Of a stretch of DNA of 64,000 bases, positions 1 through 64,000 are shown one piece after another. Under the pieces are notes generated by a model. That model searched no databases and was not told where the DNA came from. It saw only the letters and a list, made by a program, of their open reading frames with translations. The DNA is taken from contig SVMJ01000009.1 of assembly GCA_015067485.1 (NCBI GenBank), positions 1 through 64,000 of the forward strand. Reading direction: 5' to 3'. Both the position numbers and the translations under genes were made by a program. Position 1 is the first letter of the stretch, and every line of letters starts with the position of its first letter. The stretch comes from Oscillospiraceae bacterium (GTDB lineage: Bacteria; Bacillota; Clostridia; Oscillospirales; JAAYXM01).

Positions 1-732
1 GCAATCACCGATATCGTATCCAAAAATCCCGCTGCTGAAATCGTAGCAGGGATCGATCTGAACACCGATTCTTCCTGCGGATATCCGGTCTATGAGACCG
101 TGTCCGAAGTAACAGAAGCAGCAGATGTCTTGATCGACTTTTCTCATCCGTCTCTGCTCTCGGGTCTTCTTGCATACTGCGTGGATCGCAAACTCCCCGC
201 AGTCATCGCGACCACCGGCTGCTCGGATGAGCAACTCGCAGGGATCGATGAGGCGGCAAAATCCGTTCCCATGTTCCGTTCGGGCAATATGTCGCTCGGG
301 ATCAACGTCCTTTTGATGTTGGTCGAGCGTGCGGCAAAAATTTTGGGCGATACCTTTGATGTGGAAGTCATCGAACGCCACCATAATCAGAAAATCGATG
401 CTCCGAGTGGTACCGCGCTGATGATTGCAGACCGTCTCAAAGACGCGCTCCCCCATCAATCCGAACTGGTTTATGACCGCCATGCGGTTCGCCAAAAACG
501 CGGCTACCAGGAAATCGGGATGCACTCGCTCCGCGGTGGCACCATTGTGGGTGTCCACGAAGTGGTCTTCGCAGGTCGTGATGAAGTAGTCGAAGTCAAG
601 CACGAAGCACAGTCTCGTGAAGTGTTCGCTGCAGGTGCAGTCAAAGCCGCACTCTTCCTGACCGGCATGAAAGAGCCGAAACTCTATAATATGGACGATC
701 TTGTCGCAACCGTGATAAGCGACAAACTCTAA
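1..732 (+). CDS. dapB: 4-hydroxy-tetrahydrodipicolinate reductase, 5'-truncated
   Basis: NAD(P)H-dependent reductase of the diaminopimelate/lysine pathway, supplying lysine and peptidoglycan or spore-cortex precursor. The reading frame is open from base 1, so the Rossmann N-terminus lies outside the window and 243 residues are visible. The family signature ERHHNQKIDAPSGTA (around 370-415) carries the catalytic His pair and the substrate-binding Lys, and the C-terminal dimerisation half is complete. No other lysine gene is visible, though dapA normally precedes dapB in Firmicutes. Identification is firm. Confidence 0.97.
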   Translation, partial: AITDIVSKNPAAEIVAGIDLNTDSSCGYPVYETVSEVTEAADVLIDFSHPSLLSGLLAYCVDRKLPAVIATTGCSDEQLAGIDEAAKSVPMFRSGNMSLGINVLLMLVERAAKILGDTFDVEVIERHHNQKIDAPSGTALMIADRLKDALPHQSELVYDRHAVRQKRGYQEIGMHSLRGGTIVGVHEVVFAGRDEVVEVKHEAQSREVFAAGAVKAALFLTGMKEPKLYNMDDLVATVISDKL

Positions 733-744
733 ACAAAACATAAA

Positions 745-772
745 AGCGTTGAGTCAAATGACTCAACGCTTT
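745..772. terminator. bidirectional terminator between dapB and metH
   Basis: A perfect stem, AGCGTTGAGTCA / TGACTCAACGCT with a short AA loop, is followed by a T run on the plus strand and has an A run on its 5' side, so it can serve both convergent genes. Confidence 0.85.
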
Positions 773-775
773 TTA

Positions 776-3118
776 TTATTTTCCGAAAACTTCTTTTGCG
801 ATGTCGACTGCGCGTTTGGCGTCTTTTGCATAGTGGTCTGCGCCGATCTTTTCCGCGTACTCGGGCGTGAGCACCGCACCGCCGACCATGATCTTGCAAT
901 TATGCCCTGCCGCTCGCAGTTGGCGAATGGTTTCTTCCATGCTGCCAAGTGTGGTGGTCATGAGCGCACTGAGCCCTACCAACGCCACATTCTGCTTGAC
1001 TGCGGTTTCCACCACGGTTTCGGGCGGGACATCACGACCGAGGTCGATGACCGTATAGCCGTAATTTTCGAGCAAGACTTTGACGATGTTCTTGCCGATG
1101 TCGTGGATGTCACCTTTGACGGTCGCCACGATGATTTTGCCCTTTTCTTCCTGTGCGATACCGGATTTGGCGATTGCTTCTTTGATCGCTTCGAAACCTG
1201 CACTTGCGGCTTCCGCCGAGCGGATGAGTTGCGGCAGGAATACCTCGCCTTTTTCAAAGCGTGTCCCGACCGTGTCGAGCGCGGGGATGAGTTGTTTGTT
1301 TACCACGACCATAGGATCAACCGTTTCAAGCATTGCGCGTACCAGGTCCGCACATTCGGCTTTCAGCCCTTGTGCCACGCAGTACGGGATATCGTGTATT
1401 TCTTTCGCAGTTGTGATCTGCGTCGGCGCAGAAGTTTCTCCGCCGTATGCTGCAATGAAACGGGTTGCGTTTTCATCGTGGTTCATGAGCAAATGATAGG
1501 CGCGAACTGCGCCCATCATGGATGCAATGTTCGGATTGATGATGGGAAGATCGAGCCCATAAGTCATCGCCATGGTGAGAAAGTTTGCATTGACAAGTTC
1601 ACGCGACGGAAGCCCAAACGAGATGTTGGACACGCCGAGCACGGTTTTGACACCGAAGCGTTCTTTTACGGCTTTCAGCGCCTTGAGTGTTTCATAAACG
1701 CCTGCCTGCTCCGCAGATGCGGTGAGCGTGAGACAATCGATAAAGACATCTTCCTTCGGAATGCCATACTCTTTCGCACGGGTGATGATGCGTTCCGCAA
1801 TCGCAACGCGCTCTTCTGCAGTTTTGGGAATCCCGTTTTCATCGAGTGTCAGCCCGACCACCGCCGCGCCGTAGCGCGCGACGATTGGCAAGATTTGCGA
1901 AAGGGACGCTTCTTCCCCGTTGACCGAGTTGACGATCGCCTTGCCGTTATAGACACGAAGCGCTGCTTCGATGACTTCGGGTTTGGTGGAGTCGATCTGG
2001 AGCGGTGCATCGGTGATGCCTTGCAATGCTTTTATCACTTCCACCATCATGGCTTTTTCATCAATGCCGGGAAGACCTACGTTGACATCCAAAATCTCAG
2101 CACCGGCACGAATCTGCTCGCTTGCCTGACTTAAGATAAAATCGATGTCATGTTCGCGGAGTGCTTGCTGGAAGCGTTTTTTACCCGTTGGATTGATACG
2201 CTCGCCAATCACACACGGACAGTTGATCATCACGGTCTGTCTTGCCGAGCAAACTGCCGCGATTTTCTCACGCGATTTGCGCGTACCGATGGTAAGGGTT
2301 TCTTTCATTTCACGGATATAGTCCGGAGTAGTGCCACAACACCCGCCCACGATGGTTGCACCTGCGTTACAGAGCAGTTGCACTTGGGAAGCGAACTCCT
2401 GCGGATTGATGTCGTATGTATTGTCTGCCAAATTGGGCAGTCCTGCATTGGGTTTTACGATAATGGGACGGTCGGTAAAACGCGCGAGTTCTTCTACAAG
2501 CGGAACCAAATCTTTCGGACCGAGTGAGCAGTTGAACCCGATCGCATCCGCCTGGCAAAGTGTCATTGCCATTGATGATACCGAGCAACCCGTAAAAGTG
2601 CGTCCGTTTTCTTCAAATGTCATGGTAACGAAAACGGGTTTTGTGCTATTTTCTTTTGCGGCAAGGAGTGCCGCTTTGGCTTCATATAAATCCGTCATGG
2701 TTTCAACAACGATCAAATCTGCCTCTTCTGCCGCAACCACCATCTCACGGAAAATATCATACGCTTCTTCGAAGCGCAACGTTCCGATGGGTTCCAACAG
2801 TTGACCAATGGGACCGATGTCGAGCGCAACGCGCGCACCAAAATCTTGCGCGGCTATTTTTGCATTTTTGATCGCAGCAGAAACGATTTCCGCAACTGAG
2901 TAGCCGCAGCCTTCTAATTTATGGCGGTTTGCGCCAAAAGTGTTCGCATAGACGATATTTGCACCTGCTTCCAAATAAGCGCGGTGAATGGTTTGGATTT
3001 GTTCGGGCGCGGTGATCCCAAGAACTTCGGGCTTTTCACCGAGTTCCAAACCGTTTTTTTGCAGCATGGTGCCCATCGCACCGTCTAAAAACAAAAGATT
3101 CGATTCATTACCAAACAC
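776..3118 (-). CDS. metH: cobalamin-dependent methionine synthase without reactivation domain
   Basis: Transfers the methyl group of 5-methyl-THF to homocysteine through B12. Domains in order: homocysteine methyltransferase barrel (zinc Cys in GFNCSLGP and GGCCGTTP), pterin-binding barrel starting at GERINPTGKKRF, B12 cap, and B12 Rossmann domain with the DxHxxG ligand motif GDIHDIGKN. The chain stops after the B12 domain (about 780 residues versus about 1200 in E. coli); the AdoMet reactivation domain is the separate upstream gene. I chose the GTG at 3118 because AAAGGGG sits 8 nt upstream; in-frame GTG codons further upstream lack a ribosome site. It overlaps the reactivation gene by 11 nt. 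Confidence 0.95.
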   Translation of the reverse strand: MFGNESNLLFLDGAMGTMLQKNGLELGEKPEVLGITAPEQIQTIHRAYLEAGANIVYANTFGANRHKLEGCGYSVAEIVSAAIKNAKIAAQDFGARVALDIGPIGQLLEPIGTLRFEEAYDIFREMVVAAEEADLIVVETMTDLYEAKAALLAAKENSTKPVFVTMTFEENGRTFTGCSVSSMAMTLCQADAIGFNCSLGPKDLVPLVEELARFTDRPIIVKPNAGLPNLADNTYDINPQEFASQVQLLCNAGATIVGGCCGTTPDYIREMKETLTIGTRKSREKIAAVCSARQTVMINCPCVIGERINPTGKKRFQQALREHDIDFILSQASEQIRAGAEILDVNVGLPGIDEKAMMVEVIKALQGITDAPLQIDSTKPEVIEAALRVYNGKAIVNSVNGEEASLSQILPIVARYGAAVVGLTLDENGIPKTAEERVAIAERIITRAKEYGIPKEDVFIDCLTLTASAEQAGVYETLKALKAVKERFGVKTVLGVSNISFGLPSRELVNANFLTMAMTYGLDLPIINPNIASMMGAVRAYHLLMNHDENATRFIAAYGGETSAPTQITTAKEIHDIPYCVAQGLKAECADLVRAMLETVDPMVVVNKQLIPALDTVGTRFEKGEVFLPQLIRSAEAASAGFEAIKEAIAKSGIAQEEKGKIIVATVKGDIHDIGKNIVKVLLENYGYTVIDLGRDVPPETVVETAVKQNVALVGLSALMTTTLGSMEETIRQLRAAGHNCKIMVGGAVLTPEYAEKIGADHYAKDAKRAVDIAKEVFGK

Positions 3119-3782
3119 AACGTTCACCCCTTTTTCGGAAGGTACAAGTTTCACGCATCGAGCAAGTCTCGCAACCGCTCTGTTTCTTGGGAAGTTCGGT
3201 TTCGGAAAGTCCGATGACCGCAGTTACGGATTTGCGTGGCGTGAGCAGATACGAATCTGTCGCGCACAATCCGATGCGTTTCTGCGCATTTAATACGGTT
3301 AAAATTTCATTTTGTAGCGAAAGCGGAAAGTCTCCATATCCGGGAGAAAACCGCCAGGTTGCGTGCATATTCTGCATTTTGGTATGGATTTCAGATTCAA
3401 TTTCGTCGCATACTTGCTCAATCAGAGCATCGGCGGCCGCATCCAAAATCAAAGATTTTGTCATGCTTTCTACCTGTGCAGACGCAATCAAGCGATCCAC
3501 ATCGGATGAAAGTGTTGCTGCAAGGAGCACCACTTTCGTACAATTTGCAAGGTGTTCACGGACATCGTGTCCCCCGAGAACAAGCGTGGTACCGGAGAGC
3601 GCAATGCCGTCATGAGTATCGATTCGGTCAAAGATACAAAAAACGGATTTGGGTTTTGCGTGCGTGAGCATTTCCGTCTCACAAGACAGGACTTCTCCCA
3701 TCAAATCGTCGGAAATTTCTTGCCCACGATATCCCAAATATCGCAACACTTCTTCGTGTCGGATGGCTTGAATCGAGCCCAC
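3108..3782 (-). CDS. methionine synthase activation-domain protein
   Basis: A 224-residue stand-alone counterpart of the MetH C-terminal AdoMet-binding domain, which restores oxidised cob(II)alamin to methylcobalamin using AdoMet and an electron donor. It is recognised from the N-terminal pattern IRHEEVLRYLGYRG, the central VLLAATLSSDVDRLI and FSPGYGDFPLSLQ segments, and its position between metF and a metH that lacks this domain. The start is a GTG preceded by AGGTG. The C-terminus ends in a Cys cluster (CETCSMRETCTFRKRGERC), which could bind a metal; this is common in clostridial versions. It is translationally coupled to metH. Confidence 0.88.
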   Translation of the reverse strand: MGSIQAIRHEEVLRYLGYRGQEISDDLMGEVLSCETEMLTHAKPKSVFCIFDRIDTHDGIALSGTTLVLGGHDVREHLANCTKVVLLAATLSSDVDRLIASAQVESMTKSLILDAAADALIEQVCDEIESEIHTKMQNMHATWRFSPGYGDFPLSLQNEILTVLNAQKRIGLCATDSYLLTPRKSVTAVIGLSETELPKKQSGCETCSMRETCTFRKRGERCVW

Positions 3783-3790
3783 AGTATCAC

Positions 3791-4657
3791 CTATCTCTGC
3801 AGTAAGTTTTCTACACTCTCATAAATGCGTTTTGCAACATACGGATCGTTCATGGTATACAGATGGATTCCGTCTACCCCATTTGCGATCAGGTCTACGA
3901 TTTGGTCGACCGCGTAAGCGATGCCCGCATCACGCATGGCTTCCGGATGATCGCCGTAGCGCTGTACCATTTTGGCGAATTTTTGCGGAACGCTTGCGCC
4001 GCACATAGAGACCGTTCGCTCGATCTGTGTTTTCTTTGTAATGGGCATAATACCCACTTCGATCGGGGCTTTGATGCCCGCGATGGTTGCGCGCTCCAAG
4101 AAAGAATAGAACGGTGCGTTGTCCAAAAACAGCTGTGTAATGAGATAATCCACGCCCGCATCGACTTTTTCGCGCAAGTGTAAAATGTCTTCCGCAGCAT
4201 TCTTCGCTTCTGCATGGACTTCGGGATAACACGCCGCCGCGATGCCGAAATCTCCGTGTTTACGGATGAACGAGATCAAGTCGGATGCGTGCTTAAAATC
4301 TTCTTTCGGCGGGACATCGGGATTACGATCCCCGCGCAAGGCAAGGATGTTTTCTACATTGCGTGTGCGAAGCTGATCCAAGATGATCTCCACGTCGTCT
4401 TTGGAAGTGCTGACACAAGTGAGATGGGCAACCGATTCGATATTGTAGTCGTTCTTAATGGTTCCTGCGAGATCGACTGTGCGCAAATCTGCCACGTTTC
4501 CGCCCGCACCATATGTAACACTGATGGAATCCGGACGAATCTCGCTGAGTTCGTCCAGCATAGAATACAGCGTTTCGATTTTAGAAGTTTGTTTTGGCGG
4601 GAAAATCTCAAGCGAGAATACTACTTTTCCGGGCTGGAATTTGGAACTGATTTTCAT
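3791..4657 (-). CDS. metF: methylenetetrahydrofolate reductase
   Basis: Reduces 5,10-methylene-THF to 5-methyl-THF, the substrate for the MetH two genes downstream. The 288-residue TIM-barrel shows the family motifs SLEIFPPK near the N-terminus, SVTYGAGG, HLTCV, LALRGDRNPD (FAD and folate contacts) and YLITQLFLDN. The start at 4657 is set by AGGAG 8 nt upstream. First gene of the metF-activase-metH unit; no SAM or B12 riboswitch was recognised in the short leader, which directly follows the terminator of the preceding operon. Confidence 0.95.
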   Translation of the reverse strand: MKISSKFQPGKVVFSLEIFPPKQTSKIETLYSMLDELSEIRPDSISVTYGAGGNVADLRTVDLAGTIKNDYNIESVAHLTCVSTSKDDVEIILDQLRTRNVENILALRGDRNPDVPPKEDFKHASDLISFIRKHGDFGIAAACYPEVHAEAKNAAEDILHLREKVDAGVDYLITQLFLDNAPFYSFLERATIAGIKAPIEVGIMPITKKTQIERTVSMCGASVPQKFAKMVQRYGDHPEAMRDAGIAYAVDQIVDLIANGVDGIHLYTMNDPYVAKRIYESVENLLQR

Positions 4658-4682
4658 TCCCAACACTCCTTTTCTGAAAGGA

Positions 4683-4715
4683 AAAACAAGCAGAAGTGGT
4701 ACTCCTGCTTGTTTT
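4683..4715 (-). terminator. terminator of the 14-gene operon
   Basis: Stem AAAACAAGCAG / CTGCTTGTTTT with a T run on the minus strand, just after the ispH-S1 stop codon and before metF. Confidence 0.75.
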
Positions 4716-4729
4716 CAATCACACCTAAA

Positions 4730-6760
4730 TTATTCAGCAGTTTCGTCGGAAACCACGTCTTCAGCGACGACAGTTTCATTTGCATCGGTGCTTGCGACCA
4801 CTTCGTCAGCAGCATCGATTGCCGCTTCATCAGCAGCTGCTGCGACCGGCTCGATGAGAGCACGCATGGAGAGCGAGATTTTCTTGGTGTCGAGATTGAT
4901 CTCGGTGATCTTTGCTTCGACCTCCTGACCTTCGCTCAAGACATCACTCGGGCGAGCAATGCGGCGGTCAGTGATCTGGGAAATGTGAATGAGACCGTCC
5001 ACACCGTCAATCACTTCTGCGAACGCGCCAAACGGCATCATCTTCACGATCTTAACGGTTGCAACATCACCGACATTATACTGTGCGATGAACTTGGTCC
5101 ACGGATTGTCTTCCGCTTTGCGGTAGCCCAAGGAGATTTTCTTCTTTTCGGTGTCAAGTGCAATGATCGCAACTTCAATCGCATCGCCGACTTTGAAGAG
5201 TTCAGACGGATGACCGATGCGCTTCCAGGACATTTCGGAAATGTGGAGCATACCGTCAACTCCGCCGATGTCAACAAAGACACCGTAGGACATGATGGAC
5301 TTGACGATACCCTTGTAAGTATTGCCCACTGCGATTTCGTTCCATACCTTTTCAGCAGCTGCACGGCGTTCTTCGAACTGTACGCTGCGGATGGAGCCGA
5401 CAACGCGGCGGCGCATACGGTTGACTTCGGTGATGCGGAGTTTGACCTTGGTCTTGAGCATGGTTGCAAGGTCTGCATCCTTCGGGAGACCGGACTGGGA
5501 TGCCGGAACGAATACGCGGACACCCTTGACGGAAACCACGATGCCTCCCTTGTTCATTTCGGTAACGATGCCTTCGACAACCGCCTTATCCTGGCGTGCT
5601 GCTTCGACGTCGTCCCAGTTCTTTGCTGCATCCAAGCGGCGCTTGGAAACGGTAACAACGCCTTCCACGTCATTGACGCGGACGACAGAGACTTCGATTT
5701 CGTCTCCGACTTTGAACATTTCTTCCGGCTTGACAGACGGATCGTCAGTCACTTCGGAAAGCGGCAGGAAGCCGGCGTGTTTGGTACCAAGATCCAAATA
5801 AATCTCAGTCGGAGTGATTGCAGTCACAATACCGACGACCTTATCTCCATTATTTAAAGTTTTGAAAGATTCTGCCAAAAGTTCCTCAAAGGATTTTTCC
5901 AGGGTTTCGTTTTTGATCGCTTCGCTCATTTTGTTTTTTACCTCCTTAATTATCCAATCAGGCGTGGACGCACCTGCGGTGATTCCAACGATACCACTCG
6001 GGAGTTCGGCTTTGAGCTCCTCCGCACTCTCAATGTGATAGACAGTACCGCATTCCTCTCTGCAAATAGCAACAAGTGCTTTTGTGTTGGAACTGGTCTT
6101 GTCCCCAATTACAATCATTGCATCCGCCGTACGGGCAATTTCTCGTGCCTCGAGTTGGCGTTTACACGTTGCAAAACATATTGTATCAAATATTTTGCAG
6201 TTTGTATACTCTTTTTTTATAAATTCAATGCATTCTTCCCAAAAAAATCGTTCCATGGTGGTTTGGGATACCACGCAAAGGGGTTTGCCATCCGGTGGTG
6301 CAAGGTGCAGGATGTTCTCTTTCAAGTCATCAATGTCATCGAAAATAAGCGGATTTTCGCAATAACCCGCAATTCCGAGAACTTCCGGATGTTTTTTCGT
6401 CCCGATGATGACGATCTGCATCCCGTCTTTTGCACAGTCGGAAACGATCTGGTGAATCTTCTCAACATAGGGGCAAGTGGCATCCGCATACGGGAGATCA
6501 CGCGCTTCCAGTTCACGGTAAACATCTGCGGCGACCCCGTGCGAGCGAATCAGCACGGTCGTACCCGGCAGAACGTCTTCCACGCAATTGATGCACGGAA
6601 CCCCGTCACGCGCCAACTTTTCAACCACATGTGTATTGTGAATGATCGGACCTAAGGTGCAAGCCGTTTTCCCGCTCTGAGCAAGTTCTTCTGCCATCTG
6701 TACCGCACGGCGCACCCCAAAGCAAAAACCCGAGCTTTTTGCCAGTTTCACTTCTCGCAT
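4730..6760 (-). CDS. ispH: bifunctional IspH / ribosomal protein S1 fusion
   Basis: Residues 1 to about 280 are 4-hydroxy-3-methylbut-2-enyl diphosphate reductase, the last step of the MEP isoprenoid pathway, with the [4Fe-4S] cysteines in GFCFGVRRA, DATCPYV and the ICFATCKRQ region. Residues about 295 to 635 hold four S1 RNA-binding OB repeats (two begin GDKVVGIVT and GNTYKGIV), followed by an acidic Ala/Glu-rich tail. This fusion is characteristic of Clostridia. The start overlaps the plsC stop by one base (TAATG), and the gene is last in a long operon. The S1 part presumably acts at the ribosome; why the two functions are fused is not known to me. Confidence 0.95.
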   Translation of the reverse strand: MREVKLAKSSGFCFGVRRAVQMAEELAQSGKTACTLGPIIHNTHVVEKLARDGVPCINCVEDVLPGTTVLIRSHGVAADVYRELEARDLPYADATCPYVEKIHQIVSDCAKDGMQIVIIGTKKHPEVLGIAGYCENPLIFDDIDDLKENILHLAPPDGKPLCVVSQTTMERFFWEECIEFIKKEYTNCKIFDTICFATCKRQLEAREIARTADAMIVIGDKTSSNTKALVAICREECGTVYHIESAEELKAELPSGIVGITAGASTPDWIIKEVKNKMSEAIKNETLEKSFEELLAESFKTLNNGDKVVGIVTAITPTEIYLDLGTKHAGFLPLSEVTDDPSVKPEEMFKVGDEIEVSVVRVNDVEGVVTVSKRRLDAAKNWDDVEAARQDKAVVEGIVTEMNKGGIVVSVKGVRVFVPASQSGLPKDADLATMLKTKVKLRITEVNRMRRRVVGSIRSVQFEERRAAAEKVWNEIAVGNTYKGIVKSIMSYGVFVDIGGVDGMLHISEMSWKRIGHPSELFKVGDAIEVAIIALDTEKKKISLGYRKAEDNPWTKFIAQYNVGDVATVKIVKMMPFGAFAEVIDGVDGLIHISQITDRRIARPSDVLSEGQEVEAKITEINLDTKKISLSMRALIEPVAAAADEAAIDAADEVVASTDANETVVAEDVVSDETAE

Positions 6761-7356
6761 TACGTTCCATCTCCCAAATCCAAAATTGCCTGAAATGCGG
6801 TGTCGGCAATCCGTCTGTAATTTTCGGAAGTACTGCCCTCACCCTTTTCTGCAGGGATGGGTGTTCCGATGATGACCGAAGTCTTACGGAAGAGTTTTTT
6901 GTGTCGAGTCAGATAGATCGGCACGATTGGAACACCGCCTCGTACCGCGATCATCGCAACACCTGTTTTCACTCCGTCCAAATCAGTCTGCTCAGCATCG
7001 GGAGCGACACGTGTCCCCTCCGGGAAGATTGCAACCGTCTCACCCGATTTCAGGAGATTGATGCTATGTCGCATGGTTGCAAGATCGACATTTCCGCGAT
7101 CGACCGGAAATGCACCCACCGCACGGAAAAACCAATTTGCGATCGGATTCCGGAAGAGTTCCTTTTTTCCCATAAAATGAAGCGGATATTTCGGTCCGAT
7201 TCCCAGTGCCACCAGGACAGGATCTAACAGTGATGTGTGGTTGCAGCAAACCACCGACGCCCCCACCTGTAAGTTCTCGCGCCCTACTACTCTGATGCGG
7301 TAGAGAAAATAGAAAATCGGACGAAGGATGGAAACGATCACTTTATACAGTTTCAT
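6760..7356 (-). CDS. plsC: 1-acyl-sn-glycerol-3-phosphate acyltransferase
   Basis: Acylates lysophosphatidic acid to phosphatidic acid at the membrane. The 198-residue protein shows the acyltransferase blocks NHTSLLD (HX4D catalytic pair, about residue 39), FFRAVGAFPVDRG and FPEGTR. A hydrophobic N-terminal helix likely anchors it. It overlaps cmk by 14 nt upstream and ispH-S1 by 1 nt downstream; the order cmk-plsC-ispH/S1 is conserved in Clostridia. Confidence 0.92.
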   Translation of the reverse strand: MKLYKVIVSILRPIFYFLYRIRVVGRENLQVGASVVCCNHTSLLDPVLVALGIGPKYPLHFMGKKELFRNPIANWFFRAVGAFPVDRGNVDLATMRHSINLLKSGETVAIFPEGTRVAPDAEQTDLDGVKTGVAMIAVRGGVPIVPIYLTRHKKLFRKTSVIIGTPIPAEKGEGSTSENYRRIADTAFQAILDLGDGT

Positions 7357-8026
7357 CGGACACCCTCTTTTCTATGAGTTCGGTGATTGCCGAGATACTC
7401 TGTTCCAGTTCAAAACCCGTGGTATCAAGCAAAACCGCATCATCTGCCGCTTTGAGCGGTGCGATTGCACGGGCACTGTCATTTTCATCACGGCGCTTCA
7501 TATCTTCAAGCACTTGCTCGTATGTAATATCCGAGCCTTTCGCACACAGTTCCAAATAACGTCTTTGCGCACGGTCTTCTGCGGTTGCGGTCAGGAAGAT
7601 TTTTACAGTCGCATTCGGAAGCACCACGGTTCCGATATCGCGTCCGTCCATAATCACATGATTGGTCTGCGCAAATTTTCGCTGCATTTCAAGCAAAAAC
7701 GCGCGTACTGCCGGAATGGCGGAAACATCCGATGCATAGCGGGAAATCTCATGTTCGCGGATGGTCTCGGTAACATCGGTGCCGTTTAAGTACATCCGCT
7801 GCATTCCGTCCACATGGCGCATTTCGATTTTGATTTGCGGAAGGAGTGCCGCGACATTTTCCGCATCACGCGGGTCTACCCCATGTGTCCGCACAAACAC
7901 ACCGACTGTGCGGTAAATCGCGCCGGTGTCCACATACAGATACCCCATTTTTTTCGCAACTTCTTTGGAAATAGTACTTTTCCCGGCACCCGAAGGTCCG
8001 TCGATTGCGATTGATATGTAATTCAT
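7343..8026 (-). CDS. cmk: cytidylate kinase
   Basis: Phosphorylates CMP/dCMP to the diphosphates. The 227-residue protein has the P-loop GPSGAGKST at residues 10-18, the substrate motif YVDTGAIYRT, and the conserved DGRDIGTVVLPNA and KIFLTATAEDRAQRR segments. It begins 2 nt after the flavoprotein stop and overlaps plsC, so translation is coupled. The length is typical. Confidence 0.96.
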   Translation of the reverse strand: MNYISIAIDGPSGAGKSTISKEVAKKMGYLYVDTGAIYRTVGVFVRTHGVDPRDAENVAALLPQIKIEMRHVDGMQRMYLNGTDVTETIREHEISRYASDVSAIPAVRAFLLEMQRKFAQTNHVIMDGRDIGTVVLPNATVKIFLTATAEDRAQRRYLELCAKGSDITYEQVLEDMKRRDENDSARAIAPLKAADDAVLLDTTGFELEQSISAITELIEKRVSDETV

Positions 8027-8028
8027 TC

Positions 8029-9261
8029 TTACTCCCCCTTATATAGCGCATACTCTGCGGCAGAAACGCCCGCGAGATACCCGGTCGACCATGCGATTTG
8101 CAAATTAAACCCACCGGTATATCCATCCACATCCAGCACTTCGCCTGCAAAGAACAACCCCGAAACAAGTTTTGATCCCATTGTTTTGGGCGATACTTCG
8201 CGCACAGAAACTCCGCCCGAGGTTACAATAGCCTCTGTGATCGGACGTTTCCCAAGTGCAGGAATGGTAAATGTTTTTAATTCTTCCACTAATTTTTCAC
8301 GCATCGCACGCGTAACCGAATGTACTTTACAGGTACTTGCCGCACCAATTCGGGTCAGTATGGGTCCGATCATGGTGCGTGGCAAAAGTCCTGACAGAAC
8401 ATTTCCGAAATCGCGGTTTTGCGCGGCGGAAAAATCACGCAGAATGCGTGCATCCAGTTGCTCACGGGTGAGTCCCGGCTTCAAATCGATCACGAGACTT
8501 CCCTTTCCATTTGGCAAGTGTGCACTCGCCGACAAAACAAGCGGTCCCGAAACCCCGAAGTGGGTAAAGAGCATCTCTCCAATTTCAGAAAACACGGTCT
8601 TTCCGTTTTCATCGAGAGCTGTGAGCGTAACATTTTTGAGCGATAGCCCTTGAAGTGCCTGACACAATGTCAAGTGCGATGAGAGCGGAACGAGCGACCC
8701 GCTCGGTTCCACGATCGTATGACCCAACTCTTCCGCCATGCGGTATCCGTCGCCCGTCGACCCCGTGGTGGGATACGACAGCCCCCCGGTTGCCACGATG
8801 ACGCCATTACAAACGAGAATGCGGTCTGCAAGTTTCACACCGCAAACGCACCCGTTTTCTACCATGATTTTTTCAGCCCTGCTATGTACGACAGAAACAC
8901 CGAGCGCGTGAAGTTCACGTTCCAGTGCATCGGTAATATCCCGTGCGCGGTCGGACTCAGGGAACACGCGGTTTCCGCGCTCTGTTTTGAGCGGAACACC
9001 CAAATTTTCAAAAAAGTCCATTGTGTCCTGCACGGAAAACCCCGCAAACGCACTGTATAAAAAGCGCGGGTTTCGCAAGGTGTTTTGGAGCAGTCCTTCC
9101 ATATCGGTCGCATTGGTCAGGTTGCAACGACCTTTCCCCGTGATATTCAGTTTTTTACCAAGATACGGGTTTGGCTCAACCAAGCAAACCTGTGCGCCGG
9201 ACCTTGCCGCCCAAATAGCCGCAAACATCCCTGCCGCACCGCCACCGATGACTACGATCAT
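8029..9261 (-). CDS. YhiN/HI0933-family FAD-dependent oxidoreductase
   Basis: A flavoprotein of the BaiN/YhiN type: N-terminal FAD Rossmann motif VVIGGGAAGMFAA, the KKLNITGKGRCNLTN motif of the family, and the C-terminal GGFNLQIAWSTGYLAG FAD contact. About 410 residues, normal for the family. The start at 9261 forms an ATGA overlap with the rluD-like stop; a longer frame exists upstream but would lie within rluD. Members have been linked to bile-acid reduction in some gut Clostridia, but the general cellular role is unclear and nothing here assigns a substrate. Confidence 0.88.
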   Translation of the reverse strand: MIVVIGGGAAGMFAAIWAARSGAQVCLVEPNPYLGKKLNITGKGRCNLTNATDMEGLLQNTLRNPRFLYSAFAGFSVQDTMDFFENLGVPLKTERGNRVFPESDRARDITDALERELHALGVSVVHSRAEKIMVENGCVCGVKLADRILVCNGVIVATGGLSYPTTGSTGDGYRMAEELGHTIVEPSGSLVPLSSHLTLCQALQGLSLKNVTLTALDENGKTVFSEIGEMLFTHFGVSGPLVLSASAHLPNGKGSLVIDLKPGLTREQLDARILRDFSAAQNRDFGNVLSGLLPRTMIGPILTRIGAASTCKVHSVTRAMREKLVEELKTFTIPALGKRPITEAIVTSGGVSVREVSPKTMGSKLVSGLFFAGEVLDVDGYTGGFNLQIAWSTGYLAGVSAAEYALYKGE

Positions 9262-10160
9262 TCTATCTCGTTCCTCTTTAGTAAATTTGCCATATCCTGC
9301 GGTAAATCGGATTCCACTTCCAACGTGTCCCCTGTTACCGGAAGGATCAATTTCAGTTTTGCGGAATGCAGAGCACACCGCGGGATTTCTTCGGACTCCT
9401 GTCCGTAGAGAAAATCTCCCACAAGCGGACAACTCAGATGTGCCATGTGAACGCGAATCTGATGGGTACGCCCGGTTTCTAAACGAAGCCGTACAAGCGC
9501 GCGTCCGCCAAATGTTTCTTCCACACGATAATGCGTTACCGCGTCTGCACCGCTTTTTGAAACCTCACGGCGAATGGTGGACCCCTCCGCTCGTGCGATT
9601 GGGGCGCACACAGTTCCTTCGATTTGAATCGGTACACCTTCGGTAACGGCCAGATACTCTCTTTCAAAGCGCGCGGTGTGCATTTCCCTCGCAAGGGATG
9701 CGTGAGCATACGCATTTTTTGCGATCACCATGAGTCCCGATGTTCCGCGATCCAAGCGATTCACCGGGCGGTAGGTAAACTGTTCTCCCAACTGCTCATA
9801 GTGCCAGACCACGAAATTCCCCAAGGTGTGTTCGCGGTCGCCCGGTGCGGGATGCACTGCAAGACCTGCGGGTTTCTCCACAATGAGAATATCCGAATTT
9901 TCAAAGCGGATGTCAACCTCCCCCTGGGTCGCAACGATTCCATCTGCTTCGGAATCGTCTTCGATCAAAAAACGAAGTTCGTCTCCTGTGCAAACGCGAT
10001 GAATGACGTATACAGGCTCACCGTTACATAAAATCGCGCCCGTGTGTTGCTTCATCCGTGCCAGTTGCTTGGATGAAATCCCTATTTCCCGTTTCATCAC
10101 ATCACGGAGCAAAGCCCCATCCAGTCGAGACGGCACGACAAATGTCAGTTCCCGTTTCAT
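9258..10160 (-). CDS. RluA/RluD-family pseudouridine synthase
   Basis: Isomerises uridines in rRNA (RluD-like). The 300-residue protein has an N-terminal S4-like RNA-binding part (ISSKQLARMKQHTGAILCNG), the catalytic Asp motif RLDRGTSGLMVIAKN and the C-terminal GRTHQIRVHMAHL motif. ATGA overlaps couple it to the genes on both sides. The exact target uridines cannot be read from sequence. Confidence 0.92.
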   Translation of the reverse strand: MKRELTFVVPSRLDGALLRDVMKREIGISSKQLARMKQHTGAILCNGEPVYVIHRVCTGDELRFLIEDDSEADGIVATQGEVDIRFENSDILIVEKPAGLAVHPAPGDREHTLGNFVVWHYEQLGEQFTYRPVNRLDRGTSGLMVIAKNAYAHASLAREMHTARFEREYLAVTEGVPIQIEGTVCAPIARAEGSTIRREVSKSGADAVTHYRVEETFGGRALVRLRLETGRTHQIRVHMAHLSCPLVGDFLYGQESEEIPRCALHSAKLKLILPVTGDTLEVESDLPQDMANLLKRNEIE

Positions 10161-11371
10161 CGTTTTTTACGGATCATCGCGCCGTTCGGTGCCACGCACG
10201 GAAGTTTCATTCGCAGACGCATTTCTGCCTTTGCGGCAACTTCGAGCGTATTTCCCTCTTCGTCCCACAACTCCGTAGCAACAAACGGCTGTCCGATCGT
10301 TCCCGGGACCAAGATTTCCAACGAATCGCCCGCGTAGAAGCGGTTGCGCTCCTGCACCCAAGCCATTCCGTCATCTTCACACGATTCCACCACACCGACA
10401 ACATCCCAATCACGGACATAGTCCGACGTGTCGTACTTTTCGCCGATTGGCTCGTTGTAATAAAAGCCGGTATAGTACACGCGATGGCTGACTTTTTCCA
10501 CTTCTTCACGCCAATTAGGGTTCGGTTTCCACGTGTCCGGATTTGCGTGATAAGCATCCAGCGCCATACGGTAGGCATTGGTAACACACGCGACATAGTA
10601 GGAACTCTTGACGCGTCCTTCGATTTTCAAACTGTCAAGACCGGCTCGCACCAAATCCGGGATGTGATCGATCATGCAAAGGTCTTTGGAATTGAAAATA
10701 TAGGTGCCGTCTTCTTCCACCGCAGTAAATGTTTGATCCGGGCGTTTTTCTTCCTGCACCTTATATTTCCATCTGCATGGTTGTGCACACGCGCCGCGGT
10801 TGGCATCACGCCCAATCATATACTTGGAAAGCATACAACGACCCGAATACGACATACACATCGCACCGTGGACAAATGCTTCGAGTTGAAGGGTCGGATC
10901 GGTTTTCTGACGGATGGTGCAAATCTCATCCAAACTGAGTTCACGTGCAAGCACAATGCGATTTGCGCCCAGATCATGCCATGCACGGGCACTCTCGTAG
11001 TTAACCACGCTTGCCTGCGTGCTGATGTGGATCTGCGTTTTCGGGGCATGACGCTGGATCAAGCGGAACACGCCGAGATCTGCCGCGATAAATGCGTCCA
11101 CCCCAATACTTTCACAGTACTCCAAAAATTCCGGGAGCATTTGCACTTCTTCGTGATGTGGCATGGTGTTGACCGTAATATACACCGCAACATTCTGTGC
11201 GTGTGCACGCGCTACCGCAGAGCGCAATTCTTCCGCATCAAAATTTTTCGCTGCGGCGCGCATCCCAAACAGGTTGCCTGCGAGATATACCGCGTCTGCA
11301 CCATACTGGAGCGCACGATTTAATTTTTCCATATCTCCTGCCGGAGCGAGCAATTCAATCCTTTTCATCAT
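10157..11371 (-). CDS. U32-family peptidase/hydroxylase (YrrO/TrhP-like)
   Basis: A 404-residue U32 protein: N-terminal ELLAPAGDMEKLNRAL and GADAVYLAG, the U32 signature around EAFVHGAMCMSYSGRCMLS, and the conserved cysteines in NRGACAQPCRWKY. Named as peptidases, Firmicute members of this group (YrrN/YrrO, TrhP) are needed for prephenate-dependent tRNA U34 hydroxylation. The position directly after mltG matches the usual Firmicute yrr neighbourhood. The start ATG overlaps the mltG stop by one base. Confidence 0.88.
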   Translation of the reverse strand: MMKRIELLAPAGDMEKLNRALQYGADAVYLAGNLFGMRAAAKNFDAEELRSAVARAHAQNVAVYITVNTMPHHEEVQMLPEFLEYCESIGVDAFIAADLGVFRLIQRHAPKTQIHISTQASVVNYESARAWHDLGANRIVLARELSLDEICTIRQKTDPTLQLEAFVHGAMCMSYSGRCMLSKYMIGRDANRGACAQPCRWKYKVQEEKRPDQTFTAVEEDGTYIFNSKDLCMIDHIPDLVRAGLDSLKIEGRVKSSYYVACVTNAYRMALDAYHANPDTWKPNPNWREEVEKVSHRVYYTGFYYNEPIGEKYDTSDYVRDWDVVGVVESCEDDGMAWVQERNRFYAGDSLEILVPGTIGQPFVATELWDEEGNTLEVAAKAEMRLRMKLPCVAPNGAMIRKKR

Positions 11372-12450
11372 CAGTTCGGATTCACATTCGGTACTTTTTG
11401 GTGTTCTGCGTACGTTTTGCTGAATTTATGGGTCCCGTCTTCCTGCAACGCAAAGAAGAGATAATCAGACTCTGCAGGATACAGCGCCGCTTCAATGGAG
11501 TCAAGGCCCGGGCTTGCAATCGGTCCCGGCGGAAGCCCCTTGTTCTGATAGGTATTATACGGATGATCCACCTTGGTATCTTCCACAGTCAGGCGCTCTT
11601 TTCGCTCACCGAGTGCGTACAAAACGGTAGCACATGACTGAAGATACGGGTAGTTCCCGCTGTCCAGTCGGTTGTGGAAGACCGAGGAAATCAACTTGCG
11701 GTCCTTACCGGTGGTCTCGCGCTCAATGATGGATGCGAGCGTGATGACTTCGTGCGTGCTCATGCCCAATTTCTTGGCTTGTGCCTGCATGGTTTCGTCA
11801 TAGCGTTTTTCAAAGTTTTTGAGCATTTTTTCGATGACGCGATTCGCTTTGTCCCCAATGTAGAACTCATATGTATCGGGGAACAAATACCCTTCCAGAC
11901 GACCCAGTTCCCCTTTCTTGAGTGAGCCGAGGAAAGAATATTCAAAGTCGCCATTTTTGAGTGCTTCTTCGAATTCTTCACGTTCGATGACGCGGTATTC
12001 GATCAAAAGATCTATGATTTGGTTGATCTCATAGCCTTCCGGGATGGTAACACTCACCGTTTGCACCCCGGACGTTTTGCGCGTCAGGCTTCGTACCAGT
12101 GCACGGTAGTCCATATTGGCGCGCAGCACGTGGATGCCCGGGACAAAACTGTGTTCTTTCTTGGTGATCCCGACAAACATCTTAAACAGCATCGGATGAT
12201 CGATGATATCTGCATCTTTCAGCATCTTGGTTACTTCTTTTAGTGTCGCGTCCTGCGGGACATTGATCTCCGCCTGTGTTTCCGGGCGTTTGAATGCAAA
12301 GATTTCATTTGCCGCACCGATGATCATGGTGGCAAGAATCATGGAAACACCCATGACAAACGCGAGATAAATCCATGTCGCCATGCGGTTCTTTTTGGTA
12401 GTCCTTCTTGTGGTAGTTCGTTTTCCCGAATAGAATTTGGACATATTCAT
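11371..12450 (-). CDS. mltG: endolytic murein transglycosylase MltG
   Basis: Cleaves nascent glycan strands during peptidoglycan synthesis. A positively charged cytoplasmic N-terminus is followed by one membrane helix (residues about 25-47) and then the extracytoplasmic YceG domain with ITLASIIERETTG (catalytic Glu), SVFHNRLDSG and the C-terminal LPPGPIASPGLDSIEAALYP motif. 359 residues. Two closely spaced ATG codons (12450 and 12444) both follow AAAGG, so the start is uncertain by two codons. Confidence 0.93.
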   Translation of the reverse strand: MNMSKFYSGKRTTTRRTTKKNRMATWIYLAFVMGVSMILATMIIGAANEIFAFKRPETQAEINVPQDATLKEVTKMLKDADIIDHPMLFKMFVGITKKEHSFVPGIHVLRANMDYRALVRSLTRKTSGVQTVSVTIPEGYEINQIIDLLIEYRVIEREEFEEALKNGDFEYSFLGSLKKGELGRLEGYLFPDTYEFYIGDKANRVIEKMLKNFEKRYDETMQAQAKKLGMSTHEVITLASIIERETTGKDRKLISSVFHNRLDSGNYPYLQSCATVLYALGERKERLTVEDTKVDHPYNTYQNKGLPPGPIASPGLDSIEAALYPAESDYLFFALQEDGTHKFSKTYAEHQKVPNVNPN

Positions 12451-12471
12451 CCAACCTTTCTATGTATCGTT

Positions 12472-13017
12472 TTAAAAAATTTCATATTCTGTAATCAAAG
12501 CATCCATTTTACGGTCGTGTTCTTCAAACGGAACAGTATCAAACAAGCGGTCGCTTCTGCAGATTCCGATGGTCTTTGCACGACTTGCCTGTTCCAAAAA
12601 CCGATCGTAATACCCTTTTCCGCGACCGAGACGGTTTTTCCCTCGATCAAATGCCATCGCGGGAACAATGACCAAGTCAAGTTCATGTGGATTTGCTTTG
12701 GAAAGATGTGGTTTCGGCTCTGAAATGCCAAACATTCCGCTTTGCAGATCATCTCGTCCGAAAATCTCGACCACGTCCATGATTCCATCCGCGTGGCATC
12801 GTGGCACAAATACGCGTTTTCCCGCGTTCAATGCGTGGTCGAGAAGTCCGCTGGTATCCACTTCGTGTCCGATACTCAAATAGAGCATCACGCAAGCCGC
12901 CGATTGATACCACTTATGCGCGACCACACGGTTTGTAATCACTCGGTCTGCCGCCGCATCAGAACGGGTTTCCCGTGCTTTCAGCATACGACGGAATTCG
13001 GCTTTCGGATTACTCAT
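12472..13017 (-). CDS. 5-formyltetrahydrofolate cyclo-ligase
   Basis: Converts 5-formyl-THF to 5,10-methenyl-THF using ATP, feeding the folate pool also used by thyX and metF in this window. The signature RLGRGKGYYDRFL is intact, with VPAMAFDRGKNR just before it. The start at 13017 gives an 8-nt overlap with the DJ-1 gene and a 181-residue protein of typical size. An upstream extension would sit wholly within the neighbour. Confidence 0.92.
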   Translation of the reverse strand: MSNPKAEFRRMLKARETRSDAAADRVITNRVVAHKWYQSAACVMLYLSIGHEVDTSGLLDHALNAGKRVFVPRCHADGIMDVVEIFGRDDLQSGMFGISEPKPHLSKANPHELDLVIVPAMAFDRGKNRLGRGKGYYDRFLEQASRAKTIGICRSDRLFDTVPFEEHDRKMDALITEYEIF

Positions 13018-13543
13018 GATAAACCGCCTGCAATACCCTGTCTGCATCGAGTCCGAGTTTTTTCATCATTTGGGCGGCAAACGGGAAAACCGCACCAGCC
13101 GCTTTCCCTGTGATGAAATTCCCGTCGGTTACCGCAGGAGCATCCACAATGGTTGCACCAAGAAGATCCCCTTCGCAACCCGGATAGCAAACCGCATTTT
13201 TGCCATCAAGCAATCCAAGTCGACCCAAAATCATGGGTGCGGCACAAATCGCGGCAATCGGAATCCCCATTTCTGCCGCGCTCATCACCAAGTCCAGCAC
13301 GCCTTTGCGTGACCATAAATTGTCTACCCCGGGTTGACCGCCCGGCAAAAACAACAGATCGTCCTGAGAAAGTTCCACATCATACAGATCGCAATCGGTG
13401 GAAAGCGTAATACCGTGCGCGCCACAAACAACGTCTCCGTCTACGCCCACAAGTTCCACCTGTGCGCCACCGCGCATCAGCATATCGATTGGAACAATCA
13501 GTTCACTTTCTTCAAATCCGGTTGCAAGCAATGCATATACCAC
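13010..13543 (-). CDS. DJ-1/PfpI family protein
   Basis: A 177-residue single-domain DJ-1 superfamily member with the nucleophile-elbow motif IAAICAAP (Cys about residue 100), a preceding DLLFLPGGQPG and an N-terminal ELIVPIDMLMRGG acidic patch. Relatives act as glyoxalase III/deglycase, chaperones or proteases, and the sequence does not decide among them. It sits 12 nt after the GNAT gene in the operon. Confidence 0.88.
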   Translation of the reverse strand: MVYALLATGFEESELIVPIDMLMRGGAQVELVGVDGDVVCGAHGITLSTDCDLYDVELSQDDLLFLPGGQPGVDNLWSRKGVLDLVMSAAEMGIPIAAICAAPMILGRLGLLDGKNAVCYPGCEGDLLGATIVDAPAVTDGNFITGKAAGAVFPFAAQMMKKLGLDADRVLQAVYHE

Positions 13544-13555
13544 GATGACTCCTCC

Positions 13556-14386
13556 TTAGTTATGCAATAAATCACAGTTGATAAACACGCCGACGGAGCG
13601 GAGTTCTTCTGCAAACGGAAGCACGGCCGCAAACGGCGTTCCCTCGCCCGGGTGTGTAAGATTCCAAGTTTTAGCGTGCAGTGTATGTGCCAAAGCATGA
13701 CACACCGCATCGGTTTTCTCGGATTGCAAGAGTCCGAGTTCGCGGATTTTCAAAACATCCGCTTCTTTCATCGCAAAGCAATAGCCAACCACAATCTGTT
13801 CCCGTTTCAGTAAATAGAGATTGCCATCTGCCATACGGAATTCTTCCGAAAGAAGTTCCCATTCTCTCTCAGTTCGTTTGAGATACCCATCCCAAACACG
13901 CTCGTAAATCGCATTCACCTGTGTAAAATCATTGGTGGAGTCAATTGTGATTTCACTCGAAGATCGCGTTTCCACACAGGTTTCTTCCGCACGGGTCCAA
14001 GCCAAGTCAAACCCACATGTGCGGTAATAGGAAAACAGACTTTGTTCGGCCGGGATGAGAAAACACAATTCCATCCCCCTGCCTTTTGCTTCCGATACAC
14101 ACGCGGAAATCAGCCGTTTTGCAAAGCCGTGTCCACGAGACTCGGTCTTGGTTCCGATTCCGTAGAGATACCACGCACGGTATTCTTTTCCCTGAACAAT
14201 CAATGTTTTCGGAAAACAAAATGCCATGGAGACGATCTCTCCATCCACTTCATAAACGCGGAGAAATTCTTCGCAGTACAAACGTGCAAAAAACCATTCG
14301 GCAAATTCATCTTCTCCGAAACATTCGTTCCAAAGTTCTTTTACCTGCGGTAAATCTCGTTCGTATCCTTTTCTTACTGTTTCCAT
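13556..14386 (-). CDS. GNAT family N-acetyltransferase
   Basis: Residues 1 to about 135 form a GNAT fold: YLYGIGTKTESRGHGFAKRLI carries the acetyl-CoA-binding loop (TESRGHGFA) and a following helix. The C-terminal half (about 140-276) looks like a second, degenerate GNAT/SCP2-type region, as in Eis-like proteins. Substrate unknown. It overlaps the DUF2156 gene by 13 nt; tandem GNAT and DUF2156 genes recur in clostridial genomes. Confidence 0.8.
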   Translation of the reverse strand: METVRKGYERDLPQVKELWNECFGEDEFAEWFFARLYCEEFLRVYEVDGEIVSMAFCFPKTLIVQGKEYRAWYLYGIGTKTESRGHGFAKRLISACVSEAKGRGMELCFLIPAEQSLFSYYRTCGFDLAWTRAEETCVETRSSSEITIDSTNDFTQVNAIYERVWDGYLKRTEREWELLSEEFRMADGNLYLLKREQIVVGYCFAMKEADVLKIRELGLLQSEKTDAVCHALAHTLHAKTWNLTHPGEGTPFAAVLPFAEELRSVGVFINCDLLHN

Positions 14387-15264
14387 CTTGCCACATACTT
14401 TCGCATCAAAAAGATCGGCTGATACGAGAGTTTTGCTTTACGCAAACCTTCCACTCCCGCATCGTCTTCACGGTTAAGATACGTAACTTCCGAGCAGTTG
14501 TGTTCTACAAACTGCTGATTGATCATCTGATATACTCCGTGATATGCGATATCTCCTTTTTCCGCCTGAACCAGCATGGTCTCTCTGCAAAGACGTGTAC
14601 CAACCGAGTACGCAACCACCGAGCCGTCCACGCGCAAAAGTCCTCCAATCACACCAAGATCAAAATAATTCACAAAGAGACATTGCAGCATTTTCTGCTC
14701 GGATTTCAGCGATTCTGCGCGGTCAATGTTTTGCAAAAACCATTTTTCCTGAAACGCGATCACGTCCGCCAAATTCTCGCGTGTGATCGTCTCATAACAA
14801 AACCGATTCCCGTATTCTTTTCGGAAGCGGTTGACATGTCCCTTTTTCTGATGGAACTTTTTTCCCGAAAGGGTTACAAGTTCTTTGGGATCGTAAATGT
14901 AGTCAAAACTGTCTCGTGCTTCTTCGTATGAGAATGTATTTGGGCTGGCGGATTCCAAACGCTCACGCATTTCATCGGTAACCGCGATGAGTGTCGGTTC
15001 GCACCCTGCTTTCTGCGCATCATCCAGAATGAGCGAGAGACCATAACTTAAATCGCCGCTGCCCATCGGCATCATATAACGAAAACATCCGTCTTCTCCG
15101 ACGCGGACAAACAGCAGTCCGTCCTGAAACGCGACTTCTGTATGATACACTTCGCCCCACAGAAACAGACTGACAAAGCACGATTCGCTGATGCCATACG
15201 GGGTTTCACACAGACACGCTTCCGCTCGTTCTTTGTGTTTGAGAGAAATCTTCTCAAACTCCAT
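14374..15264 (-). CDS. DUF2156 / phosphatidylglycerol lysyltransferase-like acyltransferase
   Basis: A 296-residue protein of the DUF2156 family, the double-GNAT fold also used by the MprF catalytic domain and FemX-type enzymes. Recognisable segments are LSGKKFHQKKGHVNRFRK (typical Lys/His-rich substrate loop) and HGVYQMINQQFVEHNC near the C-terminus. No membrane part, so it is a soluble member whose acceptor is unknown. It overlaps tmk by 11 nt upstream and the GNAT gene downstream. Confidence 0.82.
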   Translation of the reverse strand: MEFEKISLKHKERAEACLCETPYGISESCFVSLFLWGEVYHTEVAFQDGLLFVRVGEDGCFRYMMPMGSGDLSYGLSLILDDAQKAGCEPTLIAVTDEMRERLESASPNTFSYEEARDSFDYIYDPKELVTLSGKKFHQKKGHVNRFRKEYGNRFCYETITRENLADVIAFQEKWFLQNIDRAESLKSEQKMLQCLFVNYFDLGVIGGLLRVDGSVVAYSVGTRLCRETMLVQAEKGDIAYHGVYQMINQQFVEHNCSEVTYLNREDDAGVEGLRKAKLSYQPIFLMRKYVARWKQ

Positions 15265-15922
15265 CCCGGATCCTCCTTAACACCTTTTCATATAATTCTT
15301 CATGGATTTCATCGATGCTACGAAGATTTCCGTCTTTTGTGCAGGAAATCAACTGCCAGTCATACATCTTTGCCGCAAGGTGCGCGGTGTCGCGGCACTC
15401 CTGCAAATACTTAAGATCCAACTCATGGATATCACAGGTTTTCCCAGCGCGGTGTTCCATGAGTTTGGCACTCTGTTCTACCGGCATATCGAGCAAAAAC
15501 ACTTCATCGGGCGCGGGAAGTCCGAGCAGATCATATTCATACTCGAACAACCAGCGAATAAACCCTTCGCGATCATCCGGCTTCATTTTCGATGCCTGAT
15601 GCACCGCGTTTGATGTGGTATAACGGTCGAACACCAACACCCCGCCGTTCTCGTAATACGCACGCCAATCCTTGAGATAAGATGCGCAACGGTCAACCGC
15701 AAAGAAAGTCGACGCCATGTATGCGTTTACATCTTTGGGGTTTTTCCCGAATTCCCCTCTAAGATACATTCTGAGCAAAACCGATGAATCTTCCTTGTAG
15801 CGCGGGAATGTAACCGTGCGATAATCCACACCGTCAGCACTTAAACGCTTGGTCAATTTACGAAATTGCGTGGATTTTCCGGAAGCGTCGGTTCCTTCTA
15901 ATATAATCAGTTTCCCCTTCAT
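15254..15922 (-). CDS. tmk: thymidylate kinase
   Basis: dTMP to dTDP kinase, the step after the ThyX encoded just upstream. The N-terminal P-loop is ILEGTDASGKSTQ; further in are the base/phosphate region FPRYKEDSSVLLRMYLRGEFG, then FDRYTTSN and the LID region. The GTDASGKST loop and long LID suit the clostridial/eukaryotic-like TMPK subgroup. The start at 15922 gives an ATGA overlap with thyX; 222 residues. Confidence 0.92.
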   Translation of the reverse strand: MKGKLIILEGTDASGKSTQFRKLTKRLSADGVDYRTVTFPRYKEDSSVLLRMYLRGEFGKNPKDVNAYMASTFFAVDRCASYLKDWRAYYENGGVLVFDRYTTSNAVHQASKMKPDDREGFIRWLFEYEYDLLGLPAPDEVFLLDMPVEQSAKLMEHRAGKTCDIHELDLKYLQECRDTAHLAAKMYDWQLISCTKDGNLRSIDEIHEELYEKVLRRIRDGV

Positions 15923-16680
15923 TTCGCCGCACCATACTTCTCTTTCATTTCTTTGGCTTTGCCACAAGTCATGGCGCCTTCCGGGCAAGCACCCGCAACA
16001 CAACCCGGACCTGCTTTTGAGAAGAGCGAGGGTGCAACATCACGGCACAACATGAGCATTTGCTCTGCCAGATCGCGGATTTCCCACTGCGCGCGGTTAC
16101 AGCAGCGCAGACGGAAGAAATTCCAAAGAGAACGCACATTCATTGTAACCATCATTTGGGTCTCACATGCATTCGGGAGTACATAGCGCGCATCTTCGAT
16201 GGCGGCTTTTTCCGCCATTCTGGTCGCGGTCTTTTCGTCTTTCCCTTCTTCGATCAAACGCTTTTTATGGCGGGTAAACAGAATCGTCTCTAACTGCTCG
16301 TACTGCATACGGTCCTGCTCCATCGCCGCTTTGTAGACCGCGAGTGCTTCCGGATCTTTTGCAATCTCGGGCGGAGTAACGAAAGAAAACTCAAATTCTT
16401 TGACATAGCGCTGAGATTTTACGCTGAACGATGCCATACGGTGGCGCGTGATCTGCGCAAGCAAAGAGCGCGAAACCCCTTCAATACCGAAGGTAAAGGT
16501 AACATGTTCAAACGGACTTTCGTGCCCCATATTGGTCAGCATCTGAATAAAATCTTCGGTTTTGTCAGGGGTCAGACCGTCCATAACAGACTGAACGCTT
16601 GCGGAACTGTAGCACAAACGCGCCGCACAAGCGATGACCTGTTCCGGATTTGGAGTATGAGAGAGCAATGTTACTTTCAT
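15919..16680 (-). CDS. thyX: flavin-dependent thymidylate synthase
   Basis: Makes dTMP from dUMP with methylene-THF and FAD/NADPH. The ThyX motif RHRMASFSVKSQRY is present and complete (pattern RHRxxSxxxxSxRY). The start at 16680 is fixed by an ATGA overlap with the tagA-like stop and gives 253 residues. The C-terminal segment contains several cysteines (CVAGACPEGAMTCGKA), a clostridial extension. Coupled with tmk, so dTMP synthesis and phosphorylation are co-expressed. Confidence 0.95.
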   Translation of the reverse strand: MKVTLLSHTPNPEQVIACAARLCYSSASVQSVMDGLTPDKTEDFIQMLTNMGHESPFEHVTFTFGIEGVSRSLLAQITRHRMASFSVKSQRYVKEFEFSFVTPPEIAKDPEALAVYKAAMEQDRMQYEQLETILFTRHKKRLIEEGKDEKTATRMAEKAAIEDARYVLPNACETQMMVTMNVRSLWNFFRLRCCNRAQWEIRDLAEQMLMLCRDVAPSLFSKAGPGCVAGACPEGAMTCGKAKEMKEKYGAAK

Positions 16681-17417
16681 TTCTTTGCCACTTCCTTCTT
16701 TCCGTATTTCAAAACGCAAAGCATAAACTTGGGCAGAGCCAGCATTCGTTTGTATCGGTACGGTTCTTTGCACAGACGGTAGAACCATTCAAGACCCATA
16801 CGGATCATCCATTTGGGTGCGCGTTTTGCAAGACCTGCATATCCGTCAAGCGAGCCGCCAAGTCCCAGCATGATACGGACCGATGTGAGCCGCGGCCCGT
16901 ACTCTGCCATGAACTGTTCCTGTTTGGGAACGCCAAGGCAAACAAAGAGCAAAACCGCGCCGCTTTGGTTGATTTTCTCGATCACTTCATCGACATTTTT
17001 GAAATATCCGTCCTGCGTTCCAACAACGCGAAGCCCGGGATACTTTTCACAAAGTTTTTCGGCGGCGAGATCTGCAACCCCGGGTTTTGCACCCAAGAAG
17101 AATACGCCTTCCCCCGACCGTGCCATACGGGCAATCAGACCTTCGCCAAGGTCGATCCCCGCGACTTTTTCCCGAATCGGTGTGCCGATCAGTTTGGACG
17201 CGTAAATGACGCCGACCCCGTCGGGAACAACAAAATCCGATTCACGCAAAATTTTCGCAAACACAGGATCTGACTGCGCCAAATATACCATTTCCGAATT
17301 GGGTGTTACCACACGATGAGCACGTTCTTCCAAGCGCATCGCATAAACCTGTTCCACCGCCGCTTCCGGCGAGATATTATCAAACGGAATCCCCAAAATC
17401 GAAACCCTGTTTTTCAT
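16677..17417 (-). CDS. WecG/TagA/CpsF family glycosyltransferase
   Basis: A GT26 enzyme (246 residues) of the type that transfers N-acetylmannosamine onto undecaprenyl-PP-GlcNAc in teichoic acid linkage-unit synthesis. Motifs are VTPNSEMVYLAQSDP near the N-terminus, the catalytic region PDGVGVIYASKLIG and FVCLGVPKQEQFM. It is the first gene of the 14-gene operon. No tarB-type gene is seen nearby, so the polymer served is uncertain. Confidence 0.88.
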   Translation of the reverse strand: MKNRVSILGIPFDNISPEAAVEQVYAMRLEERAHRVVTPNSEMVYLAQSDPVFAKILRESDFVVPDGVGVIYASKLIGTPIREKVAGIDLGEGLIARMARSGEGVFFLGAKPGVADLAAEKLCEKYPGLRVVGTQDGYFKNVDEVIEKINQSGAVLLFVCLGVPKQEQFMAEYGPRLTSVRIMLGLGGSLDGYAGLAKRAPKWMIRMGLEWFYRLCKEPYRYKRMLALPKFMLCVLKYGKKEVAKK

Positions 17418-17472
17418 CTGTTTTCACCTCAACTGTGAGCTTTTATCCGAAAAAATTCCACACTACTCTTAT

Positions 17473-17501
17473 GATACCACACCATGGTAGATTTGCCAAT
17501 C
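17473..17501 (-). promoter_or_regulatory. sigma-A promoter with extended -10 for the 14-gene operon
   Basis: On the minus strand: TTGGCA, 17-nt spacer, then TATCAT preceded by TGG (extended -10 TGnTATnAT). It lies about 60 nt upstream of the tagA-like start and is the only clear promoter found before the chain of overlapping genes. Confidence 0.6.
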
Positions 17502-17576
17502 TTTTTTCCTGTGTCTTTGCTATACTTTTCTTCATATGATGGGGTATCACCTCATCTCTTTCTTCGGAGGTCTCTT

Positions 17577-17972
17577 ATGCCGAAATCCGAACCGCAGTAT
17601 GTTTTATATGAAATCCCCCTGGCTTCCCAACCGTCTGACAATGGAGCACTTTCAACTTCCCTTCTGTCCGCATCTCTCCCGTTTCCATCCTGGTTGTGCG
17701 GAAATGCGACACTCACAGGAAGCGGAGTCTTTGTCATCTATTATTCCGCTTATTTTTCGGAGCCCACCGCTTCAAGTGCCTTGTTTCAAAACGAATTTGA
17801 AGTTCCCGCCACCCGTGTTTCGGGAAATCAAAACCATGGATACATCGTTTTATCCACCTCGGGGAATATCAAAACAAAAATTTCACTCCGCGCGACTCCC
17901 ACCGTCGTTTTACATGGAAAAATTTTGATTACCGAATTGTCTTTTCATGACGAGGATTCTGTGGTAAAATAA
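17577..17972 (+). CDS. small protein with possible TNF/C1q-like jelly-roll
   Basis: 131 residues with no firm family match. The ATG is preceded by GGAGG at good spacing, which supports a real gene. The protein lacks a signal peptide or membrane helix. From about residue 50 the alternating hydrophobic pattern (GSGVFVIYYSAYF, then ALFQNEFEVPATRV, GYIVLST, TKISLRATPTVV, GKILITELS) resembles the C-terminal beta-jelly-roll of BclA-type exosporium and collagen-like surface proteins, but this is by eye only. It lies 41 nt before the DUF3048 lipoprotein and diverges from the large operon. Confidence 0.5.
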   Translation: MPKSEPQYVLYEIPLASQPSDNGALSTSLLSASLPFPSWLCGNATLTGSGVFVIYYSAYFSEPTASSALFQNEFEVPATRVSGNQNHGYIVLSTSGNIKTKISLRATPTVVLHGKILITELSFHDEDSVVK

Positions 17973-18013
17973 GGATAGGAAAATCCTATCAAATCAAAAA
18001 GGATGTGTGTGTT

Positions 18014-19072
18014 ATGTTGAATCGCTATCGTATTCTTGCGCTCGCACTCGCTGTGGTGTTGTGTCTCACGATGTTCTCCGCTTGCGGAAAACCGACAGAT
18101 GAGCCCGATGAACCCGTGGCAGAGACCTTTGTTCCGGAGCCGGAACCCGAACCTGTCTTTTACAGTTATCTGACCGGGCTTCCTGTGGATGAAGCAACTT
18201 CCACCCGCCGTCCGATCGCGATCATGATCAACAACATCAAGCAGGCGCTTCCGCAGTTTGGCATCTCCAAAGCAGGCGTGATTTACGAAGCATTGGCAGA
18301 AGGCGGCATCACCCGTATGCTCGCGGTGTTTGACCAATACGAAGACATCGAGCAGATCGGCAGTATCCGCAGTTCCCGTCCGTATTACTTAGACCTTGCA
18401 CAGGGTTTGGATGCGATCTACTTCCACATCGGCGGAAGCCCGGAAGCATATAAACAACTCTCATCGCGAACCATTGATTCGTTCGACTTGATCAGCGGTT
18501 CCAACAACGATCTTTCCTGGCGCGATAAGAGCCGTATCAAGAATAACGGCTATGAGCACAGCGTGCTGACTTCGGGCGCCCGCATCGCGGCAAAGATTGA
18601 AAAAACCGGTCTTCGCAACACGAGAAACACCGCATACACCACCGCATTCAACTTTGCTGACGATGTAACTTTAGAAAGCGGTATAGTTGCAAACAAGGTT
18701 ACCGTCCCCTTCTCCAATTACAAAACCGGCGTGTTCACCTATGATGCCGAAAACGATTTCTACCGTGTGGCGCAATACGGTCAGGCGCACGTGGACGCAG
18801 GCACAGGCGGACAACTCGCAATGAAAAATGTATTTGTGCTTCACATCAATTCCTATGTCCTTGACAGCGCAGGGCGCCTTGGTTTTGACATTGTGGGAAG
18901 CGGCAAGGGCAAGTACATCACGGGCGGTAAAGTGATTGATATCAACTGGGAAAAGGAATCGCACTCGCGTTCATTCTACTACACCACCGCGGACGGCAGT
19001 GAACTCGAAGTCGCGCGCGGCGACAGTTATGTGTGCATTGTCCCGCTGAATGCGAATGTAACAGTTGAATAG
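18014..19072 (+). CDS. DUF3048 (YerB-like) lipoprotein
   Basis: Exported lipoprotein: signal peptide with lipobox FSAC (Cys about residue 24), acidic Pro/Glu linker (residues about 28-48), then the DUF3048 N-terminal domain (RPIAIMINNIKQALPQFGIS, GIIYEALAEGGITRM-like segment, IGSIRSSRPYYLDLA) and C-terminal domain. Function unknown; B. subtilis YerB is the reference. The start at 18014 follows AAAGGA; an in-frame GTG 9 nt upstream is possible. Followed by a strong terminator. Confidence 0.88.
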   Translation: MLNRYRILALALAVVLCLTMFSACGKPTDEPDEPVAETFVPEPEPEPVFYSYLTGLPVDEATSTRRPIAIMINNIKQALPQFGISKAGVIYEALAEGGITRMLAVFDQYEDIEQIGSIRSSRPYYLDLAQGLDAIYFHIGGSPEAYKQLSSRTIDSFDLISGSNNDLSWRDKSRIKNNGYEHSVLTSGARIAAKIEKTGLRNTRNTAYTTAFNFADDVTLESGIVANKVTVPFSNYKTGVFTYDAENDFYRVAQYGQAHVDAGTGGQLAMKNVFVLHINSYVLDSAGRLGFDIVGSGKGKYITGGKVIDINWEKESHSRSFYYTTADGSELEVARGDSYVCIVPLNANVTVE

Positions 19073-19075
19073 ATA

Positions 19076-19107
19076 AAAACCACCTCGGTTTATCCGAGGT
19101 GGTTTTG
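19076..19107. terminator. bidirectional terminator
   Basis: Stem AACCACCTCGG / CCGAGGTGGTT with flanking A and T runs, between the convergent DUF3048 gene and sigG. Confidence 0.85.
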
Positions 19108-19881
19108 TTAAATCTGCTTTTTGATTCGCTCGATCGCGCCTTTTTCAAGGCGCGATACTTGTGCCTGACTGATGCCGATTTCGTTTGCCACTTCCATCTG
19201 TGTTTTTCCGTCGTAAAAGCGCAAAGACAGGATATGCCGTTCGCGTTCGCCCAAGCGGCTGACCGCTTCTTTGATCGCGATATGCTCAAGCCAACTCTCG
19301 TCGGTGTTTTTGGTGTCCCGCACCTGGTCCATCACACAAACCGTGTCCCCGCCCGCGTCCGAATACACCGGCTCGTAAAGTGAAACAGGATCCATAATGG
19401 CATCCAGCGCAAAGACCACATCTTCGCATTTGACATCCATCCGTTTTGCGATTTCTTCCACGGTTGGTTCCCGCTGGTTTTCACAAATAAGTGCTTCTTT
19501 CGTTTGTAGTGCGCGGTAGGCAATATCGCGCATAGAACGAGACACACGGATCGGACTGTTATCACGCAGATAACGGCGGATCTCACCAATGATCATGGGA
19601 ACCGCATAGGTGGAAAGCCGCACGTTCAAGCTGATATCAAAGTTATCGATCGATTTAATCAGCCCCACGCATCCGACCTGGAACAGGTCGTCCACTTGTT
19701 CGCCACGGTTTACAAATCGTTGTATCACGCTGAGCACCAGCCGGAGATTGCCCGAGATCAATTCTTCTCGTGCGCTCAAATCTCCCGCCCGGTACTTTCG
19801 CAGAAGTTCGTTGATCTGGTCATTGGTTAAAACCTTGAGTTTTGCGGTGTTGACGCCGCAGATCTCGACTTTCCCCTGCAA
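19108..19881 (-). CDS. sigG: sporulation sigma factor SigG
   Basis: Late forespore sigma factor. The N-terminus KVEICGVNTAKLKVLTN is the SigG-specific anti-sigma-binding segment that distinguishes it from SigF. It continues with region 2 (LVLSVIQRFVNRGEQVDDLF, CVGLIKSIDNF), the GEIRRYLRDNSPIRVSRS segment, and region 4.2 with the HTH TQMEVANEIGISQAQVSRLE. 257 residues. The start must be TTG at 19881, since no ATG or GTG fits; GGAG-rich sequence lies upstream. Unlike Bacillus and many Clostridia, spoIIGA-sigE is not next to it. Preceded by a sigma-F-type promoter. Confidence 0.95.
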   Translation of the reverse strand: MQGKVEICGVNTAKLKVLTNDQINELLRKYRAGDLSAREELISGNLRLVLSVIQRFVNRGEQVDDLFQVGCVGLIKSIDNFDISLNVRLSTYAVPMIIGEIRRYLRDNSPIRVSRSMRDIAYRALQTKEALICENQREPTVEEIAKRMDVKCEDVVFALDAIMDPVSLYEPVYSDAGGDTVCVMDQVRDTKNTDESWLEHIAIKEAVSRLGERERHILSLRFYDGKTQMEVANEIGISQAQVSRLEKGAIERIKKQI

Positions 19882-19919
19882 GGATATCCCGCCTCTCCTG
19901 TGTCAAATTCTGTGTTACC

Positions 19920-19948
19920 ATTATTGCCGAACGCAAAATTTTTCATAC
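19920..19948 (-). promoter_or_regulatory. sigma-F-type promoter of sigG
   Basis: Minus strand GTATG, 15-nt spacer, GGCAATAAT. The -10 matches the B. subtilis sigma-F consensus GGnnAnAHT at every defined position and the -35 matches GYATR. It lies about 40 nt upstream of the sigG start and just beyond the preceding terminator, as expected for forespore expression. Confidence 0.7.
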
Positions 19949-19961
19949 AGACGGGAAAATA

Positions 19962-19990
19962 AAAAGTCGGGTGTTAATCACCCGACTTTT
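19962..19990 (-). terminator. terminator of the exopolysaccharide operon
   Basis: Stem AAAAGTCGGGTG / CACCCGACTTTT overlapping the last codons of the VanZ gene. It separates the polysaccharide operon from the sigma-F promoter of sigG. Confidence 0.8.
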
Positions 19991-20459
19991 GTTTTTCATG
20001 ATGGATCAAAGTGTAAATTGCAAAGATGAAAAGTACTCCGAGCAGTGCGCCAAGAGAGTCGATACAGACATCGCGCAGCTCCCCGCTTCTGCCAAAAACC
20101 ATGGTTTGATGCCATTCATCGGAAATCGCGTAAACCACGCTGATTGCAACCGAAAGACACGGGCGATGCCGGGTTTTCAGACGGTGTGTATACAATGCGC
20201 CCATGCAGAGCATTCCGAGAACTGCATAGATGGACATATGCGCAAGTTTTCGCACAACGTGTTGCAGCTCTTCAATGCGAAGTTCCTGCTGTGCGGTGGT
20301 AAGCGTTTCAAACGATGTGTCAAACCACGAAAGAATCGCACGAATGAACGTTCCGCTTTGTCCACTTGACTCAGGTGCCGTTTGGGATGAGAAGAAGAAA
20401 ATGATCCCCATCCAGACGAGCACCGCCGACCAACGTAGGAATCTTTTTGGGTTTTGCAT
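19974..20459 (-). CDS. VanZ family membrane protein
   Basis: 161 residues with four hydrophobic segments and the VanZ hallmarks FFFSSQ near the N-terminus, RKLAHMSIYAVLG and AISDEWHQ. VanZ-like proteins are linked to low-level teicoplanin resistance and envelope polysaccharide loci; no molecular activity is established. It starts 8 nt after the flippase stop, so it belongs to that operon. Confidence 0.85.
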   Translation of the reverse strand: MQNPKRFLRWSAVLVWMGIIFFFSSQTAPESSGQSGTFIRAILSWFDTSFETLTTAQQELRIEELQHVVRKLAHMSIYAVLGMLCMGALYTHRLKTRHRPCLSVAISVVYAISDEWHQTMVFGRSGELRDVCIDSLGALLGVLFIFAIYTLIHHEKQKSGD

Positions 20460-20467
20460 ACCGCGTG

Positions 20468-21988
20468 CTACCTCCGAAGTTTTTTGCGTACCAAATCCAG
20501 CGCGTAGCGGAATTCCGGTTTTCTATGAAACAAGAGCACCATAATCGCGTTTGGAACGATCATGCAGATCAGACATTGTCCGATAAATGCCGCGATATTT
20601 CCATATGGAAGCAACATCACGAGACGATTGGTGATAAATGAGAGTGCAGCCGTAAGAACGGTAAACTTCCCATATTCCACACAATACCATTTCCCGTTCT
20701 GCCCCAGTGTGTACTTAAAGACCACATACGGTTCCACCCAGCTTCGGGTTACAATCATACTGATTGCAGTCCCCCACAAAATCCCGAGAATCCCCATCGT
20801 TCTGCCTAAGATGATGGATACAACCAAATTGATTGTTGCTTCCACAATGGAGCAGTAGCGGTCTTTCCAGAACAGACCGCCTGCCGACTTAAAGCTGTGT
20901 ACCGGCTGATTCATGTTGCGCAAGTAGAAATCAAATACAATGATGAAAACGACCGGCCATGCAAGCAGGTAGTCCGATCCTGCCCAAAGAGTGATAAACG
21001 GTTGAAATAAACACCACAGACACACGCAGCAGAAGCATGTGATCCAGTTGTTTAGAAAAAAGCATCTGGAAAAAACCGTTTGTTTATGTGCGGGTTCGCT
21101 TAACACATTTAAGTTCCCAAAACCGGAAGTTAACGCAGAATAAACCACAGCACTAATTCTGTTGAGCGCTGTAAGGATCAAGGCATAGTTTGAATACAGA
21201 CCGGTAATGATGAGACTGTCGAGCATCGTGATTAAAACATTATCGCTTCCTGTGATCAATACCATTCCACTTTTGTACATCAGCATCGCTTTGATGTAAT
21301 GAAACAGATCGCCACGTTGTTTTTTTGTAATCCGCTCTTTACGATAGTGTTTCAAAAACGGATATGCTCGGTTTGCTTTTACGGAAATACGAATGTTAAA
21401 CGCCAGCGTGGTGAGTGCTTGGACAACAAGATAGAGGATAAAATCTTTTGTGAGAAGCAAAACAACACATTGGAAAAATGTTTTAGCCACCGAGAGATAA
21501 ATGTTATTTCTCGCATCCACATGTCCGTTTTGATCTGCTATAAACATAGCACTCTTATAGGAAAAAAAGTAAGTAACACCGGAGTTTAAAACGTAGAGAA
21601 AATAAATCTGCGAAAGATTCGGAATGCTTGTTTGTTCTCGGATAATGTAGGGTAAAATCGGAATCAACGAGGCACCAACACCAATGACGACAACACCAAT
21701 GATGCGATATGCCACGGAATAAAAATTCATGTACGCCGCGGTAAGGCTCTCATTTTGTTCTGCCAATGGCTTGTACAAAAAATAGTTCAACGCCGCCCCA
21801 ATGCCAAGATCTGCGAGTGAAAGAAGCGACAAAATGTTGTTAAACAAACCGCCTATCCCGAGATATTCTTTATTTAAGCAAATAATGAATACACTTCTCC
21901 CGACAAATGTTGCCAGACATGCAATAATCTGTCCTAGTAGCAAGTATTTTATATTGCGTACTGCTTTTTTTACTCGTGATTCAGCCAT
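20468..21988 (-). CDS. Wzx-type oligosaccharide flippase
   Basis: A polytopic membrane protein of 506 residues with about 12-14 predicted helices by hydropathy, of the MATE-like polysaccharide transporter class: N-terminal LLGQIIACLATFVGRSVFI and YLGIGGLFNNILSLLSLADLGIGAALN segments. It would translocate the undecaprenyl-linked repeat unit made by the adjacent glycosyltransferases. The ATG at 21988 follows GAGG with 6-nt spacing; an upstream GTG at 22009 is less likely. Confidence 0.88.
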   Translation of the reverse strand: MAESRVKKAVRNIKYLLLGQIIACLATFVGRSVFIICLNKEYLGIGGLFNNILSLLSLADLGIGAALNYFLYKPLAEQNESLTAAYMNFYSVAYRIIGVVVIGVGASLIPILPYIIREQTSIPNLSQIYFLYVLNSGVTYFFSYKSAMFIADQNGHVDARNNIYLSVAKTFFQCVVLLLTKDFILYLVVQALTTLAFNIRISVKANRAYPFLKHYRKERITKKQRGDLFHYIKAMLMYKSGMVLITGSDNVLITMLDSLIITGLYSNYALILTALNRISAVVYSALTSGFGNLNVLSEPAHKQTVFSRCFFLNNWITCFCCVCLWCLFQPFITLWAGSDYLLAWPVVFIIVFDFYLRNMNQPVHSFKSAGGLFWKDRYCSIVEATINLVVSIILGRTMGILGILWGTAISMIVTRSWVEPYVVFKYTLGQNGKWYCVEYGKFTVLTAALSFITNRLVMLLPYGNIAAFIGQCLICMIVPNAIMVLLFHRKPEFRYALDLVRKKLRR

Positions 21989-22013
21989 AAGAAACCTCAA
22001 CTTTTTCACGCAA

Positions 22014-23297
22014 CTATTTCAAATACTTCGAACTTTCTTCAACCAATTCTTCTGTGGTTCCCCAGTCAATTTTTTCTTTCAACTCTTCTTGATGTAATTC
22101 CGCCGCTCGCGCAACGATTGTGTTGACCGCATACGAAACAATGAAAAGATACGAAATATCAGACATATCCAACAAAACAAGCGAAATAGCAGTTAGGAAG
22201 AACAAGCAATAAAAAACCGGGATTTTAAGCATGGCACCCTTGAACGATTTCCATGTATTCAACACGATCGGCAAGTAATATAAGCCCGCACCCACGATGC
22301 CAAAGTTTGCCAAAATGTCAACATAAGTGTTATGTGCCGAAATTTTACTGCCGTAAATAGTTGTTTGGAAATATTGACTTGCGATATAGCCAAAGGAACT
22401 GGTACCTTTCCCGAACAAAGGACTCTCGCGGAACAGCGACATCCCGACTTCCATCAAGCGAAGGCGGTCTTCCGTCGCCTGGTCAGCGGTTGTCGATCCT
22501 TGTAACGTCGTCTCAAAGAAAATCTGCAAGCGCTGCAGGATTTGTTCAAATGCCGGAAGTTGCAAGAGAAGGAGGACTCCGGCAAAAATGGAAGCAACCA
22601 GAAGCAATCCTTTGAAAAAAGACTTTTGCATTTTTTCAAAAGCGAAAAAGAACAGGACTGCACAGAATACAAACAACATCGCTTTTCGCGAAGAGGATGC
22701 AACAACGATTAAAATCGGCAATATAGACAGGATGTAGTAGTGGTACTTCTTGTGCATTTTTGCAAGATACAAGCAAAGTGCGAATGTCGTTCCCGCGTAC
22801 AGACCGAACTGGTTGATACCGCAAATTTCATAGCCCAAACGTTCACCGGTCTGTATTGCACTGAAAAAATGCGACGGACCGTAGAACGCAATGGAATATA
22901 CGCAAAACGCAAGTCCCGCTAGGCAGAAAAGGCGCAAATAACGATCGCAGTCTTCTTTGGTTTCCAGCACATTATAGAGACAGAATGCGAAAACCACATA
23001 GCCGAGCAAAACCTGTATTACGTCACTAAACGGGTCTGCCACAAAACTCCAGAAACAAGCAAGCAATGTATAGAGCAAAAACGCAACTAAGAAGAACAGG
23101 TATTGTCCTACTCGTACTCTTTTGTTTAGCAACATATATCCCACGCTCAACGCATAAAACGCACACAAAAATGCAAGTGCAACCACACGAATCAAACTGA
23201 AAAATACCGCCAGGAAGAACGATAATTCAACCAAAACTTTCATCCAGTTCATCGAAAGATTCTTCGGTTGTTTCAAATATTCCGATTTTAAATTCAT
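22014..23297 (-). CDS. O-antigen ligase/polymerase family (Wzy-like) membrane protein
   Basis: A 427-residue, highly hydrophobic protein with about 11-12 helices and one larger extracytoplasmic loop containing FGKGTSSFGYIASQYF and ISAHNTYVDILANFGIVGAGLYY. That loop is the Wzy_C/O-antigen-ligase signature in which the HNTY His is functionally important. It probably polymerises the surface polysaccharide. The ATG at 23297 is preferred over an upstream TTG at 23324. Confidence 0.87.
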   Translation of the reverse strand: MNLKSEYLKQPKNLSMNWMKVLVELSFFLAVFFSLIRVVALAFLCAFYALSVGYMLLNKRVRVGQYLFFLVAFLLYTLLACFWSFVADPFSDVIQVLLGYVVFAFCLYNVLETKEDCDRYLRLFCLAGLAFCVYSIAFYGPSHFFSAIQTGERLGYEICGINQFGLYAGTTFALCLYLAKMHKKYHYYILSILPILIVVASSSRKAMLFVFCAVLFFFAFEKMQKSFFKGLLLVASIFAGVLLLLQLPAFEQILQRLQIFFETTLQGSTTADQATEDRLRLMEVGMSLFRESPLFGKGTSSFGYIASQYFQTTIYGSKISAHNTYVDILANFGIVGAGLYYLPIVLNTWKSFKGAMLKIPVFYCLFFLTAISLVLLDMSDISYLFIVSYAVNTIVARAAELHQEELKEKIDWGTTEELVEESSKYLK

Positions 23298-23324
23298 AAC
23301 GGCATTTCCCCAATATCTTTCCAA

Positions 23325-24470
23325 TTAAAATACTATTTCGAGTAACCGCTCACGATACTGTTCAAATGAGAACATTTTTGCACGAAGTTCAGAGCGAATG
23401 CGATACGCAGCCAGCGTATTGTTATCATCCAGCAGTTGTACGATTGCATCTGCAAGAATTTTTTCTTTCAAAGGTTCCTTTTCGGTATCCGACCGGAACG
23501 CAGGGCACAAAACGCCATATTCGCAAAGTTCCGCTTTTTGCACCGATTCCACTTTCTCATATCCCAAAATTTCACGCGGACCGGTTTCACAGTCCACTGC
23601 GATTGCAGGGAGTCCACACGCCATTGCTTCTATCAGTGCATTCGGGAACCCCTCGTGAATCGAAGATAAAACATAACAATCGCATTTGGAGAGAATGGCA
23701 AACGGATTTTTTTGGAAGCCGACAAACTGCACACGATCTTCGATTTCAAGCTCGCGCGCAAGTTCTTTCAGTTGTGGCAAAATCACACCATCGCCCACCA
23801 AAACAAGTTGCAGTTCCGGTTTCTTTTCACAAGCGAGTTTCGTAACTCGCAACAAGTGGCGAAAGCCTTTTATATCTTCCATGCGGCCAACGCTTACGAT
23901 GGACGGCTTCAAAATCTCAATGGTCGCCGTTTCTTCCATCATGAGTTTGATTTGATTCACATCATACGGGTTATAAACCGTAACCACTTTACCGACTTTT
24001 AAGCGGCAAGCGCGAGTCAGTTCTTTCGACAATTGTTTTGCAACACAAAGCACTTTGTCTGCTCGATGATACAAAAAATGCCATGCAAACGCACTCAATT
24101 TTCTTCGCGGAACGGATTTGTAGCCGTGTACCGAAAGGATCACCCTGTCGTGTACACGAGAAAGTACATTTGCAAGATTTGCAGGCTCTCCGAATGAAAA
24201 TGTACAAGAAATCTTGTATTCTCGTTTTAGTTTGCGAAGAGCTTTTACACGGCGAAATACATTGATCACCCTCGTAATCTTATTGCTCGAAGAAGGGATA
24301 TTAAGATCAACGATTTCGGCGTCGGTTTCATACACCATATCACGAGCATCAAACACCGCAATGGTTACCTGCTTGATTTCTTTCATGATCTCCGCGGTAT
24401 GGACTGCAATCCGTTCCTGCCCTCCTAATTTTAGGCTGGGAATCAACAACAAAAGATTGTCATTCGCCAC
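23325..24470 (-). CDS. GT4-family glycosyltransferase
   Basis: 381 residues, two Rossmann-like domains (GT-B). N-terminal LLIPSLKLGGQERIAVHTAEIM is the acceptor-domain glycine loop; the C-terminal EX7E motif is HEGFPNALIEAMACGLPAI, preceded by SVGRMEDIKGFRHLL. Retaining transferase using an activated sugar. It overlaps the next upstream glycosyltransferase by 11 nt. Sugar specificity cannot be read. Confidence 0.9.
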   Translation of the reverse strand: MANDNLLLLIPSLKLGGQERIAVHTAEIMKEIKQVTIAVFDARDMVYETDAEIVDLNIPSSSNKITRVINVFRRVKALRKLKREYKISCTFSFGEPANLANVLSRVHDRVILSVHGYKSVPRRKLSAFAWHFLYHRADKVLCVAKQLSKELTRACRLKVGKVVTVYNPYDVNQIKLMMEETATIEILKPSIVSVGRMEDIKGFRHLLRVTKLACEKKPELQLVLVGDGVILPQLKELARELEIEDRVQFVGFQKNPFAILSKCDCYVLSSIHEGFPNALIEAMACGLPAIAVDCETGPREILGYEKVESVQKAELCEYGVLCPAFRSDTEKEPLKEKILADAIVQLLDDNNTLAAYRIRSELRAKMFSFEQYRERLLEIVF

Positions 24471-25593
24471 GAGAAATCTCCTCCATTTGCGAAAGATAAA
24501 AACTCTGCACCTGTTTTACCGAATCCGACAAAGAATATCCCGCATGTACGATCATATCCGATACATTGATCCGTTCCAACCTTGCTTTTGCAAGAATTGC
24601 GTTCGCCCATTCACACGGATCCTCCTGGATGGAACGGAATTCAACGAGTGGTGTTACCCCCACTTCCTTTGTAATCGCATCCGAAATCACGCAAGGAAGA
24701 CCGGAGGCTTGCGCTTCTAAAACAGCAATCGGAAATCCTTCATACAATGACGGGAACACAAACGCATCACATGCTTGCAACAACGCAGGAACATCGCTGC
24801 GAGACCCCAAAAACATGGTTTTTTCCCAAACCCCAAGTTTTTTTGCAAGTTGTTCCATCTCTCCATCGCTTTCATCTTTTCCAACTAAAAGCAAGCGACT
24901 GTTCGGAGTTTTCTTCAGAACTTCCGCAAAAACCCGAAACAAATACGGATGATTTTTCGGAACGCGCAAATTCCCGACATTGACCAAAGTAAAATCTTCA
25001 CCAAGTTTCAATTCTTCTCGCATCTTTTTGCGAATCGCGTCTGAGTACTGATACACTTCGTGACGAATTGTATTTTTCCAAAAAAGAACCTCGCGACGCT
25101 TCATCACTTTTTTTCCATAAAGCCACTTTCCTGCTTTATCGGATACTGCAATTTTATAACTTGCATAACGGTTTGTAGGAAGTTTCACCAAATCTTTCAG
25201 TGCGTTTTTGAGCGAACATGAAAGTAGGGATGTATGCGAATGCGCAATTCGAATCGGAACTCCTGCAGCTTTTGCCCCTTTTAGGAGCGACCCACACCAC
25301 TGATTCATATGGGCATGCACGATTTTATACTCGGGATGTGCAAGGCAGAATCGCTTTAATTGCCGCGGGAGCGTCATAAACTTTTTGAGTGTAATCGGTG
25401 CGTTATAGTAGATTTTTCCACCAAGCCCCCTGATTTCCTCATCAAACTCCCCTTGTTTTAAGCGAAATGTATAGAAATCAAACTGAATCCGGCTTCTATC
25501 AATTTCGCGATAGAGTTCCATCAAAAGATTTTCAATGCCGGCGCGGTTCATCTGTGTAACAATCATCAGAATGCGAATCGGCTGTTGTGACAT
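24460..25593 (-). CDS. GT4-family glycosyltransferase (EpsF-like)
   Basis: 377 residues. The N-terminus ILMIVTQMNRAGIENLLMEL resembles EpsF-type enzymes of Gram-positive exopolysaccharide operons. The C-terminal donor site includes VGNLRVPKNHPYLFRVFAEV and the EX7E motif YEGFPIAVLEAQASGLPCV. Its start overlaps the epimerase stop (TAATG). Likely adds one sugar of the repeat unit. Confidence 0.9.
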   Translation of the reverse strand: MSQQPIRILMIVTQMNRAGIENLLMELYREIDRSRIQFDFYTFRLKQGEFDEEIRGLGGKIYYNAPITLKKFMTLPRQLKRFCLAHPEYKIVHAHMNQWCGSLLKGAKAAGVPIRIAHSHTSLLSCSLKNALKDLVKLPTNRYASYKIAVSDKAGKWLYGKKVMKRREVLFWKNTIRHEVYQYSDAIRKKMREELKLGEDFTLVNVGNLRVPKNHPYLFRVFAEVLKKTPNSRLLLVGKDESDGEMEQLAKKLGVWEKTMFLGSRSDVPALLQACDAFVFPSLYEGFPIAVLEAQASGLPCVISDAITKEVGVTPLVEFRSIQEDPCEWANAILAKARLERINVSDMIVHAGYSLSDSVKQVQSFYLSQMEEISRGE

Positions 25594-26567
25594 TACAAAT
25601 TCTCCTTATACCACTCGATTGCGAGCTTAATCCCGTCTGCAAAACTATAATCCGGGTCATAGCCGAGTAATTTCTTCGCTTTTGAAATATCTGCGTTGCT
25701 ATGTTTGATATCACCTGCACGGTCCGGTCCGAAAATCGGCTCGATGTCTTTTCCGAGTGCGGAAGTAAGACCGTAGTAAATATCAAGCAAAAACTCCTGA
25801 CCACCGTAGCCGATATTGAACGCTTGTCCTGCTGCTTCATGCGGAGCAAGGCAGGCCTTCAAGTTCGCTTCAACAACATTTTCCACATAGGTAAAATCAC
25901 GGGACTGTTTTCCGTCCCCATTGATGGTGGGCACTTCATCATTGATGAGTTGCTTTAAGAACTTCGGAATGACCGCAGCATACGCACCGTCCGGGTCCTG
26001 ACGTTTTCCGAATACATTGAAATAACGCATGCCATATGTATCGAGTCCATAATGCATAGTGTACTGCTTAGCAAATTCCTCATCCACGTGTTTGGTTACC
26101 GCATATGGAGAAAGGAGATTCCCTTCGACTCCTTCGGTTTTCGGAAGTCGCGCCTCATCGCCGTACACAGAAGAGCTGGATGCGTAGACGAACTTTTTCA
26201 CGCCGTTCTGGCGTGCCGCTTCCATCATATTGAGCGCACCGCGAATGTTGATTTCTTCATACAAAAGCGGCATCTTAATACTGCGCGGGACACTTCCCCA
26301 CGCCGCTTGATGCAATACATAATCGACCCCTTCGCATGCTTTCATGCAGGTATCCAGATCGCGAATATCTCCTTTGATAAAGGTGTAGTTCGGATGGTTG
26401 ATGAACAAATCTACATTAGCTTGTTTGCCGGTGGAAAGATCGTCCAAGCAACGGACACGGTATCCCATTTCCAAGATGGCTTCGCAAAGGTTTGAACCGA
26501 TGAATCCCGCGCCTCCGGTAACCAAAAACAATGTATTTTCGTCAAATTCCAGGTGCTTGTAGCCCAT
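25593..26567 (-). CDS. UDP-GlcNAc/UDP-Glc 4-epimerase, WbpP/TviC-like SDR
   Basis: An extended SDR enzyme of 324 residues: NAD motif GGAGFIGSNLCEAIL, substrate loop AAWGSVPRSIKMP (the GSVPRSI segment is typical of WbpP/TviC UDP-N-acetylhexosamine epimerases), and the YAVTKHVDE active site. It would make UDP-GalNAc from UDP-GlcNAc. First gene of the polysaccharide operon. A matching WbpO/TviB-like dehydrogenase is encoded at about 60-61.3 kb, suggesting UDP-GalNAcA synthesis. Confidence 0.85.
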   Translation of the reverse strand: MGYKHLEFDENTLFLVTGGAGFIGSNLCEAILEMGYRVRCLDDLSTGKQANVDLFINHPNYTFIKGDIRDLDTCMKACEGVDYVLHQAAWGSVPRSIKMPLLYEEINIRGALNMMEAARQNGVKKFVYASSSSVYGDEARLPKTEGVEGNLLSPYAVTKHVDEEFAKQYTMHYGLDTYGMRYFNVFGKRQDPDGAYAAVIPKFLKQLINDEVPTINGDGKQSRDFTYVENVVEANLKACLAPHEAAGQAFNIGYGGQEFLLDIYYGLTSALGKDIEPIFGPDRAGDIKHSNADISKAKKLLGYDPDYSFADGIKLAIEWYKENL

Positions 26568-26593
26568 GATTTCACAACCTTTTTCAGTGGTAG

Positions 26594-26623
26594 AATTTAT
26601 AAAAATTTGCTAACAATAGCAAA
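26594..26623 (-). promoter_or_regulatory. promoter with overlapping inverted repeat, exopolysaccharide operon
   Basis: Minus strand TTGCTA, 17-nt spacer, TAAATT. The -35 lies within a perfect inverted repeat (arms TTTGCTA/TAGCAAA, 4-nt centre, 26606-26623), which could be an operator for a dimeric regulator. Weak -10, so only moderately supported. Confidence 0.45.
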
Positions 26624-26668
26624 CGAAGTGTCTGTGTTAGAGTGTCTTTGCGACAAGATAAAAAGTCC

Positions 26669-26702
26669 ATGACTCCGGCCCCGTTTTCGGGGCCGAAGTC
26701 AT
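26669..26702 (-). terminator. terminator after the first SLH gene
   Basis: GC-rich stem ATGACTTCGGCCCCG / CGGGGCCGGAGTCAT with an AAAA loop, followed on the minus strand by GGACTTTTT. Confidence 0.8.
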
Positions 26703-26710
26703 ATTCCCAC

Positions 26711-28261
<1,551 letters not shown>

Positions 28262-28303
28262 GTTGCTTCTCCTAATCAGTTGTTGCTTGTGAAAATTGAA
28301 TCA

Positions 28304-28332
28304 GGGGAACGACTCTTAAGGAGCCGTTCCCC
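28304..28332 (-). terminator. hairpin between the two SLH genes
   Basis: Stem GGGGAACGgCTC / GAGtCGTTCCCC. The following sequence has only a weak T tract, so it may be a leaky terminator or mRNA-stability element that sets the ratio of the two SLH proteins. Confidence 0.55.
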
Positions 28333-28349
28333 AATCATCGTGTCAGTAT

Positions 28350-31300
28350 TTAGGCTTCAGAACGGTCAATTCTGGAAATCATGATTTCGGTATCGTGACC
28401 GCGTGCGCCGCCGGAAATCTTGACATAATCGGTTCCGAAGATGTCGAGCAAATCGTTGACCGTGATATCCGGGTTCGCATACAGCGCCTTTGCTGCTGCA
28501 ATGCACTGTTCAGCAGTGATATCGACACCCTGATCATCCACGATTTCAACACCCTTTTCTCTTGCCTTGGTGAGTGCTTTCGGAATGCCCTTTTCAATTG
28601 CCTTGAGAACCTTTTCCTTGTCGCCATAGAACTCATCGTAGTTACGGCTGCGGAATGCTACTTCAGCAATGTCGAGAATTTCATGGACATCTGCATAGTA
28701 CTCATCGAAGGTCAAAAGTGTATGATGTGTACCCATATCATTGAAGAATTTGCTCGGGAGAAGTCTGTCATACAGAGCCCATTCTTGGCTGTTCGGAACG
28801 ATACCATATGCTGCGAGTTTATCGAGAACACGATTCTTCAGATATACGTTCTGATAATAGTTGTCAGCAAAGGTGATCGGGTCGCAATCCCAAACCATAT
28901 CGATCGAGTAATGGTTGTCGCCCGGGACATGGATGACGGTAAATGCATCGTACGGAACCATGTCAACGCCGTCTCTGAAGAGCTGATCGAAGTCGCGATC
29001 CGGAATCTTCTTGAACACCTTCATTGCTTGATCCTGTACACTAGCCGGCAATCTTTCAGCCAACCATTCACGCATTTCACTTACATTCATCGCCTTCATG
29101 CCTTCGCGGCAATCGTCGATAATTTCTGCTTCCAGATGTTCAACGAAGTATCCGTCCACAAACTCATTTGCATTGAGTGTGTACTCGAAGTGGATGATGT
29201 AGTGGGTGGAACCAGCTTCATGACGGAGCGAGAATGCACTATCGGGAACTTCGTCGATTGCACTATCGTAAGCGTCGGAGATATCTGCTGCCGGAATACG
29301 TTCGAGCAAGAGTTTTGCGAAGGAATCATCGTCGTACTGCGGAAGCTTTCTCAAAAGCCAATCGCGTTTTTCTTCCGCGCTTGCTCCCTTGAGTTCTGCT
29401 CTTGCTTCAGCGACCATTTCATCGAAGATATCTGCCTGTTCTTCCGGTGAGAGATTGTCGTAGACATCCGGCTTCAATACATCTGCAAGATTGCCACTCA
29501 ACTGGCTTGCATCAATATCAGTATCCGAATTGATAGAAAGTCTGACGTTGACATCATATTCGCGGTGATCGGTGATCTCGTACGTCGGAATTTCGCCGTT
29601 GATCAGGTAACCCTTTTCGTTTACCTTTGCCAATCCGTCATTGTACAAGCGGAGCAACAAGCCGCCATCCGGGCCATGCGCTGCATCGAGAACCTTGCGG
29701 GTTAAGGTGAACAAGGTGTCATCTACATTGTACGGAACATCCAACAAGAATGCGTACTTGGTATCCGGGTAATGGATACGGATCGCATACGGGATTGCCT
29801 TAAAGGTTGCGGTGATGACAACATTTTCTGCCGGCATGGTAAATGTAGTACCGGTGATGGGAGAACCGTTCACCTGAATCTTATCAAGTCTATAGTGCTT
29901 CGCCGGAGTAATTGTCAAAGTGACAATGTCGCCTGCCTTTGCAGAAGTTACATCCGACTCAACCGAACCGTTTTCCGTTGCAGCAATTGTGATGGCGTAG
30001 TAGTTCGGCGGGAGTGCGCTGAATTCCGCGGTGACAGTAACGTCACCAATCGGCATCACGAAGGTGCTACCGGTGATTGCGCTGCCGTTCACCTTGATTG
30101 CAACAAGTTGGTAGCCTGTATCCGGAGTCGCGGTAACGGTAATGGTGGTGCCCGCAGTTGCCTTGTCGACGTTTGTAGTCAAAGAACCGTTCTGCGGTGC
30201 AACTACGGTAATGTTGTATTCGATTGCTTCAAATTCTGCGGTGATGGTAACATCGCCTGCCGGCATTACGAATGTATCGCCGTCGATCTTGTTGCCGTTT
30301 ACGTAAATCGCAGAGAGTTTGTAGCCTGCATCCGGGGTTGCAGTCACGGTAACAGTTGTACCGATGGTTGCATTTGCAAGATCAGCTGCCAAAGAACCGT
30401 TTGCCGGTGCAGTAACAGTAACGCTATATTCGATTGCTTCAAATTCTGCGGTGATGGTAACATCGCCTGCCGGCATTACGAATGTATCGCCGTCGATCTT
30501 GTTGCCGTTTACGTAAATCGCAGAGAGTTTGTAACCTGCATCCGGAGTTGCGGTAACGGTAACGGTGTTACCGATGGTTGCATTTGCAAGATCAGCTGCC
30601 AAAGAACCGTTTGCCGGTGCAGTAACAGTAACGCTATATTCGATTGCTTCAAATTCTGCGGTGATGGTAACATCCCCTGCCGGCATTACGAATGTATCGC
30701 CGTCGATCTTGTTGCCGTTTACGTAAATCGCAGATAGTTTGTAACCTGCATCCGGGGTTGCGGTAACGGTAACGGTGCTGCCGATGGTTGCATTTGCAAG
30801 ATCAGCTGCCAAAGAACCGTTTGCCGGTACAGTAACAGTAACGTTATACTCGATTGCTTCAAATTCTGCGGTAACAACGACATTCTCTGCCGGCATTGCG
30901 AAGGTGTTGCCAACAATCGGAGTGCCGTTTACCTTAATAACGGAGAGTTTGTAGCCTGCATTCGGAGTCGCGGTGACCGTGATGGTTTCGTCTTTTTGTG
31001 CGGAAGTGGTGTTGACAACCACGGAACCGTTTGCAACAGCACCGATGCTGATGCTGTAGTAGTTCGGCGGGAGTACACTGAATTCTGCGGTAACAGTAAC
31101 ATCACTTGCCGGCATCACGAAAGTGTTGCCGTTGATTTTGTCGCCGTTTACATAAACACCATCAAGCTTATAGCCTGCATCCGGAGTTGCCGTAACGGTA
31201 ACAGTGGTGCCGATGGTTGCTTTCGCAAGATCTGCCACCAAAGAACCGTTTACCGGTGCAGTTACTGTAATGTTGTATTCGATTGCCTTAAAGGTTGCGG

Positions 31301-32462
31301 TAACGACCATATCTTCCGCCAATGCAGCGAAAGTATTGCCAACGATTGCATTGCCGTTAACGAAGATCTGATCCAATTGGTAGCCCGCATCCGGAGTTGC
31401 GGTTACAGTAACAGTTTCACCTGCTGCTGCGGAAACCGGGGAAACAGAAATGGTGCCGTTTGTCGGAGCGGTTACGGTCACGGAATATTTGGTGACGGTA
31501 CCGCCGCCACCGCCACCACCGCCGCCACCGGTGGAGCCTTGTTCTTTGAAGATAACAGTCGTATAGTCAAGCAGATTTGCCTTTAATGCTGCGACTGTGT
31601 CGGTAGTAACCGTAACGACCTGGTTCGGTGCATATGCAACCAAACCGCCTTTGACGGTACTCTTGGTCACGGTCAAATCCAAATCATACTGGTCGCGGAC
31701 CAGAAGTCGACCATTGATGGTAACATTTTTGAGTGTCAATGCATTGACGTTTGCAGCAACAATCAAATCGCCATTGATGGTAACATTCGAAAGCGTAAGA
31801 CCATCTTCGACAATCAAAACATTGCCGTCTGCCACAACACTTGCATTGGTTACAAACAAGCTGATAATATTGTACATCACCTGAGCAAACTCTGCACGGG
31901 TGAGCGGTGCATTCGGTCTCAAGTTGCCGTTTGCGCCTTGGACATATCCAGCTTCTGCCATCGCGGCGGTTTCAGCCTTTGCCCACGCCGGGATGTCTGC
32001 TTTGTCTGCAAATGCATCCAAAGCACTTTCATCTGCACTTGTGAGCTTCAGTGCACGTGCAATTGCGGTGAATGCCTGTGCACGGGTAACGTCTCCGTTC
32101 GGGGTGAATTTAGTCGCGCTGGTGCCTTGGAAGGTTTCAAACGCAACCGCTTTGGAAACTTCGGTATAGAACCAATCGCCGCTTGCAACATCATAGAAGT
32201 TGATGTCTGCGGTTTTCCACGCTTTAAACGCACGGTTGATCACAGTTGCCATCTCGGCACGGGTCATGTTCTTTGCCGGGGCAATCGTATTGTCCGTGTA
32301 ACCCTGAAGTAAACCGTTGTTGACCGCGAAGGTCATTGCCTCAGTAGACCAATCATCCGGGAAGTCCGAAAAATCGGATACTGAGATCGCACCGGCAAAC
32401 ACGCTGAATACCATCAGCAGTGCCAGAGTCATGGATGTGATGCGCAGTAAGGTTTTTTTCAT
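28350..32462 (-). CDS. large SLH protein with eight InlB-like repeats
   Basis: 1370 residues. Signal peptide (about 1-26), three SLH modules to about residue 200, a Val/Asn-rich beta-helix-like stretch (LTLSNVTINGDLIV), a poly-Gly hinge, eight repeats of about 70 residues (about 325-891) of the divergent InlB B-repeat type (pattern TVTATPDAGYKL...VNG...TFVMP..DVTVTAEF), then a 479-residue C-terminal region without recognised family that contains an internal duplication of about 100 residues. No LPXTG motif; anchoring is by SLH. Likely a long fibrous S-layer or adhesin protein. Upstream genes are the CpsB/C/D module. Confidence 0.88.
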   Translation of the reverse strand: MKKTLLRITSMTLALLMVFSVFAGAISVSDFSDFPDDWSTEAMTFAVNNGLLQGYTDNTIAPAKNMTRAEMATVINRAFKAWKTADINFYDVASGDWFYTEVSKAVAFETFQGTSATKFTPNGDVTRAQAFTAIARALKLTSADESALDAFADKADIPAWAKAETAAMAEAGYVQGANGNLRPNAPLTRAEFAQVMYNIISLFVTNASVVADGNVLIVEDGLTLSNVTINGDLIVAANVNALTLKNVTINGRLLVRDQYDLDLTVTKSTVKGGLVAYAPNQVVTVTTDTVAALKANLLDYTTVIFKEQGSTGGGGGGGGGGTVTKYSVTVTAPTNGTISVSPVSAAAGETVTVTATPDAGYQLDQIFVNGNAIVGNTFAALAEDMVVTATFKAIEYNITVTAPVNGSLVADLAKATIGTTVTVTATPDAGYKLDGVYVNGDKINGNTFVMPASDVTVTAEFSVLPPNYYSISIGAVANGSVVVNTTSAQKDETITVTATPNAGYKLSVIKVNGTPIVGNTFAMPAENVVVTAEFEAIEYNVTVTVPANGSLAADLANATIGSTVTVTATPDAGYKLSAIYVNGNKIDGDTFVMPAGDVTITAEFEAIEYSVTVTAPANGSLAADLANATIGNTVTVTATPDAGYKLSAIYVNGNKIDGDTFVMPAGDVTITAEFEAIEYSVTVTAPANGSLAADLANATIGTTVTVTATPDAGYKLSAIYVNGNKIDGDTFVMPAGDVTITAEFEAIEYNITVVAPQNGSLTTNVDKATAGTTITVTATPDTGYQLVAIKVNGSAITGSTFVMPIGDVTVTAEFSALPPNYYAITIAATENGSVESDVTSAKAGDIVTLTITPAKHYRLDKIQVNGSPITGTTFTMPAENVVITATFKAIPYAIRIHYPDTKYAFLLDVPYNVDDTLFTLTRKVLDAAHGPDGGLLLRLYNDGLAKVNEKGYLINGEIPTYEITDHREYDVNVRLSINSDTDIDASQLSGNLADVLKPDVYDNLSPEEQADIFDEMVAEARAELKGASAEEKRDWLLRKLPQYDDDSFAKLLLERIPAADISDAYDSAIDEVPDSAFSLRHEAGSTHYIIHFEYTLNANEFVDGYFVEHLEAEIIDDCREGMKAMNVSEMREWLAERLPASVQDQAMKVFKKIPDRDFDQLFRDGVDMVPYDAFTVIHVPGDNHYSIDMVWDCDPITFADNYYQNVYLKNRVLDKLAAYGIVPNSQEWALYDRLLPSKFFNDMGTHHTLLTFDEYYADVHEILDIAEVAFRSRNYDEFYGDKEKVLKAIEKGIPKALTKAREKGVEIVDDQGVDITAEQCIAAAKALYANPDITVNDLLDIFGTDYVKISGGARGHDTEIMISRIDRSEA
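29790..31490 (-). repeat. eight InlB-like repeat modules
   Basis: Coding repeats of about 210 bp. Repeats 4-6 (about 30221-30850) are three nearly identical 210-bp units with exact spacing; outer copies have diverged. This implies recent duplication or gene conversion inside the array. Confidence 0.88.
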
Positions 32463-32487
32463 TTTCTACCAGTCCTTTCGCTTTCTT

Positions 32488-33201
32488 TTAGAGATAACGA
32501 TTCATATAGTATGCTTTTTTCAAACTTTTCTCGCGCTCATAGGTACTTTGTATCGTGTCTGCAAGTGTGGTTTTCTGACCACTCTCACTCAGTAATTTTC
32601 GGACTTTTGAGACGATAGCGGAAATTTCTCCGTCGCATTGCGATTCCAATTTACTCATTTCCCCGACATATGATTTTCCGATTGCCACCTTGCGTTCTTT
32701 CGTTTGCTCAGCTTTCGGCAGCGCGTGAAGTTCCGCACGGGCTTTGGCTTCGATGTTCGCAAGCCGCCCGAGAAAATCTGCCTGGATCACATAAACTCTT
32801 GCGACCAGCTGTGCGATTTCTTCGTTTGCCGCGGCAACATCTTTTTTCGGTTTGGAATCTTTTGTGTCAGTCGTGGGGTTTTTCTGCGACTGTGGTTTGT
32901 TTTGGCTTGGCTTCGACGCTTGTGTCAGGATTTTGGCCACTTCTTCTTCACTCAAAGACCCTTCTTGGAGTTTTTGTTTGGTCTCATCATCAAGTGGCGT
33001 GATATCGAGTTCCGGATACTCTTCCAGTGTTTCATCGATCTTCTTTTCATTCTCGATAAGCATTTCTTCAAGCGAAGTCTCATCATGCTGAATAAATTTC
33101 AAAATCGCGTCCACGTTATTTCGCTGCCAAATCAACAGACCTGCTATCAAGATAAGGAAAAGAACGAAAATACTCAGGATGATTTTCGCCTTTTTGCTCA
33201 T
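32488..33201 (-). CDS. membrane-anchored protein of unknown function
   Basis: 237 residues. The start at 33201 follows GAGGGGG. One N-terminal membrane helix (about 6-26), an acidic segment (EEMLIENEKKIDETLEEYPE), a Gln/Lys/Pro-rich linker (about 85-115), and an alpha-helical domain (about 120-230) rich in Ala/Glu/Lys with coiled-coil character (RLANIEAKARAELHAL). No known family recognised. Its position between the tyrosine phosphatase gene and the giant SLH gene suggests a role in surface-polymer assembly or export. Confidence 0.75.
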   Translation of the reverse strand: MSKKAKIILSIFVLFLILIAGLLIWQRNNVDAILKFIQHDETSLEEMLIENEKKIDETLEEYPELDITPLDDETKQKLQEGSLSEEEVAKILTQASKPSQNKPQSQKNPTTDTKDSKPKKDVAAANEEIAQLVARVYVIQADFLGRLANIEAKARAELHALPKAEQTKERKVAIGKSYVGEMSKLESQCDGEISAIVSKVRKLLSESGQKTTLADTIQSTYEREKSLKKAYYMNRYL

Positions 33202-33230
33202 TGTTGTCCCCCTCTCAAAAAAACGATCAA

Positions 33231-33893
33231 TCAAGGCAAAACACGCTTTATGTTTTTCTTGATATCAGGGATCTCATTTTTCAGTAACTTGCATGCTTTC
33301 GCAAATGCTTTATAATGTTCGCCGTCTGAGCCGTGTACATCACTACCAAGCAAGTGTGCCATTTCGTTTTGGAACAATTTGAGATACTGACCACGCTTGA
33401 TGATTGACTTGAATGCTTCCGCATTGATCTGAATCATCAGTTCCATACCCAAAAGTTCTTCCTGCACGGCTTTCGGATAACGGTCGATGTGTGCAATGAT
33501 GGGTTTGAGTCCGCGAGAGGATTCAATTTTGTAAATCGCATCATACACCCAAGCGGCACCGGTATTATTCGGAAGTTCCAACAAGATGTACGGAGTATCG
33601 CCCACGCAAAGGTCTTCCAAGCGCGGAAGATTCGCGAGATCCGATGTGAGTGTAACTTCTGCCGCTTTTACGATCGAAACGCCCGTGTTGTTTTCTTTCT
33701 CAAGCGTTTGATACGCGTACTCGCGGCGCAAGAGAAACTCCTCCACGGTGTGGCGTTGCGCGTAAAAGTGCGGTGTAGCTACAATTCGGCGGATTCCGAC
33801 CGCTTGCGCTTGCGCAAGTTGCCCGAGTGCCATTTCCACATTTTTGCAACCATGGTCTGCTTTCGGCAAAACATGTGCGTGGAAATCAGTCAT
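33231..33893 (-). CDS. CpsB/CapC-family PHP tyrosine phosphatase
   Basis: A 220-residue metal-dependent PHP phosphatase expected to dephosphorylate the CpsD-type kinase encoded just upstream. The N-terminal metal motif reads DFHAHVLPKADHG (usual form HSHILPGIDDG). Further ligands are in VATPHFYAQRH, LELPNN (the Glu position) and IAHIDRY, with SDVHG near the C-terminus. The key His and Asp ligands appear to be retained. 13 nt separate it from the kinase gene. Confidence 0.88.
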   Translation of the reverse strand: MTDFHAHVLPKADHGCKNVEMALGQLAQAQAVGIRRIVATPHFYAQRHTVEEFLLRREYAYQTLEKENNTGVSIVKAAEVTLTSDLANLPRLEDLCVGDTPYILLELPNNTGAAWVYDAIYKIESSRGLKPIIAHIDRYPKAVQEELLGMELMIQINAEAFKSIIKRGQYLKLFQNEMAHLLGSDVHGSDGEHYKAFAKACKLLKNEIPDIKKNIKRVLP

Positions 33894-33906
33894 ACCCGTC
33901 TACCCT

Positions 33907-34665
33907 TTACTTTCCCGGCTCGTCATTGCAATAGCCGTATTGATAATCTTTTTGGTATGCATTACCGCGACCGTACTTGTAGGAGTAACGGTCAAGGCTG
34001 ACATCGTTTAGAATGAAGCCGAGAATGTTGGTACCTGCCTGTTCCAGCGCGAGCACTGCACTTTTAAGGCTTTCTTTGTTGGTTTCTCCGGATTTAACAA
34101 CCACAATACTACCCACCAAAGACTGGCTGACGACCGCAGCGTCGGTAACCATGTTAATCGGCGGTGTGTCGATAAAGACGTATTCGAACCCGTACACACC
34201 CGAGAGTTTCTCAAGCAATTGCTTCATGCTTTGCGAAGCAAGAAGTTCTGCCGGATTCGGCGGGATGGTGCCTGCCGGGATCACGAAGAGATTTTCGTAC
34301 TTGGTGGTGTAGATTGCGTCTTCCAATTTTGCAAACCCGCCAAGCACGTCAGTAATACCCGGCGCAGACGAAATGGAGAACATACGATGCATACGGGGTT
34401 TTCTCAAGTCGCCATCAATGATAAGAGTTTTCGCCCCGGTCTGTGCAAACGAGATTGCAAGGTTTGCACAAGTGGTGGTCTTCCCTTCGCCCGGGAAGGA
34501 AGATGTGACCGAAACGCACTTGTGTTCATGTTCTGCAAACATAAACATCAAGTTGGTTCGTGCCGCCTTATAAGCTTCTTTTACAGCAAACGGAGTAGAG
34601 TCATCGAGTAAGACAATCGTGCGCTGTGTTGTATTTGCTTTTTTCTTGAAAATTCCTTTGTTCAA
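33907..34665 (-). CDS. CpsD/CapB-family BY-kinase
   Basis: A 252-residue cytoplasmic tyrosine autokinase controlling polysaccharide polymerisation. Walker A is PGEGKTTTCANLA, Walker A' is LIIDGDLRKPR and Walker B is YVFIDTPPI. The C-terminal tail has seven tyrosines in about 25 residues (DRYSYKYGRGNAYQKDYQYG), the autophosphorylation cluster. It pairs with the CpsC-like activator whose stop is one base upstream, and with the CpsB phosphatase. Confidence 0.93.
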   Translation of the reverse strand: MNKGIFKKKANTTQRTIVLLDDSTPFAVKEAYKAARTNLMFMFAEHEHKCVSVTSSFPGEGKTTTCANLAISFAQTGAKTLIIDGDLRKPRMHRMFSISSAPGITDVLGGFAKLEDAIYTTKYENLFVIPAGTIPPNPAELLASQSMKQLLEKLSGVYGFEYVFIDTPPINMVTDAAVVSQSLVGSIVVVKSGETNKESLKSAVLALEQAGTNILGFILNDVSLDRYSYKYGRGNAYQKDYQYGYCNDEPGK

Positions 34666-34666
34666 C

Positions 34667-35365
34667 TTACGCCTTCTCCTTTGCGTTAATATTTGTCCCT
34701 TCCACTTCGGGGACCGAGCCGATTACGACAATATTGAAGATATCCGTCAAGTCTTCCTCATCACGGATCTGAACTTTGAGAAACTCTGCAAGGACGACTG
34801 CGATCAAAGAAAGCAACAAACCGAGCAACGTTCCGAGAAACAAGTTCCACTTCATGTTCGGAGAAGACGGTACGGTCGGATAAGATGCATGATCGATCAC
34901 TTCAACCGCACCTGCTTTGACAACTCGAATCAGTTCATCCGGTGCAACACGTAAGATCTCTTCCGCGATTTGATTTGCCACGACGGGATCTTCATTTTTC
35001 ACATTGATTCGTAAAACTTCAGTTTCTTTTTCAGAGGCGGCGGAGAACATCTCTCGGATTTCTTCACCGGTATACTGACTTCCGATGTTCTGTGCGACTT
35101 CATCCATAACCAAGTCGCTTTCCATGACAACGATGTATGTATCGACCAGCTTGATCGCCGCGGTCAAGTCAACCATATTGATCCCGACATCGATTTGACG
35201 GTTCTCGGTATTCTGAACATAAAGGGTTGCCGTAGAAACATATTGCGGAGTAATCAAAAACTTTGTTACAAAGAACGAGAGAATCGCCGCTATAACAGTA
35301 GCAAAAACGATGATCCAGATCTTCTCGGCAATCGTTTTCGTTACTTTACGCAAATTCAACTCCAT
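34667..35365 (-). CDS. CpsC/YveK-family chain-length regulator (Wzz)
   Basis: A 232-residue polysaccharide co-polymerase: a short cytoplasmic N-terminus, a membrane helix (about 18-38), an extracytoplasmic Wzz domain (YVSTATLYVQN start) and a second helix (about 178-200) with the Pro-rich approach PTVPSSPNMKWN, then a cytoplasmic tail that activates the BY-kinase. First gene of the kinase-phosphatase-SLH unit. Confidence 0.92.
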   Translation of the reverse strand: MELNLRKVTKTIAEKIWIIVFATVIAAILSFFVTKFLITPQYVSTATLYVQNTENRQIDVGINMVDLTAAIKLVDTYIVVMESDLVMDEVAQNIGSQYTGEEIREMFSAASEKETEVLRINVKNEDPVVANQIAEEILRVAPDELIRVVKAGAVEVIDHASYPTVPSSPNMKWNLFLGTLLGLLLSLIAVVLAEFLKVQIRDEEDLTDIFNIVVIGSVPEVEGTNINAKEKA

Positions 35366-35509
35366 AGTATCATTCCTTCATTTTTCAATGCAGTTTCCGT
35401 TGCATAAAACTTGTGAACCTGTCAAACGTGCACGTTCTTGAAAAACGCACAACGAAATGGAACAAGAAATCTTTCTTCCCGTATAATTTCACAATAAAAC
35501 AACAAGTAT

Positions 35510-35538
35510 ATCATAACAGATAATTTCAGTTTTGTAAA
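35510..35538 (-). promoter_or_regulatory. sigma-A promoter of the cps/SLH unit
   Basis: Minus strand TTTACA, 17-nt spacer, TATGAT, about 140 nt upstream of the Wzz-type gene. Confidence 0.65.
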
Positions 35539-35634
35539 CAACAAACATGAATTTTATTTCGATATTTTCCGCATTGTTTTTCTCTTCGAAACAAAATTCA
35601 ACCAATCAGTCGAAAATGCTCAAAATGGAGCGGA

Positions 35635-35669
35635 AGCGTTGTGCCCCACGAATATGCGACACAACGCTG
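35635..35669. terminator. hairpin at the end of ilvE
   Basis: Stem AGCGTTGTG / CACAACGCT with a 16-nt loop. The good T run is on the plus strand; on the ilvE (minus) side the tail is weak, so termination efficiency there is uncertain. Confidence 0.55.
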
Positions 35670-35674
35670 TTTTT

Positions 35675-36742
35675 TCACTTAAGCGGCTCAATCCATCCGA
35701 ACGGATCTTCCACCTTACCCCACTGGATCCCTGTCAGATTGTCATAGAGCTTCTGTGTGAGTGCACCAATTTCGCCATTGTTGATAACGACTTCGGTATC
35801 ATTCCACTTGAGCGCACCGATCGGAGAGATAACCGCCGCGGTACCTGTACCGAATGCTTCGACCAAGCGGCCTTCTTTCGCTGCTGCAAACAGTTCTTCT
35901 ACTGCGAGTTTACGTTCAGAAACCTTGACGCCCCAGTATTTGAGCAGTTCGATGCAAGATTTACGAGTGATGCCCGGCAGGATAGAACCGCTCAGTTCCG
36001 GAGTGATGACTTCATCGCCGATTTTGAACATAACATTCATTGCGCCGACTTCTTCGATATACTTACGTTCCACTCCATCCAGCCAAAGGACCTGGGAATA
36101 GCCGTTTTCCGCCGCACGAGCACCTGCACGGATGCTTGCCGCGTAGTTGCCTCCACATTTGGTAAAGCCGGTACCACCACGGACTGCACGCACGTCGTCA
36201 GACTCAACAAAGATTTTAACCGGGTTGAGTCCTTCCGGATAGTATGCGCCGACCGGGGACATGATGATGATAAACTTGTATGTATGCGATGCATGGACAC
36301 CGAGATGTACATCGGTCGCGATCATGAACGGACGGATGTACAAAGAGGTTTCCGGAATGTGTGGAACCCAATTCTCATCGATGCTGACCAACTGCTTGAG
36401 TGCTTCCAGGAACAGGTCTTCATCGACTGCCGGCATGCACAGACGTTCATTGGAACGGTTGAGACGGCGGACGTTTTCAAGCGGGCGGAAGAACTGGATG
36501 CTTCCGTCTGCCTTGCGGTATGCCTTCATTCCTTCAAAAGTTTCCTGTGCATAGTGCAACACCATGCAAGCCGGATCAATTGCAAGCGGTGCATACGGCA
36601 CAATGCGTGCATCATGCCAGCCTTTCCCTTCGGTATACTCCATCACAAACATATGGTCGGTAAAGAAGTTCCCGAACCCCAGTTTGTTTTCATCCGGTTT
36701 TTGCTTCAATGTTTCTGCTTTGGTTACAGAAATCTGCAACAT
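35675..36742 (-). CDS. ilvE: branched-chain amino acid aminotransferase
   Basis: A fold-type IV PLP enzyme interconverting Leu/Ile/Val and their 2-oxoacids. 355 residues, of the BCAT-II group. Motifs: the PLP-Lys region GFTKCGGNYAAS, LWLDGVERKYIEEVGAMN and the phosphate-binding FGTGTAAVISPIG. The start at 36742 follows GGAGGG. Monocistronic with its own promoter; the 2-oxoacid oxidoreductase at 56.6-60 kb could use the resulting 2-oxoacids. Confidence 0.95.
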   Translation of the reverse strand: MLQISVTKAETLKQKPDENKLGFGNFFTDHMFVMEYTEGKGWHDARIVPYAPLAIDPACMVLHYAQETFEGMKAYRKADGSIQFFRPLENVRRLNRSNERLCMPAVDEDLFLEALKQLVSIDENWVPHIPETSLYIRPFMIATDVHLGVHASHTYKFIIIMSPVGAYYPEGLNPVKIFVESDDVRAVRGGTGFTKCGGNYAASIRAGARAAENGYSQVLWLDGVERKYIEEVGAMNVMFKIGDEVITPELSGSILPGITRKSCIELLKYWGVKVSERKLAVEELFAAAKEGRLVEAFGTGTAAVISPIGALKWNDTEVVINNGEIGALTQKLYDNLTGIQWGKVEDPFGWIEPLK

Positions 36743-36811
36743 AAGAATCCCTCCAAACAATTTATGCCACCGCGCAGCCCCAAAAACAACGCGGTATAAT
36801 ACTTATTTTCT

Positions 36812-36839
36812 ATTATAACACAATTCTTTCAAACTGCAA
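36812..36839 (-). promoter_or_regulatory. ilvE promoter
   Basis: Minus strand TTGCAG, 16-nt spacer, consensus TATAAT, about 70 nt before the start. It is back-to-back with a plus-strand promoter that has the same -35 and -10 hexamers. Confidence 0.65.
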
Positions 36840-36884
36840 GCGCGTGAGCGCACTTTTTCACATTTTCCGTCATTTCTTTTTCGC

Positions 36885-36913
36885 TTGCAGAAGTTTTCTG
36901 AAACTGTTATAAT
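36885..36913 (+). promoter_or_regulatory. promoter of the pseudo-deacetylase gene
   Basis: TTGCAG, 17-nt spacer, TATAAT, 35 nt before the AGGAGGTG ribosome site and ATG. Confidence 0.7.
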
Positions 36914-36948
36914 GAAAGTGTAAACCATTGACTCAGGAGGTGCTGAAG

Positions 36949-38097
36949 ATGTTAAAGCGGCTTTGCTCCGTTTTCTTGATTTTGGCGCTTATGATCCCCG
37001 CACTCGTGCCGCGATCGACCGCGAGCGGCGATGTTTATGTCGCGGTCAACAACGCCATGCTTCCCATCACCGACTCCATGCCGATCAAGTCAGACGGGCT
37101 GTGGTACATCGATTACCGTTGCTTTACCGGCGGCGAACTTGGCATCAGCGGCTCCTATAATGCGGATTCGCAAATCCTGACACTCTACACATGGGATAAT
37201 ACACTCGTGTTCGATATTGCGAAAGGTACCGCGACCAATGTAACCTCGGACACATCTTATCGGCGCAAGACATTTCGTTCCAACGGAACGATCTATGTTC
37301 CCGCAAACTTTGTTGCAAACCAACTCGATGTTCGTTACTCGTTTATTTCTTCGGTCAATGTAATCCGAATCAAGGCAGACAATACGGTAAACGACAGCGT
37401 GTTTGCCTACATCGCAAAAGATGAAATCCCGCGTTTGCGCGCGCGTTATGAAGAATCAAAAAAACAAACCACTTCATCCGAAGAACCATCCAAACCCATC
37501 ATTGAAGAAGACGAAAAACAGAAAACCGTTTATCTCACATTTGATGTGGGCACAAACACAGATCTCAGCGCGATTTTGAAATCCCTGCGCCGTTATAACA
37601 CGAAAGCCACATTCTTCCTGTTTGGCTCCGCAATCCCGATGCAGGAAGATGAAATTCGAGCGGCGGCAGTCGACGGACATTCTTTCGGGATTTCCGCGAT
37701 GAATAGTGTGTCCGCATTTTTGAAATCGGATGTTTCCGTAACAAATGACCTGGCAGAAACAAATGATTTACTGTTTGAAACCTGTTTCCAAAAATCGCGT
37801 TTGGTTCGCATCCCGGGCGGAAGTCCCGCTCTCTCGGATGCCCAGGTAGAAGCACTCATCGCATCCGGCTATCGCTATTGGGACTGGGACATTGATGCTT
37901 CTTCCATGTCGCTCAGCCGTCTGACCTCGAGCCTTTCCGCAAAAAACAGTGATACGATCATCATCCGTTTCGATGCTTCTGCATCCAGTACAAAGAACCT
38001 GGCAAGTCTTCTCTCCTATCTCAAGAAAAACAATTATCGGTCGGCAAGCATCTCACTTCTCATGCCACCGCAAAATGCACGGCAGGACAAACGATAA
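36949..38097 (+). CDS. secreted NodB-type polysaccharide deacetylase homologue, probably inactive
   Basis: 382 residues: signal peptide (about 1-24), a copper-amine-oxidase-like N-terminal domain (about 28-145), a Lys/Glu-rich linker, and a NodB domain (from about 188). In the NodB domain TFDDG reads LTFDVGTN (catalytic Asp changed) and the zinc motif HS/TxxH reads GHSFGISAMNS, without the second His. The fold-supporting ATFFLFG, RIPGGS and WDWDID positions remain. This suggests a carbohydrate-binding or regulatory pseudo-enzyme rather than an active deacetylase. The start is fixed by AGGAGGTG. Confidence 0.85.
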   Translation: MLKRLCSVFLILALMIPALVPRSTASGDVYVAVNNAMLPITDSMPIKSDGLWYIDYRCFTGGELGISGSYNADSQILTLYTWDNTLVFDIAKGTATNVTSDTSYRRKTFRSNGTIYVPANFVANQLDVRYSFISSVNVIRIKADNTVNDSVFAYIAKDEIPRLRARYEESKKQTTSSEEPSKPIIEEDEKQKTVYLTFDVGTNTDLSAILKSLRRYNTKATFFLFGSAIPMQEDEIRAAAVDGHSFGISAMNSVSAFLKSDVSVTNDLAETNDLLFETCFQKSRLVRIPGGSPALSDAQVEALIASGYRYWDWDIDASSMSLSRLTSSLSAKNSDTIIIRFDASASSTKNLASLLSYLKKNNYRSASISLLMPPQNARQDKR

Positions 38098-38104
38098 TAA
38101 AAGA

Positions 38105-38140
38105 AGCGGTACGGTAGAAACAGTTCTACTGTACCGCTTT
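38105..38140. terminator. bidirectional terminator
   Basis: Stem AGCGGTACGGTAGAA / TTCTACTGTACCGCT (one mismatch) flanked by A- and T-rich sequence, between convergent genes. Confidence 0.8.
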
Positions 38141-38160
38141 TCTTCTTATTGAAAGAAATT

Positions 38161-38595
38161 TTATTCTCCGTGGCAGCAACCGCAATCGCATTCGTCGTCT
38201 CCGTCAAGCTCGAACTCGAGCTCTTCGTTGCAGTTCGGGCAATTGATTGCACCGACTTCCAACAACGACTCATCAATTTCGATGTGATCCCCGCAAGTCG
38301 GGCAAACGACTTCGTAAGTGTAGCCGTCTTCACAATCGCATTCGCAATCACAAGCATCGTCGTCGCATCCAAAATCCATGCCGATTTCCTGCTCAATCGA
38401 GATGAGTTCTTCTGCGATTTCATCCAACTCGCCATCGACCTCACGTGCGGTTTCTTCCAAGTCACCAATGGAAGCAGCCATTTCACTCACGAGATCCAAA
38501 AGCGCACGCATCAAGCGGTTTTCTTTTGTTTCCCAATCGAGATCCAGACCATCAGCCAAGCCCTGGAGGTATGCTGCTCGTTCCATCAAACTCAT
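38161..38595 (-). CDS. CD1247-type zinc-ribbon protein with extra Cys clusters
   Basis: 144 residues starting MSLMERAAYLQGLADGLDLD, the CD1247 N-terminal helical domain found next to efp in Clostridia. A zinc ribbon follows (CPTCGDHIEI...INCPNCNEELEF). Two additional acidic Cys-rich clusters flank it: CDDDACDCECDC before and ECDCGCCHG at the C-terminus, bringing the total to 14 cysteines. Function unknown. The start at 38595 lies 16 nt after the efp stop, so the two are cotranscribed; an upstream frame extension lies within efp. Confidence 0.83.
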   Translation of the reverse strand: MSLMERAAYLQGLADGLDLDWETKENRLMRALLDLVSEMAASIGDLEETAREVDGELDEIAEELISIEQEIGMDFGCDDDACDCECDCEDGYTYEVVCPTCGDHIEIDESLLEVGAINCPNCNEELEFELDGDDECDCGCCHGE

Positions 38596-38611
38596 AGTTT
38601 CGGTTCCTTTC

Positions 38612-39175
38612 TTAGTCCTTAGAACGTTCGAGATATTCACCGGTTCTGGTGTCGATCTTGATTCTGTCGCCAATATTGATGAAGATCGGAACGCGGACTT
38701 CCGCACCGGTTTCCAAAGTTGCCGGTTTGGTGACGTTGGTTGCAGTATCACCCTTGACGCCCGGTTCGGTTTCAACGATTTCAAGATCAACAAAGTTCGG
38801 CGGTTCAACACCGAAAACATTGCCCTTATAGGACAGAACTTTGACAACCATGTTTTCCTTCACGAAGCGGAAACCGTCGCCCAATTTGTCTGCATTGAGC
38901 GGCTGCTGCTCATAAGTTTCGCAATCCATGAAGTAGTAGAGTTCGCCGTCGTTGTAAAGATATTCCATATCCTTACGTTCGACAAATGCCGGCGGGAACT
39001 TATCGGTCGGGTTGAAGGTGCGTTCAACAACCGCGCCGCTGATGACATTTTTCAGTTTAGTACGGACAAATGCCGCGCCCTTACCGGGTTTTACATGCTG
39101 GAATTCAACGATCTGGAGAACCTGACCGTCCATATCGAATGTAATGCCGTTACGAAATTCACCTGCTGAAATCAT
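38612..39175 (-). CDS. efp: elongation factor P
   Basis: 187 residues, three OB-like domains. Relieves ribosome stalling at polyproline stretches. The N-terminus [12 protein letters not shown] and the loop [12 protein letters not shown], whose Lys is the tip residue entering the ribosomal peptidyl-transferase centre, are intact, as is the C-terminal [10 protein letters not shown] signature. Immediately downstream of the pepF stop codon. Confidence 0.97.
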
Positions 39176-39209
39176 AGGTATTCCTCCATATTATAATTCA
39201 CTTTCTTTT

Positions 39210-39238
39210 ATTTTATCCGATTTTCGTTTATTTGGCAA
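39210..39238 (-). promoter_or_regulatory. efp promoter
   Basis: Minus strand TTGCCA, 17-nt spacer, TAAAAT, located between pepF and efp. A second -10-like TATAAT lies closer to the ATG without a good -35. Confidence 0.5.
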
Positions 39239-39245
39239 GTACCTT

Positions 39246-41039
39246 TTACATTTTTCTGCCAAATCCGGTTTCACGAAATTGGCGGCACGCGTGAGAGAAT
39301 CCTTCCAGCGCATCCCGGATGGGTTCCGGCTGTGTCAGGTCCACCCCGGCAGTTTTGAGAAGTTGGAGCGGATATGCAGAATTGCCTGAAGCCAAAAATG
39401 CAAGATAGCGCTTCACCGCAGGTTCGCCTTCCGTCAGAATGGCAAAGCACAGTGCTTGCGCCGCGGAGTACCCTGTTGCGTACTGATACACGTAAAAATC
39501 CGAATAAAAATGCGGAATGCGCGCCCACTCCATCGCAATTTCATCGTCCACATGACAAATCGGTGCAAAATATTTTTCGTTGAGACTCCGATAGTAATCC
39601 ATCATCCATTGCGCGGTAAGACCGCCACCGTTTTCAAAGTGTGCATGGATGCCGCGCTCAAATTCCGCAAACATGGTTTGACGGTAAAGCGTGGTTCTGC
39701 ACGACTCCAATTTGTGATTGAGCAGATACGCGCGCATTTCGGTATCCTGTTCGATCTTTAACAGATATTCCATCAAAAGCGCTTCGTTTACCGTGCTTGC
39801 AACTTCCGCAACGAAAATTTTATAGTTTTTATACACACTTGGCTGGGTGCGATTGGTATAGAACGAGTGCATCGCGTGACCCATCTCGTGTGCAAGCGTG
39901 AACACATCGTCGAGTGTGCCATGGAAATTCAGCAAAACGAACGGGTGCTCGCTGTTGCTCCCCCAAGAATATGCTCCCGGTGTCTTCCCGTCATTTTCCA
40001 TCACATCAATCCATCCGCTCGCAAAAGCCGATCTCAAATCGTTTTGATATTGCTCGCCGAGCGGCGCGACCGCGCTCAAAACCAAATCACACGCTTCTTC
40101 GAACGTGTAGGTGCGTTGCACGTTCTGCACGATCGGGGTGTATAGATCGTACATGTGTAGTTCGTCTACGCCCAAAATCTCTTTGCGCAGGCGCAGGTAT
40201 TCGTGCAACTTCGGAAGGTTTTCATCCACAGTCGCAATCAAATTGTCATACACATCGGTCGAGATCGCGTCTTCGCTGAGTGCCATCTCACGTGCCGATT
40301 CGTATTTACGAACCGTGGCGTAAAAACAGTTTTTCTTCACATTGGAAGAAAGGGTTGCCGCAAGCGTATTTTGATGTTCGGTATACGGTTTATACATCGC
40401 GTCAAATGCCGCCTTACGTACCGCACGGTCCGCATTTTCCAAAAACACGCTGTAATTTCCATGTGTGAGTTGGACGCTTTTCCCGTTTGCATCGGAAATT
40501 TTGTCAAAGCGAATGTCCGCATTGTTATACATATCAAAAACATCGCCGCCTGCATCGGTTACTTGACCTGCAAGCGCCAAAATCTCTTCTTCGCGGTTGG
40601 AAAGTGTATGCTTCGCTTCACGAAAAATGTTCCCAAAAAACTGACGATATATCGCAAGATGTTCATTTTCATCGCACCATTTGTCCACGGTCTCTTCTCC
40701 GATTGCGACAATTTCAGGGCATAAAAACGCGCTTGCTGCACTCAGTTCGGTCAAGGCGGATGTGATGCGCTCAGTTATTTCCTGATAGACATCAACGGTG
40801 TTGTCTTCATCACGGCGCATCCGTGCATAAGCGAACAGTTTAATCGCCAACTCTTCTGTGGCATCCGCACACGCGAGTGCTTCCAAAAGAGATGTTCCGT
40901 CGTGTAGCGTTCCCGCAAATCCTGCGAGACGCGAGATATCTTCTTTCAGTCGCGAAAAATCTTCTTCCCAAAGTTGGTTGTCCGCATACAAATCGGTCAA
41001 TTTCCATTTATATTCGTTTGAAATTTCTTCTCTTCTCAT
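39246..41039 (-). CDS. pepF: oligoendopeptidase F (M3 family)
   Basis: A 597-residue cytoplasmic zinc oligopeptidase. The M3 catalytic motif is LAHEMGHAMHSFYTNRTQ (HExxH) with the third ligand Glu region FVAEVASTVNEALL; N-terminal WKLTDLY and C-terminal YQYATGYSAAQAL are typical of PepF. The start follows AAGGAG. It has a near-consensus promoter whose spacer contains a palindrome. Confidence 0.95.
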   Translation of the reverse strand: MRREEISNEYKWKLTDLYADNQLWEEDFSRLKEDISRLAGFAGTLHDGTSLLEALACADATEELAIKLFAYARMRRDEDNTVDVYQEITERITSALTELSAASAFLCPEIVAIGEETVDKWCDENEHLAIYRQFFGNIFREAKHTLSNREEEILALAGQVTDAGGDVFDMYNNADIRFDKISDANGKSVQLTHGNYSVFLENADRAVRKAAFDAMYKPYTEHQNTLAATLSSNVKKNCFYATVRKYESAREMALSEDAISTDVYDNLIATVDENLPKLHEYLRLRKEILGVDELHMYDLYTPIVQNVQRTYTFEEACDLVLSAVAPLGEQYQNDLRSAFASGWIDVMENDGKTPGAYSWGSNSEHPFVLLNFHGTLDDVFTLAHEMGHAMHSFYTNRTQPSVYKNYKIFVAEVASTVNEALLMEYLLKIEQDTEMRAYLLNHKLESCRTTLYRQTMFAEFERGIHAHFENGGGLTAQWMMDYYRSLNEKYFAPICHVDDEIAMEWARIPHFYSDFYVYQYATGYSAAQALCFAILTEGEPAVKRYLAFLASGNSAYPLQLLKTAGVDLTQPEPIRDALEGFSHACRQFRETGFGRKM

Positions 41040-41067
41040 ACTGAAAAACTCCTTTTCCTTGCAGAAA

Positions 41068-41096
41068 ATTATACCGATTTCGAAATCCTATGTCAA
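41068..41096 (-). promoter_or_regulatory. pepF promoter with palindromic spacer
   Basis: Minus strand TTGACA, 17-nt spacer, TATAAT: both hexamers are perfect consensus. The spacer contains the perfect 12-bp palindrome GATTTCGAAATC (41076-41087), well placed for a repressor. Confidence 0.8.
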
Positions 41097-41166
41097 CCCG
41101 CCCGTATGTATATCCTAACAGGTTTGCGAAACACTAATGGCAATATCGCAAACGGAGGGTGCACAA

Positions 41167-41703
41167 ATGTTTTGCATTGGAATTTGCCAAAATCGACCGG
41201 ATTTTCTCGCACGCATCATCAGTGCCGCGCTGACTGAAAGTGGATTCCCGGTGTTCTATTGTGAAGGGAAAGCCATCCGGGTTCCGAAAGATGATGCAAA
41301 ATCGCTTACACTCGTGGTGAGCGGGGAACCTTATGATTCCGAGATTCAATTTGATTTATGTGTATTTGAACCGAACTTCCATAGGACATCAGAATTGTGC
41401 AACGCGACCCGCGCTATCATCCCCGACACCTTCCGCCCAAACGATCCACGCTTTGCTGAAAATGTGATCACATACGGGCTTTGTCATAAAAACACAGTAA
41501 CAGTTTCCAGTCTGATTGGAGATGATCTGGTGATCTCTATCCAGCGCGAGATCCCCACACTTCGCGGCGGCACAGTCGACCCGCAGGAATTTCACATCAC
41601 GCTCGCGCCGTTCGGAGAGATTGAAGATGCACTTGCGGTAGTGGCAACATTGCTGGTGTTTGGCGTTACGCCCGAAAAAATCAGTAAAATCAGCAAAGAG
41701 TAA
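41167..41703 (+). CDS. unknown protein, possibly a degenerate Mur-ligase-like fold
   Basis: 178 residues with a strong GGAGGG site. No clear family. Several segments echo a Mur-ligase central domain: an N-terminal strand-loop-helix (CIGICQNRPDFLARIISAAL...GFPVFYCEGKA) where the ATP P-loop GTNGKTT would be but is absent, VITYGLCHKNTVTVSSLIGDD like the MurC/MurE VITYG region, and GEIEDALAVVATLLVFGVTPEKI like the helix after the HN motif. If correct it is a non-ATPase remnant. It precedes the OB-fold and SASP genes in the same direction. Confidence 0.6.
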   Translation: MFCIGICQNRPDFLARIISAALTESGFPVFYCEGKAIRVPKDDAKSLTLVVSGEPYDSEIQFDLCVFEPNFHRTSELCNATRAIIPDTFRPNDPRFAENVITYGLCHKNTVTVSSLIGDDLVISIQREIPTLRGGTVDPQEFHITLAPFGEIEDALAVVATLLVFGVTPEKISKISKE

Positions 41704-41729
41704 TATCTTTCGTTCATATTCCATATAGT
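41701..41729 (+). promoter_or_regulatory. possible sigma-E-type promoter before the OB-fold gene
   Basis: TAATATC, 14-nt spacer, CATATAGT, compared with the B. subtilis sigma-E pattern KMATATT N14-15 CATACAnT (one mismatch in each box). It begins at the stop codon of the preceding gene. Read by eye, not scored. Confidence 0.35.
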
Positions 41730-41761
41730 GCTTATAACAAACGATAAGCAGGTGAACGAAA

Positions 41762-42358
41762 ATGGAACGCACTCCTTACAATGAACTTTCTCTCTGCGGA
41801 ACACTCAAAGAAATCCCCGCCTTTTCCCATGAATCGCACGGAATGAGATATTTTTCTTTTCCGCTTTGCATCAAGCGCCTTTCCGGCGTCATCGACACGG
41901 TAAATGTCATCACAGCGGAAACACTTTTTCCGGAAGACTTATGTCCGGGTGATTTTCTGTCCGTAGTGGGAGAACTTCGCTCATTTAACAACAATTCAGG
42001 CATTGGCAACAAACTCGCGATTTTTGCATTTGCAAAAGTACTTTCGCGCGACAAAACCGAATATCAAAATGATTTGAAGCTGGGCGGTGTAATATGCAAA
42101 GTTCCCATCTACCGCCGTACACCGTTCGGTCGTGAGATTTGCGATTTAATGCTCGCCATCAACCGCAAATACGGTCGTTCCGATTATCTCCCCTGTATTG
42201 CATGGGGCAGGATTTCATCCGCCGCAAGTGTTTTGAACACCGGCGACTTTGTACATATTACAGGCAGACTCCAAAGCCGCACTTATGTCAAAGCGCTGGA
42301 AGATCACGAAGAAACGCGGACCGCCTTCGAGGTTTCTGTTTTCACGCTGGAAACATAA
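41762..42358 (+). CDS. tandem OB-fold protein related to single-stranded DNA-binding protein
   Basis: 198 residues composed of two SSB-like OB folds. Domain 1 (about 8-95): NELSLCGTLKEIP ... FSFPLCIKRLSG ... LCPGDFLSVVGELRSF. Domain 2 (about 105-190): NDLKLGGVICKVPIYRRTPFG ... DLMLAINRKYGRSDYLPCIAWG ... TGDFVHITGRLQSR. The second domain carries the usual SSB core better than the first, and the acidic C-terminal tail of housekeeping SSB is missing. AGGTG precedes the ATG. Probably binds single-stranded nucleic acid; the specific role is unknown. Confidence 0.78.
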   Translation: MERTPYNELSLCGTLKEIPAFSHESHGMRYFSFPLCIKRLSGVIDTVNVITAETLFPEDLCPGDFLSVVGELRSFNNNSGIGNKLAIFAFAKVLSRDKTEYQNDLKLGGVICKVPIYRRTPFGREICDLMLAINRKYGRSDYLPCIAWGRISSAASVLNTGDFVHITGRLQSRTYVKALEDHEETRTAFEVSVFTLET

Positions 42359-42377
42359 GTTTGGCAATATCTTTCTC

Positions 42378-42406
42378 TCATAGTTTTTGCATTCGGAATC
42401 ATAATA
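42378..42406 (+). promoter_or_regulatory. sigma-G-type promoter of the SASP gene
   Basis: TCATA, 17-nt spacer, CATAATA. The -10 fits the sigma-G consensus CATWHTA fully and the -35 fits gHATR except at the first base. It is 45 nt before a SASP start, the classic sigma-G target. Confidence 0.6.
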
Positions 42407-42451
42407 GGAATGGTGAAACACCAAAGATTCAAACACAAGGAGAAAAGAAAC

Positions 42452-42637
42452 ATGTCTGATATTTTAGTACCGAACGCGAAGGACGCAATGCAGCGTTTCA
42501 AGATGGAAGCTGCAAGTGAAGTCGGTGTTAACCTCAAGCAGGGTTACAACGGCGACTTGACTTCCCGTCAGGCAGGTTCCATCGGCGGACAGATGGTCAA
42601 GAAAATGATCGAGTCCTACGAAAAGGGCATGCACTAA
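42452..42637 (+). CDS. alpha/beta-type small acid-soluble spore protein
   Basis: A 61-residue DNA-binding spore protein that coats forespore DNA and is degraded at germination. It contains the germination-protease site region FKMEAASEVGV and the conserved GYNGDLTSRQAGSIGGQMVKKMI second helix. The ribosome site AAGGAG precedes the ATG. Confirms an endospore-forming host. Confidence 0.96.
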   Translation: MSDILVPNAKDAMQRFKMEAASEVGVNLKQGYNGDLTSRQAGSIGGQMVKKMIESYEKGMH

Positions 42638-42645
42638 ACGCAAAG

Positions 42646-42673
42646 AGACGGCGACAGAATTCTGTCGCCGTCT
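42646..42673. terminator. bidirectional terminator
   Basis: Perfect 28-bp palindrome (half-site AGACGGCGACAGAA) followed by a T-rich tract, between the SASP and HIT genes. Confidence 0.85.
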
Positions 42674-42677
42674 TCTT

Positions 42678-43025
<348 letters not shown>

Positions 43026-43034
43026 TCATGCCTC

Positions 43035-45677
43035 CTATTTTGCATTTGCGGAAACAAAGCCTTCTACAACCGCGAGTGCTTCGTCAAGTTTCGAGACGTC
43101 GCTGCCGCCTGCCATCGCGCTGTCAGGCTTACCGCCGCCGCTGCCGCCTGCTACGGTCGCCACTTCACGGACGAGTTTACCCGCCTGTACACCGCGTGCG
43201 ACCGCATCCTTACCGCAGCCGGAAACAAACACGATCTTTCCGTCGGTCACGCTTGCAAGGACCACGACGATGGAAGCATCCGCATCACGCAACTGGTCGC
43301 CGATGGTACGCAGAGCATCTGCCTTAACACCGTCAAACTTCGCGGTAACCACATGGAGTCCTGCGACGTCTTTTGCGTTACCGAGCAAATCTTTCGCGTT
43401 ATTCTGTGCCAGTTTATCCTGCATTTTTGCGAGTTCCTGACGCAGGGTCTTTACTTCGTTTGCAATCCCAGCCGCTTTATTTGCCAGTTCCTTCGGAGAA
43501 GTCTTGAGCAGTTCTGCGAGCTGGTACATGGTGCGGTTGTTCTCTTCGATCACATCCAAAACCGCGGTACCGCAAATTGCTTCGATTCTGCGAACACCCG
43601 CTGCGACCGAAGATTCGGAGATGATTTTGAAGAGACCTGCCTTTGCGGTGTTGTCAAGGTGGATGCCGCCGCAGAGTTCGATGGAATAGTCGCCCATCTG
43701 AACCACGCGCACGATATTGCCGTACTTTTCGCCAAACAACGCCATCGCACCGCGCTTCTTTGCTTCTTCAATCGGCAAGGATTCCACAATGATCGGAAGA
43801 CCTGCCATCATTTTTTCATTTACTTTGCGTTCCACTGCAGAGATTTCTTCCGGAGTGAGTGCCGCAAAATGTGTAAAGTCGAAACGGACACTATCCGGAC
43901 CGACCAAGCTACCTGCCTGCTCGACGTGGGTGCCAAGCACTTCACGCAGTGCTTTCTGGAGCAAGTGGGTGGAAGAGTGTGCACGCATGATCGCTTCACG
44001 GCGTGCGGTGCCGACTGCTGCTTTCACGGTGTCGCCAACGCTTACCATACCGCTCACAACTTTACCGATATGCAGGAACTTTCCGTCGCGGGTTTTCTGA
44101 ACGTCGCTGATTTCAACGACGCCGACATCCTCGCCCACGACGAGTGTGCCGAAGTCTGCCATCTGTCCGCCGGATTCCGCATAGAATACGGTCTGGTCCA
44201 GTACGATACGGACTGCCATGTCTGCGCTTGCCGCATCGGAGAGTTCTCCGTCTGCAACGAGTGCCAGAATTTTCCCTTCGCATTCGGTCTTGTCATAACC
44301 CAAAAACTCAGTTTTCACATCCTTGTCCAAGCCAAGGTCCATGCTCTCCCAAGCAAAGTCGCCCATCGCCGCACGAGCCGCACGCGCGCGTTCACGCTGC
44401 TGGTTCATATACGCATCGTAACCGTCTCGGTCAACGCTGAGACCTTGTTCTTCCAGAATTTCAAGAGTCAGGTCAATCGGAAAGCCGAAAGTATCGTTGA
44501 GTTTGAATGCATCTTCGCCCGAAAGGACGGTTTTGTCTTCCGCCTTCATCTTGCCGATCATTTCATCGAGAATGTGGAGACCTGCATCGATGGTACGGTT
44601 GAAGTTTTCTTCTTCCATACGGACGACTTTCTGAATGAATTCCTGTTTCTGTACGAGTTCCGGATATGCGGAGCCGCTTTCACGGATCACGGTTGCGCAA
44701 ACATCATGCAGGAATGCGTCTTTGATGCCCAAAAGTCTGCCATGGCGAGCCGCACGGCGGAGCAAGCGCCGCAATACATAACCACGACCTTCATTGGACG
44801 GCATAACACCGTCGCAAATCAGCATAGTAGTACTGCGGATATGGTCGGTGATGATACGGAGCGAAACGTCGCCGTTTTCGCTGTCGCCGTATTCAACGCC
44901 TGCGATTTTCGAGATGTGAGCGGTGATGTTGCGAACGGTATCGACATCAAACAGAGAGTTGACCCCCTGCATAATGCAAGCGATACGTTCAAGCCCCATA
45001 CCGGTATCGATGTTACGCTGTTTGAGCGGGGTGTAGTTCCCTTCCCCATCATTGTGGAACTGGGTGAACACCAAGTTCCAGAATTCGACATAGCGGTCGC
45101 AATCGCAGCCCGGTGCACAGTTCGGGTCATCACAACCGTTTTCTTCCCCGCGGTCGAAATAAATTTCAGAGCACGGACCGCACGGACCCATACCGATTTC
45201 CCAGAAGTTATCCGCTTTCCCCAAACGCACCATACGATCTTCGGGGACACCGATTTCCTTGGTCCACAGATCCCATGCCTCGTCATCTTCGAGATAAACC
45301 GAGACATACAAACGATTGACCGGAATCTCGAGTTCCTTGGTGATGAACTCCCAAGCCCAAGTCATCGCTTCCTTCTTAAAATAATCGCCAAACGAGAAGT
45401 TTCCGAGCATTTCAAAGAACGTGCCGTGGCGGGATGTTTTACCCACGCGCTCGATATCCGGAGTACGGATACACTTTTGGCAAGTGGTTACACGCTTGCG
45501 CGGCGGGGTCAGTTCACCCGAGAAATACGGTTTGAGCGGTGCCATGCCCGAGTTGATCAGAAGCAAAGACTGATCTCCTTGCGGCAAGAGCGGGAAACTC
45601 GGCAAACGCAGATGTTCTTTCCCTTCAAAGAATGTAAGGAACTTTTCGCGTAATTCATTCAACCCTAAGTACTGCAT
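43035..45677 (-). CDS. alaS: alanine-tRNA ligase
   Basis: 880 residues, full length. Class II catalytic core (GMAPLKPYFSG, RHGTFFEMLGNFSFGDYF), a tRNA-recognition helical domain, the editing domain with zinc motif AHSSTHLL and CGGIHLDNT, and a C-terminal Gly-rich DHHA1/C-Ala domain. An unusual Cys-rich insertion (GCDDPNCAPGCDCDRY) in the catalytic domain is seen in other Firmicute AlaRS. The ATG at 45677 follows GGAGG. No T-box leader in front. Confidence 0.97.
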   Translation of the reverse strand: MQYLGLNELREKFLTFFEGKEHLRLPSFPLLPQGDQSLLLINSGMAPLKPYFSGELTPPRKRVTTCQKCIRTPDIERVGKTSRHGTFFEMLGNFSFGDYFKKEAMTWAWEFITKELEIPVNRLYVSVYLEDDEAWDLWTKEIGVPEDRMVRLGKADNFWEIGMGPCGPCSEIYFDRGEENGCDDPNCAPGCDCDRYVEFWNLVFTQFHNDGEGNYTPLKQRNIDTGMGLERIACIMQGVNSLFDVDTVRNITAHISKIAGVEYGDSENGDVSLRIITDHIRSTTMLICDGVMPSNEGRGYVLRRLLRRAARHGRLLGIKDAFLHDVCATVIRESGSAYPELVQKQEFIQKVVRMEEENFNRTIDAGLHILDEMIGKMKAEDKTVLSGEDAFKLNDTFGFPIDLTLEILEEQGLSVDRDGYDAYMNQQRERARAARAAMGDFAWESMDLGLDKDVKTEFLGYDKTECEGKILALVADGELSDAASADMAVRIVLDQTVFYAESGGQMADFGTLVVGEDVGVVEISDVQKTRDGKFLHIGKVVSGMVSVGDTVKAAVGTARREAIMRAHSSTHLLQKALREVLGTHVEQAGSLVGPDSVRFDFTHFAALTPEEISAVERKVNEKMMAGLPIIVESLPIEEAKKRGAMALFGEKYGNIVRVVQMGDYSIELCGGIHLDNTAKAGLFKIISESSVAAGVRRIEAICGTAVLDVIEENNRTMYQLAELLKTSPKELANKAAGIANEVKTLRQELAKMQDKLAQNNAKDLLGNAKDVAGLHVVTAKFDGVKADALRTIGDQLRDADASIVVVLASVTDGKIVFVSGCGKDAVARGVQAGKLVREVATVAGGSGGGKPDSAMAGGSDVSKLDEALAVVEGFVSANAK

Positions 45678-45715
45678 AACTACCTCCGAACAGACCAAAC
45701 TAATCATATTCTATT

Positions 45716-45743
45716 ATTATATCACATCAAATCTGAGTGTCAA
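45716..45743 (-). promoter_or_regulatory. alaS-HIT promoter
   Basis: Minus strand TTGACA, 16-nt spacer, TATAAT (both consensus), giving a leader of roughly 35 nt. Confidence 0.75.
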
Positions 45744-45755
45744 CACACTTTCCGC

Positions 45756-45784
45756 TTGCGTTTTTCACTTTCTTATTATATAAT
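45756..45784 (+). promoter_or_regulatory. promoter of the orphan binding lipoprotein
   Basis: TTGCGT, 17-nt spacer, TATAAT, about 70 nt upstream of the ATG and divergent from the alaS promoter. Confidence 0.6.
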
Positions 45785-45857
45785 CTTAGCAGTTCGGTCC
45801 TGTTGTGCCTACCTGCAGTACCGTGTAAAGTCCGTAGGCAGAAAGGCAATCGATAGT

Positions 45858-46703
45858 ATGAAACGAATTGTTGCACTTTTCATGACCGCTTGCATCGCAT
45901 TTTCTATGCTCGCGGGATGTTCCGATCCGATCCCTCCGGCTGAAAAAGTAGGACTCAACGGTGCATTTTTGATCTCGCATCTGGAAGGGATGAAAGTCGG
46001 TTATATGGAAGGGTTCTCCGACCCTGATGTCATCAAAGAAGGAAGCCGCGGCGCAAAGCTGAAAAAATACACTTCTCTTGAGAAATTGGCTCAGGATGTC
46101 AAAGACGGCAAACTCTATGCCGCAGTGCTTCCGCAAGTGTATGCAGACGATGTTTTGAGTGAAAACCGCGACCTTGCACAAATGCTTCAAAAACTCGAAG
46201 AGGGTGCATACTCTTTCACCAATTGCTACAAAGGTCCCGAAGAAGATTATGATATTCTGATGCAGGCGGATGCCACCCTTTCTCTCATCAAGGGAAACGG
46301 CGACTATCAGGTTTTGCTTGACCGTTATATCTACGGAAATCCCGATGATGTGGAAGAAATCGAACTCAACTCCGCAACCACCGGTCGCACTTTGACCGTG
46401 GGTATCTATCCGAATTTCAAGCCGTTTGCGTACAAGAGCAAGAGCGGAAACCTGGTGGGCTTTGCGGTGGAATTTGCAAACGCGGTCGCAAAGACTTGGG
46501 ATTCGAACATTGAGTTTTTCGTCTACGACGATGCGGACGAACTCTATCAGGATTCCAAAGACGATAAAGTGATGATCGCGATCGGACCGTTCACCAAAAC
46601 CGATGATGTTCCGGAGGATTTCTACTACTCGAAACCCTATATTGATATGTCCCAGGTGGTCATTCTGCGAGATGACAACGTGGGAAAGATTCCGCAAAAC
46701 TAA
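45858..46703 (+). CDS. solute-binding-protein-3-like lipoprotein with swapped lobe order
   Basis: 281 residues; lipobox LAGC (Cys21). Residues about 40-155 read like the second lobe of a family 3 binding protein (LEGMKVGYMEGFS..., then SLEKLAQDVKDGKLYAAVL, ending YQVLLDRYIYG). Residues about 172-280 read like the first lobe (RTLTVGIYPNFKPFAYKSKSG, NLVGFAVEFANAVAKTW, IGPFTKTDDVPEDFYYSKPY). The chain ends just where lobe 1 normally crosses to lobe 2. No permease or ATPase is adjacent. Ligand unknown. The ribosome site is weak. Confidence 0.75.
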   Translation: MKRIVALFMTACIAFSMLAGCSDPIPPAEKVGLNGAFLISHLEGMKVGYMEGFSDPDVIKEGSRGAKLKKYTSLEKLAQDVKDGKLYAAVLPQVYADDVLSENRDLAQMLQKLEEGAYSFTNCYKGPEEDYDILMQADATLSLIKGNGDYQVLLDRYIYGNPDDVEEIELNSATTGRTLTVGIYPNFKPFAYKSKSGNLVGFAVEFANAVAKTWDSNIEFFVYDDADELYQDSKDDKVMIAIGPFTKTDDVPEDFYYSKPYIDMSQVVILRDDNVGKIPQN

Positions 46704-46706
46704 ACT

Positions 46707-46736
46707 AAAAAGAGTCGCCAAAGGGCGACTCTTTTT
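46707..46736. terminator. bidirectional terminator
   Basis: Stem AAAAAGAGTCGCC / GGCGACTCTTTTT between convergent genes. Confidence 0.88.
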
Positions 46737-47474
46737 CTATGCTTTGGATAAAAGTTCGAGTAACGTTCGCTTGTATGCGGAAAATGCTTCGGATGTGAGA
46801 AATTCGGTATCACGCGGTTTTTCCCCTTTAATCTGCACTTCACCGACAATCTTTCCCGGGATTCCGTTTAATACATAAACGCGGTCGGAAAGACGGATCG
46901 CTTCGTCCACGTCATGCGTGATGAAGAACGTGGAAAATCCCATTTTCTCCGCGACAGATAAATACCACTTGTGCAGATCCGCTTTGGTGATCGCATCCAA
47001 CGCGGAAAACGGTTCGTCCAAAAGCAGAACACTTCCCGAAAACAGATAGGTCCGCAGCAGCGCCGCTCGTTGGCGCATCCCGCCCGAGAGTTGACTCGGA
47101 TAAAACTTCTCATATCCCGCGATCCCGAATGTTTCAAAGAGCGGAAGTGCTTGTTCTTTCGCCTCTTTTTTGCCTACTCCACGCACCAAAAGCGGTAAAA
47201 TCACATTATCAAGAATCGTTTTGTGTTGTAGGAGCAAATCCTTTTGCAGCATATAGCTCACACGCCCCGGCGTCCCTGTGATGTGATCCCCATTCAGCGT
47301 AACCGAGCCTTCGTCCGGTTTCATCACACCCGAAAGGACATGGAACAGCGTCGTTTTCCCCACTCCGCTCGGACCGATGAGCGACACTTGCTCCCCGTCG
47401 CGGATGGTGATTGAGACATCTTCGATGGTCGCTTTCCCCTGATATCGTTTTGTGATGTTTTCCGCGATTAGCAT
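46737..47474 (-). CDS. ABC transporter ATP-binding protein, thiamine-precursor type (ThiZ-like)
   Basis: 245 residues with Walker A GPSGVGKTT, signature LSGGMRQRAALLR and Walker B VLLLDEPFSALD, of the nitrate/sulfonate/taurine (SsuB/ThiZ) class. The C-terminus carries KGEKPRDTEFLTSEAF as in that class. The start follows AGGAGAAGG. Last gene of the riboswitch-controlled operon; its start codon lies 14 nt beyond the binding-protein stop. Confidence 0.9.
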   Translation of the reverse strand: MLIAENITKRYQGKATIEDVSITIRDGEQVSLIGPSGVGKTTLFHVLSGVMKPDEGSVTLNGDHITGTPGRVSYMLQKDLLLQHKTILDNVILPLLVRGVGKKEAKEQALPLFETFGIAGYEKFYPSQLSGGMRQRAALLRTYLFSGSVLLLDEPFSALDAITKADLHKWYLSVAEKMGFSTFFITHDVDEAIRLSDRVYVLNGIPGKIVGEVQIKGEKPRDTEFLTSEAFSAYKRTLLELLSKA

Positions 47475-47487
47475 AGGCCTTCTCCTT

Positions 47488-48471
47488 TTATTGCGGCAGA
47501 TATTGGTTGGTGAATCCGTTTGCACCAAGCGAGGTCGCAGTCATCTTCTTTTCATACATCCACTCATTAAAGCGACTCCAGCGTTCGGTGTCGATCCATC
47601 CCCATTGCGGCGCGTCGGCAATGTACTCTTTGGACAAATATTGCTGACTTTCGATCAAAACTTCAAGATCGAGTTCAGGTACTGCTTCCGCCAAAATCTC
47701 TGCGGCTTCTTCCGGATGTTCGACCGCATATTCGTAGCCCTTTGCGGTCGCACGGAGAAACGCCTTGACGGATTCGGGATTTTCGTTGATATAAGCGTTA
47801 TTTGCAATGATGACCGGGGTATAATAATCCAAAATCGGATTCGCCTCGGCAAACGGCAGGAAGTTTAGTTCATATCCCTTTTTCTCGCCGATGATGCCGT
47901 CCCAGCCGTAATAGATCCAAATCGCATCAAAGTCGGTCTGCAACGCGGCATAGGTATCGGTTGCGGTATTGTTGATGATGTTGATTTTTGTCGGGTCTCC
48001 GTTTGCCGCACGCATCGCGTCAAACAAAATCTCATCATAGATCGGGATGCCCCAGCTTGCGTAGGTTTTTCCTTCCAAATCTGCAAACGACTCGATCCCA
48101 CGGTCTTTGAGCGACACCACCCCACTCGTATTGTGTTGTATAATTGCGCTCACCGCGGTAATCGGAAGTGTTTCACCCGCAGTGAGTGCGGCCGCGACTT
48201 CTTCCTGGAAGGACACACCGTATTCCGCGCGACCGGACGCGACCATCATGGGTGCCCCGTCTTCGGGCGGCTGGACGATCTCAACTGCAAGGCCTTCTTC
48301 CAAGTAATATCCAAGCGCGTATGCGACATATACGCCCGTATGATTGGTGTTCGGCGTCCAGTCCAGAACAAATGTGATTTTCTCTAAATGGTCTTCCTGT
48401 GCGCGCTCACGACACGCGCAAAGCGAGAAGCAGAGAATTGCGCAAAGAAGTAATGCTGTCAGTCTTTTCAT
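47488..48471 (-). CDS. ABC transporter substrate-binding lipoprotein, thiamine-precursor type (ThiY-like)
   Basis: 327 residues, NMT1/THI5-like. Lipoprotein signal ending LCAC. The mature start ITFVLDWTPNTNHTGVYVA is the hallmark of ThiY/NMT1 proteins that bind HMP or formylaminopyrimidine. TPP control and the thiamine-binding partner gene support a pyrimidine-precursor substrate. It overlaps the permease gene by 4 nt. Confidence 0.9.
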   Translation of the reverse strand: MKRLTALLLCAILCFSLCACRERAQEDHLEKITFVLDWTPNTNHTGVYVAYALGYYLEEGLAVEIVQPPEDGAPMMVASGRAEYGVSFQEEVAAALTAGETLPITAVSAIIQHNTSGVVSLKDRGIESFADLEGKTYASWGIPIYDEILFDAMRAANGDPTKINIINNTATDTYAALQTDFDAIWIYYGWDGIIGEKKGYELNFLPFAEANPILDYYTPVIIANNAYINENPESVKAFLRATAKGYEYAVEHPEEAAEILAEAVPELDLEVLIESQQYLSKEYIADAPQWGWIDTERWSRFNEWMYEKKMTATSLGANGFTNQYLPQ

Positions 48472-49247
48472 TGGTTTGATTCCTCTCTAATGTTCTCCCA
48501 CGGGCGCGTTTTGCGCTTGATCCTTTTCAGCAGCCAGATCAAAGACAAACTGATGAACACGATCCAAAAGATAACGGCAAACATTTTATCAAACGCGTAT
48601 GCTTTTCGCACACGAGTCATATACACGCCAAGTCCTGCAGAGCCGCCGAGCCATTCCGCGACCACCGCGCTCACCACCGCGTAAGAGACCGAAATCTCAA
48701 GTCCGGAAAAGAGAGACGGGATCGCGCTCGGCAGTTTTACGTGCCATAATATTTGCCACTCGCTTGCGCCCATTGCTTTGAGCAGCAGGATTTGATCCGG
48801 TTCGATCGATTGGAATCCGTTCATGAGTGCAATGGTGATCGGAAAAAAACAGGTCAACACCACAAGGGTAACCTTGGGTGCCAAACCGTATCCCAACCAC
48901 AGCACCAGAAGCGGCGCGATTGCGACCATGGGGATGGTTTGTGAAATGACCAGAATCGGATAAACCGCCTTTCGGATAACAGAGCACTGTTCCATGACAA
49001 GTGCGAGTAAAACCGCAAGAACAATGCTGATGGAAAGACCGAAAAACGCTTCTTGCAATGTGATGTAGGAATGATCGAGCAGAATTCTAAATTCCGAGCA
49101 AAATGCTTTGAGCACCGCGCTCGGACTCGGAAGCATAAACGGCGGGATCACGCCGCTCATGCAGAGTGCCTGCCACAACACGATCAGGAGAAGAATGAGC
49201 ATCAACGGATAGATTTTACTTTTGATGCTTCTTGGTTTTTGTTTCAA
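48468..49247 (-). CDS. ABC transporter permease, thiamine-precursor type (ThiX-like)
   Basis: About 259 residues, six membrane helices, with the EAA loop (LLKAMGASEWQILWHVKLPSA) that docks on the ATPase. Start choice: TTG at 49247 with AGGTG 7 nt before it; a GTG at 49262 is the alternative. Either start lies inside the MTH1187-type gene, so the two are translationally coupled. Confidence 0.88.
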   Translation of the reverse strand: MKQKPRSIKSKIYPLMLILLLIVLWQALCMSGVIPPFMLPSPSAVLKAFCSEFRILLDHSYITLQEAFFGLSISIVLAVLLALVMEQCSVIRKAVYPILVISQTIPMVAIAPLLVLWLGYGLAPKVTLVVLTCFFPITIALMNGFQSIEPDQILLLKAMGASEWQILWHVKLPSAIPSLFSGLEISVSYAVVSAVVAEWLGGSAGLGVYMTRVRKAYAFDKMFAVIFWIVFISLSLIWLLKRIKRKTRPWENIREESNQ

Positions 49248-49509
49248 TGCTCCACACCTCACCGTTTGGATGATAGGAAATTTTCACATAGGACATCACA
49301 CCCGGAGCACCTGCCCGAATGCAGATGTGCTGACATTCTTTCACAATCTCCATGAGTTCATCAAAGTCACCCTCGACCGTGGTTTCAAACGGACCCACAA
49401 AAACGGATGTGCATTTGCTTTTGATGTACGCAATCACTTCATCCACTACGCGGATGACATCTTCCCGCTCAACTTCCGGGAGCACTTGTATTGCTACGCT
49501 TGCATTCAT
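49216..49509 (-). CDS. MTH1187/YkoF-family thiamine-binding protein
   Basis: 97 residues, ferredoxin-like fold typical of the family: MNASVAIQVLPE, TTVEGDFDELMEIVKECQ, then GAPGVMSYVKISYHP. Small cytoplasmic protein that binds thiamine or its pyrimidine; commonly the first gene of riboswitch-controlled thi transporter operons. The start follows GGAGGTGAGATT. Confidence 0.9.
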   Translation of the reverse strand: MNASVAIQVLPEVEREDVIRVVDEVIAYIKSKCTSVFVGPFETTVEGDFDELMEIVKECQHICIRAGAPGVMSYVKISYHPNGEVWSIETKTKKHQK

Positions 49510-49524
49510 AATCTCACCTCCAAA

Positions 49525-49559
49525 CAAAAAAATCGTCTGCCGGAAACCTCCAACAGACG
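49525..49559 (-). terminator. attenuator terminator of the TPP riboswitch
   Basis: An 11-bp hairpin (outer arms CGTCTG / CAGACG, two G-T pairs inside) followed by seven T on the minus strand, placed between the aptamer and the ribosome site. This indicates transcriptional control. Confidence 0.85.
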
Positions 49560-49579
49560 TTGTCATCTTCTCTCGAAAG

Positions 49580-49675
49580 AGCAATTCCTACGCCGGCATT
49601 ATCCGGATCAGGTTCCAGGGTTCCGGGCGCAACACGCCCGATCTCAGCCAAGTTTTCCACTCAGCACCCCGATTC
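49580..49675 (-). ncRNA. TPP riboswitch aptamer (THI element)
   Basis: The minus strand contains the conserved blocks GGGGTGCTGAG, GGCTGAGA, ACCCTGGAACCTGATC and GGATAATGCCGGCGTAGGAA in the correct order with a P3 hairpin between the second and third. High TPP should favour the downstream terminator and shut off the thi transporter. Confidence 0.95.
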
Positions 49676-49688
49676 ACTTGTCATGTAC

Positions 49689-49717
49689 AGTATACGACGG
49701 TAAATGTAAAATGTCAA
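49689..49717 (-). promoter_or_regulatory. promoter of the TPP-riboswitch operon
   Basis: Minus strand TTGACA, 17-nt spacer, TATACT, directly ahead of the aptamer. Confidence 0.75.
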
Positions 49718-49725
49718 GCAAACAG

Positions 49726-49754
49726 TTGACTTTTTTGCAGAACTTTCTTAAAAT
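49726..49754 (+). promoter_or_regulatory. promoter of small lipoprotein gene
   Basis: TTGACT, 17-nt spacer, TAAAAT, about 30 nt before the ATG; divergent from the thi promoter. Confidence 0.55.
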
Positions 49755-49784
49755 AAAATCAATCTGATGAAAAGAGGAATCACC

Positions 49785-50141
49785 ATGAAAAAACGAATCT
49801 TGTCCCTGATCCTTGCAGGACTGTGTTTTGCACTCACCGCGTGCCAAACGGCAACTTCCCCTGTGGTCGGGACATGGGAACTCACCGAGAAAAGTATTGG
49901 AACCGAACGCGAAGATTTGAGTGAGATGTCGGTTTTCTACACTTTCTACAAAAACGGAACATTCAAGATGAAGGTCAACGGAATGGATGCCGCGGAAGGC
50001 ACCTACACGTTTGAGAACAACATCTTGACCTGGAAAGTAAATGAACTGAGCGGACACATGACCTATGTCAACGAAGTTCTCTTGGCGGAAGCAACGGTGG
50101 GAGATGACTTTGTGGTCTCCATGTATTCTAAAGTAGAATAA
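49785..50141 (+). CDS. small lipoprotein with lipocalin-like beta domain
   Basis: 118 residues. Signal peptide with lipobox LTAC (Cys about 20). The mature part (VVGTWELTEKSIG ... FYTFYKNGTFKMKVNG ... GTYTFENNILTWKVN) matches the lipocalin-like/DUF pattern of small Firmicute lipoproteins starting GTWE. Function unknown. The start at 49785 follows GAGG; an upstream in-frame ATG at 49767 lacks a site. Confidence 0.75.
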   Translation: MKKRILSLILAGLCFALTACQTATSPVVGTWELTEKSIGTEREDLSEMSVFYTFYKNGTFKMKVNGMDAAEGTYTFENNILTWKVNELSGHMTYVNEVLLAEATVGDDFVVSMYSKVE

Positions 50142-50143
50142 AC

Positions 50144-50174
50144 AAAGGGTGCGAAACAATGTTTCGCACCCTTT
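50144..50174. terminator. bidirectional terminator
   Basis: Stem AAAGGGTGCGAAAC / GTTTCGCACCCTTT with a 3-nt loop between the lipoprotein gene and sigK. Confidence 0.88.
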
Positions 50175-50863
50175 CACTTCCCCGGCTTTTCCAATTCTTC
50201 CCGTAGTTTGAGCAGGGCTTTCTTCTCAATTCGCGATACATAGGAACGTGAGATGTTACATTTCTGCGCGATCTCGCGCTGTGTGAGCGGGTCAACATCG
50301 CCCAATCCGTAGCGTAAAATGATGATCTCCCGCTCTCTTGGGTCCAACACATCCCGTACAAGGTGTCTGAGTTTTTGCTCGGTGTCCAAAAGATCTACAT
50401 GTTCCATCTCGCTGTTGTCCGCACTAATGATGTCCATCAGTGCAAGCCCGTTTCCCTCTTTGTCGGTCTCGATGGTTTCCGAGAGCGAAACTTCCGACGC
50501 CTGTTTCTTTTGTGCGCGGAAGTGCATCAAAATCTCGTTCTCAATGCACCGTGCCGCATAAGTTGCAAGCCGTGTCCCCTTGCTCTCCCGAAACGTGTTG
50601 ATCCCTTTGATGAGCCCAATCGTGCCGATAGAAATCAGGTCGTCCTGATCGCCCGTTGCGGTATAATACTTTTTGATGACGTGGGCAACCAAGCGCAAAT
50701 TGTGTTCGATCAGGAGATTGCGTGCTTCCAGATCCCCTTCCCGACACCGTTTCAAATATTCCCGTTCTTCTTTCGCGCTGAGCGGTTTTGGGAATGATCC
50801 TGTTGAAATCCTGAGCGGAAAGACAATGCACTGCAGTAAAAGTGCGATGATTCCCGAGAACAT
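50174..50863 (-). CDS. sigK: sporulation sigma factor SigK (pro-form, uninterrupted)
   Basis: Late mother-cell sigma factor, 229 residues. A hydrophobic pro-sequence (about 1-20, GIIALLLQCIVFPLRIS) precedes FPKPLSAKEEREYLKRC; it should be removed by SpoIVFB. Region 2 (NLLIEHNLRLVAHVIKKYY, DDLISIGTIGLIKGI, YAARCIENEILMHFRAQKK) and the region 4 HTH (TQREIAQKCNISRSYVSRIEKKA) are complete, so there is no skin element. The ATG follows GGAGGTGG. A CATACCAT box upstream hints at mother-cell control but lacks a clear -35. Confidence 0.95.
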   Translation of the reverse strand: MFSGIIALLLQCIVFPLRISTGSFPKPLSAKEEREYLKRCREGDLEARNLLIEHNLRLVAHVIKKYYTATGDQDDLISIGTIGLIKGINTFRESKGTRLATYAARCIENEILMHFRAQKKQASEVSLSETIETDKEGNGLALMDIISADNSEMEHVDLLDTEQKLRHLVRDVLDPREREIIILRYGLGDVDPLTQREIAQKCNISRSYVSRIEKKALLKLREELEKPGK

Positions 50864-50946
50864 CAAACCACCTCCACACATGGTATGCTTCCATCATACG
50901 CACGCATCTTTGCGGGATTGTTCATTTGCCCGTGTTTCGGACGAGA

Positions 50947-50972
50947 ACGCTTGTTTGTTTTTCGCATATACT
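50947..50972 (+). promoter_or_regulatory. possible sigma-K/sigma-E-type promoter
   Basis: AC, 16-nt spacer, CATATACT, compared with the sigma-K pattern AC N16-17 CATAnnnTA (last A missing); CATAnnnT also fits sigma-E. It lies about 20 nt before the start of a spore-type hydrolase, divergent from sigK. Confidence 0.4.
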
Positions 50973-50990
50973 GATGCGAGGTGAAACAGA

Positions 50991-52292
50991 ATGATTATTC
51001 ATGTGGTCTCTCTGGGAGAGACGATTGAATCCATCGCGGAGCAGTATGGGGTGTCCCCCTTTCAAATCATTTCGGACAATGAACTTGAGTCTCCCGATCA
51101 ATTGGTAGTCGGGCAAACGATCGTGATACTCTTTCGTGCGCAAACGCATACGGTCTCTGCCGGTGAAACACTCTCTTCGGTTGCTTTGCAATACGGTCTT
51201 ACCACAAACGAACTCTATCGCAACAATCCGCAACTTGGTGGTCGCCCCGACCTACGGCTTGGCGAAATGCTCGCAATTTCTTACACACAACCGAAACTCG
51301 GCGCGCTTCAAGTAACAGGATATGCATATCCGTTTATCGATTTGGCTCTTCTTGAAAAGATACTACCGTATCTCACCTATCTCATTCCATTTACATACGG
51401 TATCACGCCGAGCGGTGGCTTGGTGGATTTGGACGACGGTGCCCTGCTCGCCCTCGCGCGTGAGAAAAACATCTCGGCACTGATGCATCTTTCCACGTTG
51501 ACCGAGAGCGGAAACTTCAGCAACGAACTTGCAAATCTCGTGCTAAATGATTCGGATATTCAAGAGAACTTGATCAACTCGATTTTGACCACCATCGAGC
51601 GCAAGGGATACCAAGGGCTTGATATCGATTTTGAATTTGTCCTACCCGAAGACCGCATCCCCTATGCACAGTTCATCAACCGCCTGCGCGAAACACTCAA
51701 TCCGCTCGGATACACGGTGATTGCGGCGCTTGCGCCCAAGACGAGCGCCGACCAGCGCGGACTGCTCTACGAAGGTCATGACTATTCCCTGATCGGGCAG
51801 GCGGCAAACGCGGTGCTTTTGATGACCTATGAATGGGGATACACCTACGGCCCACCCCTTGCGGTCGCACCAATCAACCAGGTGGAACGTGTAGTTGATT
51901 ATGCGCTCACCGAGATTCCACCCGATAAAATGTATCTCGGGATCCCGAATTACGGATATGACTGGACCCTGCCCTTTGTCCGTGGCGACTCTCGCGCGAT
52001 CTCTATCTCAAATGTAACCGCGGTAAATCTCGCCCGCGAGTTTGGCGCGGAAATTTCATTTGATTCGCTGTCTCAAGCGCCTTTTTTCCAATACTCCGAA
52101 GAAGACGGAACGACGCACGAAGTGTGGTTTGAAGATGCGCGCAGTATCCGCGAAAAGCTCGCACTTGCCGCAGGCAACCAAATGCGCGGGATCGGGTATT
52201 GGAATCTGATGCGTCCGTTTCCGCAAAATTGGCTGGTGCTCAACGCACTTTATGATATTTTGCCCCCAACGGAAACAACTCCTCGCCCCTAA
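50991..52292 (+). CDS. LysM-LysM-GH18 spore hydrolase (YaaH/SleL-like)
   Basis: 433 residues without signal peptide, as in spore proteins loaded from the mother cell. Two LysM modules (about 2-46 and 52-96: HVVSLGETIESIAEQYGVS, HTVSAGETLSSVALQYGL), then a GH18 barrel (about 104-425) with the catalytic motif GLDIDFEF (DxxDxDxE form) and YGYDWTLPF. Expected to be an N-acetylglucosaminidase acting on cortex fragments at germination. Normal YaaH length. A terminator overlaps its stop codon. Confidence 0.92.
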   Translation: MIIHVVSLGETIESIAEQYGVSPFQIISDNELESPDQLVVGQTIVILFRAQTHTVSAGETLSSVALQYGLTTNELYRNNPQLGGRPDLRLGEMLAISYTQPKLGALQVTGYAYPFIDLALLEKILPYLTYLIPFTYGITPSGGLVDLDDGALLALAREKNISALMHLSTLTESGNFSNELANLVLNDSDIQENLINSILTTIERKGYQGLDIDFEFVLPEDRIPYAQFINRLRETLNPLGYTVIAALAPKTSADQRGLLYEGHDYSLIGQAANAVLLMTYEWGYTYGPPLAVAPINQVERVVDYALTEIPPDKMYLGIPNYGYDWTLPFVRGDSRAISISNVTAVNLAREFGAEISFDSLSQAPFFQYSEEDGTTHEVWFEDARSIREKLALAAGNQMRGIGYWNLMRPFPQNWLVLNALYDILPPTETTPRP

Positions 52293-52307
52293 GGACGAGG
52301 AGTTGTT
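52274..52307. terminator. bidirectional terminator overlapping two stop codons
   Basis: Stem AACAACTCCTCG / CGAGGAGTTGTT with a 10-nt loop. It contains the stop codons of the convergent GH18 and trmO genes. Confidence 0.85.
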
Positions 52308-52972
52308 TGAATATCGACTACCGTTAAACATTTCCCATCCACTTGGAAGTGGATGTCAAAATCCGAAAAACGCATTTTATAAATCCGCTCGGCATCCGCT
52401 TGGTAAGATGGGCGAGGGTCTTCCGCGAGACAGCCGATAACCGCTTCCCGCTTTGCTTCCGGGATTGTGGAAAGAAGTTCTTCGGGGAAATCCACTTCCA
52501 GCCGATACTCTTTGGTTTCTGCGGTGTATCCGTCAGTCGCATCAGGCTGGCAGTCTGCATACGGAAGATACGGCTTGATATCGTAGATCGGGGTATCATT
52601 GAGCAAATCCACCCCCGACACCACAAGTTCAAGGGAGTTTTCGCTTTGCTCCACGCGGACAAGTTTTACCGCAGACAGTCCGAGCGGATTCGGACGGAAC
52701 GGAGAACGGCTTGCAAAGACCCCGATGCGTTGATTTCCACCAAGGCGCGGTGGGCGGACAGTTGCGGACCACTCGGTGCGATGCGCTTTGGAAAAATCGA
52801 AAATCAGCCACAAATGACTAAACCCCTCGATCCCACGCAACACATCGGGATTGCGGTATTCGGGTAGGAACACCACACGTCCCATGAGTTGCGGAACGCG
52901 ACCGCTTTGGCGCGGAATCCCAAACTTATCTTCAAAATCCGTTTTGATGATTGCAATCGGTTTGATTTCCAT
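52289..52972 (-). CDS. trmO: tRNA (N6-threonylcarbamoyladenosine-37) methyltransferase
   Basis: 227 residues of the TsaA/YaeB/TrmO family, a SAM-dependent beta-barrel methylase forming m6t6A37. Motifs: GIPRQSGRVPQLMGRVVF, LWLIFDFSKAH, VFASRSPFRPNPLGLSAVKL and the C-terminal DPRPSYQ. Full length with the C-terminal extension. Confidence 0.93.
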   Translation of the reverse strand: MEIKPIAIIKTDFEDKFGIPRQSGRVPQLMGRVVFLPEYRNPDVLRGIEGFSHLWLIFDFSKAHRTEWSATVRPPRLGGNQRIGVFASRSPFRPNPLGLSAVKLVRVEQSENSLELVVSGVDLLNDTPIYDIKPYLPYADCQPDATDGYTAETKEYRLEVDFPEELLSTIPEAKREAVIGCLAEDPRPSYQADAERIYKMRFSDFDIHFQVDGKCLTVVDIQTTPRP

Positions 52973-53025
52973 AATCTCACATCCTTAAACCCATTGTACC
53001 ATCTTTCTCGGATTTTTGCCATAGT

Positions 53026-53619
53026 TTATCCGATGAACATTTGAGTCCAATAGTTCCCGCTTGCGACGTAGCCCACACCGATTTTGGTATACTTCGTGTT
53101 CAGGATGTTTGCGCGGTGTCCTGATGAATTCATCCATGCGTTCACCACTTCCTGCGGGGTACGCTGACCCTTTGCGATGTTTTCCGCAGCCGCACGGTAG
53201 CTGATACCGAACTTCTTCATCATTTCAAACGGCGAGCCGTAAGTCGGGCTGGTGTGAGAAAAATAGCCTTTGTCCTTCATGTCCTGGGATTTATAGCGTG
53301 CAACGCGGCTGAGCTCCCAATCTTCTTTGAGTGTAGGAAGTCCACGACTTGTGCGGATCTCATTGACCAGACGGATCACTTCACGCTCGTAATTGGTTAC
53401 CTGTGCATTCACGCTCGGGATATTCATCACCTGTCCCGGGTAGATGAGCGACGGGTTTTGCACCTTCGGATTTGCCGCAATGATCTCACTAAGCCCCACT
53501 TGATACTTCACCGCGATTTTCCACATGGTATCGCCTTTTACCACGGTATGCGTCGCCGCAGATGCGCTCACCGCAAGCGTGGTGAGAAGCGCAAATAACA
53601 CGAGTCCTTTTTTCTTCAT
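53026..53619 (-). CDS. LysM-CAP domain secreted protein
   Basis: 197 residues. Signal peptide (about 1-20, ending ASA), one LysM module (THTVVKGDTMWKIAVKYQV) and a CAP/SCP domain (EREVIRLVNEIRTSRGLPTL, AAENIAKGQRTPQEVVNAWMNSSGHRANIL, WTQMFIG). The CAP active-site His and Glu positions (FSHTSP, AAENIA, SGHRA) are present. Family B. subtilis YkwD-like, often spore- or wall-associated. The start at 53619 follows GGGAG; the upstream frame extension overlaps the promoter. Confidence 0.9.
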   Translation of the reverse strand: MKKKGLVLFALLTTLAVSASAATHTVVKGDTMWKIAVKYQVGLSEIIAANPKVQNPSLIYPGQVMNIPSVNAQVTNYEREVIRLVNEIRTSRGLPTLKEDWELSRVARYKSQDMKDKGYFSHTSPTYGSPFEMMKKFGISYRAAAENIAKGQRTPQEVVNAWMNSSGHRANILNTKYTKIGVGYVASGNYWTQMFIG

Positions 53620-53682
53620 TATTGTTTCTCCCTTCTGTTTTGTAACACCCATGCAATCCTGTTGTCTCAAGGGTGTAATCGC

Positions 53683-53711
53683 ATTATAACAATTCGTCCA
53701 CCCCTTTCCAA
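53683..53711 (-). promoter_or_regulatory. promoter of the LysM-CAP gene
   Basis: Minus strand TTGGAA, 17-nt spacer, TATAAT. The leader contains an imperfect hairpin (TTACACCC / GGGTGTTA). Confidence 0.5.
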
Positions 53712-53748
53712 ATGCAATATGCGGAAGAGATGGAATCTCTTGGGAGAA

Positions 53749-53777
53749 TTGCTTTTTTCTCTCTGTTTTGTTATAAT
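53749..53777 (+). promoter_or_regulatory. promoter of the PfkB kinase gene
   Basis: TTGCTT, 17-nt spacer, TATAAT, 30 nt before the ATG. Confidence 0.65.
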
Positions 53778-53807
53778 GTGGGCAGTTCCGATTTGGGAGT
53801 GATTGAT

Positions 53808-54716
53808 ATGAAAATTTATACATTGACACTCAGTCCCGCGTATGACATTCACGCAACGGTCGAGCAGATTCTGCCGTTCGGCGAAAACCTTGCGCACATC
53901 AGCACGCGCGAGGCAGGCGGCAAGGGGGTCAACATCAGCCGTGCATTGCACGCTGTGGGTGTTCCAAATACTGCTCTCGTCGTGTTAGGAAAAGAAAACG
54001 GAGACGAGTTTCGCGCCGCCTTACAGGATTTGGACTGCATTTATTTGGAATGTGACGGACGCATTCGGGAAAATCTTACCTTGCACACCCCGGACCATCG
54101 CGAAATGCGAATCAGTTTCCCGGGATTTTCCGTTTCCGCAACGCTCCTTTCCCAACTCTCTGAACAGATCAGAGTAGCCGACGATACTTATATCACGCTG
54201 ACCGGTCGTGTTCCCGAAGGGCTTGCAATGGATGCAGTGATTGATTTCCTGCTCACACTCAAAAAGCAGGGTGCGAAAATCGTTGTGGATTCCCGCTCGT
54301 TTTCGCTTTCCGATCTCGCAAAAGTCTCACCATGGCTGATCAAACCGAATCAAGAAGAAGTCTCGACCTATTTGGGCGAGAACATCACAACACTCGAGCA
54401 AGCTGCGGCTGCAGCACGGAAACTTGCGGGGTTTGGAATCGCGAATACCATGGTGTCCCTCGGAAGTCTCGGTGCGCTTCTCGTACATGACGGGCATTTA
54501 TACCATGCGTCTTCCCCCGATATCACCCCGATCTCCACCATCGGCGCGGGCGACAGTTCGATTGCGGGATTTTTATCGGTTGCTTCCGAGCCCCCCGAAA
54601 TACGGCTCAAAACCGCGGTCGCCTTCGGTTCTGCCGCATGTTTGGTCAGCGGTTCTCTCGCGCCTGATCCCAAGGTCATCTCCGAGATGCTTTCTCAAAT
54701 CAAAATAAGAACCTGA
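53808..54716 (+). CDS. PfkB-family 1-phosphofructokinase / tagatose-6-P kinase
   Basis: 302 residues. The N-terminus MKIYTLTLSPAYDIHATVE with the later AGGKGVNISRALHAVG loop is the FruK/LacC signature (fructose-1-P or tagatose-6-P kinase). The ATP/anion-hole motif STIGAGDSSIAGFL carries the catalytic Asp. No PTS gene or fruR is next to it, so FruK is inferred, not proved. The start follows GGGAG. Confidence 0.85.
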   Translation: MKIYTLTLSPAYDIHATVEQILPFGENLAHISTREAGGKGVNISRALHAVGVPNTALVVLGKENGDEFRAALQDLDCIYLECDGRIRENLTLHTPDHREMRISFPGFSVSATLLSQLSEQIRVADDTYITLTGRVPEGLAMDAVIDFLLTLKKQGAKIVVDSRSFSLSDLAKVSPWLIKPNQEEVSTYLGENITTLEQAAAAARKLAGFGIANTMVSLGSLGALLVHDGHLYHASSPDITPISTIGAGDSSIAGFLSVASEPPEIRLKTAVAFGSAACLVSGSLAPDPKVISEMLSQIKIRT

Positions 54717-54748
54717 CCCGACATCGCAATCAAAGATTGCGGCCGGGT
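54716..54748 (+). other. structured element after the PfkB gene
   Basis: A two-tier hairpin (inner CGCAATC/GATTGCG, outer ACCCG/CGGGT) starting at the stop codon without a T run, followed by the palindromic CCGGGTACCCCGG. It does not match a riboswitch I know and is distinct from the terminator 30 nt further on. Confidence 0.4.
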
Positions 54749-54777
54749 ACCCCGGAACCTTGTTGTTTCACAAGAAC

Positions 54778-54812
54778 AAAAGACGGATGTCAGATTTGAC
54801 ATCCGTCTTTTT
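54778..54812. terminator. bidirectional terminator
   Basis: Stem AAAAGACGGATGTCA / TGACATCCGTCTTTT between the convergent PfkB and alarmone synthetase genes; overlaps the latter's stop. Confidence 0.88.
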
Positions 54813-55485
54813 CTTCGACTATATCGCGTACCGCTTGCATTTTTTCATCCAACGCACTACTGAGTGTTGCGCATTGCATCAACATATCCGCGGTCTTTGC
54901 AAGTTTTTCTTCGCTCAGGTTCTTTTTATAACGCATACGGTGTTCCAAGTTTGCCCACGATTCCATCGCGATCGTACGCAGCTGCACTTCCACTTTCATC
55001 TTGCGCTTTTCTTCGCTTAGGAAGATGGGGATTTCCAAAATCAAATGTAAACTGCGGTAGCCGTTTTCCTTGGGATTTTTGATGTAATCTTTCACCTTGA
55101 GAACCGTGATATCATCTTGCCGCGCAATGCAATCCGCCAAAACATAAATATCATCCACAAACGCGCAGATGACACGAACACCTGCAATATCGTTGATTTT
55201 CTCTTCGATCACATCGAGTGAAAACGGAAGATTGTTTCGCTGCAATTTCCCCCGAATACTGTCAAATGACTTGATTCGTGTTTTGATGCTCTCGATGGGA
55301 TTTCGCTCATGTAAGAGCGAAAACTGCTCGTTTAAGACACGGAACTTTGTTTCCACTTCGAGCATCGCACAGCGGAAATATGACATCATACGAGTCGCAT
55401 CCGCGATGGTTCGTTCGAGTTCTTCTGCTGTTTTTTCCTGAATCATGCGGCTGAAAAACTCACGCATTGTTTGCTGCTCTTTCAT
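54790..55485 (-). CDS. small alarmone (ppGpp) synthetase, RelP/RelQ-like
   Basis: 231 residues: only the RelA/SpoT synthetase domain. Motifs are DIAGVRVICAFVDDIYVLAD, VKDYIKNPKENGYRSLHL, and VEVQLRTIAMESWANLEHRMRY. No hydrolase or regulatory domains, so it makes (p)ppGpp or pGpp in response to transcriptional or stress cues. The C-terminal helix is as in RelQ tetramers. Own promoter with extended -10. Confidence 0.9.
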   Translation of the reverse strand: MKEQQTMREFFSRMIQEKTAEELERTIADATRMMSYFRCAMLEVETKFRVLNEQFSLLHERNPIESIKTRIKSFDSIRGKLQRNNLPFSLDVIEEKINDIAGVRVICAFVDDIYVLADCIARQDDITVLKVKDYIKNPKENGYRSLHLILEIPIFLSEEKRKMKVEVQLRTIAMESWANLEHRMRYKKNLSEEKLAKTADMLMQCATLSSALDEKMQAVRDIVEEKDGCQI

Positions 55486-55517
55486 GCCTTTTCCTTCCTT
55501 TTCTGTTTCTTGGCACT

Positions 55518-55526
55518 ATTATAGCA
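55518..55526 (-). promoter_or_regulatory. extended -10 promoter of the alarmone synthetase
   Basis: Minus strand TGCTATAAT with no good -35 at the right distance. Confidence 0.45.
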
Positions 55527-55568
55527 GATTTTACATTCGACATCTATCAACAATTTGTAAATTCTGTA

Positions 55569-56405
55569 TTATCTTTTTTCAAAACCAACGAGCATACCGC
55601 CCTTTTCCGCATAAAAACTGCAAAGTCCCTGACACTCATAAATCTCAATCTGTGCATCTTTTACATCCGCCAAGATCATTTCTTTAAGACGCATCGCCGC
55701 ACTTTCATTGAAACAATGTGCGATTCGCACTTTTCCGTTTTTCAGACCCGCTTTTTTCATGCGATGCACAATCGCAGCGATCGCTTTTTCCTGCCCGCGA
55801 CACTTGTCAAGCGGCTGCAGATCACCGACCGCGCTCGCCTGGCCCACAATGCGGATGCCGAGCAGCCCTACCGCTTTTGCAACTACTGAATGGACCCTGC
55901 CGTTGTTTGCAAGGTTCTTCATGGACTCCAGCATAAAGAGAAGTCCCGTTTGCTTCGTGTACGCTTGCACCGCTTCACAAATCGCATCAAAATTCTCCCC
56001 TGCAAGGATCAGCTCACGGATTTTTTCAATCATGAGTTTCAGCTCCGGACCTGCAGAAAGCGAGTTTAGCACAAAGACACGGCGGTCGGGGTGCTGTTCT
56101 TCATAAAGTTCTTTTGCGACCAACGCCGCGTTGTAACTGCCCGAGAGTGTTCCCGTGATGGTAACACAGAAAACAAACTGAGCCTCTCCGAACCGTCCCA
56201 GCCAGTCTTCCGGGTTGGGACAGGATGTGGATGACTTCCCTTTGTATTCGGAAAGCGTCTCCACCATGTTTCTGACATCGAGCGTCCCGTCATCCACATA
56301 CTCGCGCTCTGCGGTAATGATTTTAAGCGGCGCGGTGGCAAACGGAACCGCGTCAAATTCAAATAAATCCGACGATGAGTCGGTTACGATTCGAAATAAT
56401 TCCAT
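55569..56405 (-). CDS. DegV-family fatty-acid-binding protein (FakB-like)
   Basis: 278 residues. N-terminal RIVTDSSSDLFEF and TSCPNPEDWLGRF plus VLNSLSAGPELKLMIEKI match DegV; these proteins bind a fatty acid and present it to FakA kinase. CVTITGTLSGSYNAAL contains the conserved Thr/Ser-rich carboxylate-binding loop (usually ISSGLSGTY), here TGTLSGSY. No fakA next to it. Confidence 0.9.
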   Translation of the reverse strand: MELFRIVTDSSSDLFEFDAVPFATAPLKIITAEREYVDDGTLDVRNMVETLSEYKGKSSTSCPNPEDWLGRFGEAQFVFCVTITGTLSGSYNAALVAKELYEEQHPDRRVFVLNSLSAGPELKLMIEKIRELILAGENFDAICEAVQAYTKQTGLLFMLESMKNLANNGRVHSVVAKAVGLLGIRIVGQASAVGDLQPLDKCRGQEKAIAAIVHRMKKAGLKNGKVRIAHCFNESAAMRLKEMILADVKDAQIEIYECQGLCSFYAEKGGMLVGFEKR

Positions 56406-56437
56406 ACAGCAATTTCTCCTATCATATTTCTGCGCTC

Positions 56438-56467
56438 ATTATATTCCACACACCGATCCCGTTGCAA
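56438..56467 (-). promoter_or_regulatory. degV promoter
   Basis: Minus strand TTGCAA, 18-nt spacer, TATAAT. Confidence 0.5.
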
Positions 56468-56615
56468 CCTACTCCTTACTTTTGAATGTATACCGCGGTT
56501 TCCGCGGCGGTAGAGTTGCACTTTTCGAACTCCACGGCAGAGAGAGATGGCATTTTCTGCATAATCACGCGGTACGATACAAATGCTAACACCAAAGTAG
56601 CAAAGGAGTGTTTCT

Positions 56616-57728
56616 ATGAAATCATCCGAAAATCATCGATATCGCACGACACTTCCCACAACAGAAAAAAACGGGTACTACGAGATACGTCTCGAAAGCA
56701 TCGGGGGGTTGGGCGCGAATTTATGCGGAAAATTATTGGGCGAACTCGGTGCTTCCTATTTGGGATTGAATGCGGCTTCCTTTTCCAGTTACGGTTCGGA
56801 AAAGCGCGGCTCACCCGTCAAATCATTCGTGCGCTTCAGTGCGCACGACCGTGAGATTTTGCCGAGCAGTCCGATCGAGCATCCCAATATGCTCGTCTTA
56901 TTCCATCACGCACTCTCTAAAACTCTTCCCGTTACCGCGGGTGTGCGAGAAGACTGCATTGTGATCGTAAACACATCTCTTTCTCCGCAAGAAGTGAGAG
57001 AAGACTTAAAACTCCATGCCGGCACGGTGCTTTGTATCGACGCCCTTTCTTTCGCGCTCAAGACCAAGAGCCGCGTGAATATGGTTCTGCTCGGTGCGAT
57101 CGCAAAAGCATCCGGATTCATCCCGCTCGACGCGGTGAAAGAATTGGTAGAAGATTCATTGGGCAAGAAATACCCCGCTCTGCTCCAAAACAACCTGAAT
57201 GGTTTGGAAGCAGGATACCACGAAGTGGTTTCGGAAACCTTCACAGATGACGGTCTCTTTCCCGAGCGCCCCTTTTCCGAAGCAAAAAGCAGATGGGGTT
57301 ATCAAAACGCACCGCTCGGCGGAGTAAATCCGCATATCGGCAGTACGGTTTCCAATGACCTTTCCCCGTCCCGCGAAGGATTCATCCCACTCTTCGTGGC
57401 AGAAAAGTGCATCCATTGCGGTTTGTGCGACTCGACTTGCCCCGACATGGTGTTCCAGTTTCTCCCGGGGGAATATCGCGGGAAGCCTGCCATGATGAAC
57501 CGTGGTCTGGACTATCACCATTGCAAAGGTTGCCTGCGTTGCGTGGATGTTTGTCCAACAAATGCCTTGGTGGTTGGAAAGGAATCGGAACATCCCGAAA
57601 AGCGTTGGTTTGTGCGCAATAAGGATCTCGCAGTCGATCATTTGGATTTCACACCAACAGGTGCCGACCCTTGGATCACGAGTGAATCCTATTTGGACGA
57701 AAAGAATTTCGAGGGAGGGATTGTATAA
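56616..57728 (+). CDS. 2-oxoacid:ferredoxin oxidoreductase, gamma-delta fusion
   Basis: 370 residues. Residues about 22-195 are the gamma domain (LESIGGLGANLCGKLLGEL, SYGSEKRGSPVKSFVRFS), followed by a linker and a delta domain with two [4Fe-4S] motifs, CIHCGLCDSTCPDMV and CKGCLRCVDVCPTNAL. Together with the next gene it forms a complete POR/VOR/IOR-type enzyme that decarboxylates a 2-oxoacid to acyl-CoA with reduction of ferredoxin (or the reverse). AAAGGAG precedes the ATG. Substrate not resolved. Confidence 0.9.
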   Translation: MKSSENHRYRTTLPTTEKNGYYEIRLESIGGLGANLCGKLLGELGASYLGLNAASFSSYGSEKRGSPVKSFVRFSAHDREILPSSPIEHPNMLVLFHHALSKTLPVTAGVREDCIVIVNTSLSPQEVREDLKLHAGTVLCIDALSFALKTKSRVNMVLLGAIAKASGFIPLDAVKELVEDSLGKKYPALLQNNLNGLEAGYHEVVSETFTDDGLFPERPFSEAKSRWGYQNAPLGGVNPHIGSTVSNDLSPSREGFIPLFVAEKCIHCGLCDSTCPDMVFQFLPGEYRGKPAMMNRGLDYHHCKGCLRCVDVCPTNALVVGKESEHPEKRWFVRNKDLAVDHLDFTPTGADPWITSESYLDEKNFEGGIV

Positions 57729-57729
57729 A

Positions 57730-59958
57730 ATGAAAACTGCAAAACAAACACTTTTATTCGAAAGCGGGAATGAACTCGCAGCTTATGCGGCAAAACAGAT
57801 TAACTACCATGTGATGGGATATTATCCCATCACCCCCTCCACTCAAATCGCGGAATATCTCGATCAAATGGCGGCAGACGGTGAGCATGGGATCGCGTTG
57901 ATCCCGACTGAGGGCGAGCATAGCGCGGCAGGTCTTTGTTACGGTGCATCGGCAGGCGGTGGCAGGGTCTTCAACGCCACATCTGCAAACGGGCTTTTGT
58001 ATGCACTCGAGCAACTCCCCGTACAATCAGGCACACGTCTTCCCATGGTGATGAATGTCGCGTGCCGCACGGTTTCGGGTCCTCTTTCCATCAAAGGCGA
58101 CCACAGCGACATCATGTACACACTCAACTCCGGTTGGATCATTCTGTTCGCCGCATCTCCACAGCAAGTATATGACCTAAACATCTGTGCCATTAAAATC
58201 GCAGAAGCCGTCCGTCTTCCCGTGATCGTTGCATTTGACGGATTCTTCACCAGCCATCAAAAGCGAAACTCTTATGTCTTCGCGGATGACAAGACCGTAC
58301 AGGATTTTGTCGGAAAACCGAACCCCGAACACACGGTTTTAGACCCCGATCATCCGATCACGCTTGGCTCGTATATGAACGAACCCGACCTAATGAACAA
58401 CAAATACCAACTGCATTTGGCGATGGAAGATGCACACGATGTGATTGAATCTGTATTCGCCGAGTTTTCTAAACTCTCGGGAAGATCGCTCTCTCCGCTC
58501 AACTCCTATCAGGCAGACGATGCGGAAACCCTGCTCTTCGTGCTTGGTTCTTCTTATCTCACCGCAAAATCCGCGGTGGACAAACTGCGGGCACAAGGGG
58601 AAAAAGTCGGTCTATTCACATTGGGCGTGCTTCGCCCTTTCCCGTCCGATGAAATCGCGAATCTTTGCAAATCTGTCAAAACCATCATCATTGCCGACCG
58701 TCAGGACTCCTACGGTGCAGGCGGCGGGAATATGTCGCTCGAGATCCGTGCCGCATTGCAAAAACATGGGCTCACTCCACGCGTGCTCAGCCGCGTCTAC
58801 GGTCTTGGCGGACGCGACTTTTTCGAAGAAGATGCTCTCTCGCTTTTTGAACTGTCAAGCAACCAAGACACGCCCGACTTTGATTATCTTGGGGTTTATC
58901 CGGGGGAAGATGATTTCACTCCGAAGCCCTATTTCCACCCGATTACCAACGATGAGAACTTAACGGGTCTCATCGCCTGCAGCGAGCAGGAGGGAAAACT
59001 TTCCATCCAAGGTGCAACCGTGCGTGATACTCTCGCCCGTCCCAAACGCATCGCCCCGGGACACGGTGCCTGCCCGGGTTGCGGCATCCCGGTTAATCTC
59101 AATCTCCTGCTTCGCGGAATGGAAGGGAATGTGGTATTGCTCTTCCAGACGGGTTGCGGGATGGTGGTTACCACAAATTATCCCAAAACCGCGTTTCGTG
59201 TCCCCTATCTCCACAATCTGTTCCAAAACGGTGCCGCTACCATTGGCGGACTTTCGAAAATGTATCACAAAATGCAGGAGCGCGGCGAACTGCCCAAAGG
59301 CGACATCACGTTCATCATGGTCAGCGGGGATGGTGGGCTTGATATCGGCATGGGTTCAGCACTCGGCACCGCACTCAGAAACGACCCTGTCATCCTGTTT
59401 GAATACGACAATGGCGGTTATATGAACACGGGTTATCAGCTATCTTACTCCACCCCGCTCGGGGCAAAAAGTGCCACTTCTCACTTGGGCGAGAAACAAT
59501 GGGGCAAGACTTTTTTCCACAAAGATATGCCGCGCATCATGGCATCAACCGGGATGCCGTATGTCGCTACCGCGGCAGAATCCGAGCCGAATGACTTTAT
59601 CCGCAAAGCGGCAAAAGCGCAATATTATGCAAAAAACCACGGTACTTCATATCTCAAATGCTTATCCGCCTGCCCGCTTAACTGGGGCGATCAGCCCAAC
59701 ACCGAGCGAAAAGTGATTTCCGCCGCGGTGAACAGCTGCTATTTCCCGCTCTATGAAGTGGAGCGCGGAATCACCACGCTCACATTTGATCCCGAGATTT
59801 CGGGCAAAAAAATCCCCGTCGCCGATTGGCTCGGCATGATGGGACGCACCAAGCACCTGTGTAAGGAAGCGTACCAAGACGTGCGTGAGATGATCCAAAG
59901 CGAAGTGGATGCGCGCTGGCATCGTTTGAAAGCAATGTCCGAACATCCGGATTTATAA
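57730..59958 (+). CDS. 2-oxoacid:ferredoxin oxidoreductase, alpha-beta fusion
   Basis: 742 residues. The alpha part (about 1-430) has GYYPITPSTQIAEYLDQM and GEHSAAGLCYGASAGGGR; the beta part (from about 435) has the PGHGACPGCGIPVN Cys motif, the TPP motif GDGGLDIGMGSALGTALRN ... DNGGYMNTG, and CxSACP-like LSACPLNWG. In most organisms alpha and beta are separate. It starts 1 nt after the gamma-delta stop, with GGGAGGG upstream. Substrate (pyruvate, branched-chain, aryl-pyruvate or 2-oxoglutarate) cannot be told by eye; the PaaK T-box locus 3 kb away makes aryl-pyruvates worth testing. Confidence 0.9.
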   Translation: MKTAKQTLLFESGNELAAYAAKQINYHVMGYYPITPSTQIAEYLDQMAADGEHGIALIPTEGEHSAAGLCYGASAGGGRVFNATSANGLLYALEQLPVQSGTRLPMVMNVACRTVSGPLSIKGDHSDIMYTLNSGWIILFAASPQQVYDLNICAIKIAEAVRLPVIVAFDGFFTSHQKRNSYVFADDKTVQDFVGKPNPEHTVLDPDHPITLGSYMNEPDLMNNKYQLHLAMEDAHDVIESVFAEFSKLSGRSLSPLNSYQADDAETLLFVLGSSYLTAKSAVDKLRAQGEKVGLFTLGVLRPFPSDEIANLCKSVKTIIIADRQDSYGAGGGNMSLEIRAALQKHGLTPRVLSRVYGLGGRDFFEEDALSLFELSSNQDTPDFDYLGVYPGEDDFTPKPYFHPITNDENLTGLIACSEQEGKLSIQGATVRDTLARPKRIAPGHGACPGCGIPVNLNLLLRGMEGNVVLLFQTGCGMVVTTNYPKTAFRVPYLHNLFQNGAATIGGLSKMYHKMQERGELPKGDITFIMVSGDGGLDIGMGSALGTALRNDPVILFEYDNGGYMNTGYQLSYSTPLGAKSATSHLGEKQWGKTFFHKDMPRIMASTGMPYVATAAESEPNDFIRKAAKAQYYAKNHGTSYLKCLSACPLNWGDQPNTERKVISAAVNSCYFPLYEVERGITTLTFDPEISGKKIPVADWLGMMGRTKHLCKEAYQDVREMIQSEVDARWHRLKAMSEHPDL

Positions 59959-59961
59959 CAG

Positions 59962-59998
59962 AAAAAGAACTCACATTGTAATAATGTGAGTTCTTTTT
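59962..59998. terminator. bidirectional terminator
   Basis: Stem AAAAAGAACTCACATT / AATGTGAGTTCTTTTT with a 5-nt loop between convergent genes. Confidence 0.9.
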
Positions 59999-60000
59999 CT

Positions 60001-61326
60001 TTACAATCGCCAGTAATTGAGTCCTGATGCATTGAGTTCTTGAATGCAATACACTCCTTTGATATCGAGCAGGATCTTTTCGGTGTCTGGTATATCTGTG
60101 CGGAACAGACCCTTGACTGCATTCAAAGAAAGTTCCTTGAATGCATCGTGCGCAACTGCAACAATGATACAGTCGGCACCTTGAATTTCATTGAGCGGTA
60201 CGAGCGAAACACCATATTCGCGTTTTGCATCTTCTGCATCTGCCCAAGGGTCAACAACTGTAGGTTTGATAGAATACTGTTTGAGTCGTTTGATAATATC
60301 TTCCACTTTGCTATTTCGGACATCAGGACAATTTTCCTTGAACGTAAGACCTAAAATGACAACATTTGCAGTTTTGGGCGCCTTCCCTGCACGAATCATT
60401 TCCTTGATCGCGGCGTCGGCAACAAATTCACCCATTCCGTCATTGACCTTACGTCCGGAAAGCACGATCTGACTGTGATAGCCGAGTTTTTCCGCTTCAT
60501 AGGTGAAGTAATATGGATCTACCCCGATGCAATGTCCGCCAACGAGACCCGGACGGAAGCCGAGCGCATTCCATTTGGTGTTCATTCCATCAACCACTTC
60601 GTTGGTATCAATCCCCATACGATCAAACACCATTGCCAGTTCGTTCATGAAGGCAATGTTAATATCACGCTGGCTATTTTCCACCACCTTGATCGCCTCT
60701 GCGGTCTTGATGGAAGACACCGGATACGTCCCTACTTCGATGACAATATCGTACACTTTTTTGATTTCGTCCAATGTTTCCTGGTCCATTCCGGAAACAA
60801 TTTTTTTGATATTCTCCAAGCGATGAACCTTATCGCCCGGATTGATGCGTTCCGGTGAGTATCCGATTTTGAAATCTACTCCGCATTTCAAGCCCGACTC
60901 TCGCTCCAAAATCGGAACACAGATATCCTCGGTTACCCCGGGATATACGGTGGATTCGAACACAACAATGGAGCCTTTTGTTAAATTCCGACCCAAAATC
61001 GTGCTCGCACCGATGACCGGGCTGAGATCAGGCGTGTGATCGGTATTGACCGGCGTTGGCACGGCAACAATGTGGAACTTCGCTTCACGCAGAGCGGTTT
61101 CATCTGCAGTAAACTGGATCGAGGTGTTTCGTATCACCTCATTGCCGACCTCGTTAGTCGGGTCAACTCCGGACTTATAGAGTTCGATTTTCTTTTGATT
61201 CAAATCAAACCCGACAACATCGATGCCTTTTGCCGCAAAAGCCACGGCAATCGGCATCCCAACGTAGCCCAATCCAATGAGTGCCAACCTTTCTTCTTTT
61301 TTGACGAGTGCTTCGTATAGACGCAT
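60001..61326 (-). CDS. nucleotide-sugar dehydrogenase, WbpO/TviB-like (UDP-HexNAc)
   Basis: 441 residues of the UDP-glucose/GDP-mannose dehydrogenase family: NAD motif LALIGLGYVGMPIAVAFAAKG, the catalytic-Cys motif GLVGGHCIGVDPYYFTYEAE and GLTFKENCPDVRNSKVEDI. The GVDPYYFTYEAEKLGYHSQ form resembles WbpO/TviB (UDP-GalNAc or UDP-GlcNAc 6-dehydrogenase) rather than plain UDP-Glc dehydrogenase. With the WbpP/TviC-like epimerase near 26 kb it would supply UDP-GalNAcA for the surface polymer. Confidence 0.87.
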   Translation of the reverse strand: MRLYEALVKKEERLALIGLGYVGMPIAVAFAAKGIDVVGFDLNQKKIELYKSGVDPTNEVGNEVIRNTSIQFTADETALREAKFHIVAVPTPVNTDHTPDLSPVIGASTILGRNLTKGSIVVFESTVYPGVTEDICVPILERESGLKCGVDFKIGYSPERINPGDKVHRLENIKKIVSGMDQETLDEIKKVYDIVIEVGTYPVSSIKTAEAIKVVENSQRDINIAFMNELAMVFDRMGIDTNEVVDGMNTKWNALGFRPGLVGGHCIGVDPYYFTYEAEKLGYHSQIVLSGRKVNDGMGEFVADAAIKEMIRAGKAPKTANVVILGLTFKENCPDVRNSKVEDIIKRLKQYSIKPTVVDPWADAEDAKREYGVSLVPLNEIQGADCIIVAVAHDAFKELSLNAVKGLFRTDIPDTEKILLDIKGVYCIQELNASGLNYWRL

Positions 61327-61395
61327 TCTTTTTCCTTCCTTTCCTATGGATGTAATTTTTTGTACAGTTCTAACCGTCCCTATCGATTAGGCCTG

Positions 61396-62640
61396 TCACA
61401 TTGCACATTTTGCGCAAGGGGTGAGATTCGCGCTCTTTGCTTCTTCCAGCGCCACTTCACAACTGTTCTTTCCACCACAGTCGGGATCCAAATGATAACG
61501 CTTTCCGCTCGGTGTACGATACACCTTTCGCGTTTGTTCCTGCTTCGGTTTCGACACACTTCCGTTATAAGAACTTGCGCCCGTGCGATAATCGATTTGA
61601 ATTTGCGGCTGGACGTTATAGCAGTAAGCACAGAATTTAATCCCGCGTCCATTGTCTTCCACCGAGTATGCTTCCAAGAGCACGCCATCTGCCAAGAGAT
61701 TACTTTCGGTAAATACAGGTGTTACGCGGTACATGACGTTGTTCCCCGTTCGCTCAATATAGTCATCGATCGCGTTTTCAAACGGGAGCATCCCGTCTAC
61801 GTTCAAGTAGCGCGTCCCTGTGATCAAGTTGCGCTTATTTGCGTTCTCGCCGGTAAGTTGATAGCCGATCAGATGACAGCGGTTGTATAAATATCGTCCA
61901 TCCACCACGTCATATTCGCGGTTGATCCATCCGGTCGGAGTAACCGAACTGATGCTCTCACGCGCACCCGTTGGCATTAACTCCCTTGCGACCGACGCCA
62001 TACACACATCGCACCGTCCGAGTTCGTCGAGATTGCTGTAATACTCAAATGCCGCATCGATAATCTCATATTCCTTGAAGAACGGAACGTTTCCGTTGAG
62101 TTCCTCATAGGGTTTTCCCGAATAGGCGGGAAGCATCCGCTTGATGGTTTGATACTCATGCTCTTCAAATAGGTTACGGATGATATAGACCGTCCGATCT
62201 TCCCCATCCCAAGCGACCCCAAGGTTAAACCCTTCCGCGATGAAGCGGATTGGGAGCATAGTGCGAGCGTTGATGATGGCAGGTGCAACATCCAGCGTGT
62301 GTGCCTTTTGGTTGAGATACGCAGTTTTACTGTTAATGGTAAGCGTAATCACATCGCTCTCCATCGCAAGTGTTACCGTTTGCGTATTCGGATTCCAATC
62401 AACCGTACCACCAAAAGATTCAATGATTGCACGAATGGGAACCAGCGTGCGCCCCTGTGTAACCTGCGGTTTTGTCCCGCGTCCCGCGTCGATTTCGGTA
62501 GATACCCCGTTTACTTCCATCAAAGGATTTTCGATCTGCAAACTCACCACAACATCCGCAGGCGCGTTCGCAAGTGCGGAAACCAAACACGAACACAGCG
62601 CGAAAACAGCAAGTAAAACAACAAGTAATTTTCGTTTCAA
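61396..62640 (-). CDS. secreted nuclease: Cu-amine-oxidase-N domain + EndA-type nuclease + Cys tail
   Basis: 414 residues. Signal peptide (about 1-25), a copper-amine-oxidase-like N-terminal domain (about 28-150: QGRTLVPIRAIIESFGGTVDW, TMLPIRFIAEGFNL), a DNA/RNA non-specific endonuclease domain (about 190-355) with the beta-beta-alpha-metal motif YNRCHLIGYQLTGENANKRN (usual DRGH replaced by NRCH as in other Firmicute members), and a C-terminal mini-domain PSGKRYHLDPDCGGKNSC ... CAKC. Start TTG at 62640 after GGGAG is preferred; GTG at 62649 is alternative. Confidence 0.88.
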   Translation of the reverse strand: MKRKLLVVLLAVFALCSCLVSALANAPADVVVSLQIENPLMEVNGVSTEIDAGRGTKPQVTQGRTLVPIRAIIESFGGTVDWNPNTQTVTLAMESDVITLTINSKTAYLNQKAHTLDVAPAIINARTMLPIRFIAEGFNLGVAWDGEDRTVYIIRNLFEEHEYQTIKRMLPAYSGKPYEELNGNVPFFKEYEIIDAAFEYYSNLDELGRCDVCMASVARELMPTGARESISSVTPTGWINREYDVVDGRYLYNRCHLIGYQLTGENANKRNLITGTRYLNVDGMLPFENAIDDYIERTGNNVMYRVTPVFTESNLLADGVLLEAYSVEDNGRGIKFCAYCYNVQPQIQIDYRTGASSYNGSVSKPKQEQTRKVYRTPSGKRYHLDPDCGGKNSCEVALEEAKSANLTPCAKCAM

Positions 62641-62662
62641 TCTATCCACTCCCTTTGTGTGT

Positions 62663-62691
62663 ATTATATCACGGATTGAACCGAGTGTCTA
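62663..62691 (-). promoter_or_regulatory. nuclease gene promoter
   Basis: Minus strand TAGACA, 17-nt spacer, TATAAT. Confidence 0.6.
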
Positions 62692-62711
62692 TTTTATCGA
62701 GAAAAATATGG

Positions 62712-62740
62712 TTGACTTTTCAAAATGAAAGTGCTACAAT
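62712..62740 (+). promoter_or_regulatory. promoter of the T-box/paaK transcript
   Basis: TTGACT, 17-nt spacer, TACAAT; transcription would begin about 62747, just before the T-box stem I. Confidence 0.7.
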
Positions 62741-62747
62741 ATGAAAC

Positions 62748-63000
62748 AACAACAGAATAATGTTGTAACACGAAATGCGAAGATCAGAAACCAGTAAGTT
62801 GGAAAGAATCTTGAGAGAGTTGCCGGTTGGTGCGAGGCAAAGTGGGCGTCCTTCTGAATTCATTCTGTTAGCAGTGCGCTGAACAAGAGCAATCTTAAGT
62901 AGGATGCAACGGGAGTTCCCGTTATAGAACCAAGGTATGTTAGTACCCGATAAGGTTGCTACCGTGAGATAGCAACGAACTGAGGTGGTACCACGGGATT
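62748..63000 (+). ncRNA. T-box leader, probable Phe (UUC) specifier
   Basis: Recognised by AGAGAG and GGTTGGTGCGAGGC (stem I distal elements), the CTGAA that precedes the specifier, and the T-box sequence AGGTGGTACCACGG (62983-62996) that pairs with the tRNA acceptor end. The triplet after CTGAA is TTC (62859-62861), a Phe codon. Uncharged tRNA-Phe would favour antitermination. Confidence 0.9.
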
Positions 63001-63013
63001 ATTGTTTTCTCGT

Positions 63014-63052
63014 CCTCTGTATCCTGAAGGCAGGATTGCAGAGGTTTTTTTA
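63014..63052 (+). terminator. T-box-controlled intrinsic terminator
   Basis: Stem CCTCTGtATCCTG / CAGGATtgCAGAGG followed by seven T. The T-box sequence just upstream forms the competing antiterminator. Confidence 0.88.
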
Positions 63053-63107
63053 TTTTCCGAACCTGCATTCCTGTTCGAATAAAAATGTTTGAAAGGATGA
63101 TCCACCA

Positions 63108-64000
63108 ATGGCACAGAACTACTATCAAAAAGACGTTGAAACCATGTCGCGTGAAGACATGAAAAAACTGCAATCCGAAAAACTCGTCAAACAAGTAAAA
63201 CACGTTTACGAAAACGTTCCCTATTACCGCAATCTGATGGATGAAAAAGGCGTGAAGCCGGAAGATATTAAAGGGATTGACGATCTCCATAAACTCCCGT
63301 TTTTGACCAAAGCGGATTTGAGAGACGCGTATCCTTACGGGCTTTTGGCAAAGCCCCTTGATGAATGTGTGCGCATCCATTCCACCTCCGGGACAACCGG
63401 TCGCCGCGTAGTTGCATTCTACACGCAAAACGACGTTGACCTTTGGGAAGATTGCTGTGCCCGTGCAATCGTTGCGGCAGGCGGAAGCAAAAAAGATGTG
63501 TGTCAGGTTGCATACGGCTACGGTCTGTTCACAGGCGGCGCAGGTCTGCACGGCGGTTCGCATAAGGTCGGCTGTCTGACCCTTCCGATGTCTTCCGGTA
63601 ATACCGAAAGACAGATCCAGTTTATGATGGATTTGAATGCTTCCATTATTTGCTGCACCCCGTCTTATGCTGCATATATCGCAGAAACCTTAAAAGAACA
63701 AGGATACAAACCCGAAGACATTCCGCTCAAAGCAGGTATCTTCGGTGCAGAACCGTGGACCGAAGAAATGCGCCGTGGCATTGAAGAAGCACTTGGCATC
63801 AAGGCATATGATATCTATGGTCTCACCGAAACCAGCGGTCCGGGTGTCGCGTTTGAATGCAGCGAACAGACGGGCATGCACGTAAACGAAGACCACTTCT
63901 ACGCTGAAATCATCGACCCTGATACCGGCGAAGTTCTCCCCGAAGGCTCCAAGGGTGAACTCGTTTTCACTTCCCTTGACAAAGAAGCCTTCCCGCTTCT
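63108..64000 (+). CDS. paaK: phenylacetate-CoA ligase, 3'-truncated
   Basis: AMP-forming aryl-acid CoA ligase. 297 codons are visible before the window ends; full length is usually about 430. Motifs: VPYYRNLMDEKGVKPEDIKG and LPFLTKADLRD (PaaK N-terminus), P-loop-like STSGTTGRR, and the adenylate motif YGLTETSGPG. The ATG follows AAAGGAT. Expression is under the T-box. PaaK converts phenylacetate (or indole/4-hydroxyphenyl-acetate) to the CoA ester; paired with an aryl-pyruvate ferredoxin oxidoreductase it can run towards aromatic amino acid synthesis. Confidence 0.93.
   Translation, partial: MAQNYYQKDVETMSREDMKKLQSEKLVKQVKHVYENVPYYRNLMDEKGVKPEDIKGIDDLHKLPFLTKADLRDAYPYGLLAKPLDECVRIHSTSGTTGRRVVAFYTQNDVDLWEDCCARAIVAAGGSKKDVCQVAYGYGLFTGGAGLHGGSHKVGCLTLPMSSGNTERQIQFMMDLNASIICCTPSYAAYIAETLKEQGYKPEDIPLKAGIFGAEPWTEEMRRGIEEALGIKAYDIYGLTETSGPGVAFECSEQTGMHVNEDHFYAEIIDPDTGEVLPEGSKGELVFTSLDKEAFPL

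Follow-up and report, generated by a model that had tools for sequence, protein, structure and literature searches.

Does the lipoprotein gene found on a contig of an Oscillospiraceae bacterium encode a family 3 solute-binding protein with its two lobes in swapped order, and if so, how could such a protein arise and what could it do? Herein, we analyzed a stretch of 64,000 nucleotides carrying this gene (hereafter, the window). The open reading frame was confirmed at positions 45858–46703 of the forward strand, with the ATG at 45858 and the stop codon at 46701–46703, and its translation is 281 amino acids long. The chain consists of a lipoprotein signal peptide (45858–45920) with the lipobox LAGC and Cys21, a short tether, a first domain stretch of residues 38–160 (45969–46337), a linker of ~15 residues (46338–46379), a second stretch of residues 175–274 (46380–46679), and a 7-residue tail. 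Cys21 of the lipobox was invariant in the alignment of the nine-member family to which the protein belongs.

The original prediction, that the N-terminal half resembles lobe 2 and the C-terminal half resembles lobe 1, was borne out by Pfam, phmmer, and hhalign. The Pfam model SBP_bac_3 (PF00497) matched with an E-value of 4.4e-16 and 59.3 bits (cut-off 26.4 bits), indicating a member of the superfamily, and its positions 1–94 fell on residues 179–274 only, with none on the N-terminal half. Against AncQR (4zv1), phmmer aligned residues 178–274 with chain positions 11–106 and residues 39–106 with positions 112–181. When the profile of the nine-member family was compared by hhalign, the half-by-half check that had been proposed, the N-terminal half was assigned to canonical positions 106–222 (probability 97.3, E 2e-11) and the C-terminal half to positions 4–100 (probability 99.2, E 3e-19). 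An HMM built solely from unpermuted proteins of the same order (Oscillospirales) aligned with the window protein at 107–221 (13.6 bits) and then at 4–100 (55.7 bits); the N-terminal half alone is weak with this HMM, and its strong score requires the family profile. Residues 38–160 thus correspond to lobe 2 and the C-terminal helices of lobe 1 (canonical ~106–222; hhalign, canonical-only HMM, and phmmer), and residues 175–274 to the N-terminal core of lobe 1 (canonical ~4–100; Pfam and hhalign).

Both SBP_bac_3 lobes are present in the window protein, each once (hhalign). Instead of the canonical order of lobe 1N, lobe 2, and lobe 1C, the chain runs from lobe 2/1C to lobe 1N, indicating a permuted variant and not a standard member. 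The two halves jointly cover the canonical protein once, so the gene almost certainly encodes, as judged from its sequence, a complete circular permutant with its opening at hinge 1, the ~15-residue gap between the mapped stretches linking the native C-terminus to the native N-terminus. Both new ends map to hinge 1, in agreement with the claim that the chain ends where the lobes normally join. A circular permutation or a tandem duplication trimmed at both ends had been proposed, which is supported by the single full coverage and by the conservation of the order in nine species; formally, the two give an identical end state.

Truncation was rejected on the basis of the complete sequence, the terminator, and conservation, and a frameshift on the basis of the terminator after the stop codon and conservation. 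This terminator, bidirectional and intrinsic, lies directly behind the gene at 46707–46736, between it and a convergent ThiXYZ-like operon. That both halves might match the same lobe had been raised with the prediction; according to hhalign they match different lobes, and a duplicated single lobe was therefore rejected as well.

The permuted order is common to nine species of the same family (Oscillospirales). A genome search gave strong colinear matches in the same genus (61%) and family, whereas matches from the remaining families of the order were weaker. With a subset query of the family, matches were obtained in four Oscillospiraceae gut metagenome bins, and a scan of viral contigs for additional family sequences found none. 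The nine members formed a single supported clade (100/99) in the tree; the branch leading to it is long, so that any placement of the clade next to one of the other permuted groups is tentative. The gene is intact across the nine species at identities down to ~23%, with the lipobox conserved. Comparison with the sister species gave a dN of 0.32, a dS of 2.0, which is near saturation, and a dN/dS of ~0.16, substitution rates indicating that the gene is under purifying selection.

The divergent neighbor of the window gene is alaS (43035–45707, reverse strand; identified by Pfam), followed by a HIT gene, and this alaS-HIT pair is beside or near the permuted gene in seven of the nine family members. 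Convergent to the gene, past the terminator, lies the ThiXYZ-like importer (46737–49262, reverse strand), which comprises an ATPase, an NMT1-type binding protein, and a permease and is headed by a TPP riboswitch (49568–49681, reverse strand). The statement that no transporter genes are adjacent was therefore literally wrong. However, this importer has its own NMT1-type binding protein, indicating that the window protein has no adjacent partner. A PAAT permease or ATPase downstream of the permuted gene was found in none of the nine family members. Elsewhere in the window, a T-box leader was detected at 62771–63020 on the forward strand (Rfam RF00230, 109.6 bits).

To define the distribution of the permuted arrangement, we searched genomes from the order (295), the class (245), and the phylum (398) and then mapped domains at the ORF level. 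Two permuted types were distinguished: type A runs from canonical ~97–224 to 2–97, the order of the window protein, and type B from ~165–224 to 2–170, with the cut inside lobe 2. Type A was represented by 55 distinct ORFs, counting the nine family members and an array fragment (L029) in the window's own genome, and type B by 25 ORFs. The search for homologues with the same order thus succeeded both within the family and among the wider type A ORFs. Arrays of several units that share this shifted register, [lobe 2-lobe 1]n-permease, were also found fused to a permease (L018, L031, L093, L094, L095, and L096), and a single type A unit was fused to a permease in L072, L075, and L107. The permuted types and shifted-register arrays occur mainly in Clostridia. 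The phylum sample gave few strong matches, with four genomes at E 1e-55. Three of these belong to the same class, and the remaining one, G608, is a match at the level of the genome search from outside it. In the window's own genome, a type B protein (L028:5422-7732, G000:C5) and a canonical protein (L047) were also present, each in a complete SBP-permease-ATPase operon, the latter being one of the unpermuted relatives that the prediction had called for. The array L031 (genome G003) comes from the same family as the window's genome. The permuted proteins tested all stayed below the cut-offs of the NCBIfam binding-protein models and gave partial matches in rotated order; standard profiles match just half of such proteins at once.

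Natural circular permutations are usually regarded as rare and ancient. To examine how often the order has changed here, a tree was built from 91 rotated sequences labeled as type A, type A from the window's family, type B, canonical, or array. The labels required 16 changes on this tree, with a minimum possible number of 4, the alignment having ~220 columns with long branches and the canonical sample being hand-picked among search hits. From the well-supported branches, no fewer than five changes are needed for A and likewise for B, and some changes could be reversals. A single origin was rejected for both types, as holding all B sequences together gave a p-AU of 3e-5 and holding all A sequences together gave 3e-8. 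When the two halves were placed in separate trees, three test groups stayed together: the type B L119 with the canonical L147, the type B L097 and L113 with the canonical L150, and the two type A proteins of L084 with the canonical L010. In these groups, both halves thus cluster with the same canonical proteins, which is evidence against lobe shuffling, and a chimera of unrelated lobes was rejected. The clearest pair was L113 (type B) and L150 (canonical), in which residues 112–279 of the former match 29–196 of the latter at 79% and residues 46–94 match 199–247 at 73%, each range being matched once. It is highly probable that family 3 proteins of Clostridia have been permuted recurrently at two preferred break points, one at hinge 1 and the other inside lobe 2 ahead of its last strands, in several independent events including at least one recent one, yielding working importers, permease-fused arrays in the shifted register, and a detached family whose ligand residues are altered and which lacks an importer. 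Such a recurrently permuted class offers natural templates for biosensor design.

For the proposed structure check, which looks for a closed two-lobe cleft, two AlphaFold (AF2) models were made from a five-sequence alignment; both were weak, with mean pLDDT values of 57.5 and 56.5 and pTM values of 0.42 and 0.53. The best Foldseek match of both weak models was the GlnPQ SBD1-SBD2 tandem, and the lobe-1 part of the weak model recovered the lobe-1 fold, with a TMt of 0.64 to the isolated TmArgBP domain 1. The best profile match of the permuted proteins was also the GlnPQ tandem (6h30). Among the best 60 PDB chains for the type A profile, this tandem was the only colinear match, and the permuted order was found in no single-domain chain. 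In the SBD1-SBD2-permease of GlnPQ from Lactococcus, lobe 2 of SBD1, the linker, and lobe 1 of SBD2 are colinear with the permuted protein, and the ~15-residue linker of the window protein resembles the natural SBD1-SBD2 linker of GlnP, which is 14 aa long (PMC8025302). However, GlnP arrays start with lobe 1 and finish with lobe-1 helices, whereas the arrays described here start with lobe 2, and lobe 1 runs directly into the permease.

Compared with canonical SBP_bac_3 proteins (PF00497; cluster F, such as GlnH, ArtJ, and AncQR), the window's family shares both lobes, the lipoprotein anchor, and the core motifs, but is rotated at hinge 1 and lacks the ligand Arg and Asp and the permease-ATPase partner. 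A naturally permuted, anchored solute-binding protein is known in Treponema pallidum, namely, the glucose-binding Tp0684 (MglB-2), which adopts a bilobed fold, has relatives among Gram-positive bacteria, and is classed as 'Type Ic / Cluster Bc' (PMC4990184). Tp0684 differs from the window protein in its type I (cluster B) fold and its break point, and the window protein belongs to SBP_bac_3 (type II) by its Pfam and PDB matches and not to Type Ic / Cluster Bc. Engineered halves of ribose-binding protein likewise show that binding-protein lobes tolerate permutation, although these constructs are designed single lobes of a sugar-binding type I protein (PMC9815098). In the open-licence literature, Tp0684 and the engineered cases were the only ones found, with no description of a natural permutation of family 3 proteins.

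As for the origin, we infer a duplication-and-trim route. Starting from two or more binding domains in tandem, type A would result from an in-frame loss of the first lobe 1 combined with an early stop behind a later one, and type B from a cut inside lobe 2. The permuted protein of the window's family may then have lost its importer operon and come to serve as an anchored lipoprotein for a partner or for a ligand other than standard amino acids. A tandem in the unpermuted order, also fused to a permease (L092), coexists with the shifted-register arrays. The near-identical permuted and unpermuted pairs and the plausible intermediates in living genomes make this route testable.

The ligand residues and operon context separate the window's family from the other permuted proteins. 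Outside this family, nearly all type A and type B genes have a PAAT-type permease directly behind them or fused to them, in most cases together with an ATPase; the exceptions are L081, L083, and L085 (type A), L115 (type B), and the array fragment L029. Of the 45 other type A proteins, 42 keep the lobe-1 Arg and 44 the lobe-2 Asp; among the 25 type B proteins, the corresponding counts are 24 and 25. This context and retention indicate that most permuted proteins resemble ordinary importer proteins, and presumably they are such binding proteins, tethered via the hinge instead of lobe 1. In the window's family, the Arg is present in 0/9 and the Asp in 1/9 members. Alignment column analysis placed Val251 (46608–46610) where the carboxylate-binding Arg of lobe 1 is expected and Pro92 (46131–46133) where the ligand Asp of lobe 2 is expected, and the Arg position varies among V, A, K, I, E, M, and N in the family. 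The three other type A proteins without the Arg are exactly the permease-less L081, L083, and L085, indicating that detachment from the importer accompanies loss of the ligand Arg. However, the canonical importer proteins L015, L016, and L020, from another subfamily, also lack the Arg, which means that a protein may still bind a ligand without it. We tentatively suggest, at somewhat less than an even chance, that the window's family is a permuted protein detached from its importer, which lost alpha-amino-acid recognition and has been retained, still as a lipoprotein, for sensing or holding another ligand or a protein partner. The account as a whole is probable.

The main competing view of function is that the window protein still works as a binding protein, carrying another small ligand and delivering it in trans to a PAAT-type permease of the same genome. 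We consider this possible but rather doubtful. The genome has at least two complete SBP-permease-ATPase operons (the type B L028 and the canonical L047), the gene is conserved under purifying selection, and lobe 1 is well preserved (Pfam E 4e-16), all of which favor delivery in trans; however, each of the two operons owns a binding protein, and with the Arg lost in 9/9 and the Asp in 8/9 members, the freely varying Arg site is unlike a refitted pocket. An alternative concerns assembly and not the ligand: the protein might form a lobe-swapped dimer, with lobe 2 of one chain packing on lobe 1 of the other, instead of a permuted monomer. An engineered permuted ribose-binding protein lobe does form a segment-swapped dimer (PMC9815098), and exchange should be easy with the new ends at the hinge. 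Against the dimer, which we regard as improbable, the ~15-residue linker joins ends that both lie within lobe 1, so that an intramolecular fold without a swap suffices, and the permuted Tp0684 is bilobed (PMC4990184).

It is less probable still that the gene is a functionless, decaying remnant of a permuted SBP-array-permease gene. The same-register array L031 (G003) in the same family, the array fragment L029 in the own genome, and the absence of operon partners would fit such a remnant, but the gene is intact in nine species to ~23% identity with a dN/dS of ~0.16, the lipobox is kept, and seven of the nine copies are beside or near alaS. As the window's genome assembly is fragmented (21 contigs, 83% complete), chance resemblance, a frameshift, or an assembly artefact was also considered; its likelihood is negligible, since the order recurs across dozens of separately assembled genomes, one of them the single-contig G241, and the artefact reading is refuted by this conservation.

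Several further gene arrangements were observed among the permuted proteins. L094:1330-4734, L095:1775-5200, and L096:1263-4727 encode polypeptides of 1134–1154 aa with two permuted units, a permease, and an ABC ATPase domain, and from these domains they are apparent all-in-one amino-acid importers. The ORF L029:1068-3311 (G000:C16; 747 aa) begins like a permuted SBP array and continues into unrelated phage-like sequence, possibly representing a chimeric contig or an insertion. In L084:1930-3800, two type A binding-protein genes stand in tandem in one operon, and in L087:1985-3761, a type B gene is followed by a type A gene in one operon.
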